From Spiroplasma diminutum CUAS-1 (lineage in GTDB: Bacteria; Bacillota_I; Bacilli_A; Mycoplasmatales; Mycoplasmataceae): 64,000 nt of DNA. Positions within the stretch are counted from its first letter, which is position 1, and the number at the start of each line of letters is the position of its first letter. Below the pieces are notes generated by a model. It saw only the letters and a list, made by a program, of their open reading frames with translations. It was not told the origin of the DNA and searched no databases. The stretch covers positions 1 to 64,000 of the forward strand of contig NC_021833.1 of NCBI RefSeq assembly GCF_000439455.1, in the 5' to 3' direction. This document shows, piece after piece, positions 1 through 64,000 of this stretch. A program made the position numbers and the translations under genes.

Positions 1-1338
1 ATGACTAATACAGCTTTATGAAAAGAAATAAAAAAATGATTAATCTCATCTGACATAATCGAACCAAATATATACGAAGATTATATTAAAAATGATGCTT
101 CAATCGAAGACCTTACAGATAATCAAAAAGCTATAGTTGTTAATAAAGATCTTTCCAAATATTATTTAGAAAATATAAGTCATGAAATAAAAGAAAAAAT
201 TAGTACAATATTAAAATTGGATATGTCTATTTCTTTTTTTACAAAAGATGAATTTAAAAAGGAAAAGAAAATAACAGAAATTATTATTAAAAAAAATAAA
301 AAAAATAACAATTCAAAAGAATTCATATTTAATAGTTTTATATTAGGAAAAAGTAATAGTGAAGCCTATAACGCTTCAAAAGCAGTAATTAACAACTTGG
401 GAAATAAATGAAATCCTCTATTTATTTATGGGGAATCAGGATTAGGGAAAACGCATTTACTAAAAGCAATAAATAACGAACTTAATTTAATAGATGAAGA
501 ATTAAATGTTAAATATTATGCATCTAATGATTTTAGAAAAGAAATATTAGATGCATTATTAGGTGGTTTTAAAGAAATAGAACAAACTAAAGATGAAATG
601 AATGCAATTGATGTTTTATTAATAGACGACATCCAATTCTTAGCAAACAGTGGTAAAACAAATGAAATATTTTTTAATATATTCAATAGTTTTATAGAAG
701 AAGGAAAACAAATAGTTATAACTTCTGACAAATTTCCAGAACATCTAAATGGTTTTGATAAAAGATTAGTGTCAAGATTCAATCAAGGTTTAAGTGTAAA
801 AATAGAAACACCGGATTTTGATACAGCAATAAAAATCATTGATTATAAAACAGAAATATCAAATTTAAAATTAGATATTGATTCAAAAAGATTCATTGCT
901 TCTCATTTTGGTACCGACGTTAGAAAAATTGAGGGAATTATAAATAAAATTGAGTTTAAATTAATTCAAGAAAAAGATTCAATAGGAGAAATAATAGAAC
1001 TAGAAACTATACAGAAGTTATTGGAAGATTATTCATTTGCTCCTGGTGGTGAAATAACCGTACAGAAAATCAAAAATGTTGTAGCTCAAAATTATGGTAT
1101 TAATGTTAAGTCTATAGATGCAAAAAATAAAGTTTCTAATGTTGTTTTAGCAAGACATGTATCAATGTATTTAACAAACGAACTAATGAAGAAAAATTAT
1201 TCTGAAATTGGAATACTATTTGGTGGAAAAGATCATACAACTGTTATAAATGCTTGTAATAAAGTAAAAAAATCTTTGGCAGAAGATAAAATCTTTAAAA
1301 ATGTATTGAAAAAAATAAAAAAAGAAATTGTTTCTTAA
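1..1338 (+). CDS. dnaA: Chromosomal replication initiator DnaA
   Basis: DnaA is the ATP-binding protein that recognises DnaA boxes and melts the origin. The window begins exactly at its ATG and the frame runs 445 codons with TGA read as Trp (for example at 409-411). Walker A GESGLGKTH lies at residues 144-152 and the Walker B strand (VLLIDD) near 205-210. The C-terminal DNA-binding signature (ARHVSMYLT through GGKDHTTV) lies near residues 384-415. The length is normal for a mollicute DnaA. dnaN follows after a 127-bp AT-rich gap that carries a near-consensus DnaA box, so the origin is here, although the upstream half is outside the window. Confidence 0.98.
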
Positions 1339-1465
1339 TTTGTTTTTATAAAATGTAATAAAATTTCTAAAATATGTGTTTATTATTTAGGTTTGATTGA
1401 GTTATACACATTTTAAGAGCATAATAATAATATAAATAATTAATAATAAATATGGAGGTTTTCAA
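1339..1465. other. oriC: dnaA-dnaN intergenic region, probable right part of oriC
   Basis: This very AT-rich gap contains TTATACACA at 1402-1410, one mismatch from the DnaA box consensus TTATCCACA. Long A/T stretches on either side could serve as an unwinding element. In spiroplasmas the origin is known to lie around dnaA with boxes on both sides. Only one good box is visible here, so most boxes may lie upstream of position 1. The same stretch must also hold any dnaN promoter; TTGATT at 1393-1398 is a possible -35 element. Confidence 0.55.
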
Positions 1466-2590
1466 ATGTTTTTCAGTGTTAATAGACTAGTACTTATTGA
1501 TGAAATTAATAAATGTAATAGGATCATTGATCCTAAAATTCCTACACCAAGTTTATCTGGAATATTATTAGAAGTAGAAGCTGATAAAATTTCTTTAGTT
1601 TCTTCTAATAGTTCTGTTTCAATTAAAACAGTAATTGATATGGGAAAAAGTGATTTACAAATTAAAGAAACTGGAAATATTTTAATTAGAGGTAAATATT
1701 TTTTAGAAATATTAAAAAGAATGGACGATGATATTATTAATATTTCAAGTGTTGAAAATAATTTAGTTTCTTTATCCGGAGAAAAATCAGAGTTTTCATT
1801 AAATATTTTAGATTTTAGTGATTATCCTAGCATTGGTTTTAGAGAAAAGGGAGATACTGTAACTGTTAACAATATTGATCTTAAAAAGAGTCTTAATCAA
1901 ACAATTGTTTCTGTAAACGAATGAAATCAAAAAATAGTATTAGCTGGCCTAAACTTTTCTCTTGATAACTCAATGTTTTATATAACTGGTACTGATGGTT
2001 TTAGAGTTTCAAGAAAAAGAACAAATGTTTTAAATGAAATTCCTGAAAAATTTGAAACTAATATTCCACATAAGAGTATTTTAGAATTAATAAAATTACT
2101 TCCAGAAAAGGGAGAATGTAAAATTGTTTCAATAGATAGTCATGTAACGTTTATTATTAATAATACAATTTTTCAAACAACAATTTTAGAAGGACAATTT
2201 CCAAATGTTAATGCTGTATTTCCAACAGATTTTAATACAACATTATATATGGACAATAAAAAATTCTTTAAATTAATATCAAGAGCTGATATTCCAAGTG
2301 AAGATAATGCTTCAACAGTTGTGAATCTTATTTTAAATAATGATAGTATTTTTATTAAATCAAATATTCATCAAATAGGAAGTTTTGAAGAAGTATTTAA
2401 AGAATTTGAATTAAAGGGATTGGATGAACAAAATATTTGTTTTAATTCAAAATATTTAATTGATTCTTTAAAAACATTTGAAACTAAAAATATAGAAATA
2501 AATCTGATTGATTCAAAAAAACCAATAGTTATTTCTTCATCTGAAGACATGAACTTGAGTCAAATAATTTTACCGATGTTTTCAAATTAA
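1466..2590 (+). CDS. dnaN: DNA polymerase III beta sliding clamp
   Basis: The product is the ring-shaped processivity clamp of the replicative polymerase, 374 residues and of normal length. An internal TGA at 1922-1924 encodes Trp. The sequence has the three-domain clamp pattern, with a conserved stretch FYITGTDGFRVS near residue 170 and a C-terminal end of the usual kind (QIILPMF). The ATG at 1466 is preceded by a strong GGAGG site. It sits directly after dnaA as in most Firmicutes. recF, which often follows, is absent; gyrB comes next. Confidence 0.97.
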
Positions 2591-2601
2591 CTAATAAGTA
2601 A

Positions 2602-2650
2602 AGTACCTTTCACCGACTTAAATGATATAATTAAGTTCGTGAGAGGTATT
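2602..2650 (+). promoter_or_regulatory. Hairpin that sequesters the gyrB ribosome-binding site
   Basis: The arm at 2604-2613 (TACCTTTCAC) pairs over ten positions with 2639-2648 (GTGAGAGGTA, one G-U pair). The stem continues inward through 2616-2621 paired with 2631-2636 (ACTTAA with TTAAGT). The right arm includes the only good Shine-Dalgarno sequence (GAGAGGT, 2641-2647) for the gyrB ATG at 2656. A folded leader would therefore limit gyrB translation. It is not followed by a proper U tract, so I prefer this to a simple dnaN terminator. Regulation is inferred. Confidence 0.55.
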
Positions 2651-2655
2651 TTATT

Positions 2656-4560
<1,905 letters not shown>

Positions 4561-4579
4561 AAAAGAAAGGGTGTACTAA

Positions 4580-7012
4580 ATGAATGATATTAAACATGGT
4601 CGTATTTTAGAAATTGATATTAAAAATGAAGTAGAAAAAGATTTTTTAGAATACTCAATGAGTGTTATTGTTAGTCGTGCCCTACCTGATTTAAAAGATG
4701 GATTAAAACCAGTTCATAGAAGAATTATTTATGCTATGAATGATTTGAAAATTACATCTGATACACCACATAAAAAATCTGCACGTATTGTTGGTGAAGT
4801 AATTGGTAAATATCATCCACATGGTGATTCATCAGTTTATGAAGCAATGGTTAGAATGTCGCAAGATTTTTCATATAGATATCCACTTGTTGAGGGACAT
4901 GGTAATTTTGGTTCTATTGATGGTGATGGAGCTGCAGCTATGCGTTATACTGAAGCAAGACTTTCCAAAATCACTTCAGTATTATTAAAAGATATTGATA
5001 TGGATACAGTTCCGTTTATTGATAATTATGATGCTTCTGAAAAAGAACCAAAATATTTAACAGGATACTTTCCAAATCTTTTAGTAAATGGTGCAACTGG
5101 TATTGCTGTTGGTATGGCAACCAATATTCCACCTCATAATTTAAGAGAGATAATTGGTGCTATTGTTGCTTATATAAAAAATGATCAAATAACAATTGAT
5201 GAAATTTTAACTTATATTAAAGGCCCTGATTTTCCAACAGGTGCTCTTATGACAAATGGTAAGAGCATGATAGATGGATATAAAACAGGAAAAGGAAATC
5301 TTATAATAAGGTCAAAAATTGATATTGAAGATACAGGAAAACATCAAAGAATTGTTATAAGTGAGATCCCATATCAAACAAACAAATTAAAAATAGTTGA
5401 AAAAATAGCTGAACTTTATAAGAATAAAATTATAGGTGGTATATCAGATATTAGAGATGAATCAAACTATGAAGGGATTAGAATTGTTGTTGAACTTTCA
5501 AAAAATTCAAATCCACAATTAATAATTAAAAAACTTTATAAGTATACTAATTTGCAATCAAGTTTTGCAATTAATATGTTGTCACTTAATAATGGAATTC
5601 CTGTTGTTTTAAATATAAGAGATATTATTAAATTTTATGTAAAACATCAAATTGAAATGATTCTTAAAAGAAGTGTTTTTGAAAGAAATAAATTAAATTC
5701 AAGATTACATATTTTAAATGCAATTAGAGTTACGTTAGATCATATTGATGAAATTATAAAAATAATTAAAGAATCAAAAACAACAGAAATAGCAAATGAA
5801 AAATTATTTGAAGCATTTGGTTTTGATGATAAACAATCAAAAGCAATTTTAGATATGAGACTTCAAAGATTGGTTGGTCTTGAAAGAGAAAAAGTTGAAC
5901 TTGATATAAAAAATATTGAAATTAGAATTTCTGAACTTGATGAAATTTTGGCTTCGAAGGATAGACAAAATAATTTATTAATTGAACAGCTTGAAGATAT
6001 TGCAAAAAAATTTGGTGATGATAGAAGAACAAAAATTATTGAAGAAGATGAAACACAAATTGATGAAGAAGAATTAATTCAAGATTCACAAATGCTAATA
6101 ACTTTATCTGGAGAAGGATATATTAGAAGATTATCCAATGAAGAATTCAAAACACAAAAACGTGGAGGTAAAGGTGTAATCATTAATAGTAATCAAGATG
6201 ATAATATTGTTATTGCAAAAGTTGGTAAAACTAAAGATGATGTCTTGTTTTTCAGTGATGAAGGAAAAGTTTATAGAATTAAGGCATACAATATTACACA
6301 ATTTTCTAGAAATGCACGTGGTGTTCCAATAATCAATTTTATAGGAATAAATTCTTCAGAAAAAATTACTTCAATTTTATCTTTAAAAGATAAAAAAAAT
6401 ATTTATAAATATTTATTATTTATAACTCAAAATGGAGTAGTTAAAAAAGTTGAAATTGAAGAATTCAACAGAATTAATAATTTTGGAAAAATTGCTATTA
6501 ACCTTGATGAAGGAGATAAATTAGTTTCTGTTATTCCAACAGTTGGCGAATCAGAAATCTTAATTGCATCTCAAAATGGAAAAATAATTAAAGTTAATGA
6601 AAATGATTTCAGACCAATGTCTAGATCTTCTAGAGGTGTTAAAGGTATGGGATTAGATAAAAATGATGTTGTTGTTTCTTCATGTTCAAGTTATAAAAAT
6701 GAATGTGTTGTAACAATATCTGATAAAGGAATTGTAAAAAAAACACTTATAAGTGAATATAATATTTTTGGTAGAGGTGCTAAAGGTGTTGTTGGAATGA
6801 AATTAAGTGACAAAACAGGAAAATTTAAATCTGTATTGCCAATAAGAGAAACAGATGAAATCTTAATGATTTCATCAAAAGGTAAAGCAATTAAAATTGG
6901 AGCTCAGGATATAAATCTTCAATCAAGAAATTCAACAGGAGTAATTGGATTTAATTTGGATGAAGATGAATATATAACAGCTGCGACATTAGAATGAAAC
7001 AAAGGTGAATAA
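4580..7012 (+). CDS. gyrA: DNA gyrase subunit A
   Basis: GyrA carries the DNA cleavage-reunion activity. The product is 810 residues; a TGA Trp at 6995-6997 sits five codons before the true stop. The active-site tyrosine is Tyr123 in the AMRYTEARL context. The quinolone region [12 protein letters not shown] keeps the serine equivalent to E. coli Ser83 and has Glu at the position of Asp87. The C-terminal beta-pinwheel carries a GyrA-box-like RGGKGV stretch (about residues 527-532), and similar RGAKGV/RGVKGM blades follow. It is cotranscribed with gyrB, and serS starts three bases after its stop. Confidence 0.97.
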
Positions 7013-7014
7013 AA

Positions 7015-8280
<1,266 letters not shown>

Positions 8281-8296
8281 TGTTTCACGTGAAACA
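8281..8296. other. parS: parS site 1 (ParB/Spo0J binding site)
   Basis: The 16-bp sequence TGTTTCACGTGAAACA is a perfect match to the classical bacterial parS palindrome bound by ParB/Spo0J. It starts at the base after the serS stop codon, about 8.3 kb from dnaA, which is the usual origin-proximal position. No ParB or ParA gene lies in this window, so the binding protein would have to be elsewhere. Confidence 0.85.
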
Positions 8297-8344
8297 TTAT
8301 TTTTTATAGAATTGTTTCACGTGAAACAATTCTATAAAAAATAA
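8297..8344. repeat. parS: Perfect 48-bp palindrome enclosing parS site 2
   Basis: The second TGTTTCACGTGAAACA copy is at 8313-8328. It is the centre of a perfect inverted repeat with two 24-bp arms (8297-8320 and 8321-8344) and no loop. The outer parts of the arms are AT-rich and have T runs, so the transcript could also form a terminator hairpin for the gyrB-gyrA-serS unit. As DNA it is a ParB nucleation site and could extrude a cruciform. The dual use is my inference. Confidence 0.8.
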
Positions 8345-8382
8345 ATTTATTAATTAGACTTAAAAAATGATATTATATAAAT

Positions 8383-8468
8383 GTCATTGTAAGGGTGACG
8401 TTCGAACTTGGTCAGGACCGGAAGGTAGCAGCCATAAGAATCTAGTGCCTTGTACAGTGACTTTTTTT
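8383..8468 (+). ncRNA. ffs: Signal recognition particle RNA (4.5S type)
   Basis: This is the RNA scaffold that binds Ffh for membrane targeting of proteins. The universally conserved domain IV is seen as GGTCAGGACC then GGAAGGTAGCAGCC, around 8410-8433. The ends pair: GTCATTGTAAGG from 8383 with CCTTGTACAGTGAC ending at 8461, followed by seven T residues that should terminate transcription. The RNA is about 80 nt, the short type without an Alu domain, unlike the long Bacillus subtilis scRNA. Position next to tadA and dnaX matches other Firmicutes. Exact ends are estimates. Confidence 0.93.
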
Positions 8469-8489
8469 ATTTTTAGGAGATTTTTTAAA

Positions 8490-8915
8490 ATGGAAGATAT
8501 TTATAGTACACTTCTCAATGAATTAGGAAAATGTGAAAAGAGCAAAGATGTTCCTGTCTCAGCTCTATTACTTAATACTAAAAATGAAATAGTTGCTAAA
8601 AGTTTTAATAGTAGACAAAAAAAATATAGTTTTACAAATCATGCTGAGGTGTGTGTTTTAAACAAAATATATAAGAAAAGGAAGACTAAAAATTTATCTG
8701 ATTATATTTTAATTACAACCTTAAAGCCTTGTTTAATGTGTATTACAATTATTGAGCAAGCTAATATAAAAGAAGTCAGATATTTTTTGGAAAATTTTAA
8801 ATGCAATTATAATAGAATAGAAACTAAAATAAATTTTGAAAAAATTGGTAGTCAAGAACAATGTAATGAACTAGAAAAATATTTAAAAGAATTCTTTTTA
8901 GAATTAAGGAAATAA
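8490..8915 (+). CDS. tadA: tRNA-specific adenosine deaminase TadA
   Basis: The product converts A34 to inosine in tRNA-Arg. The 141-residue protein has the deaminase zinc motifs HAEV (proton-shuttle Glu) and PCLMC (PCxxC). The start is the ATG at 8490 behind AGGAGA (8475-8480). An in-frame upstream ATG at 8367 would run through the SRP RNA gene and is rejected. Normal TadA begins only slightly before the first helix, which agrees with this choice. The order SRP RNA, tadA, dnaX is conserved in Firmicutes apart from local shuffling. Confidence 0.9.
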   Translation: MEDIYSTLLNELGKCEKSKDVPVSALLLNTKNEIVAKSFNSRQKKYSFTNHAEVCVLNKIYKKRKTKNLSDYILITTLKPCLMCITIIEQANIKEVRYFLENFKCNYNRIETKINFEKIGSQEQCNELEKYLKEFFLELRK

Positions 8916-8950
8916 CTAGGTAAAATATTTATGCAAGAGGTATAACTTTT

Positions 8951-10870
8951 ATGGAAAACAAAAAATCACTTTATAGAGAATATAGACCTAAAAATTTTGA
9001 TCAAGTCGCAGGTCACGAAGGAATTAAAGAAATATTAATTTCTCAAATAAAAACAAATTCATTTGGACATGCTCTATTATTTTCTGGTCAAAGAGGAACT
9101 GGTAAAACATCAATAGCAAAAATATTTGCGAAAGTAGTTAATTGTCAAAATTTAGATGGTTATAATCCATGTGATGAATGTTTGAGTTGTAAAGAATTTA
9201 ATTCTAATTCTCATTCAGATATATTTGAGATTGATGCTGCTTCAAATAATGGAGTTGAAGAGATAAGAAATATAAAATCTAATATTTCATTATTACCGAG
9301 TTTTTCAAAATATAAAGTCTATATAATTGATGAAGTTCATATGTTATCTAATTCAGCTTTTAATGCTTTACTTAAAACATTAGAAGAGCCACCTAAACAT
9401 GTACTGTTTGTTTTAGCAACAACTGAATTTTCAAAAATTCCTGCAACTATAATTTCTAGATGTCAGTTATTTAATTTTAAGAGAATTGCTCAAATATCTC
9501 TAGAAAATAAAGTAAATGAAATTTGTGAAAAAGAAGGTAAAAAAATAACACAAGATGCTCTTAATGAAATATATTATATGTCTGATGGCTCTTTAAGGGA
9601 TGCATTAAATTATTTGGAACAATCAATAACAATATCAACAGAAGAAGTAAATATAGAAATTCTGAAAAAGATATTTTATATTGCTACAAAAAATGAAAAA
9701 ATTGAAATAATAAGAAATGTTATTGAAGGAAAGACAAAAGAGATTATTTCATATTTTGAAAAGGCAAATAATCAGGGAATAGATTTTCAAACTATGACAC
9801 TTAGTTTATTAAATATATTAAAAGAAATAATAGAAGTCAAATTAACAGAAGACATTAATTTTTTAGTAAATATAAATGAAAATGATTATGAGTTTTTTAA
9901 GAATATTGATATTAAAATATTTTTTGATCTTTCAGATAATATAGCTGATTCATATACAAAATCAAAAAATTCAAATATAAGTTTTCAATATATTTTAATA
10001 AATATACTTAAAACAGTTGCTAATAAACAACTTATAAGTGTTTTAAAAAGTAATGAATTAAATGATAATTTTTCAATTATTCATGAAAATAATTTAGAAA
10101 TTTCTAAAGTAAAAATAGTTGGACCTGAAATAGTTGAACCTGAAATAGTTGAACCTGAAATAGTTGAACCTGAAATAGTTGAACCTGAAATAGTTGAACC
10201 TGAAATAGTTGAACCTGAAATAGTTGAAGAGCAAAATATTGAACGCAATAATGAAGAAAAACCAAAATTGGAAAATGAAATTAATGATTTTTTCATTTCA
10301 GAAGATGAATCAAAATTTTTAAAACTTCAAATGAAATTGTTAATATCTGAATCTAATTACTATAAAAATATAATCGATTTTACAAATGATCAAATTATTA
10401 ATGTTCTTGTAGGTGCAAATAAGGAATCTAGAGGATATTATGAAGAAAAATTTAATAATATATTTTCCCCAGAATCTATAAATAATAATTCTGAATATAT
10501 TCAAAATTTTATTATGTTTTATGGAACAAAAATTACAGCTGCAAGTGCAGACTCTTTAATAATAGTTTCAGAAGAAAGAACTATATCAAAATGAATTAAT
10601 AATAAATTACAGAATGAAAAAAATAGAAAATTGGTATTTTCATATTTTAAAAGAGAAGTGAAAATAATTTGTTTAGATAAAAAAAGATGAGCTGAAATAA
10701 AGATTGATTTTATGGATAGAAAGAATAATAATAAATTGAATAATTATTCAACAGTATCAACAGAAGAATTTTATTCAAACTTAACTTTAAATATTGACGA
10801 AGAAGAAAACGAATATTTAAAAAGAGCAAAGGAACTTCTTGGAAATCAAAATATTAAGGTTGTGGACTAA
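8951..10870 (+). CDS. dnaX: DNA polymerase III subunits gamma/tau
   Basis: This is the clamp-loader ATPase that links the replisome. It has 639 residues, with a TGA Trp at 10592-10594. Walker A GQRGTGKT is at residues 46-53. A four-cysteine zinc module with CDECLSC follows near residue 75, then DEVHMLS (Walker B) and the SRC motif. Between the clamp-loader part and the tau-like C-terminus lies a run of seven exact PEIVE repeats (residues 392-426). The ATG follows a plausible GAGGT site. recR overlaps the stop by one base. The small yaaK gene usually found between dnaX and recR is missing. Confidence 0.95.
10124..10228 (+). repeat. Seven exact 15-bp tandem repeats inside dnaX
   Basis: The unit CCTGAAATAGTTGAA is repeated seven times without a mismatch and encodes PEIVE each time. 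Unit length is a multiple of three, so copy-number change keeps dnaX in frame. The repeats form an acidic, proline-containing linker before the C-terminal polymerase-binding region. Confidence 0.95.
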
Positions 10871-11436
10871 TGGATAAAATTGTTGAAGAATTAAAAAAAA
10901 TTGATGGAGTTACAAAAAAATCTGCAGAAAAAATAATATTTGATTTAATAATCAATAAAGACAAGATTGATATACTTGAAAATATTTTAAAAGATATTAA
11001 AAACATTTTTAATGAATGCGAAACATGTTTTTATTTTAAGGAAAATAACTTATGTACATTTTGTGATAATGAAAATAGAAATAGAAATATAATTTGTGTT
11101 GTTTCTACAAAGATGGATGCTATTAAAATTGCAGAAAGTAATTATAATGGTATGATTCATGTACTTAATGGAGAAATAAATTTAAATAAAAATATAGGAC
11201 CTGAAAAATTAAAAATGACAGAATTATTTGTTAGAATTAATAAAGATATAGAAATGTTGCTAGCTTTAAACTTAACTTTTGAGGGTGAAGTTACTTCAAA
11301 TTATATTGCAAATAAAGCAAAAGGAATTTGTGAAAAAATATCCAGAATAGCTAGAGGAATACCTTTAGGTGGAGTTCTAGATTATATTGATCAAGAAACT
11401 TTGAATGATGCAATTTTAAATAGAAAGAAACTTTAA
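10870..11436 (+). CDS. recR: Recombination mediator RecR
   Basis: RecR works with RecO (and RecF where present) to load RecA on gapped DNA. It has 188 residues, slightly below the family norm of about 200. It shows the N-terminal helix-hairpin-helix (GVTKKSAEKI), a four-cysteine zinc finger (CETC and CTFC, near residues 55-70) and a TOPRIM domain. The end is unusual for RecR but the core is intact. The ATG shares its A with the dnaX stop (TAATG), which implies translational coupling. recF is not in its usual place after dnaN. Confidence 0.93.
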   Translation: MDKIVEELKKIDGVTKKSAEKIIFDLIINKDKIDILENILKDIKNIFNECETCFYFKENNLCTFCDNENRNRNIICVVSTKMDAIKIAESNYNGMIHVLNGEINLNKNIGPEKLKMTELFVRINKDIEMLLALNLTFEGEVTSNYIANKAKGICEKISRIARGIPLGGVLDYIDQETLNDAILNRKKL

Positions 11437-11456
11437 GTTAAGAGGAAATTAATTGT

Positions 11457-12086
11457 ATGATATTTATTTCATTAGAAGGTATTGATGGTTCAGGTAAAAC
11501 AACCATATCAAAAATGATAAAAGATAATTTGATGCAAAAAGGTTATAATGTTCTTTTGACAAGAGAACCAGGTGGAGAACCACTTGCAGAAGAAATTAGA
11601 AGAATCATTCTAGATGAAAAAACTAAAATAAATCCTTGAGCAGAAACCCTTTTATATGTTGCTGCAAGAAAACAACATTTAGATTCAATTATATTACCTG
11701 CGCTTAAAGAAGGAACAATTGTAATTTGTGATAGATTTATGGATTCTACTTCTGCATATCAAGGTTATGCAAGAAATATTGGTATGGCTGATGTATCAGA
11801 ATTACAAAATATCGTTTTAGGTTCAACAAAACCTGATCTAACAATATTTTTTGATATAACTCCAAAAGAGTCACAAATAAGATTGATGAATAGAAAAAGA
11901 AGTGCTGATAGAATGGAACAAGAAGATCAAAAATTCCATGAAGCAGTTTACGAAGGTTATCAAATTCTAATATCTGAAAACTCAGATAGAATTAAAGTTG
12001 TTGATTCAAGAAAGCCAATTAGTGAAGTTATTCAACAAGTTGATTTTCTAATTGATAATGCACTTAATGAAAGAACTAAAAAATAA
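11457..12086 (+). CDS. tmk: Thymidylate kinase
   Basis: The enzyme phosphorylates dTMP to dTDP. It has 209 residues, the usual length. The P-loop EGIDGSGKTT is at residues 6-15, then TREPGGEP (the DR/E substrate motif), and DRFMDSTSAYQG carries the conserved DR[FY] and YQ elements. TGA at 11637 is Trp. The gene starts 20 bp after recR behind an AGAGGA site and shares one base with holB, matching the Bacillus order recR ... tmk ... holB in compressed form. Confidence 0.95.
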
Positions 12087-12832
12087 TGAAAAAAAATGAA
12101 GTATTTAAAAATGTTAATGAATTAATAAAGGAAAATAATCTTTATCATTCAATAATAATTTCAAATGACAATCAATTGCAGTTAGAAGAAATTTCATTAG
12201 AAGTTATAAGACAAATATATTGTTTTAATAATTCAATTGAAAATGACAATTGTAAATGATGTTTGAAAGTTATTAATAAAAACAATTTAAATACTTTTTT
12301 TCTTGGAGATGGAATTTCGAAAATTAATAAAGAAGATATAAAAAGTCTAATTATAAATTTTTCCTCTTCTGGATTAGAAGATAATAAAAATAAGGTTTAT
12401 GTTATTGCAAATGGTGAGAATTTAAGTGAGAGCGCTTCAAATGCAATGCTTAAATTTTTAGAAGAACCACCAAAAAATACTTATGCTATTATTCTTACAA
12501 ATGATAGAAATCAAATATTATCAACAATCAAATCAAGATGTAAATTATTTTCTATAGAAAATGAAATTAAAATAGATAATTTTGATTTAGATTTATTTAA
12601 TATTATTAGAAATAAAAAAAGAGAGATAGTTTTAGAATTTCTAATTCAATTTAAAAAAAGAGATAAACAGGAAATTATTAAAACTCTAAGCGATACTTTA
12701 CAATTATGTTTAGAATTAAATTTTAAAAAAATACCTGAATTAATTTTGGATTCTTTGAGTGAAATTAAAAACTCTAATTATATTAGTTTAATTTTGGAAA
12801 ATTTATTTATACAAATATATGAGGTAATTTAA
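12086..12832 (+). CDS. holB: DNA polymerase III delta prime subunit
   Basis: This clamp-loader subunit is 248 residues. It starts at an ATG overlapping the tmk stop by one base; a TGA Trp is at 12257-12259. The family motifs SESASNAMLKFLEEPPKNTYAIILTN (split here: SNAMLKFLEEPP then sensor-like STIKSRCKLF) are clear. A partial cysteine cluster (CKWC) precedes them. No classical P-loop is seen, as expected for a non-ATP-binding delta prime. The C-terminal collar region is short and divergent. Position between tmk and trmN6 is conserved in Firmicutes. Confidence 0.88.
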
Positions 12833-13554
12833 TGAAAGTAGTAAACAAAATTTTAAATTATAAAGATCTAAAAATAATTCAAGATAATGATATGTTTAAT
12901 TTTTGTATAGATTCTGTTTTACTAGCCAGATTTTGAGAACCTTCAAAAAAGTATAAAAATATATTAGAATTTGGAACAAATAATGGAATAATTCCTTTAA
13001 TACTATCAAAATACACAAAAGAAAATATAACAGGAGTAGAAATTCAAAAGGAAGCATGCGATATTGCAAATGAAAATATTGCCTTAAATAATTTGAATGA
13101 TCAGATATCTATAGTTAATTCTGATATTAAAGAATTTGTTTTAAATAAAAATAATAAATATGATTTATTATTTTGCAACCCTCCTTTTTTTAAAGTTGGA
13201 GATAATTCAAATTTAAATATAAGAAGTGAAAAACTAACTCCAGCCAGACACGAAGTTGCAATAACTCTTGAGGAAATAATTAAAAGTGCAAAGGTTGCTC
13301 TCAAAAATGGTGGTAAATTTCTTATGATTCATTTAAGTGAGAGATTAGATGAAATTATTATTCTTTTAAAGAAAAATAATTTTTCTATAAAAAGACTTCA
13401 AATTGTTTATACAAAACACAGACAAAATGCAAAAAGAGTATTGATTGAATCAATTAATGATGGAAATAATGGAATGAAAATATTAGAACCTCTTTATATA
13501 TATAATGAAGATGGAAATTATAATAAAAATATTCTAGAAATGTTTGGTGATTAA
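12832..13554 (+). CDS. tRNA1(Val) A37 N6-methyltransferase-like protein (YabB/TrmN6 family)
   Basis: This is a class I SAM-dependent N6-adenine methyltransferase of 240 residues. It has a SAM-binding motif around ILEFGTNNGIIP, an acidic residue at the end of strand 2 (GVEIQ), and the catalytic NPPF motif in LLFCNPPFF, followed by ARHE, typical of the YabB group. The closest known role is methylation of A37 in a tRNA; the exact target here is inferred. It overlaps holB by one base and its 3' end overlaps possible tilS start codons. Confidence 0.82.
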
Positions 13555-13555
13555 A

Positions 13556-14686
13556 TTGTTAGAAAGAAATAGAAAATACATACTTGGTTTATCAGGTGGA
13601 GCTGATAGTGTTTTCCTTTTTCATTTTTTATTAGAAAAGGGAATTAATGATTTTATTGCTTGTCATGTTAATTATAATTTTAGAAAAGATTCGTATAAAG
13701 ATTTAGAATTAGTTCAAAATTTATGTAAAAAGAATAAAATAAAACTCGTTGTAAAAAATATTTCTCAAAACTATTCTGAACTAAGGCAAAATTTTGAAGC
13801 ATGAGCCAGAAATGAAAGATATGATTTTTTTTGTGAGCAAGCAAGAAAAGAAAACGCAGAAGCTATTTTAATTGCACATAATTTAAATGATCATATTGAA
13901 ACATTTATAATGCAAAAAAATAAAAATAAAAATGTATCTTATTTTGGAATTTCTGATAGGACTCACTATAGAGATTTTTTAATTTTGAGACCAATATTGA
14001 ATTTAAAAAAAACAGATATTATAAAAAGACTTGAAGAAAAAAAAATAAAATATATTATCGATAGTACTAATTTTGATTTGAAATATGAAAGAAATAATGT
14101 AAGACATAATTTAGAAGAGAAGGACTTCTCGAAAATAATGTTGGAAATAGAATTATTTAATAATAATTTAAATATTTATAAAAGTGCATTTGAGGAAAAT
14201 AACATAAGTAGTACTTTGGATTTAAATCTATTAAATGACGATCAAAGATGAAATGAGTATTTAATTTTTAATTTTTTAGAAAAAAATAATTTAGCTGAAC
14301 TTATTTACAATAATAAAAAATCTTTGATTAAAGAAATAATAAAAGAAATAAAATCAGAAAAAAGTTTTCTTGAAATATTAAAATCAAATTTTGTAATAAT
14401 GAAAGATTATAAAATTCTTAGAATTATTAAAAAATCTGATATTGAAATATTTCAAAGTGATAATTTAAAATATTTTAATGATTTTTTAATAGAAGAAAAT
14501 ATCTCAAATAATAAGGAAATTATAATAACAAATGATTGAAAAAAATATCAAGCGCAACTTATATACGAGGGAAAATTACTTTCAAAACTATATAAAAATA
14601 ATAAAACTTCATATTTGCAAAGATACAAAAATGTTTTAATTTTTAACAAAACAAAGAAAATAGTTTTAAATAAAATAACTATATAA
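13556..14686 (+). CDS. tilS: tRNA(Ile)-lysidine synthase
   Basis: TilS converts C34 of the CAU-anticodon isoleucine tRNA to lysidine, so that it reads AUA, a common codon in this AT-rich genome. The PP-loop SGGADS lies close to the N-terminus (about residue 13). Then come HVNYNFR, the AHNLNDHIETF stretch and RPILNLKKTDI. The length is about 376 residues, with several TGA Trp codons. No ATG is available. TTG at 13556 with GGTGAT (13546-13551) five bases before it is my choice; in-frame GTG 13547 and TTG 13544 are alternatives. The C-terminal third is divergent. Confidence 0.88.
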
Positions 14687-14724
14687 TGATAAAATCATAA
14701 TTGATATTAGAAAACGGTGGAAAA

Positions 14725-16629
<1,905 letters not shown>

Positions 16630-16640
16630 TAGATTGAATA

Positions 16641-16669
16641 AAAAAACACCTTATTAAAGGTGTTTTTTT
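16641..16669 (+). terminator. Terminator after ftsH
   Basis: The stem AAAAAACACCTT pairs with AAGGTGTTTTTT, with a short ATTA-type loop, and ends in a T run. A TATAAT at 16683-16688 just downstream could be the hslO -10 element. Confidence 0.85.
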
Positions 16670-16718
16670 ATGTTTTAATAAGTATAATAAGAAAATGAAT
16701 TTCAAGGAGAAATAAGAC

Positions 16719-17570
16719 ATGGATATGCAAATTAGAGCTTTAAGTGAAAAGCATAATGTAAAAATTTCAATAGTAGATATTTCAGAAAGTTTTAACGAAA
16801 TAGCAAAATTACAGGAAACAAATCCTTTAGCTTCAGTTGCTTTAGGAAGAACAATAATTAATAATTCATTATTAAGTTTATCATTAAAAGATGGGAATAA
16901 AATGACTACAAATATTAATGGTATGGGTCTTGGAGGTACAATAATAGCTGAGTTTCAAGAAAATAAAGTTAGAGGTTATATACAAATTCCTAATTTTGAA
17001 GTAGATAAAATTAAAGATGATCAAGGTAGTCCACTTTCACAAGTAGTTGGTAAACAAGGTTTTTTACAAATTTCAAGAGATAATGAAAATGGTGTTCCTT
17101 ATACATCTAGAGTTGAAATTATTTCAGGAGAAATAAATCTTGATTTTATGTATTATATACAACAAAGTGATCAAGTAAATTCTTTAATTTCATCTACAGT
17201 AGAAATAAATGAAGATGGAACTATTAAGAAAGCTTGTGGAATTATTATTCAATTATTACCAGGATTTAGTGATATGGATATAGATTTTATTGAAGATAAA
17301 GTTGGGTCATTAGATTATTTAATAAAAACTTTAATTAATACAACTAACTATGAATCTTTAATTAAAGATATTTGCGATGATGCTAAAGTATTAGGAGTAT
17401 CAGAATTAAAATTTGAATGTACTTGTAATTTGGAGAAAGTAATGTCTTCAATAAAAATGTTAGGTGAAGAAGAGATTAAAAAAATTATTGATGAAGGAGA
17501 AGTTGTAGAAGTTGTTTGTGATTTTTGCAAAAAGCAATACAATGTAAAACCAAATGAAATTAATTTTTAA
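16719..17570 (+). CDS. hslO: Redox-regulated chaperone Hsp33
   Basis: Hsp33 is a holdase activated by oxidation. The 283-residue product has the family N-terminal domain (including NPLASVALGRT and the MSLSLKDGNK-like stretch) and a C-terminal zinc switch with four cysteines, CTC at about residues 236-238 and CDFC at about 266-269. The ATG at 16719 follows AAGGAGA. All four redox cysteines are present, so the switch should work. The ftsH-hslO adjacency is conserved in Firmicutes. Confidence 0.93.
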   Translation: MDMQIRALSEKHNVKISIVDISESFNEIAKLQETNPLASVALGRTIINNSLLSLSLKDGNKMTTNINGMGLGGTIIAEFQENKVRGYIQIPNFEVDKIKDDQGSPLSQVVGKQGFLQISRDNENGVPYTSRVEIISGEINLDFMYYIQQSDQVNSLISSTVEINEDGTIKKACGIIIQLLPGFSDMDIDFIEDKVGSLDYLIKTLINTTNYESLIKDICDDAKVLGVSELKFECTCNLEKVMSSIKMLGEEEIKKIIDEGEVVEVVCDFCKKQYNVKPNEINF

Positions 17571-17623
17571 TTTTGTGCTAAAATAATAGAGGTGTATTTA
17601 AGTTCTGTATTAAGGAGAATAGT

Positions 17624-18631
17624 ATGGAAGAAAAAGATTTACAGAAGCCAGTCGAAATGGTTGATGGAAATTTAAAACAACCTAAATTTAAAAATGAAGA
17701 GGTTGTTAAAAATAAATCAGTTAAAAAAAATACAACTGACATGGGTCAAACTCGTATTAGAGAGTTTGAACATCTACAGTTACCTCAAATAACTGAAGAA
17801 GGCGTTAAGGGATTAAAACAAAAAAATAAAATCCAAAAACAAAATACCGCTAAATATTCAAAAAAAATATTAGAGGGCCAAATAGTATCAACAACAGGTA
17901 ATAGACCTGATTTAGAAAAAAACGTTATTGAGTTATACAACGTAAAAAGATGATATGTAACTGGAGATATGTTAACTCCCGTGTTGCGTGGTGTGGACTT
18001 GAAACTTGAAAAGGGTAAATTTATTGTAATCTTGGGACCATCTGGTTCAGGAAAAACAACATTATTGAATACAATCTCAGGATTGGATAAAACATCTGAG
18101 GGTGATGTTTTTGTTCTAGGTAATAACTTGTCTTTATTAAAAGATTCTCACTTAACAAAATTCCGTAGAGAAAATGTAGGATTTATTTTCCAACAGTATA
18201 ATCTACTTTCAAATTTAACTGCAAAAGAAAATGCAGAAGTTGGGGAAAATTTAAGTAAATCAAAAGAAAATAAGATGTCAATTGAAGATATCTTCAAAAC
18301 AATTGGTATGGAAGAACAAATGAATAAATATCCACACCAAATGTCAGGGGGGCAACAACAAAGGGTTTCTATTGCAAGAGCATTAGCAAAGAATCCTGAA
18401 ATCTTGTTTGGAGATGAACCAACAGGAGCTCTTGATGAGGAAATGGGAAGAAAAGTATTAGAAATCTTAGTTAATGTAAAAGAAAAATATAATACAACAG
18501 TAATTATTGTTACTCACAACCCAAATATTAGTGAAATTGGTGATACTGTTATTCACGTAAGAAATGGTCTTATTGATGAAATTAAACATAATACCAATCC
18601 TAAAAAACCATCAGAAATTGATTGATCATAA
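17624..18631 (+). CDS. ABC transporter ATP-binding protein, MacB/LolD-like, with long N-terminal extension
   Basis: The C-terminal 225 residues are a complete ABC ATPase: Walker A GPSGSGKTT at 138-146, Q-loop FIFQQYNLLS, signature MSGGQQQRVSIARAL, Walker B EILFGDEPTGALD and the switch histidine in IIVTHN. This subfamily (MacB/LolD/FtsE type) normally serves FtsX-like permeases. The first 105 residues are a polar, lysine-rich extension with no recognised domain. TGA at 17951 and 18623 are Trp, and the real stop is 18629. No permease gene is next to it, so the partner is unknown. It is 335 residues and ends at a terminator. Confidence 0.88.
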
Positions 18632-18635
18632 TTCG

Positions 18636-18668
18636 AAACTACAAAATGAAATATTTTTTGTAGTTTTT
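18636..18668 (+). terminator. Terminator after the orphan ABC ATPase gene
   Basis: AAACTACAAAA pairs with TTTTGTAGTTT around an AT-rich loop, followed by T residues. Confidence 0.75.
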
Positions 18669-18728
18669 TTATTCCAAAATTAACTTGAAAAAAGTATATA
18701 ATTATATTTGTTAAAGGTGGGAAGAGAC

Positions 18729-19043
18729 ATGCCAATTTTTAGTTTTAAAGGTGTTGATGAAAATCAAGTTAAAGAATATTTTAAGCAAGTTGGAGAACTT
18801 GCATTAATGATAAATGCAGATGTTAAAAAATTTGTATTTTGACATGATCCCAGTGTTTTAGTTGGAAATGGTTATGAAAAGGATGCTATTCAAGTTAACA
18901 TTGAATGAGTTGGAAGACCATTAAAACAAGCTGATGTAGCTAAACATATTCAAAAATTCTTTGGAAATATATCAAAAAATGTTTATGTAAAATTTGAAGA
19001 AATTAATAGTTTCTTATACTTAAACGGAGAAAGTAACGGATAA
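18729..19043 (+). CDS. Small conserved protein, DUF1904-like
   Basis: The 104-residue product (MPIFSFKGVDENQ...) is complete only with TGA as Trp (two codons, at about 18840 and 18906). It has no signal peptide or membrane segment. The pattern of a short N-terminal strand, a helix and a repeat of HxD/E residues resembles the DUF1904 family, which is related in shape to small tautomerase-like folds. I assign the family with moderate confidence and no function. The stop shares a base with the dusB start, so the two are probably translated together. Confidence 0.6.
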
Positions 19044-20029
19044 TGAAAATTAAAAATATTGATATTAAAGGACAAGTATTTTTAGGTCCAATGGCGGGCA
19101 CAACAAATGCTGCTTTTAGAATTATTTGCAAAGAAAAAGGTGCAGCATTGGTATATGCTGAAATGGTTAGTACAGAAGGTTTAGTTCATAATAATCAAAA
19201 AACTAAAACTATGATTGAAGTATCTAATTTAGAACACCCGATTACTTTGCAAATTTTTGGTTTTGATATTAATTCATTTGTTGAAGGCGCAAAAATAGTT
19301 GAAGAATTTTCTGAGTGTGATGTTATTGATATAAATATGGGGTGTCCCGCACCTAAAGTCGCAATGAGAAGTCAAGCAGGAGCGAACTTATTAAAGTATC
19401 CAGAAAGAGTTGGAGAAGTTATTAAAGCTGTTGTTGAAAATACATCAAAACCAGTTACTGTGAAAATGAGAATTGGATGAGATGATGAAAATAAGAATGT
19501 TGTTGAACTTGCAAAAATAGCAGAAGCAAATGGAGCAAGTGCAATTGCAGTACATGGAAGAACAAGAAATCAGTTTTATAATGGTAAAGCTGATTGAACA
19601 TGAATTAAAAAAGTTAAAGAAGCTGTAAAAATTCCAGTAATTGGAAATGGTGATGTAACCGATGGACCATCAGCAAAAGCAATGTTAGAAGAAACAGGTT
19701 GCGATGGAATAATGATTGCAAGAGCAGCACAAGGAAATCCATGAGTCTTTAGAGAAATTCAACATTATTTGGATACAGGAGAATTTCTTGCTAAACCAAC
19801 TTATAAAGAATGAAAAGCAACAGTTATAAGACATGCAAATTTATTAATTGAAATGCGTGGAGAAGAGTTTGCAATAAGAGAAATGAGAAAACAACTTCTT
19901 TGATACTTAGGAACTTTAGGTTCAGAAGGACTAATCAAAGAAATGAAGCAAATGGCAACAACTATTGAATCAATGGAAGATATGAATAGTATATTTAAAT
20001 TTTATGAAGATAAAAATTTAGGAGATTAA
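19043..20029 (+). CDS. dusB: tRNA-dihydrouridine synthase (DusB type)
   Basis: This FMN enzyme reduces uridine in the tRNA D-loop (in Bacillus the DusB family member at this locus). The product is 328 residues. Motifs are LGPMAGTTNAAFR at the N-terminus, NMGCPAPKV with the catalytic cysteine, KMRIGWD, AVHGRTR and the phosphate-binding region GNGDVTDG through GIMIARAAQGNPW. TGA codons are Trp throughout. dusB directly followed by lysS is the same as in Bacillus. Confidence 0.94.
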
Positions 20030-20033
20030 AGAA

Positions 20034-21544
<1,511 letters not shown>

Positions 21545-21545
<1 letters not shown>

Positions 21546-22552
21546 TGAAATATGGTATAGCTTTAGGGTATGTCTCTAAATTGAATTTTCAAGAAACAGT
21601 TGAAGGAATAGAATATATTAAAGAGAATATTTTTTCTTCTTTAAAGAACAAGTTTGAATTATTGAATGTTACAAGTGGTTTAATAACTAATAAATATGTT
21701 TGACTGAATGATGACTTTCAACAAACTAAAAGACCAATTGATTTTGACGTAATTAGTCAAAATGAATATGGAGAAATAATTCAATCGAATAATAAATGAA
21801 GAAGACATTTCTTAAAAAATTTAGATGAGGACAATGAATCAATTAAGGGCATTATTACTAACTTTACAACTGTAAATAGAGATTCAAATTTAGATAATAT
21901 TAATTCCTTAATATTTGAAGAAATCGGTTTAGAAATTCTTGTAAATGAAGTTGACATGGAATTTTTAGATAATACTTTGATTGATATTTATAAAATTCTA
22001 TGTACAATTGATTTAAAAATTAGTGAAAAGTATGAAAATTTAAATGACTTTCATTTATCAAAAACTTTAACTTTTATTACTTATAAAAAACTTAAAGAAC
22101 TTTATCCGCTACTTACTTTTTCAGAACGATTAAATAAGTTTGGAAAAGATAATGGTAGTTTTGTAATTCAAGACTATGCAGAAAAGATTTTAAATCAAAA
22201 AAATGTAGGACAGTTTTCAGAAGATGTCTTTAATTTAAAAACATATTCAAAATTATATGTATACAATGGAGAATGTGAAAAGTCTGTTTCTGTAGCATAT
22301 GCAGGATTTCAAGTCGATAGAAAAACTTTAAAAGAACAAAACCTTATCTTAAAAGAAAATAGTAAAATCAATAATGAATATAATCATTTGATTAAATCAA
22401 ATGATTTACCTTTAACTATTTCAATTGGTGTTTTTACAAATAGAGTATCAATGACTATTCTTGAAAAACAACATATAGGAGAAGTTCATTCTTCAATATG
22501 AGGAAATGAATTTATTGAGTACTGCAAAGCAAATAATATTAATATACTTTAA
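21545..22552 (+). CDS. AsnA-like protein (divergent aspartate-ammonia ligase)
   Basis: I recognise this 335-residue product as a divergent member of the AsnA family, which makes asparagine from aspartate, ammonia and ATP with a class II synthetase fold. Matching landmarks in order are NNKWRR (AsnA LAKWKR), GFQVDRKTLKEQ (GIRVDADTLKHQ) and the C-terminal stretch with TNRVSMTILEKQHIGEVHS (motif 3 arginine kept). The usual glycine-rich GGGIGQSR is replaced by SIGVFTNR. Activity is therefore uncertain. The gene overlaps lysS by one base and is followed by a terminator. It may be an active but fast-evolving enzyme or a repurposed copy. Confidence 0.72.
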
Positions 22553-22578
22553 TCACAACTACTATGTTGTGATTTTTT
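22553..22578 (+). terminator. Terminator after the AsnA-like gene
   Basis: TCACAAC (22553-22559) pairs perfectly with GTTGTGA (22566-22572), followed by six T residues. It closes the dusB-lysS-asnA-like unit. Confidence 0.88.
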
Positions 22579-22603
22579 AATTATAATTATGTTGGTGATA
22601 AAA

Positions 22604-23203
22604 ATGATATCTTTAATAATTGTAGCTAACGGAACTGGTCAAAGATTTGGATCAAATAAAATGTTGCTAAATATTGATGGGCAATATTTAATAAACAAAA
22701 CAATAAAATGTTTTGAGGGTATTGATGATATTAAGGAAATAATAGTAGTTTCTAATCAAGAAATTTTTAATATTATTGATAATAAAAAAGTTATATGTGT
22801 AAATGGAGGTAATACAAGATCACAATCTGTTGAATGTGGACTTAAACTTGCAAAACAAGAATATGTATTAATACACGATGGTGCTAGACCATTTATTACA
22901 AAAAAATTAATTAAAAATATAGTTAACTCTTTAAAGAATAATGAAGTTGTAGTTCCTTTTTTGAAAATATCAAATTGTTTAAAAAGAATTAGCAATTCAA
23001 AAGTAAAAACTGTTAATAGAGAAGAATATATACAAACACAAACTCCTCAAGGTTTTAAAACCTCAATTATAAGAAAAGCTTATGAAAACAATAAAGCAGA
23101 ATTCTATGATGATTGTCAATTATTAGAAGATACTAAATATGAAATTCATTTCATTAATGGCGAAGAAGAAAATAAAAAAATTACATTCATAACGGATATA
23201 TAA
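22604..23203 (+). CDS. ispD: 2-C-methyl-D-erythritol 4-phosphate cytidylyltransferase IspD
   Basis: IspD transfers CMP to MEP in the non-mevalonate isoprenoid pathway. The 199-residue product has the nucleotide loop (IIVANGTGQRFGSNKM, with Asn where AAG is usual), HDGARPF and QTPQGF, the diagnostic motifs. The ATG at 22604 has GGTGAT four bases upstream; the earlier in-frame ATG at 22589 has no site. The related TarI ribitol cytidylyltransferase is an alternative, but teichoic acid synthesis is not expected in a wall-less cell. ispF is not adjacent. Confidence 0.82.
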   Translation: MISLIIVANGTGQRFGSNKMLLNIDGQYLINKTIKCFEGIDDIKEIIVVSNQEIFNIIDNKKVICVNGGNTRSQSVECGLKLAKQEYVLIHDGARPFITKKLIKNIVNSLKNNEVVVPFLKISNCLKRISNSKVKTVNREEYIQTQTPQGFKTSIIRKAYENNKAEFYDDCQLLEDTKYEIHFINGEEENKKITFITDI

Positions 23204-23228
23204 TCTTTATTCAGATTTCAAATATATC

Positions 23229-23258
23229 TTGATTATATAGCACCTTTTACTATATAAT
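23229..23258 (+). promoter_or_regulatory. Promoter of the rpsF operon
   Basis: TTGATT (23229-23234) and a perfect TATAAT (23253-23258) are separated by 18 bp, 71 bp before the rpsF start codon. This leaves room for the structured leader that follows. Confidence 0.7.
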
Positions 23259-23266
23259 AAGTAAGC

Positions 23267-23320
23267 GAGTTAATTTTTATTAACTCCTTGCCTTTTATTA
23301 GGCCAAAAGACCATAAGGAG
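23267..23320 (+). promoter_or_regulatory. Structured rpsF leader with two exclusive pairings
   Basis: GAGTTAAT (23267-23274) pairs with ATTAACTC (23279-23286). The overlapping CTCCTT (23284-23289) can instead pair with AAGGAG (23315-23320), the rpsF Shine-Dalgarno sequence, with GCC/GGC inside that stem (23290-23292 with 23301-23303). One fold would expose the site and the other hide it. This fits an autoregulatory ribosomal-protein leader (S6:S18 leaders are known in bacteria), but I cannot match the known motif from sequence alone. Confidence 0.5.
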
Positions 23321-23328
23321 ATAGAATT

Positions 23329-23850
23329 ATGATTAGAAAATACGAAGTTATGTATATTATTGATCAAGATACAACAGATGTAAAAACTGTTCAAACTAAA
23401 TTACATGATGTACTTACTGCTAACGGGGGTAAAATCTTAGAATCAGAAGATTGAGGATTAAAAGATTTTGCATACTTAATTAAGAAAAAGAAAAAAGGTT
23501 ACTATACTGTAGTAATTGTTGAAACAGATTCAGCAAATATTAATGAATTTGAACGTGTTTCAAGAATTGATAAAAACGTAGTTAGATATCAAGTAATTAA
23601 TACTGAAAATGAAAAAAAATATGTTCAAACAACAAAATTATCAAAAACTGATATGTCAAAATTCAAAGAAGAAAAGAAACCTTCAAGAGGATTTGATAGA
23701 AGAATGCCAAGAAGAGATGATAATAACAAAGTTGAAGATGTAAATAGTAATAAAGCTGTTAAAGAAGTAACTGCTGCAACAACTGAAGTAAAAGAAGAAA
23801 AACAAGCAGTTAAAAAAACAACTAAAAAAGTTGAAGTAAAAGAGGATTAA
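23329..23850 (+). CDS. rpsF: 30S ribosomal protein S6
   Basis: S6 binds 16S rRNA together with S18. The first 100 residues are a normal S6 (MIRKYEVMYIID at the start, then the WGLKDFAYLIKKKKKGYY stretch, with a TGA Trp). A further 70 residues are highly charged and disordered, rich in Lys, Glu and Val (173 residues in total). Such tails occur on mollicute ribosomal proteins. It opens the rpsF-ssb-rpsR-rplI-dnaB cluster. Confidence 0.95.
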
Positions 23851-23871
23851 TAGTTTTAAAGGAGAATTCAA

Positions 23872-24318
23872 ATGAACTCAGTAAACTTAATTGGAAGAAT
23901 AACAAAAGACCCAGAACTTAGAAGTTCATCAAATGGTAAATCATTTGTTGCATTTACACTTGCTGTTAATGAATTTTCTGGTGGAAATCAATTTACACAG
24001 TTTGTACCTTGCTTTGCATGAGAAAAAACAGCTGAAAATTTAGCTAAGTTTGTTAAAAAAGGAGCACAAATTTCTGTTGAAGGTTCAATAAACGTTAGAC
24101 AAGAAAATGCAAATGGGCAATATTCACAAATAGTTACAATTAGAGCTAATAGAATTGAATTTCTTGGTGGTACAAATAATGTACAATCAAGTTCAAACAA
24201 TTCATTTGGATCAAGTCAACCATCACAACCTTCTCAACAACCATCAAGTAACTTTGATTTTGATTTAATAGATGATTCAAAATCAACAAATGATGATTCA
24301 ATTTTATGAGAAGAATAA
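23872..24318 (+). CDS. ssb: Single-stranded DNA-binding protein
   Basis: SSB coats ssDNA during replication and repair. The 148-residue product has the OB-fold ([17 protein letters not shown] at the N-terminus, PCFAWEKTAENL mid-domain), then a Ser/Gln/Asn-rich linker (about 105-125) and an acidic tail. The tail ends DDSILWEE (the W is a TGA), which departs from the common DDDIPF tip that recruits partner proteins. It is placed between rpsF and rpsR as in most Firmicutes. Confidence 0.95.
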
Positions 24319-24334
24319 TATAGGAGAAAATAGA

Positions 24335-24556
24335 ATGAAAAAATTTGTAAGAAGAAAAAAAGTTAATTTCTTTGCTAAAAATAACATTGATTATATTGAT
24401 TATAAAGATGTAGATTTATTAAAAAAATTCATCTCAGCTAATGGGCAAATTTTACCAAAAAGAATTACAGGAACATCACCAAAACATCAAAGAATGTTAG
24501 CTATTGCTATTAAAAGAGCAAGAGGTATGGGATTGTTACCATTTGTAGTTCAATAA
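24335..24556 (+). CDS. rpsR: 30S ribosomal protein S18
   Basis: S18 is the partner of S6 on the 30S platform. It is 73 residues, complete, with conserved [24 protein letters not shown] and [13 protein letters not shown]. The ATG at 24335 follows TAGGAGA. An upstream in-frame start at 24272 would lie in ssb and is not used. A terminator follows the stop. Confidence 0.97.
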
Positions 24557-24565
24557 TATTTAATC

Positions 24566-24588
24566 AACACCGACAAGGTGTTTTTTTA
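24566..24588 (+). terminator. Terminator or attenuator between rpsR and rplI
   Basis: AACACC and GGTGTT pair around GACA, followed by seven T residues. It probably separates rpsF-ssb-rpsR from rplI-dnaB, at least in part. Confidence 0.8.
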
Positions 24589-24616
24589 TTTGTTATAATT
24601 AATGAGGTGAAAACAG

Positions 24617-25063
24617 ATGAAAGTAATTTTATTAGTAGATGTAAAAAATTATGGTAAAAAAGATGAAATTGTAAATGTATCTGATGGATATGCTACAAAT
24701 TTTTTAATACCCAAAGGTCTTGCAATTCTTGCAACAAAAGATGATGTTAGTCATTTAAATGTTAGAAAAAGAAAAGAAGAAGAAATAAAAAATGAAAAGC
24801 AGGCTGAAATAAATAGTTTAAAGGAAAAAATTGAATCACTTCAATTGAATTTTAAAATTAAAACTAAAGATGGGAAACCATTTGGATCAGTCTCTCTTTC
24901 ACAAATTACAGATAGAATAAAAAAAGAATTTTCATTTGATTTAGATAAAAGAAAATTTGAAAAACACGAAAGCCTGAATAAATTGGGTCTATTTTATTTA
25001 AAAATTAAACTTGATTTTAAAGTAGTAGCTACATTGAAAGTATTTGTGGAGGGAACCGAATAA
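24617..25063 (+). CDS. rplI: 50S ribosomal protein L9
   Basis: L9 binds domain V of 23S rRNA at the base of the L1 stalk. It has 148 residues: the N-terminal domain with [24 protein letters not shown] (conserved G-Y-A-x-N-x-L-x-P), a long charged helix, and the C-terminal domain. It begins after GAGGTG and its stop overlaps the dnaB start (TAATG). Confidence 0.96.
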
Positions 25064-26415
25064 TGAATGAAAATATAGATTTTAATATGGACAATGTTTT
25101 AATAGATTCAGAAAAAGCAGTTTTAGCAATTGCAATGCATTCACCAAAAGCAAGTTTTGATATATTAACACAATTAAACTCAGAGGATTTTAGTTTAGAA
25201 AAGCATCAAACAATTTTTGAGGCAATAAATGTTGTTTCACAAAATAGTCAAAATATCACAATTACAAAACTTGCAGAATTTTTAGAAGATAAAAAACTTC
25301 TTGAAAAAGTTGGTGGAGTATCATATCTTTCTGATGTATCTGGATATTTTTATACAGATGAGGGTTTTGAAGATTATGTTGAAATAGTTTTTAAAAATTC
25401 AATTGGAAGACAATTAGATAGAGCATTAATTCATATTAAACAATTAAGAGATAGTAAATCACCAATTGATGAAGTATTTGTAATAGCTCAACAAAAAATT
25501 CTTAATATTAAAACTGATATTAAAAAAGATGATGCAACAGCAGTTAAGGAAACTGTTGTTGATGTTATTAAAAAAATTGAAGCTCTTGAAAAAAATGGAG
25601 GACTTGTAAATGGTGTTCCTTCAGGATTTTCTGACTTGGACCAAATAACAAATGGATGACAAAAAGGTGATTTTATAATTCTTGCTGCTCGTCCTTCTAT
25701 GGGTAAAACTGCTTTTGCATTAAACTTAGCAGTAAATGCTGCAGAGCGTCAAAAAGGTGTTGCATTTTTTTCTTTAGAAATGCCAAAAGAGCAATTGGTT
25801 CAACGTATATTAAGTTCAGTTTCTGGAATTGAATCAGGTTCATTAAGAAATGCTCAGGGTTTAACAACTGAAAAATGAACTAGAATTACAGCAGGTGGAG
25901 AGCAAATCAAAAACATGAATATTGTTATTGATGATACTCCTGGAATAACTGTCTTACAATTACAATCAAAATTAAGAAAAATGAAAAGAGATTTTGGAGT
26001 GGAAATCTGCTTTATTGATTATTTACAATTAATTTCATCAATGTCAAATAAATTTGATAGTAGACAAAATGAAGTTGCAGCAATTTCTAGACATCTTAAA
26101 AAGATTGCACGTGAATTAAATATGCCAATAGTTTGTCTATCACAATTATCTCGTAGTGTTGAAAAAAGAGAAGAAAAGACTCCGTTAATGTCAGATTTAA
26201 GAGATAGTGGAGCTATTGAACAAGACGCAGATATAATTATGTTTTTATATAGAGATGCATACTATAAAACAAAAGAATATAATGTTGGTTCAGATGATCC
26301 AACAGATGAAACAGATATTATAATTTCAAAACATAGAAATGGTGCAACAGGTGTTGTTAAAGTTAATTTCTTAAGAAGTTATGGAAAATTCATAGACCAG
26401 TCTAAAAACATATAG
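25063..26415 (+). CDS. dnaB: Replicative DNA helicase DnaB
   Basis: This hexameric helicase unwinds the fork. It has 450 residues, with TGA Trp codons at 25657 and 25876. The N-terminal helical domain includes [12 protein letters not shown]. The RecA-like core has Walker [11 protein letters not shown], then [18 protein letters not shown] (Walker B) and the arginine-finger region KHRNG. The rplI-dnaB pair is conserved as in Bacillus (there named dnaC). Confidence 0.96.
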
Positions 26416-26478
26416 TATGTTTTTATTATCAATTTAATGTAAAATAAATAATAGAGAAATTTTAGAAGGAGTTATGTT

Positions 26479-27822
26479 ATGAAAAAATTACTTTCTGTAT
26501 TAGGTACAATATCAATTCTTACACCAAGTATATCAGCAGTTGTTTCTTGTGGTGTTGATACAAGAGAATTATCTACAACATTTGATGGAGTTAAAACCTT
26601 TAAAGTTGGAGATAAAACTGTAGGTAAAAAAGAAGTATTTGGTACTAAAGATATTATTTCAACATTAAGTATTCAAATACTTGAAGCATTAACTTATAGT
26701 GAAACTAAATATCAAGATGACAAAAAACTAAAAGAACAACAAGAAGTTCTTGGAGAAAACGGAATGGCACTTTCATTAGAAAATCTTCCTAATGAAGAAG
26801 CATATTCAAAAGATGGTTTTAACTTTACAGATAATTCAAAAACATTCAAAGATGATTATAATGAGCCTAAAAATTCTCTTTTTACAAATATAGATTATAA
26901 ATTTGGATTTTCAGCGGTTAATGGAGAATTAGCAATTGCTGAAGATGGAAGTTGAAACCCAAGCAAAGTAACTGTTTTTGATGCAACAAAAGCAATGGCA
27001 CTAAATACACAAGTTAAATATGATAAAGATGGAAAAGCTGAAAGTATTACTAAAAATGAAAATCAAGTAGATCAAAATCTTCAAGAATATATTAACTTAG
27101 ATTGAGAAAGTTCTGACTATGGAAATGAATTCACAGATACTGCTTTTGAAAAATATGCTAAAGAAAAAGTTTATTTAATGAATGAAGACAAAGCAAAAGA
27201 ACTTTATACAGAAATTAATAAATTATCAGAAGAACACAGATTAAGAGAACTAACAAAAGGTCTTACACAGGACGAATTTAAAGTTTTACATACTCAATTA
27301 AAATCAACAAATGATAGACTTAAAAATGGAATTGTTATGCCAGGAGATTTTGATGATAATTTTTCAACAGGAGAAACAAATCTTGTAGATTCAAAAAATG
27401 AAAAAGTAGCAGAAAAAAGTGAATTGAAAGAATTAGAATTCCATAAGACAACAGATAATAAACTCTTACAATCACAAATAGCAATGTCAAAAGATAATAG
27501 TAATAAAACATTTGTTTATGGAGAATCAACAGGTGGTTTAGAAATTGATTTTACTTTTAGTGTACCAGGTGATAAAAAAGATGACAAATCTAAGGAATAT
27601 AATATAAATTTAAAATTGAATAATTTAGTTGTTGGGTACCAATTAAATGGAATGGTTTTAGAAAAAGGAATTAAGAACGAAGATAAAACTAGAACAGATA
27701 CAGTTATATATTGATATGAGCCAACTATTTATCAGTTTACAACTGATAAAATATTTACTATTGGAAATAAAGATATTTTTAAAAGTTTAACAGGGGCAAA
27801 TGTAGAAATTGATAACAAATAA
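26479..27822 (+). CDS. Putative lipoprotein
   Basis: The 447-residue product has a mollicute lipoprotein signal: Lys-Lys at residues 2-3, a hydrophobic stretch, and a lipobox ending AVVSC with Cys24 as the lipidated residue. The mature part is hydrophilic and rich in Lys, Asp, Glu and Asn, with no other membrane segment, so it should be anchored on the outer face of the membrane. Several TGA Trp codons are inside. I do not recognise a functional domain. It follows dnaB after a 63-bp gap with its own GAAGGAG site. Confidence 0.85.
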
Positions 27823-27854
27823 TAAATTCTAAAAAAAGAAATGGGGCAATTCTT

Positions 27855-29117
27855 ATGAATTATTACATCAAATTTGAAAATAATTTTTATAATATAATTG
27901 ATGGAAATACGAATCAAATCATTGCATCTTTTATTAGTGAAGCAGATGCTAATAAATTTTTTCAATCACTTTTTAGTTCCATTTATAATATTAATCAACA
28001 AAGACAACAAGGACAAATTTTTAATCCGTATATAAATAATCAACAATTTGTACCTCAAATGGGATATAACCCAAATCAAATAAATCAGCAAAATTTTGAC
28101 CCTAATGTTTTTTTTGTTCCTCAGCAACAAATAAATTCAGGTCAAAATTACCTTTTAAATCCACAACAAAATATGAATTTACCATTAAATTACCAATTAA
28201 ATGGTGCAATTCAAAATCCTTATCAAAACATTAATCAACCATATCAAAATCCTTATCAAAATTATGGGCAACCAAATATAAACCAACAATTTAATCAAGC
28301 TTTAAATTCAGAAGAAATTCAAAATCCAATTCAAAATAAAACAGCTAGTTTTTTAAATAATCAAGCTAAAAAAGAAGAACAGTATACAGAAAAAAATGAA
28401 GAAATAATAGAACAACAAAATGTTGCTTCTGAAGATAAAATTGAAAATAGTGATTTTGAAAATAAAAATATTATTGAAGAAGAGATGAATATTTTTGAAG
28501 ATCAAGAATATGAAGAAGCTTTTAAATTTGGTTTTAATGATAATACTCTATCAATTGATTCAAACTTATTTGAAGACGATAAAATGGGAGTAATTATTCA
28601 TGAAAAGAATAATTTTATTAATAATACTGATGATGATAGTCTTGGTGAAATTTCAGCGTACAAAGAAATTCAAACTATTTCAAAGGAAAAAGATCACCTA
28701 GTTCCAATAATTAATAATAAAGAATCGAATGATATTTTTGAGAATTCTGCTGATATTTCAATAATTGATGATTCAATGATTTTTGGATTAGATGATATTC
28801 CAGAATTTGAACAGGATTTTATAGTAGACAAAAAAAATAAATCAAATAATGATATAACTGTTGAAGATAAAACAATTACAGAAATATATCAAGAAAATTT
28901 AATTCCTGAATCAAAAGTTACAATTAAAAAAGATGATGATTTAATTGATTTTGGACCAATTCTTGAAGAAGATGAAATATTTTCAACACCTAGAAGAGAT
29001 GCTGAACAAGATGATTTTGAAAACTTTTCTTTATCAAAAAAAGAAAAGAAAGAATTAAAAAAAGTTAAGAAAAAAGAAGAACTTTCTAGAAAGAGATATC
29101 AAAAGTTATTAAGATAA
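27855..29117 (+). CDS. Unknown Q/N-rich then acidic cytoplasmic protein
   Basis: I do not recognise this 420-residue protein. It has no TGA codon, signal peptide or membrane segment. Residues 1-50 look like a small folded domain rich in aromatics. Residues 50-160 are dominated by Gln, Asn, Pro and Tyr, with recurring NPYQN-type units. Residues 160-385 are strongly acidic. The last 30 residues are lysine-rich and helical. This layout recalls mycoplasma cytoskeletal or attachment-organelle proteins in composition only. The start codon has only a weak GGGG site. ung overlaps the stop by one base. Confidence 0.8.
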   Translation: MNYYIKFENNFYNIIDGNTNQIIASFISEADANKFFQSLFSSIYNINQQRQQGQIFNPYINNQQFVPQMGYNPNQINQQNFDPNVFFVPQQQINSGQNYLLNPQQNMNLPLNYQLNGAIQNPYQNINQPYQNPYQNYGQPNINQQFNQALNSEEIQNPIQNKTASFLNNQAKKEEQYTEKNEEIIEQQNVASEDKIENSDFENKNIIEEEMNIFEDQEYEEAFKFGFNDNTLSIDSNLFEDDKMGVIIHEKNNFINNTDDDSLGEISAYKEIQTISKEKDHLVPIINNKESNDIFENSADISIIDDSMIFGLDDIPEFEQDFIVDKKNKSNNDITVEDKTITEIYQENLIPESKVTIKKDDDLIDFGPILEEDEIFSTPRRDAEQDDFENFSLSKKEKKELKKVKKKEELSRKRYQKLLR

Positions 29118-29782
29118 TGGAAATTTTAAAAGAATTAGATAGAGAATGAATTGATTTATTTTCACAAAATAATATTGTAGAAGATATTGAAAACATTTTA
29201 ACTAAAATTGAAGATTATAAAGAAATTTATCCTCCCAAAGAGGATATTTTTAGAGTATTTAAATTAATAAAGCCATCAGAAATAAAAGTAATTATAATTG
29301 GTCAAGATCCTTATCATGGTGAAAATCAAGCAAACGGTATTGCTTTTAGTGTTTATAATAAGGTTAAAACTCCGCCCAGTTTAAAAAATATATTTAAAGA
29401 ATTAAAAAATGATTTAAATATTGATCATTTTGATAATAACGATTTGTCAAACTGAGTTAAACAAGGAGTCTTTTTAATAAATTCTTGTTTAACTGTTGAA
29501 AAGGGAAATCCAAATTCTCATAAAGATTTAGGTTGAGATAAAGTAATTTTAAAAATCTTAAATAATCTAACAATAAATAATAAAGATATTATTTATTGTT
29601 TATGGGGAAATTATGCAAAAAAACTATATAATAGTCTTGTATATAAAAATGAACAGATGACTATATTTTCAGCTCATCCATCACCATTTAGTTATAAAAA
29701 TGGTTTTGAAAATAGTAAACCATTTTCAAAAATAAATAATATTTTAGAACTAAACAATAATAAAAAGATTGACTGAAATTAA
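29117..29782 (+). CDS. ung: Uracil-DNA glycosylase
   Basis: Ung removes uracil from DNA. The 221-residue frame is broken by TGA every 40-100 codons, so it is seen only with the mollicute code. Motifs are the catalytic GQDPYHG near residue 60, LLINSCLTV (seen as FLINSCLTV), and SAHPSPFS for the minor-groove loop. It also has one of the rare TGG codons (in LWGNYA). The start overlaps the preceding gene (TAATG), suggesting translational coupling with the Q/N-rich protein. Confidence 0.94.
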
Positions 29783-29797
29783 TAAGGAGTATTTTTT

Positions 29798-30703
29798 ATG
29801 GATAACATTAGTAATTGATTATTGCAAGGAAACAATATGGCTTATGCTATGACAGGGTTTATTGGATTTTTCATTCTATTGTACTTTTTCTATAATATAA
29901 TGTCATTTTTAATTTTAAAAGAAAGATATCACGGTATAAGGTTTACAACAAAAAATATTGCTTATATAACTATGTTTACAGCAATAAATGTAAGTATAAC
30001 TGTTGTTATTTCGCTTACTGTACCCATTACAGTATTTCCTCCAATTAGGATTGCTTTTGAAGGTGTTATGGTAAAAATCACTGGGTTTATCTTTGGACCT
30101 ATTATTGGAGTTCTTGTTGCGTTAATTACCGAAATTTTAGTAATGATATTTGTTCCATCATTTGTTCATCCAGCTTTTATAATAGTAATTATTTGCTATG
30201 GTTTCATAGCGGGTATTGGATCAAGTTTTTTAAGATTAGGTAAAGGATACAATTGAGTACCTGTTCTTTTAATTAACTTATTTTTAATTATTTTTGCAGC
30301 ATTTATGATTTTTATAATTAATGCTTATCCAGAAGATCAAAAAATTCAAGTATTAAGTTTTAGTGTTAATAAAGAGATATATAAATGAATCTTTTTAGGA
30401 TCAATAATTGCTTGTTTGGCACTTTTCTGATCAATTTATTTTGCTTTATTAATAAAGGGACAAAGGAAAACCTTACATGTTCTCCTCCCTGTTATTTTAT
30501 TTGCAACGGCATCGGAGTATTTAGTTACTGCCGTAATTTCGGCATGGGGAGATGCTGGTTTTTTAGGAATAAATTCTGAAGGTGGATACACCGCTATGTT
30601 TATCAGTAGACTTGTTCAAGCACCATTAAAAATAATATTTAATTCAGCAATATTATATTTAACATATAAGGCTGTTTCTCCACTTATTAAAAGAGATAGA
30701 TAA
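29798..30703 (+). CDS. Membrane protein, probable ECF transporter S component (FolT-like)
   Basis: The 301-residue protein has about six hydrophobic segments. The segment with PPIRIAFEGVMVKITGF then GPIIGVLVALITEI resembles the substrate-binding S components of energy-coupling factor transporters, especially the folate family. It is longer than typical S proteins (about 180-200 residues). The ECF ATPases and T component are not nearby, as expected for a shared (group II) module encoded in the ribosomal protein region. Start at 29798 behind AAGGAG. The substrate is not certain. Confidence 0.62.
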
Positions 30704-30720
30704 TTAGAGGATTAGGTACA

Positions 30721-32052
30721 ATGAAATTATATGATTCATTAAAATCGGAATTAATAGAAATAGATGTTCCCAAGGTTTGTATTTATACATGTGGTCCTAC
30801 AGTTTATGATTTCATACATATTGGAAATTCAAGACCATTAATTTTAACAGATCTTATAATAAGATATTTAGAACATAGAGACATTAAATATAAATATCTT
30901 TTAAATATAACAGATATTGATGACAAAATTATTAATAAAGCTAAAGAAGAAAATCAATCAGAAGAAGATTATGCTCAAAAATTTACAAATGCATTTTTAA
31001 CAGATCTTGATGATTTAAATATTAAAAGACCAACAGCTATAATACCAATATCTTCTAAAATAAATGAAATACTTGGATTTATTGATGAACTTATCAAAAA
31101 GGGATTTGCATATGAAAATAATGGAAATGTTTATTTTGATATTTCTCAATGAGAAAATAAATATGGTATGCTTTCAAAACAAAATATTGATCACTTAAAT
31201 ATGGGTGAAAGAATCGAAATAGATGAAAATAAAAAAAATCCACAAGATTTCATACTTTGAAAAAAAACTGAGATTGGTAAAAGATGACTTTCAAAATGAA
31301 GTTTAGGAAGACCTGGATGACATACAGAATGTGCTTTAATGATTGATGATTTTTTTAGAGCTCCCATTGATATACACGTTGGTGGAATTGATTTAAAATT
31401 TCCTCATCATGAAAATGAAAGAATTCAATATATGGCAAAAAACTTAAGAGAGATATCAAGTGTATGATTGCATAATGGTCATCTTTCAATTGATAATGTT
31501 AAAATGTCAAAATCTCTTAAAAATACAATTTTAGTAAAAGACTATGTAAAAAATTATGGAAGTAATTCATTAAGATATATATTTTTAAATTCTAACTATA
31601 AGCAACCACTAAATATAACACAAGAATTAATTAATAATTCAGTTGACTGGGTCTTAAAAGTTGAAACAATGTTGAAAACTATCAATTGATCTGTTTCTAT
31701 TGGAGATTTAATTTTGACAAATCAAACACCAATTGATGATGATTTTAATTCTTATAAATATATTACAAAATTTAGATCAATTTTAAAAAATGATTTAAAC
31801 ACACCAATGGCTATTTCTTTAGTTGATGAGATGTGTAAAAATATTAATAAACAAATGAAAACTAAAACAGTAGATTTAACTTATGCAAAATTAAAATCAA
31901 TTTTAAATATTCTAGGATTTAATTTTAATATTAAAAAAATATCAATAGAAGATATTGAAAAATTAAAAGAATGAAAGATGTTAATATCTCAAAAAGAGTT
32001 TGATAAAGCAGATAAATTAAGAGAGTCTCTAAAACAGGAGAATATCATATAA
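30721..32052 (+). CDS. cysS: Cysteinyl-tRNA synthetase
   Basis: This class I synthetase charges tRNA-Cys. It has 443 residues and many TGA Trp codons. Visible are the N-terminal zinc cysteine in YTCGPTVYD, the HIGH-type HIGN, WHTECALM and HHENE as further zinc ligands, and KMSKS in [11 protein letters not shown]. The C-terminal part is somewhat short. It starts the cysS-rlmB-sigH-like-rpmG-secE-nusG run that is syntenic with Bacillus. Confidence 0.95.
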
Positions 32053-32771
32053 TGAAAAACTATATTTACGGAAAAAATGCAGTTGAGAATATAATAAAAA
32101 ATTTTAGAAACGAGATAAAGGAAGTATTTATTCTAAAAGGACATTCATTTGACCCAGAAATATATAGTTTAATTAAGCAATATCAAATAAAGTGATTTTC
32201 TTTAGAAAAACATGAGTTTAATTTATTGATTAAAGAAGGGGTTAATCACCAAGGGTATATTGCTCAAGTTAAAGATTTTTCATATGTTGAGTTAAAAAAT
32301 TTTTATAATGATTCAAAATTAAAACAAAGAGTTTTAATTTTAGATAAAATTCAAGATCCACAAAATTTTGGTTCAATAATAAGATCTGCAAGTTTATTTG
32401 GTGTTGATGGAATTATCATTCAAGAAACAAATCAAGTTCAAGTAACACCAGCAGTTATGAAAGCTTCTGCAGGAACAATTTATAATGTTCCAATAATTAA
32501 AGTAAGTAATATTAAAGCAACAATTAGTAGTTTAAAAGATAGGGGTTTTTGGATATACAGTTCATATTTAAATGAAAATAGTATATCTATTAAGGATATT
32601 AAGTTTGATAATAAATCAGCAATTGTTATAGGGAATGAGGGCACAGGAATTGGAAATAAAGTCATTGAAGCGTCAGACTTTACTTTCAAAATAGAAACTA
32701 CTAATGTAATAGATTCATTAAATGTTTCAGTAGCAACAGGAATAATCCTTTTTGAATTATCTAATAGTTAA
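32052..32771 (+). CDS. rlmB: 23S rRNA (guanosine-2'-O-)methyltransferase RlmB-type (SpoU family)
   Basis: This SPOUT methyltransferase of 239 residues has an N-terminal substrate domain (YGKNAVENII) and the knot motifs: NFGSIIRSASLFGVDGI, IVIGNEGTGI and SLNVSVATGIILFE. In other bacteria RlmB methylates G2251 of 23S rRNA. The ATG overlaps the cysS stop by one base, the same neighbours as in Bacillus. The exact rRNA target is inferred from family and position. Confidence 0.9.
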
Positions 32772-32795
32772 TTAAGATAATGAAAGGATAGAGTT

Positions 32796-33428
32796 ATGTA
32801 TAATATTTATAAATCAACAAATACAATAAAAGAAGTTATAAGAATAGAATTTAGAGAAAATATTTCAGAGAAAGAATTAGATCACTTTCAAAAATCAGTA
32901 ATAAAAATTATGAATACAGAATATAGTAAACTAAGTTTTTTACAGTTAGATAAAGAAGATTTTGTTTCACATATATTTTTTGCTCTTAAAGAAGTAAAAG
33001 AAAAATACGATATTAATAAAAATGTACCATTGATTGCATATGCTAACTTTATTATAAAAAGAAGAATACTTGATTATGCAAAATATCTTAAGAGAGATAA
33101 AAGAAAAATAACGTTAAAGCTTATAAACTCGTATAGAAGTAGTCTTACTGAGGATGGACAAACTTACTTAGAAAGAGATATTGAAAAATTTTCATTAGAA
33201 AAAAGTGAGGAGTTAGAAAGAAACAAAAATATTAAAGAAATGATTAATCACTTTATAGAAAATGATGCTCAGGGCAAAGAAGCTGAAATAATTAAAATGC
33301 TTTATAAAGGATACAATCAAAGAGAAATTTTAGAAAAATTGAATATAAAAAGAAAGGAATTTTTAGTTTGCAAAGAAAAATTAAAAAATCTTTTTAAGGG
33401 TTTTATTAAAGTTTCAACTAATATATAA
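32796..33428 (+). CDS. SigH-like RNA polymerase sigma factor
   Basis: The 210-residue product resembles Bacillus SigH. Region 2 aligns as DKEDFVSHIFFALKEV then FKAF/IAYANFIIKRRILDY (here IAYANFIIKRRILDY), followed by SYRSSLTE. A C-terminal helix-turn-helix (EIIKMLYKGYNQREILEKL) fits region 4. The gene lies exactly where sigH lies in Bacillus, between rlmB and rpmG-secE-nusG. Similarity is weak, so function as an active sigma factor is inference. The start ATG at 32796 follows GAAAGGATAGAG. Confidence 0.75.
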   Translation: MYNIYKSTNTIKEVIRIEFRENISEKELDHFQKSVIKIMNTEYSKLSFLQLDKEDFVSHIFFALKEVKEKYDINKNVPLIAYANFIIKRRILDYAKYLKRDKRKITLKLINSYRSSLTEDGQTYLERDIEKFSLEKSEELERNKNIKEMINHFIENDAQGKEAEIIKMLYKGYNQREILEKLNIKRKEFLVCKEKLKNLFKGFIKVSTNI

Positions 33429-33456
33429 TATCTAGGAAAAGAAGAGAGTGTTTTTT

Positions 33457-33615
33457 ATGCCACAATCAAAAAAGAAGGTTATATTAGTTTGTAGTGAATG
33501 TCTTTCAAGAAATTATACAATTCAAAAAAGTACAATTTCTCAACGAGAAAGATTGCAAATAAAAAAGCATTGTATAACATGTAATGCTCATGTATTACAT
33601 AAGGAGACAAGATAA
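33457..33615 (+). CDS. rpmG: 50S ribosomal protein L33
   Basis: This small large-subunit protein has 52 residues. It is too short for a standard ORF cut-off. It has the zinc-binding form with CSEC near residue 12 and CITC near residue 39. The N-terminus [12 protein letters not shown] and the end HVLHKETR fit L33. It precedes secE by two bases, as in Bacillus. Confidence 0.93.
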
Positions 33616-33617
33616 AA

Positions 33618-34028
33618 ATGTCTGATAAGAATAATTTAAAAGAGCAAAAAGCTCAAGAAAAATTAAAAAAAATACAACAGAAAAAAGCTCGTAAGGAAGA
33701 TAAAAAGAAAATAAAACTTCAAAAAAAAGAAGAATTCACTAAACTTTATAATGAATTTGAAGGGCATGACGGAACACAAGAAGGAAAAATTAAAGCTGCT
33801 AAAACTAAAAAGGTCAAAAAAGTTAAAGATAAAATTGATTATAAATTAGCACTTAAAGAAGCACCTATTAAATTTCTTAAAGAAGTAAATAAAATACAAT
33901 GATCTTCAAGAAAAAACTTAGGAACTAAATTTTTATGGGTTATAATATTTATTGCGATATTTGGAGTATTCTTTTTCTTCATTGATTGAGGATTCCAAAG
34001 TTTGTTTGAACTTATTAAAATTATCTAA
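33618..34028 (+). CDS. secE: Preprotein translocase subunit SecE with long charged N-terminus
   Basis: SecE is the essential clamp of the SecYEG channel. The C-terminal 45 residues are a normal single-span SecE: an amphipathic helix with FLKEVNKIQWSSRKNL, then a transmembrane segment. The first 80-90 residues are an unusual Lys/Glu-rich extension (136 residues in total against about 60 in Bacillus). TGA codons at 33900 and later are Trp. The rpmG-secE-nusG order fixes the identity. Confidence 0.9.
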
Positions 34029-34039
34029 AGGAGATTAAC

Positions 34040-34669
34040 ATGGAACAAGATTTATTTGAATTAGAAGATGAATTAGCATCTTACAAAGGACAATGATTTG
34101 TAATAAACTGTAATAGTGGTCACGAAGATCGAGTTAGAGGAGACTTATTACAAAAAGTTGATACATCAGGATTAGAAGATAGAATATTTGACATTAGAAT
34201 TTCAAAAGGACCTGTTGTTGGAAAAAACAATAAGATAAATGAAAAGAATAAATTTCCAGGATATTTATTTATTAATATGAATATGACTGATGAAACTTGA
34301 TTTATAGTTAGAAATACACCCGGAGTTACAGGGTTTATTGGCTCTTCTGGAAAAGGAGCAAAACCTTTACCACTTACTGTTGAGGAAGTATCTAGAATGT
34401 TAGAGCAAAATAATAATCAACAACAAAAAGGTGATAAATCAGCAAAAGGCGATGCAAATCAACCTAAAAAGGAAAAAGTTTTATTCACAGCTAATTACAA
34501 CGTAAAAGATGTTGTTCGTGTAAAAGATGGTCCCTTTGCAGGTACTGAAGGACAAGTTATGGAAATGGACTTTGAAAAAGGTGTTGCAGTTGTTAACATC
34601 GAATTATTTGGAAGAATCACTCCAACTGAATTTGAATTCTTAAACTTAGAAAAAGCTTACATTGGCTAA
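34040..34669 (+). CDS. nusG: Transcription termination/antitermination protein NusG
   Basis: NusG binds RNA polymerase and couples transcription with translation or termination. It has 209 residues. The NGN domain includes WFVINCNSGHEDRV and TPGVTGFIGSSG. A low-complexity Gln/Lys insert (about 125-150) separates it from the KOW domain (DVVRVKDGPFAGTEGQVMEM). It starts after AAAGGAG and ends just before a terminator, so the rplK operon is separate. Confidence 0.95.
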
Positions 34670-34672
34670 TTA

Positions 34673-34704
34673 GAACTTTGTTTTATACAAAGTTCTTTTA
34701 TTTT
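34673..34704 (+). terminator. Terminator after nusG
   Basis: GAACTTTG (34673-34680) pairs perfectly with CAAAGTTC (34688-34695), followed by TTTTATTTT. Confidence 0.85.
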
Positions 34705-34734
34705 CTTGTATTATTAATTTAAGAGGAGATTAAT

Positions 34735-35247
34735 ATGAATACTATTAAATTTGAAATCATTTTAAATGATGGAAAAAAAATGAATGCAGAGTTATATCCA
34801 GATTTAGCACCAATATCAGTTGAAAATTTTGTTAATTTAATTAAAAATAATTATTTTGATGGACTTATTTTTCATAGAGTTATAAAAGGATTTATGATTC
34901 AAGGTGGTGGAATGAATTCAGAGATGAATGAAAAAGGTGGCTTGCAACCAATTAAGGGAGAATTTTCAATCAATGGTTGAAATAAAAATGCAACTGCGTT
35001 GCCTCACACACCTGGAGTATTGTCAATGGCAAGAACAAATGTAATGGATAGTGCAACAAGTCAATTTTTTATTGTTACTGGAGATGCTAAATTTTTAGAT
35101 GGTCAATATGCATCATTTGGTAAATTATCAGATGAAGAAAGTTTAAAAATTGCTTTGGAATTGGAAAATATAGCAACTGGATCACATGGTTTCCATGATG
35201 ATGTACCATTAGAACCAATTATTATAAAAACAATGAATCTTATTTAA
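34735..35247 (+). CDS. Peptidyl-prolyl cis-trans isomerase (cyclophilin)
   Basis: The enzyme speeds proline isomerisation during folding. The 170-residue, signal-free product has the cyclophilin motifs FHRVIKGFMIQGG and SQFFIVTGDA, with the catalytic Arg in FHRV. TGA at 34978 is Trp. It is a single-gene unit between nusG and rplK, a place where most Firmicutes have no gene. Confidence 0.93.
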
Positions 35248-35270
35248 GAATAAGATTCATTTTATTTTTA
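35233..35270 (+). terminator. Terminator overlapping the cyclophilin stop codon
   Basis: ATGAATCTTATT (35233-35244) pairs with AATAAGATTCAT (35249-35260), then a T-rich run. The stop codon TAA lies in the loop. Confidence 0.82.
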
Positions 35271-35304
35271 AATTATGTTATTATTATTTATGGCAGATTT
35301 TAAT

Positions 35305-35350
35305 TGTGGAAGTAAGATAAGCAAATGCATATCATTACGTTAGGACCACA
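35305..35350 (+). promoter_or_regulatory. Stem-loop leader of rplK-rplA
   Basis: TGTGG (35305-35309) pairs with CCACA (35346-35350), and an inner stem joins GTAAGAT (from 35312) with ATCATTAC (to 35338), leaving asymmetric loops. It ends nine bases before the AGGAGGTG site of rplK. L1 is known to repress rplK-rplA by binding such a leader, so this is a candidate L1-binding site. The assignment is inference. Confidence 0.5.
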
Positions 35351-35372
35351 GCGAAAACAGGAGGTGTTGTTC

Positions 35373-35807
35373 GTGGCAAAAAGAATCACACGTATAGCGA
35401 AATTAGAATTTATGGCAATGCAAGCAAAACCTGGTGCAGAATTAGCTTCATTAGGAATTAACATGCCTCAATTCACACAACAATTTAATGACGCCACTAA
35501 AGATAGAGCAGGAGAAATAGTACCTGTAGTAATTACAGCTTATGATGACAAATCATGTGACTTTGTACTAAAAACTACTCCAGCAGCATTTATGCTTAAA
35601 AAAGCAGCAGGAATTACAAAAGGTGCAGCTAAATCAGGAACTGAAACAGTTGCAACTATTACAGCAGATGATGTAAAAAAAATTGCTGAATATAAATTAC
35701 CTGACTTAAATGCAAATACAGTTGAAGCAGCAATGAGAATTATCGAAGGATCAGCAAGAAATATGGGTATTAAAGTTACTGGAATGCCTGAAAAAGAAGG
35801 TAAATAG
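35373..35807 (+). CDS. rplK: 50S ribosomal protein L11
   Basis: L11 forms part of the GTPase-associated centre. The 144-residue product starts at GTG 35373, seven bases after a perfect AGGAGGTG (35359-35366). The longer frame from ATG 35325 would be read through the leader stem-loop and is rejected. Conserved [25 protein letters not shown] and the C-terminal [10 protein letters not shown] are present. rplA follows two bases after the stop. Confidence 0.97.
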
Positions 35808-35809
35808 TA

Positions 35810-36496
35810 ATGGCTAAAATTAGTAAAAAATTAAAAGCAGTTAACGCTAAAGTTGACAAAACTAAATTATACTCAATTTCAGAAGCCTTAAAACTTGCTA
35901 AGGAAACTTCAATAACAAAATTTGATTCAACTGTAGAAATAGCATTCAACTTAAACGTTGATCCAAGACATGCTGACCAACAAATAAGAGGGGCAATTGT
36001 AATGCCTGGGGGAACTGGAAAAACTCAAAAAGTTTTAGTTCTTACAAAAACAAAAGTTAAAGAAGCTGAAGATGCAAAAGCAGATTTTGTTGGAGCAGAA
36101 GATTTAATTCAAAAAATTGCAAAAGAAAACTGATTTGATTTCGATGTTATAGTTGCAACTCCAGAAATGATGGCTGAACTAGGTAAAATTGGTAAGGTAT
36201 TAGGACCAAAAGGATTAATGCCAAACCCAAAAACTGGAACAGTTACAATGGATGTAGCAAAAGCTTTAGATGAAATTAAAAAAGGTAAAGTTGAATACAG
36301 AACTGATAAAGAAGGAAATGTACACTCAATTTTAGGTAAAGTTTCATTTAATGAAGAAAACTTGATGAAAAATTATTCAGCAATCTTAGATGTAATTAAA
36401 AAAGCAAAACCAGCTGCAGTTAAAGGTACATATATAAAAAATATATCTATCTCAACTACAATGGGTCCTGGAATTAAAGTTTTAATTGAAAACTAG
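35810..36496 (+). CDS. rplA: 50S ribosomal protein L1
   Basis: L1 forms the mobile stalk at the E site and represses its own operon. It has 228 residues and a TGA Trp at 36131. Conserved elements are [27 protein letters not shown] and TTMGPGIKV. It ends the rplK-rplA unit at a strong terminator, unlike Bacillus where rplJ follows closely. Confidence 0.97.
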
Positions 36497-36497
36497 T

Positions 36498-36523
36498 AAA
36501 AAACTCACTTGCGTGAGTTTTTT
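36498..36523 (+). terminator. Terminator after rplA
   Basis: AAAAAACTCAC pairs with GTGAGTTTTTT around TTGC, ending in T residues. Confidence 0.9.
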
Positions 36524-36560
36524 ATTTATAATAATTTTGAAGGATAAAGGAATAAAAAAA

Positions 36561-37358
36561 ATGAAGTGATGATTTTCAGATTATGATGGAACTATCAATT
36601 TAAAACATAATAATTATATTGACCCAAGAGATTTAGATTTTATAAAAAGATGAATTAAAGATGGTAATAAGTTTGCAATTGCAACGGGCAGAATGGAACA
36701 TGAAATAAGACCTGTACTTGAAAGTTCAAATATTCCTTATGATTATATGATCTGCAATAATGGAGCAGTTATATATGATAAAGAAAATGGTATTTTAGAA
36801 AGTGCTTCAATACCAATGGAATCAAGGAAAGACATAATAGAATTATTCGACACACTTAAAGATGAATATATTTTAGGATATTGTTTAAAAGATCAAAGAA
36901 TGGGTTATTCAAGAGTTGAAGTTGAAGAAATTTATAGTAATCCTTTTTTAAATGAATATGCAACAAAAGAAAATAATTTTGAAAAGGGTAATAATGATAT
37001 TCTTAATTCTCCGGATTTAAATTTACTTTATTTCTTTGTAGCAGTTAAAGATATAGAAAAAGTAAAAAAAATAATTGATGGAAAAATAAAAGGTTGTAAA
37101 GCTGTTAGAACACATCAAAATGTAATAGAGATTATGAGAGAAGATGTTTCAAAAGCTTATGGTATTAAAATTCTTCAAGAAATTAATAATTTCTCATTAG
37201 AGGATGTTTATACAAGCGGTGATGGTGAAAATGATATCGAAATGCTTGAGCTTACTAATAATTCTTTTGCTATGAGAAATCATCAAACTAACGTTGATAA
37301 AGCAGCTAAATATATAATTGATAATGTTTATGAGATAGAAAAAATTAAATTTTTATAA
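36561..37358 (+). CDS. HAD-superfamily hydrolase, Cof type
   Basis: This is a soluble phosphatase of 265 residues. The nucleophile motif DYDGT is at the N-terminus, IATGR holds motif II, and the C-terminal GDGENDIEML carries the metal-binding aspartates with an upstream Lys in motif III. The cap lies between motifs II and III (Cof/C2 type). Mollicutes carry many such enzymes acting on sugar phosphates or nucleotides; the substrate is unknown. It lies alone between rplA and merR. Confidence 0.85.
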
Positions 37359-37366
37359 ATTTTCTC

Positions 37367-37397
37367 TTGCATTAAAGTAACTTTAATCTAATATACT
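37367..37397 (+). promoter_or_regulatory. MerR-type promoter with operator dyad
   Basis: TTGCAT (37367-37372) and TATACT (37392-37397) are separated by 19 bp, the long spacing typical of MerR-controlled promoters. The spacer region holds a perfect dyad, ATTAAAGTAACTTTAAT, at 37371-37387. A second inverted repeat, TTTGAAG with CTTCAAA (37401-37420), follows in the leader. The downstream merR and reductase genes are the expected targets. Confidence 0.8.
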
Positions 37398-37445
37398 ATT
37401 TTTGAAGTTAAAGCTTCAAAGTATTAACAAGAAAGGAAAGCAAAG

Positions 37446-37814
37446 ATGAAAAAAATATATTTAAATGAACTTTCAAGAAGGCTTTCTATAAATGAATCAG
37501 CACTAAGATATTACGATTCTAAAAATTTATTTCCAAAAATGAAAAGAGATGAAAATAATTATAGATTTGTATATGAAGAAGATATTTTATACATAAATAC
37601 AATAATTTGTCTTAAAAAGACAGGAATGTCGTTAGAAAATATAAGTCATTATTTGGAACTTATTGAAAAAGGTTTAGAAAGTGTTGAAGAAAGACAAGAT
37701 ATTATAATTAATCAAGAAAAAATTGTTTTAGAGAAAATTAAAGATTTAGAAAATCAATTAGAATTCATTCAACAAAAGAAGATTTATTATAAAGAAATGT
37801 TAATGAAAAAATAG
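37446..37814 (+). CDS. MerR-family transcriptional regulator
   Basis: The 122-residue protein has an N-terminal winged helix-turn-helix (YLNELSRRLSINESALRYYD) with the ALRYYD hallmark, then a coiled-coil dimerisation helix with heptad-like Leu/Ile. The C-terminal region is short and without a cysteine cluster, so it is not a typical metal sensor; many such regulators respond to aldehydes or other small electrophiles. It is preceded by its own 19-bp-spaced promoter and followed by an aldo/keto reductase gene 15 bp downstream. Confidence 0.9.
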   Translation: MKKIYLNELSRRLSINESALRYYDSKNLFPKMKRDENNYRFVYEEDILYINTIICLKKTGMSLENISHYLELIEKGLESVEERQDIIINQEKIVLEKIKDLENQLEFIQQKKIYYKEMLMKK

Positions 37815-37829
37815 AAAAGGTATGTATAT

Positions 37830-38822
<993 letters not shown>

Positions 38823-38829
38823 TAAACTA

Positions 38830-38858
38830 GGGGGAATGAGATTATTTCTCCCTTTTTT
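38830..38858 (+). terminator. Terminator after the reductase gene
   Basis: GG plus GAGA (38833-38841, with an AAT bulge) pairs with TCTCCC (38847-38852), followed by six T residues. Confidence 0.65.
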
Positions 38859-38880
38859 ATAATGAAATTTGATGAAAAAT

Positions 38881-39060
38881 ATATGTAGTTGAATATTAAT
38901 TATGATATTATATTAATGCTATTCGTACCGAAGAAAGTAACTGGGATTTATCCCTTAATTTGTTACCGAGGAATGAAACTACATATATAATTGTAAGTTT
39001 TTCTTACAATGTTTATTGTATTTTTAATTGACCTCGGAAATTATCTGAGGTTTTATTTTG
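38881..39060 (+). promoter_or_regulatory. L10 ribosomal protein leader with attenuator
   Basis: This matches the Firmicute L10 leader. ATATGTAGTT (38881-38890) closes with AACTACATAT (38977-38986) around the conserved ATTCGTACCGAAG and TTACCGAGG elements. CCTCGG (39032-39037) can pair back with CCGAGG (38966-38971), or form the terminator ACCTCGG with CTGAGGT (39031-39037 with 39045-39051), followed by TTTATTTTG. L10(L12)4 binding to the first part would favour the terminator. Confidence 0.85.
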
Positions 39061-39098
39061 ATCTTAAAATCGAAAAGTAAAAAAGGAGGTCGTTAAGA

Positions 39099-39599
39099 GT
39101 GTCAAACGCAAGACCAGCTCATGCTAAAAAGAATGAGATAGTTAAAGAAATTGCAGAAAAAATTAAAAATTGCAAAGGTATGGCAATTGCTGAATACAAA
39201 AATTTAACTGTAGCACAAATGACAGAATTAAGAAACAAAGCTCGTGAACAAGGAATTTTTATAAAAGTTTATAAAGACTCATTAGTTACAAGAGCAGTTG
39301 AAGAATTAAAAATTACAGGATTAGATGCTTACTTAGTACAACAAAATGTTTACATTTTCTCAGATGAAGAAGCATTGTATCCTGCAAAATTAGTTGCAGA
39401 ATTTGCAAAAACAAACCCTGATTTAGTTCTTAAAGCAGGAATCTATGAAGGTAATGTTATGGATACAGCAGCAATTACAGAAATTGCTTCTCTTCCATCA
39501 AAAGATGAATTATACTCAATGTTTGCTTCATCACTTATTTACCCATTACGCCAACTTATGTTGACTGTAAAAGAAATAGCAAATACAAGATCAGAATAA
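39099..39599 (+). CDS. rplJ: 50S ribosomal protein L10
   Basis: L10 anchors L7/L12 to the ribosome. The 166-residue product starts at GTG 39099 behind a perfect AAGGAGGT site. It has NARPAHAKKNEIVKEI, the GMAIAEYKNLTVAQM stretch and the C-terminal helix that binds L7/L12. Expression should be controlled by the L10 leader. Confidence 0.97.
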   Translation: MSNARPAHAKKNEIVKEIAEKIKNCKGMAIAEYKNLTVAQMTELRNKAREQGIFIKVYKDSLVTRAVEELKITGLDAYLVQQNVYIFSDEEALYPAKLVAEFAKTNPDLVLKAGIYEGNVMDTAAITEIASLPSKDELYSMFASSLIYPLRQLMLTVKEIANTRSE

Positions 39600-39665
39600 T
39601 AAAACAATTAAGCGTACAAATAGCGATTAATTAAAAAAACAAGAAAGAACAAGGAGAAAAAAATC

Positions 39666-40031
39666 ATGGCAATTACAAAAGACGATATTATTAAAGCTTT
39701 AGAAGAAATGAAATTAACAGAATTAAACGATTTAGTTAAAGCAATCGAAGATCACTTCGGAGTAGTAGCAGCAGCTGCAGTAGCAGCTCCTGCCGCAGCA
39801 GCAGGTGGAGCAGCACCTAGTGAAGTTAGCGTTATGTTAACAAACCCAGGAGGAAACAAAGTTTCAGTTATTAAATTAGTAAAAGAAATGACTGGATTAG
39901 GATTAATGGATGCTAAAAAATTAGTTGATGGAACATTACCTGTAGCTATTAAAGAAAACGTAAAAGTTGAAGAAGCTGAAGAAATGAAAAAACAATTAAT
40001 GGAAGCTGGAGCATCAGTAGATTTAAAATAA
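39666..40031 (+). CDS. rplL: 50S ribosomal protein L7/L12
   Basis: L7/L12 is the stalk protein that recruits translation factors. It has 121 residues: an N-terminal dimerisation helix, an Ala/Gly-rich hinge (about 33-50) and the C-terminal globular domain with [20 protein letters not shown]. It has unusually few A/T-biased codons in the alanine run. A strong terminator follows. Confidence 0.98.
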
Positions 40032-40044
40032 TAAATTATTTATA

Positions 40045-40067
40045 ATGACCCTAAGGGTCATTTTTTT
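40045..40067 (+). terminator. Terminator after rplL
   Basis: ATGACCCT pairs with AGGGTCAT (to 40061), followed by T residues. It overlaps the start region of the acetyltransferase leader. Confidence 0.9.
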
Positions 40068-40084
40068 ATGAAAGGAAGTATTGT

Positions 40085-40660
40085 ATGTCAAAATCTTCAA
40101 AAATTTATTTATTAAAAGATTACATAACAAATGAAGGTATTGAAGTAGGTGAATATACTTATTTTTATAGTTTTAAAAATGAACAAGGAGTAATAGAATT
40201 TCAAAATAGAAATGTTTTATATCACTTTCCCAAAATTCATAATGATAAACTAATTATTGGTAAATTTTGTGCAATTGCAGAAAATGTTAAATTTTTAATG
40301 AATGGGGCAAATCATAATATGGATAGTTTTTCAACTTTTCCTTTTGCCATGTTTAGTGAATTTAAAGTTGATAAAAAAACTTTAATTCCTGAAAAAATAA
40401 AAGGTGACACAATCATTGAAAATGATGTTTGAATTGGATATGGAGCAACAATTATGCCTGGAATAAAGATTGGAAATGGAGCCATAATTGCAGCTAAATC
40501 AGTTATAACAAAAGATGTAGAACCATATTCAATTGTTGGGGGAAATCCAGCGAAACTTATTCGTATGAGATTTGAAGAAGAAAAGATAAAGGAATTGCAA
40601 AAACTAAAATGATGAGATAAAACTTTAGAAGAAATAGAAAATATAATAAAAGGACAATAA
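40085..40660 (+). CDS. Vat/CatB-like xenobiotic O-acetyltransferase
   Basis: This is a 191-residue hexapeptide-repeat (left-handed beta-helix) acetyltransferase. Landmarks shared with streptogramin A acetyltransferases (Vat) and CatB are VGEYTYFYS, LIIGKFCAIA, MNGANHNMDS (with the catalytic His), IKGDTIIENDVWIG, IMPGIKIGNGAIIAA and VGGNPAKLI. TGA codons in VWIG and near the C-terminus are Trp. In Bacillus an rRNA methyltransferase (rsmC) sits here between rplL and rpoB. Substrate could be an antibiotic or a cell metabolite. Its ATG follows AAAGGAAG. Confidence 0.85.
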
Positions 40661-40840
40661 TAGGGTATTATTATATAGACATTTATCAATGCAACAAATA
40701 TTCATAAATGCAAAATAGATTTTTATATATGAAATAAATAGTTTAAAATTATTTATTTTTTTGATTTGCTATTGAAAAGCACTCAAAAATAATATAGAAT
40801 TTGTTTGCGTATGTTTTATTTGAACGGGGGACACTATTAA
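40661..40840. other. AT-rich gap before rpoB
   Basis: This 180-bp gap has no gene. An imperfect AAATAAAT/ATTTATTT hairpin followed by T residues (about 40731-40762) could end the acetyltransferase transcript. TTGAAA (40772-40777) and TATAGA (40793-40798), with a short 15-bp spacing, are a weak candidate rpoB promoter. The rpoB start is preceded by an unusual GGGGGAC sequence. Confidence 0.4.
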
Positions 40841-44656
<3,816 letters not shown>

Positions 44657-44675
44657 TAAAGGGAGAAGTTTTAGA

Positions 44676-48423
<3,748 letters not shown>

Positions 48424-48425
<2 letters not shown>

Positions 48426-48449
48426 AAAAAGGTTGAGAAACCTTTTTTT
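48424..48449 (+). terminator. Terminator after rpoC
   Basis: AAAAAGGTT pairs with AACCTTTTT around TGAGA, with a T tail. It overlaps the last bases of the stop codon. Confidence 0.88.
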
Positions 48450-48517
48450 ATTTATTGCTATTTTTAAACTTTTTAGTTTCAAAATAGTGTATATTCTTTT
48501 TTAGGAGGTTTCTAAGT

Positions 48518-48943
48518 TTGAAAATATTTATAGGAAATGATCATGCAGCTGTTGAAATGAAAAATAAAATAGTTGAATATTTAAAAGAAAATGGACATGA
48601 TGTAATCAATATTGGAACAGATGGACATGATTCAGTTGATTATCCAGATTTTGGTCAAGAAGTTGCAAAAAAAGTAGTAGCAGAAAAAACTTTCGGTATA
48701 GTTATTTGCGGTAGTGGAATTGGAATTTCAATTGCTGCAAATAAGGTTAAAGGAGCACGTGCTGCATTATGTTATGAAGACCAAGGAGCAATTCTTGCAA
48801 GACAACATAATAATGCAAATATTTTAGCGCTTGGGGCAAGATTTATTGCAAATGAAAAAGCAATTAGACTTGTAGATATCTTTTTAAACACTCAATTTGA
48901 AGAGAGACATAAAAATAGAGTAGAAAAACTTAATAATCAATAA
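48518..48943 (+). CDS. rpiB: Ribose-5-phosphate isomerase B
   Basis: The enzyme interconverts ribulose-5-phosphate and ribose-5-phosphate. The 141-residue product has IGNDHAA at the N-terminus, SVDYPDFG, the catalytic Cys in VICGSGIGISIAANK, and HNNANILALG. It starts at TTG 48518 behind a perfect AGGAGGT site; no ATG is available. With upp 14 bp downstream it feeds ribose phosphate and PRPP use for nucleotide salvage. Confidence 0.93.
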   Translation: MKIFIGNDHAAVEMKNKIVEYLKENGHDVINIGTDGHDSVDYPDFGQEVAKKVVAEKTFGIVICGSGIGISIAANKVKGARAALCYEDQGAILARQHNNANILALGARFIANEKAIRLVDIFLNTQFEERHKNRVEKLNNQ

Positions 48944-48957
48944 GGGAGATTAAAAAA

Positions 48958-49578
<621 letters not shown>

Positions 49579-49581
<3 letters not shown>

Positions 49582-49606
49582 ATACTTTAAGTATCTATTT
49601 TTTTAT
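49579..49606 (+). terminator. Terminator overlapping the upp stop codon
   Basis: TAGATACTT pairs with AGTATCTA, followed by seven T residues. The stem starts at the TAG stop. Confidence 0.85.
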
Positions 49607-49687
49607 TTATGAATATAATTTTCATAGATTTTAGAAATTAATAAGAGTATTATTAACTAGATGGAACTTAATAAGGAGATTATAATT

Positions 49688-50041
49688 TTGTTTAAAAATA
49701 AAAAAGTAATTATGTATTTAATCCTTATTTTTATGATTCTGATTATATTATCAATTCTAGCTTTCATTAAAATAGTAAATTACACATTTATCACAGGATA
49801 TCTTTTAGCATCTTGTTTTTTGTATTTTTCATTTATATTCATGAAATTTGCAATAAGGGATTTAACAAATAGCTTAAATCCCTACAATTATGTATTTTTT
49901 TCAATTTTAAGAGCAGGATTCTATATTGTTCCATTCCTTATAAGTTTTTATTTACCTGATATATTCAATGTCTATGGATTATTAATTGGATTTGTAATAA
50001 ACTGAATTCCTTTGGTTTTTATACATAAACAAAGTAAGTAA
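49688..50041 (+). CDS. atpI: AtpI-like membrane protein (MG406 type)
   Basis: The 117-residue protein has about four hydrophobic segments and lies directly before atpB, the place of atpI/MG406 in mollicutes. AtpI-type proteins help assemble the c-ring. Primary similarity is low, as usual for this gene. I choose the TTG at 49688 because AAGGAGATT lies just upstream at 49672-49680; the in-frame ATG at 49661 is upstream of that site. TGA at 50003 is Trp. Confidence 0.72.
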
Positions 50042-50058
50042 AATTTTATATGGTAACC

Positions 50059-50079
50059 AAAAAAAAAAAAAAAAGGGGG
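50059..50079 (+). repeat. A16-G5 homopolymer tract at the atpB ribosome-binding site
   Basis: Sixteen A (50059-50074) are followed by five G (50075-50079), which are part of the atpB Shine-Dalgarno sequence. The atpB ATG is at 50085. It is the longest clean homopolymer I see in the window. Length could vary by polymerase slippage. Confidence 0.85.
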
Positions 50080-50084
50080 TCTAT

Positions 50085-50858
50085 ATGTTCCTTACTGAGG
50101 GTGCAGGTCTAGGCGATGTTTTGTTTACTTTAACCCCACAACTTTTATCAATTCTTATTACTTGTATTATAATTTGTACATTTTGTATAGTTTATAATGT
50201 AAAAATAAGAAATTATAAAGAGGATAAAAAATTAACAGGTTTTTTAGTATTAACAGAAATGTTTATTACTAAAGTTGAAAACATGGTTGTTACAATTATG
50301 GGTAAACAACATAGGAAGTTAACTCCATACATAATGTATTTATTTATGTATATTATTGTTTCTTCAGTTGTTGCAATTTTAGGAATAGAGCCTTTGACAA
50401 CTTCTTATACAGTTACATTATCAATGGGTCTTGTGACTTTTATAGGTATATACTATTATGGATTAAAATATCAAAAACTAGCTTTCTTTAAAAGATATTA
50501 TAATCCTATTGAATTAATTGGACAGTTTGTTCCATTAATATCTTTATCATTTAGGTTATTTGGAAATATGCTTGGTGGAAGTATTTTATTAGGACTATTA
50601 TATGGTAGTCTAATACAACTTCAAGGAAATATTTTTTGACCTGATGGTCCTGGAATGGACTGAGAAAATAAAATTAATTATTGATGAGCAGGATTTAATA
50701 TTTTTTCAGTAATTTCACTTCCATGATTACATTTATACTTTGACTTGTTCGATGGAACAATTCAAGCAATAGTTTTCTCAATGTTAACGTTATCTTACTG
50801 ATCTGGTGCAAAATCTGGTGAAGGAAAAGATGAAGGACAAGAGAAACCACAAAGATAA
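50085..50858 (+). CDS. atpB: ATP synthase Fo subunit a
   Basis: Subunit a forms the proton half-channels next to the c-ring. The 257-residue protein has five to six membrane segments. The essential arginine is in SFRLFGNMLGGS (residue Arg about 158). The TGA codons in the C-terminal half are Trp. The start is preceded by the A16-G5 tract. Gene order B, E, F, H, A, G, D, C is the standard atp operon. Confidence 0.94.
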
Positions 50859-50879
50859 TTTATAAAGGAGAAAAAAAAT

Positions 50880-51212
50880 ATGTTTGCGCAAACACTTACA
50901 ACAATTTATACAAATTTTGGAGGTAATTTAATTTCAGTAATGCCTCTTTACTCAACATTAATGATGTTTTTAGCAGAAGGTGATGATATTGGAACTGGAT
51001 TGAAAATGTTAGGAGCAGGACTTACTGGAACTGGAATGATTGGAGCTTCAATTGGTCAAGGTATAGTTGGTTATGGAGCATGTGTTGCTATTGGAAGAAA
51101 TCCAGAGACAGCTCCAAAAATTACTTCAACATTAATAGTTACAGCAGGATTTTGTGAATCTGGTGCTATCTATGCTTTAGTTATTGCAATATTATTAATC
51201 TTTGTAGCATAA
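50880..51212 (+). CDS. atpE: ATP synthase Fo subunit c
   Basis: This is the proton-carrying ring subunit. The last 70 residues are the normal two-helix hairpin: a glycine-rich first helix (GAGLTGTGMIGASIGQGIVG), a polar RNPE loop, and the second helix with the ion-binding Glu in GFCESGAI. The 35-40 residue N-terminal extension, partly hydrophobic, is common in mollicutes. It has 110 residues. Confidence 0.95.
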   Translation: MFAQTLTTIYTNFGGNLISVMPLYSTLMMFLAEGDDIGTGLKMLGAGLTGTGMIGASIGQGIVGYGACVAIGRNPETAPKITSTLIVTAGFCESGAIYALVIAILLIFVA

Positions 51213-51228
51213 GAAGGGTGTGAAATTT

Positions 51229-51747
51229 ATGCTTTTATTAGTTGCTGGAATTCCCAATATTATTGAGAATTTATTTCCTAACTTAGCTAATTTTATTGCT
51301 CACATTTTGTCAACAATAGTTATTCTTGTGTTGCTTACAAAATTAGTTTATAAACCATTTAGAGAAACAATTAAAGAACGTAGAAAAAAAATTAATGAAC
51401 TTTTAGATGACGCTGTTTCAAAACAAGCGAAAGCTAATAAAAATAATAAAGAAGCTTTTAAAATGTTAGATTCTGCAAAAGAAGAATCAAAACAAATTAT
51501 TAATTCAGCAAAATTATCTGCAGATAATTTGAAATTTGAAATTATTGAAAATGCAAGAGTTGAAGCTACAAATATTCAAACACATGCACAAAAAATAATT
51601 GATTTTGAAAGAAATGAAATGCACGAACAAATAAGACAAGAAGCAATTGATCTTGCATTTATTGCAGTTGAAAAATTATTGAATGAAAATATTTCTAAAG
51701 ATAAAAATGAAAAAATGATTCAAGACTTTATAAAGACTTTGGACTAA
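51229..51747 (+). CDS. atpF: ATP synthase Fo subunit b
   Basis: Subunit b is the peripheral stalk. One N-terminal membrane segment (about residues 20-42) is followed by a long charged coiled coil. The length is 172 residues. The ATG at 51229 lies eight bases after AAGGGTG; an in-frame GTG at 51220 is within that site and is less likely. Confidence 0.92.
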   Translation: MLLLVAGIPNIIENLFPNLANFIAHILSTIVILVLLTKLVYKPFRETIKERRKKINELLDDAVSKQAKANKNNKEAFKMLDSAKEESKQIINSAKLSADNLKFEIIENARVEATNIQTHAQKIIDFERNEMHEQIRQEAIDLAFIAVEKLLNENISKDKNEKMIQDFIKTLD

Positions 51748-51751
51748 TTAA

Positions 51752-52297
51752 ATGTTAAAACAAACTTTAATTAATAACTGAGCCACAGCAATTAGTGAAA
51801 TTGCAATTGAAGAAAAGAAAGTTGAATTATTTACTAAAACTTTAGAAGAGTTAAAGGAAGTCTTTATTTTAAATCCTGATGTGATTAATTTTTTATCAAA
51901 TAGATCAATTACGATTAGTAAAAGATTAGAATTTGTTGATAAAATTTTCAAATCAGAGATTGATATATTAATTTTGAATTGTTTGAAATTAATTATTGAA
52001 AGAGAAAGTTTTTATTCAGTTAATTATATTTTTACTGCAGCTATTAAAAAACTTTGGGAAAGTTTAAATATTTCAAAAGGAATAATTTATTCTACAATTG
52101 AAATTGATAAAAAACTAATTAAAATCATGGAAGAAAAAATTCATAAAAAAATTAATCATGAAATAAAATTAGAAAATAAAATTGACAGCTCTTTAATTGC
52201 TGGAGTAAGAATTGAAGTTGCCAATAATGTCTTTGACTTTTCATTAAAAGGAAAAGCTGAGGATATGAAAAATAGTATTTTAGAAAATAGAAAATAG
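51752..52297 (+). CDS. atpH: ATP synthase F1 subunit delta
   Basis: Delta joins the top of F1 to subunit b. The 181-residue product has the N-terminal helical domain (YATA-like [11 protein letters not shown], with a TGA Trp) and the C-terminal [12 protein letters not shown] motif typical of delta. It starts four bases after atpF. Confidence 0.92.
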
Positions 52298-52307
52298 AGG
52301 TGAACAC

Positions 52308-53882
52308 ATGCCACTTAAAATAAATGAAATATCAGAAGTTATAAAAAAGCAAATCAAAGAATATGGTAAGACAGTTATTGAATCACAAGAAGGTACTGTT
52401 GCAAGTATTGGTGATGGTGTTGCACTATTATTTGGTCTTGATGATGTAATGATGGGTGAACTTTTAATTTTCTCAAATGATATTTATGGTATGGCTCTTA
52501 ATTTAGAAGAGGGAGCAGTTGGTGCTGTTATCATGGGTGATGATTCAAAAATTCGTCAAGGTGATAAAGTAATAAGAACTGGAAAAGTTGTTGAAACCCC
52601 AGTTGGAGACTCATTACTTGGAAGAGTATTAAATGGTATTGGACTTCCTATTGATGGAAATGGTCCATTGAATAATAAAGATTTTTCACCTGTTGAAAAA
52701 ATTGCTTCAGGAGTTATGTCAAGAAAATCTGTTAGTCAACCAATGGAAACTGGAATAATTGCAATTGATGCTATTATTCCAATTGGAAAAGGTCAACGTG
52801 AATTAATTATTGGAGATAGACAAACTGGAAAAACTGCTATTGCAATTGATGCAATTATTAATCAGCAAGGTAAAAATGTTAAATGTATCTATGTTGCAAT
52901 TGGACAAAAGGAATCTACAGTTGCACAAGTTGTAGAAAAATTAAAACAAGCAGGTTCAATGGAATACACAACAGTTATTTCAGCTTCAGCAAGTGAATCA
53001 GCTCCAATGCAATATATTGCTCCATATACTGGAGTTTCAATTGCAGAAGAATGAATGTCAAAAGGAAATGATGTTTTAATAGTCTATGATGATTTATCAA
53101 AACACGCAATTGCTTATAGAACATTAGCTTTATTGTTAAGAAGACCACCAGGTCGTGAAGCTTATCCTGGAGATGTATTTTATTTACATTCAAGATTACT
53201 TGAAAGAGCAGCAAGAGTTAATGAAAATTTTGGTGGTGGAAGTATAACAGCATTACCAATAATTGAAACTCAGGCAGGAGATATATCAGCATATATTCCA
53301 ACAAATGTTATTTCAATTACTGATGGACAAATCTTTTTATCAGAACAATTATTTAATTCAGGAATTAGACCTGCTGTAGACACAGGGTTATCAGTTTCAA
53401 GAGTAGGATCTTCTGCTCAAATAAAAGCTGTTAAACAAGTAGCAGGAACTCTAAAATTAGAATTAGCACAATATTATGAATTGCAGTCATTTGCAAAATT
53501 TGGAAGTGATTTAGATGAAACAACAAAAGAGACATTAAATCATGGTCAAAAAATAGTTGAGCTTTTAAAACAAAGACAATATAGACCAACTTCGCAAATT
53601 GATCAAGCAATAGTTTTATTAGCTATTAAAGAAAGATTAATAAAATGGTTACCAATAAGTGAAATGATTAATTTTAAGGAATTAATTATAAATCACTTCG
53701 AAAATGATAAAAGTGCAAAGGCACTAAGAAAAATGTTAGAAGCGGAAAAAGAATTTAGTGACAAGTTATATACTGATATAACTTCACAAATTATATTAGT
53801 TTTAAAAGATATAATTTCAAAATTGACTGGTTACAATATTACTGATTTTGGTAAAGAAGAAGAGTTTGAAAAACTAAAATAA
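52308..53882 (+). CDS. atpA: ATP synthase F1 subunit alpha
   Basis: Alpha is the non-catalytic nucleotide-binding subunit. It has 524 residues, with a TGA Trp at 53052. Walker A GDRQTGKT is near residue 169, and the arginine finger lies in [12 protein letters not shown]. It is preceded by GAGGTG. Its stop is one base from the atpG start. Confidence 0.97.
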
Positions 53883-53883
53883 T

Positions 53884-56146
<2,263 letters not shown>

Positions 56147-56147
<1 letters not shown>

Positions 56148-56434
56148 TGCAATTAACTAAATTAAAAATTATTACACCTGATGAAATATATATTGATGAT
56201 TTAGAAGTAGAGTACGTAAATGTAAGAACTGCAGATGGTCAAATAACTGTTTATGCAAATCATTCACCAGTAGTTTCAACTTTATTGATTGGTGATATGA
56301 AATATGAAATTAATGGAGTTATAAAATATATTCATTTGCATAGAGGAATTATTCAAGTATCAAAAGACCAAGTTAAAATATTAACTCAAAGACTTTATGA
56401 GGTTAATGAAAAAGGTCAAAGAATAAAAAAATAA
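56147..56434 (+). CDS. atpC: ATP synthase F1 subunit epsilon, short form
   Basis: The 95-residue product covers only the N-terminal beta-sandwich of epsilon (KIITPDEIYIDDLEVEYVN, then GQITVYANHSPVVSTL). The C-terminal helical hairpin, which in most bacteria inhibits ATP hydrolysis, is almost entirely absent (normal length 130-140). The stop is genuine TAA before a strong terminator, so this is not a frameshift. Confidence 0.93.
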
Positions 56435-56476
56435 AAAAGCAGAATTAAGAATTGATTTCTTGTTCTGCTTTTCTTT
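56433..56476. terminator. Bidirectional terminator between atpC and the exonuclease gene
   Basis: AAAAGCAGAA (56435-56444) pairs with TTCTGCTTTT (56463-56472) around an 18-nt loop. It has T residues on the plus strand and A residues upstream, so it can act in both directions. It overlaps the 3' end of the minus-strand gene. Confidence 0.75.
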
Positions 56477-57374
56477 TTTCTCTATACATTAGTTGTTCTT
56501 GAACTTTATCTTCAATCATTTTTGTAAATACTCACATTTTTTCTCGTTTTAAAAAACCCATAAATCTAATATAATTTATTCTAGTTGGTTTGAAATTAAT
56601 TCTTCCAATTTCTACGTTCTTTAATATTTTAGCTATCTTTTTATTCATTAAAACTTGTTCTTTACAACTTTCAAGTTTCTTTCTTTGTTCTTCTGGAAAA
56701 TCATTTAAATTTTTAAATATATTTTCTACACAACCATATTTTGTAATAAGTTTAGTTGCTGTATTGTAATGCATTCCTCTTACACCTTTAATGTTATCTG
56801 ATTGATCTCCAAGTAAAGCTTTAATGTCAGGTATTTGACAAGGTTTACATCCAAATTTTTCAAATACCTCTTTTTTTGTAATTACTTCTTGCTTACATTT
56901 TTTTGATTGTTGTGAAACTATTCTGACATCATCACAAACTAATTGATAGGTATCCTTATCGTTTGAAACTATATCAACTCCATAACCAAGTTTAACTGCT
57001 ATTCTTGCGATAGTTCCCATAATATCGTCACCTTCAAATTTAACTTTTTCATATCATGGAATATTTGCTGATGTCAAAAAGTCTCTTACAAGTTGCATTT
57101 GAGGAATCAAATCACTTGGTGTTTCTTTTCTTGTTGCTTTATATTCTGGATAAATGTCTCTTCTTCAACATTCCTTTCCCACATCAAATGTAACTATAAC
57201 TGAGTGATATTCATTTGATTGAACTAATTGAAATATATTCGCTACAAAAACATAAACAGCATTTATTAAAACACCATCTCTGTTCATTGCTATTTTTTTT
57301 CTTTTTAAACTCCCATAATATCCTTTATGAAGCAGATGATAGCCATCAATAATCACCACTTTTTTCTTATCCAT
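56445..57374 (-). CDS. Stand-alone 5'-3' exonuclease (PolA N-terminal domain type)
   Basis: This flap nuclease of 309 residues corresponds to the 5' nuclease domain of DNA polymerase I, used in RNA primer removal. Motifs in order are VIIDGYHLLHKGYYG, TFDVGKE with RRDIYPEYKATR, EGDDIMGTIA, IVSNDKDTYQLV and the helix-hairpin-helix GDQSDNIKGV. TGA Trp codons break the frame between residues 70 and 120 and again near the C-terminus. No polymerase domain is attached, a usual mollicute arrangement. It starts behind AAGGAGA inside the tail of the YigZ gene gap. Confidence 0.92.
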
Positions 57375-57387
57375 TTTTGTTCTCCTT

Positions 57388-57984
57388 TTAATAATACCCT
57401 TGTTCTTTTTTGATAATATTTATCTTGTTTTTAATAGGTTCCAATTTTTCAATGTTATCTACTTTAAATTTTGCAAAAACCTTATCATCTACATAGTTGT
57501 ATTTGATTTCTTTAGAAATATTTTTTAAAAATAAACCAATGCTTTTAACATCTGAAATTTTAAATTCTATTTCTATAAGGTTAAGAAATTCTAATTTTTT
57601 TAAGTTAACTTCCTTCAATAAATCTATTGCAACTGAACTATATGCCTTTTGCAATCCTCCGGTTCCTAACTTAATTCCACCATAATACCTTTTAACAAAA
57701 ATAATAATATTGGTAAGTTCATTTATTTCAATGAGCTTTAATAAAGGTTCACCTGCTGTTCCATTTGGTTCACCATCATTATTATATCCATAAGTTAATT
57801 TCTCATCACCATACCTGAAGGCATAGCAATTATGAGTAGCATTTTTATCAGTGCTAATTTTTATGAATTCTTCCAATTCTGATTTACATTTAATTTTTGC
57901 AATATAGGTAATAAATTTAGATTTCTTAATAGTTAATTCCTCTTTAAAAACTTTATTATCCGTTAGTATTTTAAGAAATATCAT
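57388..57984 (-). CDS. YigZ/IMPACT-family protein
   Basis: The 198-residue product has the YigZ N-terminal domain: KKSKFITY, ATHNCYAFRYG, the signature DGEPNGTAGEP, and VKRYYGGIKLGTGGL. The C-terminal ferredoxin-like domain is divergent. The family is linked to translation control in eukaryotes (IMPACT); the bacterial role is unclear. It forms a two-gene unit with the exonuclease and is divergent from secA. Confidence 0.92.
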   Translation of the reverse strand: MIFLKILTDNKVFKEELTIKKSKFITYIAKIKCKSELEEFIKISTDKNATHNCYAFRYGDEKLTYGYNNDGEPNGTAGEPLLKLIEINELTNIIIFVKRYYGGIKLGTGGLQKAYSSVAIDLLKEVNLKKLEFLNLIEIEFKISDVKSIGLFLKNISKEIKYNYVDDKVFAKFKVDNIEKLEPIKNKINIIKKEQGYY

Positions 57985-58145
57985 ACTTTTACCATATATT
58001 ATTTTACCTATTAAAATTATAAAAATAAATATATTTTCATATTAATTCTACTAATTAATTTTAATTTGTTGTATAACTTTATATTTAGCAATAATAATTG
58101 TATAATCATTAAGATTTTGACTTAATAAAAAAGGAGTAGTTTTTA
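57985..58145. other. Divergent promoter region between yigZ-type gene and secA
   Basis: This AT-rich 161-bp gap has no ORF. A TATAAT at 58101-58106 may be the secA -10 element, with no good -35. secA has a clear AAGGAG site at 58131-58136. I see no further structure. Confidence 0.45.
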
Positions 58146-61049
58146 ATGGCAAGAGATAAATCGATAATTAACAGGCATGGTAAAACAGCTGATAGAATTA
58201 TTTCACTTGAATCAGAATATGCATTATTAGATGATTCACAGTTATTGAATAAAACACAAGAATTTAAAGATAGATTATCTAACGGTGAAACTTTAAATGA
58301 TATTTTGGTTGAAGCATTTGCAGTAGTTAGGGAAGCTGCATTTAGAGTATTAAAAATGAAAGCATATAGAGTTCAATTAGTTGGGGCAATTATACTTCAT
58401 GAGGGAGATATTGCAGAAATGAGAACTGGGGAAGGTAAAACTTTAACAGGATTATTCCCAGCATACTTGAATGCTTTATCAGGTCTTGGAGTTCACGTTG
58501 TTACTGTTAATGAATATCTATCAGGAAGAGATAGTGAAATTAATGGTCAAGTTTATAACATGTTAGGTTTAACTGTTGGATTAAATGGAAGAGATTTAAC
58601 AAAAGATCAAAAAAGAAATGCCTATGCACAAGATATTACATATACAACAAACTCAGAATTAGGATTTGATTATTTAAGAGATAACATGGTATATCGCTTA
58701 GATCAAAAAGTTCAAAGAAAATTAAATTTTGCAATTATCGATGAGGCTGACTCAATTCTTATCGATGAGGCAAGAACTCCACTTATTATTTCTGGGGGAA
58801 GCCAAAATAGAATTAATATGTATAAAGCAGCTGATTCATTTTCAAAGACTTTAGATGAACACTCTGATATAGAAATTGATTTGGAATCAAAACAAGTTTA
58901 TTTAACTGATTTTGGAATCCAAAAAGCGCATAAATATTTTAGTATTGAAAATTTATTTGATTACAGAAATACAGAACTATTCCATTTAATTATGAATGCT
59001 TTAAAAGCACTATTTACTTTTAAATTAGAAGTTGAATATACTGTTCAAGATAATGAAATTATTTTAATTGACCAGTTTACAGGAAGAACTATGCCAGGAA
59101 GAGCATATAGTGATGGATTGCAACAAGCACTTCAAGCTAAAGAAGGTGTTGAAATTGAAGAAGAGACTTCAACACTTGCAACCATTACATACCAAAACTT
59201 TTATAGACTATATAATAAACTTTCAGGTATGACAGGTACTGCAAAAACTGAAGAAGAAGAATTCTTAAAAATTTATAATACAAGAGTTATTGTTTGTCCA
59301 ACAAATAAACCAATTATTAGAAAAGATGAACCAGATTTAACTTTTGGTACAATAAATGCTAAATTGAAACATTTGATTAGAGATTTAGAAGAAATTAAAC
59401 AAGCAGGAAGACCTGTACTTATTGGTACAACTTCAGTTGAATCTTCAGAACAAGTTGCACGTTATTTGGAAAAAGCTGGAATGAAATTTGAAATGATTAA
59501 TGCTAAGAATCACCATAGAGAAGCTGAAATTGTAGAAAAAGCTGGGCAAGTTGGTTCTATTACATTAGCTACAAACATGGCAGGTCGTGGTACTGACATT
59601 AAACTTTCAGATGAAGCAAAATCAAATGGTGGTTTATTTGTTATGGGTATTGAACGAAATGAAGCAAGACGTATTGACAATCAACTTAGAGGTAGAGCTG
59701 GAAGACAAGGAGATCCTGGTAGTTCAAGATTCTATATCTCTATGGAAGATGAACTTATGGTTCGTTTCTCTTCTCCAAAATTAAGACAAATGTTTTTAAA
59801 ACTTGGTGATGACCATATTAAATCTAAAATGTTTACAAGAGCAATCACAAATGCTCAAAAAAAACTCGAAGGTTTAAATTTTGATCAACGTAAAAATGTT
59901 CTTGATTATGATAATATTCTTTCTCAACAGCGTGAAGCAATTTATGCTCAAAGAGATTCTATTTTAGAACAAGAAACTTTAAAGGGAGTTATCTCAAGAT
60001 TCCAATATACTACTGCTTATGAAATAGTTGAAAGAAACTCAGAGCTTGTTAGAGGTGAAAGAACAATTAATATTGAATCACTTCTTAAAGAAGTAAGTGG
60101 AAAATATATTTCACAAGGATCATTAACTCAAAATGATTTCATTGGTATGGAAAAACAACAAGTTGCAAAATTAGTATCTGATAAAATGATGGAGTTATAT
60201 ATTGCAAAAACCAATTCGGTTCCTGTGGAAGTAATTAGTGAAATGGAAAGAAGAACTATTCTTCAAAAATTAGATGATTACTGACAAAAACATATTAACT
60301 TAAATCAAAAATTAAGAAGTGGAATTTACTTACAACAGTATGCACAAAATAATCCACTTCATGAATATGTTGAGCAATCTGCTAAGTTATTTAATAGAAT
60401 GAAAATTATGATTGCAGAAGATTCAATTGTTCAATTATTAAATTCATTTGTAAGTGAAAGTACTGAACAAAGAGAAGAAATTCAATTTGTAAATGATGAG
60501 CCTAAGACTTTAAATATAACAGATAAAGATATAGATTTAATTTTAAAAGAATGAAAAATTAAAAAAACTGATTTTGCAAGAACTGTAGTTGAAAATAGAT
60601 TTGAACAGCTAAAAGTTGAATTAAAAGAAAATAAAGAAGAATTGCAAAAAGTAGAATTCCAATTTGCAATATTAGATGGTCTAATGAAAAAATTGGATAA
60701 TATGTTTATTGAACAGACAAAAAAGGCATCAGAATTATCAGTAGAGCAGATTCAGAAAATTGTTGATAAGTTTGGTTTAAAAGAATTATTTACTCCAGAA
60801 GAGATAAGAGAAAGTTTTGAAAAATTGATGGGTCAAACTTCTGAAGAAGAAGAAAAAACAAACTTGTTAATTGAGACACAAATATTAATGGCGATTGCAG
60901 CACAATTTGAATCTCAAAAAAAGGAATTTAAAATTTCTGATGAAAAAGGCAATATAAAGAAAGTTTTTAAAACTAATCCTGATGGGTCAATATCTGAAGA
61001 AGATATTGAAGATACTGAGCAAGTACAAACAAAAACTAAAATAGGTTAA
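58146..61049 (+). CDS. secA: Protein translocase motor SecA
   Basis: SecA drives proteins through SecYEG with ATP. It has 967 residues, longer than the Bacillus protein (about 840). Walker A MRTGEGKTL is near residues 92-100. Then come IIDEADSILIDEARTPL (Walker B), TATMAGRGTDI-like TNMAGRGTDIKL and QLRGRAGRQGDPG. TGA codons at 60282 and later are Trp. The C-terminus is long and acidic, without the CxCxSG zinc finger that binds SecB in many bacteria. Confidence 0.97.
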
Positions 61050-61098
61050 TAAAAATTATTTTCTATTTTAAATATAATCAGTAAAACAAGATTTTAAT
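61050..61098 (+). repeat. Repeat copy 1 after secA
   Basis: This 49-bp sequence matches 63952-64000 at 46 of 49 positions (differences at 61079, 61084 and 61091). It starts right after the secA stop and runs into the secA terminator. It flanks the left side of the ABC exporter cassette. Confidence 0.9.
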
Positions 61099-61109
61099 CT
61101 TGTTTTTTT
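61086..61109 (+). terminator. Terminator after secA
   Basis: ACAAGAT pairs with ATCTTGT around TTTA, followed by seven T residues. Confidence 0.88.
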
Positions 61110-61189
61110 AAAATTTATTAATGTTATAATTTTAATGTATAAATAAATGAATGAAAAATGAATGAAAAAATGAAAGGTTATAGAATAAG

Positions 61190-61375
61190 ATGAAAAACTT
61201 ATTATTTATAATGCAAGTTTTAAAAAATAAATTTATTGAATTCAAAACGTTAACTATAATTGTAAAAAATAAATATTGAAAAAATCATGTAAAAGCTTAC
61301 TCAAAATTAACTGCACAATTAGAAAGTACTTATAGTAAAAATATTAACAATACTATAGAAGGACAATATGATTAA
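61190..61375 (+). CDS. Small unknown protein before the ABC cassette
   Basis: This open frame encodes 61 residues (MKNLLFIMQVLKNKF...; TGA Trp at about residue 30). It is basic, without a clear membrane segment. It overlaps the ABC ATPase gene by eight bases, and the spacing of its AAAGG site is long (about 12 bases). Coupled translation is likely if it is real. I do not recognise it; it could be a small accessory subunit or a leader peptide. Confidence 0.5.
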
Positions 61376-62096
61376 AATTGAGAATTTAACTAAAAATTTT
61401 AAAAATGGAGGGGGAATTTATGATATTTCCTTTTCTTTTAACGAGGGTGATATTATAGCTTTAGTAGGACCAAATGGAGCAGGTAAGACAACTTTAATTA
61501 AATCAATAATGCAAGAATATAAATTAAATCAGGGAAGTATACTTTTTGATTCTCAAAAAATAAATTCTGTTAATATAAAACAAATTGCTTTTTTTCCAGA
61601 TAGTAATAATATTCCCTTAGATATTAAGGTTAAAGATTATATTTATTATTTTTATATATGTGCAGGTTTATTTAAGAAAGACTTTAAGAATAATTTAAGT
61701 AAATTAGTTAGTTGATTAGGAATTGATCAATTCCTAAATAAAAAAATAAAACAACTTTCAGCGGGGCAAAAAAAGAAAGTAATTTTAGCCTCAGTTTTAA
61801 TTAGAAAACCAAAGTATATTATTTTTGATGAACCAACAGCTAATATGGATATTGAAAATAAAATTGAATTTATGTCCATAATAAATAGTCTAAAAAATGT
61901 AGGAATATCAATATTGATTACTAGTCATATAATTGAAGAATTACAGAAAATTGCAAATAAATTAATTCTCATAAAAGAGGGAAGAATTGTTTATGATAAT
62001 AAATTTGATTCAAATAATGAAAAGATAATTGATGTATATTCGAAATATTTTAATTTGAGTAATAATGAAATGGAAATTATGAGGTTATATTCGTAG
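61368..62096 (+). CDS. ABC transporter ATP-binding protein (ABC-2 exporter type)
   Basis: The 242-residue ATPase has Walker A GPNGAGKTT at about 34-42, signature LSAGQKKKV, Walker B YIIFDEPTANMD and the switch His in ITSHIIEEL. The pattern is that of multidrug or antimicrobial-peptide exporters (CcmA/BcrA-like). TGA at 61713 is Trp. The permease gene follows one base after the stop, so the two form a transporter. Confidence 0.9.
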
Positions 62097-62097
62097 T

Positions 62098-63954
62098 ATG
62101 CAAAATAAAATTAAGAGAAATAATAATTATATATTTATTTTTCAATTTCATATAATTAAAATATTAAAATCTACAAGTATTTGAATTACCTCAATTTTAT
62201 TTATAATTTGCAATTTGTTTTTTACTTTATTAGGTTCTGCAGGAGTATTAAATGGTAATTTCATAGAAGACACTCAATTTTTTAAGATATTAAATTATAT
62301 ATTTTCAAATATATTAATTGGTATGGTTGTTGTTTTCTTGATATACATCATTTTTATCAAACAAAAAAAAGATGGATTTATAAATTCTGAAGTTCAATTA
62401 GGAATTAAACCAATTTTGAGTTTTTTAATAAGAATGTTTTGTACTTATACATATTTATTAGTTCTATTGACTATAAATTTATTTTTATACTATTTATTTT
62501 ATTGATCAAAAGGTAATACTTATTCTCAAATAAATAAATCATTATTTATAGATACAGGTTTATTCTTTTATTTCTCGAGTTTTATTATTTTTTCCGTAGT
62601 TTTATTATTTTCAACTGTATTTAACTCTACTGCTGGATTAGTTATTAATATGACTTTAATTATTTTTTTCAGTTTGTCGATAAATATATCTTATGCAATT
62701 AATTTATTTACTAATAAAACTGTAAATAATATAAAAATGAAAAATAAAACATTGTTTGAATATCAGCTAACTACTGGACAAGATTTTTATAGTACTTTTA
62801 ATAAAAGTGAAATATACTCAAATTTATTTGATCCTTCGAAAGTAAAAACTTTTTTTGAATCATCAAATATTCAAAAAGAATTAACTGGATTTAATTATGA
62901 ATATAATGAAAAATTAAATAAGATAAATATAAATCCTGAATCTGCAACTTTTGAGGAGGAGTTAAAAAATGCACTTTATTCTAGAGCCTTAAACACTGGA
63001 CAATTAAATTTTGTAATTGACAATGATCATTTATTTAATAATGACTATATATTTACTAAAATTATTAATGATATTTATACTGTATTTCTTGAAAGTGAAA
63101 TACCAAAAAATAATCAAGGTTTAGGATATGATGAAGAGAGTCAATATGGATGATTTTTATTTGAAAATAATTCTAATTTAAAATATAAAAATGTTGATCT
63201 TTTGGAAACTATAAATATTCTAAAAAAAAATAAAGTTACAGAACAATATAGTGAATTATTAGACTATATATATTCATCATATGTAAATCTAACATATATC
63301 TTAAATAATGAAAATATAACTTATAACAAAAAAGGTATTTTTAGAGGAAAAAACATTGAAAAAAGAATTAATTCTAAAAAATATGATCCTTTAAGTTATT
63401 TATGACCTTATCTTTTTGAAATTAATTCAAATCCTCTTGAAGATGATAAATATTTAGCTGAGAATCAAGAAGTATTAAAAACTTATTATAATTACCCAGA
63501 ATTAATGATTATTAATTATTTATTCTTTCATTTATGAAGAAATTCAATGTATATAGATATGGAATTAAATTTATCAGAACTATTTCCATCAGTAAATAGT
63601 TCTGATAACGAAAATAGAAAAGAAATATTTCTAGGAAAATATTTAGAGCTAAATGATGATATTAATAAAGCTTCAAAATCAAACTTTTTAAACTATTATA
63701 CTTATATTTATTATTCAAATAATCAAAATCTAATAAATGATTATATTAATTCAAAAAGTGAAATGGCAAAATTATATCCATATAATTGTATGAAATTAGA
63801 TAAAAGTATTTTTGAAGAAGTTCCATTTAAAAATTTTAATAATAAACTTTATAAAAATTTTAATGCTGCATTTGTTTATTTAACACATATAATGATATTT
63901 TTATGTTTATTAGGAATAACAGCATATATATTTAAATTTAAAATTATCATTTAA
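62098..63954 (+). CDS. ABC-2-type permease with large extracytoplasmic domain
   Basis: The 618-residue protein is the likely partner of the preceding ATPase. Hydrophobic segments are at about residues 27-50, 75-92, 108-135, 155-172 and 178-205, and one at the very C-terminus (about 592-615). Between them lies a hydrophilic region of about 380 residues rich in Asn, Tyr and Lys, predicted outside the membrane. TGA Trp codons are frequent. This layout resembles mollicute ABC exporters with unknown substrates. The stop overlaps the second repeat copy. Confidence 0.78.
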
Positions 63955-64000
63955 AAATTATTTTCTATTTTAAATATAATTAGTAGAACAAGGTTTTAAT
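63952..64000 (+). repeat. Repeat copy 2 at the window end
   Basis: This is the second copy of the 61050-61098 sequence (46 of 49 identical), starting at the stop codon of the permease gene and running out of the window. The other half of its terminator stem would lie beyond 64000. Confidence 0.9.

Follow-up and report, generated by a model that had tools for sequence, protein, structure and literature searches.

Among described systems, the closest to the locus considered here is the Spo0J-parS type of ParABS of Bacillus subtilis, which shares with it an identical 16-mer consensus, an origin-proximal position, a ParAB operon beside rsmG/mnmG and the presence of SMC and ScpA. Spiroplasma diminutum differs from this type in having a single two-site cluster in the whole genome and in the fusion of parS to the stop codon of a gene and to a terminator hairpin. 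JCVI-syn3A is reported to lack ParB and parS (PMC8339304, which cites Livny 2007 for Mesoplasma, Ureaplasma and Mycoplasma). In mollicutes that bear ParB, unlike the mycoplasmas and mesoplasmas, which are without one, a complete ParABS centromere persists, shrunk to a single small cluster of sites, and such a mollicute is a minimal natural system for testing the role of one parS cluster. Searches of the open literature for parS in Spiroplasma or Mollicutes, for parS with serS and for parS as a terminator returned no paper on the locus, and none describing extended palindromes at parS was found there. The reading that we favour, and consider likely, is that two 16-mers form the sole parS centromere of the S. 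diminutum chromosome, that the core of the first also supplies the stem of the serS terminator, and that the arms of the second are kept by selection or by template switching.

The parS pair and its ParABS machinery

We analysed a stretch of 64,000 nucleotides of the S. diminutum chromosome (the window, 64 kb), in which the locus comprises the following features.

6994 to 8280, forward strand: serS (seryl-tRNA synthetase), with its stop TAA at 8278-8280, inside the site 1 stem
8274 to 8303, forward strand: 30-bp perfect palindrome around site 1, the proposed serS terminator hairpin
8281 to 8296, no strand assigned: parS site 1, exact 16-mer TGTTTCACGTGAAACA, abutting the serS stop codon
8297 to 8344, no strand assigned: 48-bp perfect palindrome around site 2
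8302 to 8307, forward strand: T-tract TTTTAT, just after the site 1 hairpin
8313 to 8328, no strand assigned: parS site 2, exact 16-mer TGTTTCACGTGAAACA
8368 to 8376, forward strand: predicted extended -10 promoter-like motif TGATATTAT for the SRP RNA, deduced from sequence
8376 to 8473, forward strand: small SRP RNA (ffs; Rfam RF00169, 63 bits), starting at ~8376

A first-pass annotation of this DNA had placed two exact parS 16-mers behind serS with a 16-bp spacer between them, and both positions proved correct. Matches to parS with up to three mismatches numbered 6 in the 64-kb window, against 0.38 in dinucleotide shuffles, and no further parS-like site with up to two mismatches was present elsewhere in the 945-kb genome, in which the pair lies 8.3 kb from the start of dnaA. 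Searching plasmids for the parS locus gave no match. A scan of a genome collection returned at least 119 loci with parS pairs, and since such pairs are common across bacteria, the pair as such is not special.

The genome encodes SMC, ScpA and an intact parA-parB operon of the soj/spo0J type, in which parA directly adjoins parB beside rsmG, ~33 kb from dnaA on the side opposite parS. ParB (291 aa) has the domains ParB_N, HTH_ParB and ParB_C; its GERRTRA CTP-binding motif and HTH match B. subtilis Spo0J, which is also its nearest solved structure (E 7e-47). A second, more distant ParB-like gene of ~255 aa, which may be Noc-like or derived from a mobile element, was observed far from the origin in four genomes of the genus (G007, G015, G013 and G018; L023, L024, L025 and L026).

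ParB and parS were found together in all 20 of the 20 genomes of the genus, with parS located behind serS or, in genomes from whose block serS had moved, behind gyrA. At the level of the family, parS with at most one mismatch was present in 39 of 39 ParB-bearing genomes and in 1 of 18 without ParB, the sole match among the latter lying far from serS, and the two were jointly missing from several genera. Across the order, 60 of the 64 ParB-bearing genomes carried parS and the other 4 had two-mismatch variants (three of them the symmetric TGTTCCACGTGGAACA); the resulting co-occurrence (Fisher p ~1e-30) is uncorrected for shared descent. Position was conserved as well: in nearly all ParB-bearing members of the family, parS has gyrA/serS on one side and the SRP RNA-tadA-dnaX block on the other. 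Six families of the order show parS adjoining serS, and elsewhere in the class further families have parS sites to either side of serS.

That parS follows serS as such was ruled out, because in three genomes of the genus (G005, G010 and G019) serS has been relocated and the parS pair has remained behind gyrA, indicating that parS belongs to the origin region and not to serS. The relocated serS (G005, G010, G019; L031, L036 and L045 with L242, L243 and L244) has a reading frame close behind it and no terminator. In another genome (G001), a second serS copy that is 74% identical over the query was seen at G001:C1:673184-673861, besides the copy adjacent to parS.

As refuting tests of its proposal that ParB nucleates here, the first-pass annotation had named a search for the ParB gene and for conservation of the 16-mer; the gene was found and the 16-mer was conserved in relatives. 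The presence of ParA, ParB, SMC and ScpA, the joint retention and loss of parS and ParB and the conserved position all speak for that proposal. Judged from sequence, a canonical parS centromere is firmly identified, and the two 16-mers very probably form an ordinary, working, origin-proximal centromere. ParB would load at the two 16-mers as a CTP-dependent clamp, spread and recruit ParA, leading to origin segregation, and would probably recruit SMC-ScpAB for arm alignment. The single parS copy of four relatives (G015, G103, G173 and G195) suggests that one site is enough.

Site 1 and the end of the serS transcript

Site 1 lies in a 30-bp perfect palindrome that was absent from the first-pass annotation, and its stem AATAATGTTTCACGTGAAACATTATT (8276-8301) takes in the serS stop, such that TAA pairs with TTA beyond the parS core, the left arm being partly constrained by the stop codon and by the A+T-rich genome. 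In a purpose-made scan with T-tract scoring, the hairpin gave -9.2 kcal/mol and nT 3.57, and the surrounding 51 nt (8262-8312) folded at -12 kcal/mol (z -3.8). A simple terminator scan had flagged the site 2 stem alone and did not report site 1, whereas the T-tract-scoring scan found it. At this gene end, site 1 offers both parts of an intrinsic terminator, a stable hairpin and the T-tract behind it.

Like described intrinsic (Rho-independent) terminators, site 1 lies at a gene's 3' end and has a perfect stem with a T-tract directly after it. Relatives without ParB carry ordinary hairpins of this kind at the same place, the serS stop, in an identical TAA...TTATTTTT layout (AAATAAGACTTTACGTCTTATTTTTT, for example). 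Unlike ordinary terminators, the site 1 hairpin has the invariant parS 16-mer as its stem core and is A+T-rich outside that core, and its top would be fixed by ParB binding.

With one criterion applied throughout, 24 of 42 parS-bearing relatives had a parS-core hairpin with a T-tract, in 4 an ordinary terminator stood apart from parS on its upstream side, and no genome of the 42 had both types. The remaining 14 had no terminator by the criteria applied, so termination by parS is not obligatory. T-richness at site 1 lay downstream in 32 genomes and upstream in 6, whereas site 2 showed no polarity (14 vs 13), all these counts being uncorrected for shared descent. In G005 and G010, where serS has moved away, it is at the stop of gyrA that parS forms this same hairpin.

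Site 1 is therefore well supported, on this comparative evidence, as the core of a predicted intrinsic terminator of serS. Its symmetric core would have been co-opted as the stem of a terminator ending the gyrA-serS transcript, in which the A's flanking the core, including those of the TAA stop, would pair with the flanking T's before the T-tract, where the transcript is predicted to end. The earlier proposal that the serS transcript terminates in this region is thus supported for site 1, which had not been singled out, and is not supported for the 48-bp palindrome, after which no T-tract follows. Such termination could plausibly protect the SRP RNA promoter. If site 1 truly ends serS transcription, one 16-bp sequence would serve both chromosome segregation and transcription, and there would be a simple reason for a centromere fixed behind one gene, namely that parS would also keep RNA polymerase from reading on through the zone where ParB loads and through the SRP RNA promoter.

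The 48-bp palindrome and extended arms at parS

Re-derivation from the sequence bore out site 2 as the centre of a loop-less perfect palindrome of 48 bp (8297-8344), whose left arm is the entire inter-parS spacer and whose right arm is an exact inverted copy of it. This and the 30-bp palindrome of site 1 were the longest loop-less palindromes of the window, the next in length measuring 22 and 20 bp; as a background for the 64-kb window, 100 Markov simulations of it gave a longest palindrome of 17.7 bp on average and never one above 28 bp. The arms of the 48-bp palindrome are T-rich on the 5' side and A-rich on the 3' side, which leaves neither strand with a T-tract behind the hairpin, and the palindrome therefore does not qualify as an intrinsic terminator of the normal kind.

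The long form (38-56 bp) occurred in eight genomes, all in one clade, and the 48-bp palindrome was ruled out as a general feature. One member of this clade, G015, has lost it, apparently by contraction between the parS repeats. Within the clade, arms of the same genome matched at 11.9 of 12 positions, compared with 9.2 of 12 when arms were crossed between genomes (permutation p ~1.5e-4), and the matched arms contained no G-U pair. Differences among G011, G012 and G013 included a paired 1-bp insertion on both sides. The covariation of the arms in relatives that the first-pass annotation had proposed to check was thus seen, yet for the long form it is confined to one sub-clade, and template-switch correction, a neutral process, would produce it just as well. 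Perfect Watson-Crick arms and the paired insertion fit such correction at least as well as selection, and either selection on a hairpin or recurrent correction by template switching as the DNA is replicated may have kept the site 2 arms perfect in this sub-clade. Palindromes below ~100 bp are tolerated in bacteria, and the earlier view that one of this length is rarely stable unless selected was overstated. The 48-bp palindrome is a lineage-specific extra, ornamental or selected.

The same observations bear on a rival account, in which the locus would be a plain parS pair with an incidental hairpin and incidental arms. The arms would be inverted copies that arise, and stay perfect, through template switching at a self-complementary core, with no role in transcription. 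The purely Watson-Crick arms of the inner clade and the paired insertion agree with it, as does the exact copying of the spacer into the right arm of site 2 in S. diminutum; in addition, the single-copy loci of G015, G103, G173 and G195 look like contractions between two parS repeats, which implies that the parS array is recombinationally active. This account leaves unexplained, however, why A's upstream and T's downstream are polarised at site 1 and not at site 2, and why there is little or no extended parS stem beside separate terminators. We regard it as possible, though unlikely.

Extended arms at parS were also found in other bacteria. Among the 287 parS sites in the 119 loci listed, which come from many phyla, were chosen as close pairs and include related genomes, 31 had arms extending 6 bp or more past the core, against 0.5 with cross-paired arms, and 24 were terminator-like, against 8.3 in the control. 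The parS cores of five loci that differ widely in composition (L216, L202, L139 from Streptomyces, L188 and L173) sit in perfect palindromes of 40-46 bp; those of L216, L188, L202 and L173 resemble S. diminutum in this extension of the 16-mer and differ from it in the sequence and composition of the arms. By this comparison, extended parS palindromes are common, and the S. diminutum case is extreme rather than unique. It is rather doubtful that palindromic arms at parS are a widespread, selected centromere feature with a function of their own, be it a transcription-free zone made by termination or a DNA structure aiding ParB or SMC loading.

An explanation that places the extended palindrome at the level of DNA, as a cruciform or dyad that would form part of the centromere and aid ParB loading or SMC entry, with no RNA hairpin involved, would draw on the excess of armed sites in this set, on the small share of terminator-like ones (just 24 of 287) and on arms whose perfect Watson-Crick pairing fits DNA. 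Against it, many relatives with ParB and parS have no arms at all, which shows that arms are not needed for centromere function, and the selection of the 287 sites as close pairs, related genomes included, weakens the excess as support. We consider this explanation improbable. Very improbable is that the 48-bp palindrome alone is a bidirectional terminator shielding the SRP RNA promoter: the RNA hairpin of 8262-8360 is very stable (-28.6 kcal/mol, z -7.1) and a loose pattern scan flagged the site 2 stem, but its tail is AAAAAATAA, A-rich on both strands and without a T-tract on either, T-tract polarity in relatives is random at site 2 and the long form is restricted to one sub-clade.

Neighbouring features of the window

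Much of the genus conserves the promoter-like motif ahead of the SRP RNA in the form TGnTAnTAT. Closer to dnaA, a DnaA-box-like TTATACACA was observed at 1402-1412 of the window, in the dnaA-dnaN intergenic region, which is likely to be oriC. Downstream of the SRP RNA, dnaX contains 7.7 copies of a 15-bp unit that are 99% identical (10113-10228 of the window), encoding a VEPEI repeat in the tau/gamma subunit of DNA polymerase III, and the copy number of this repeat likely varies between strains.
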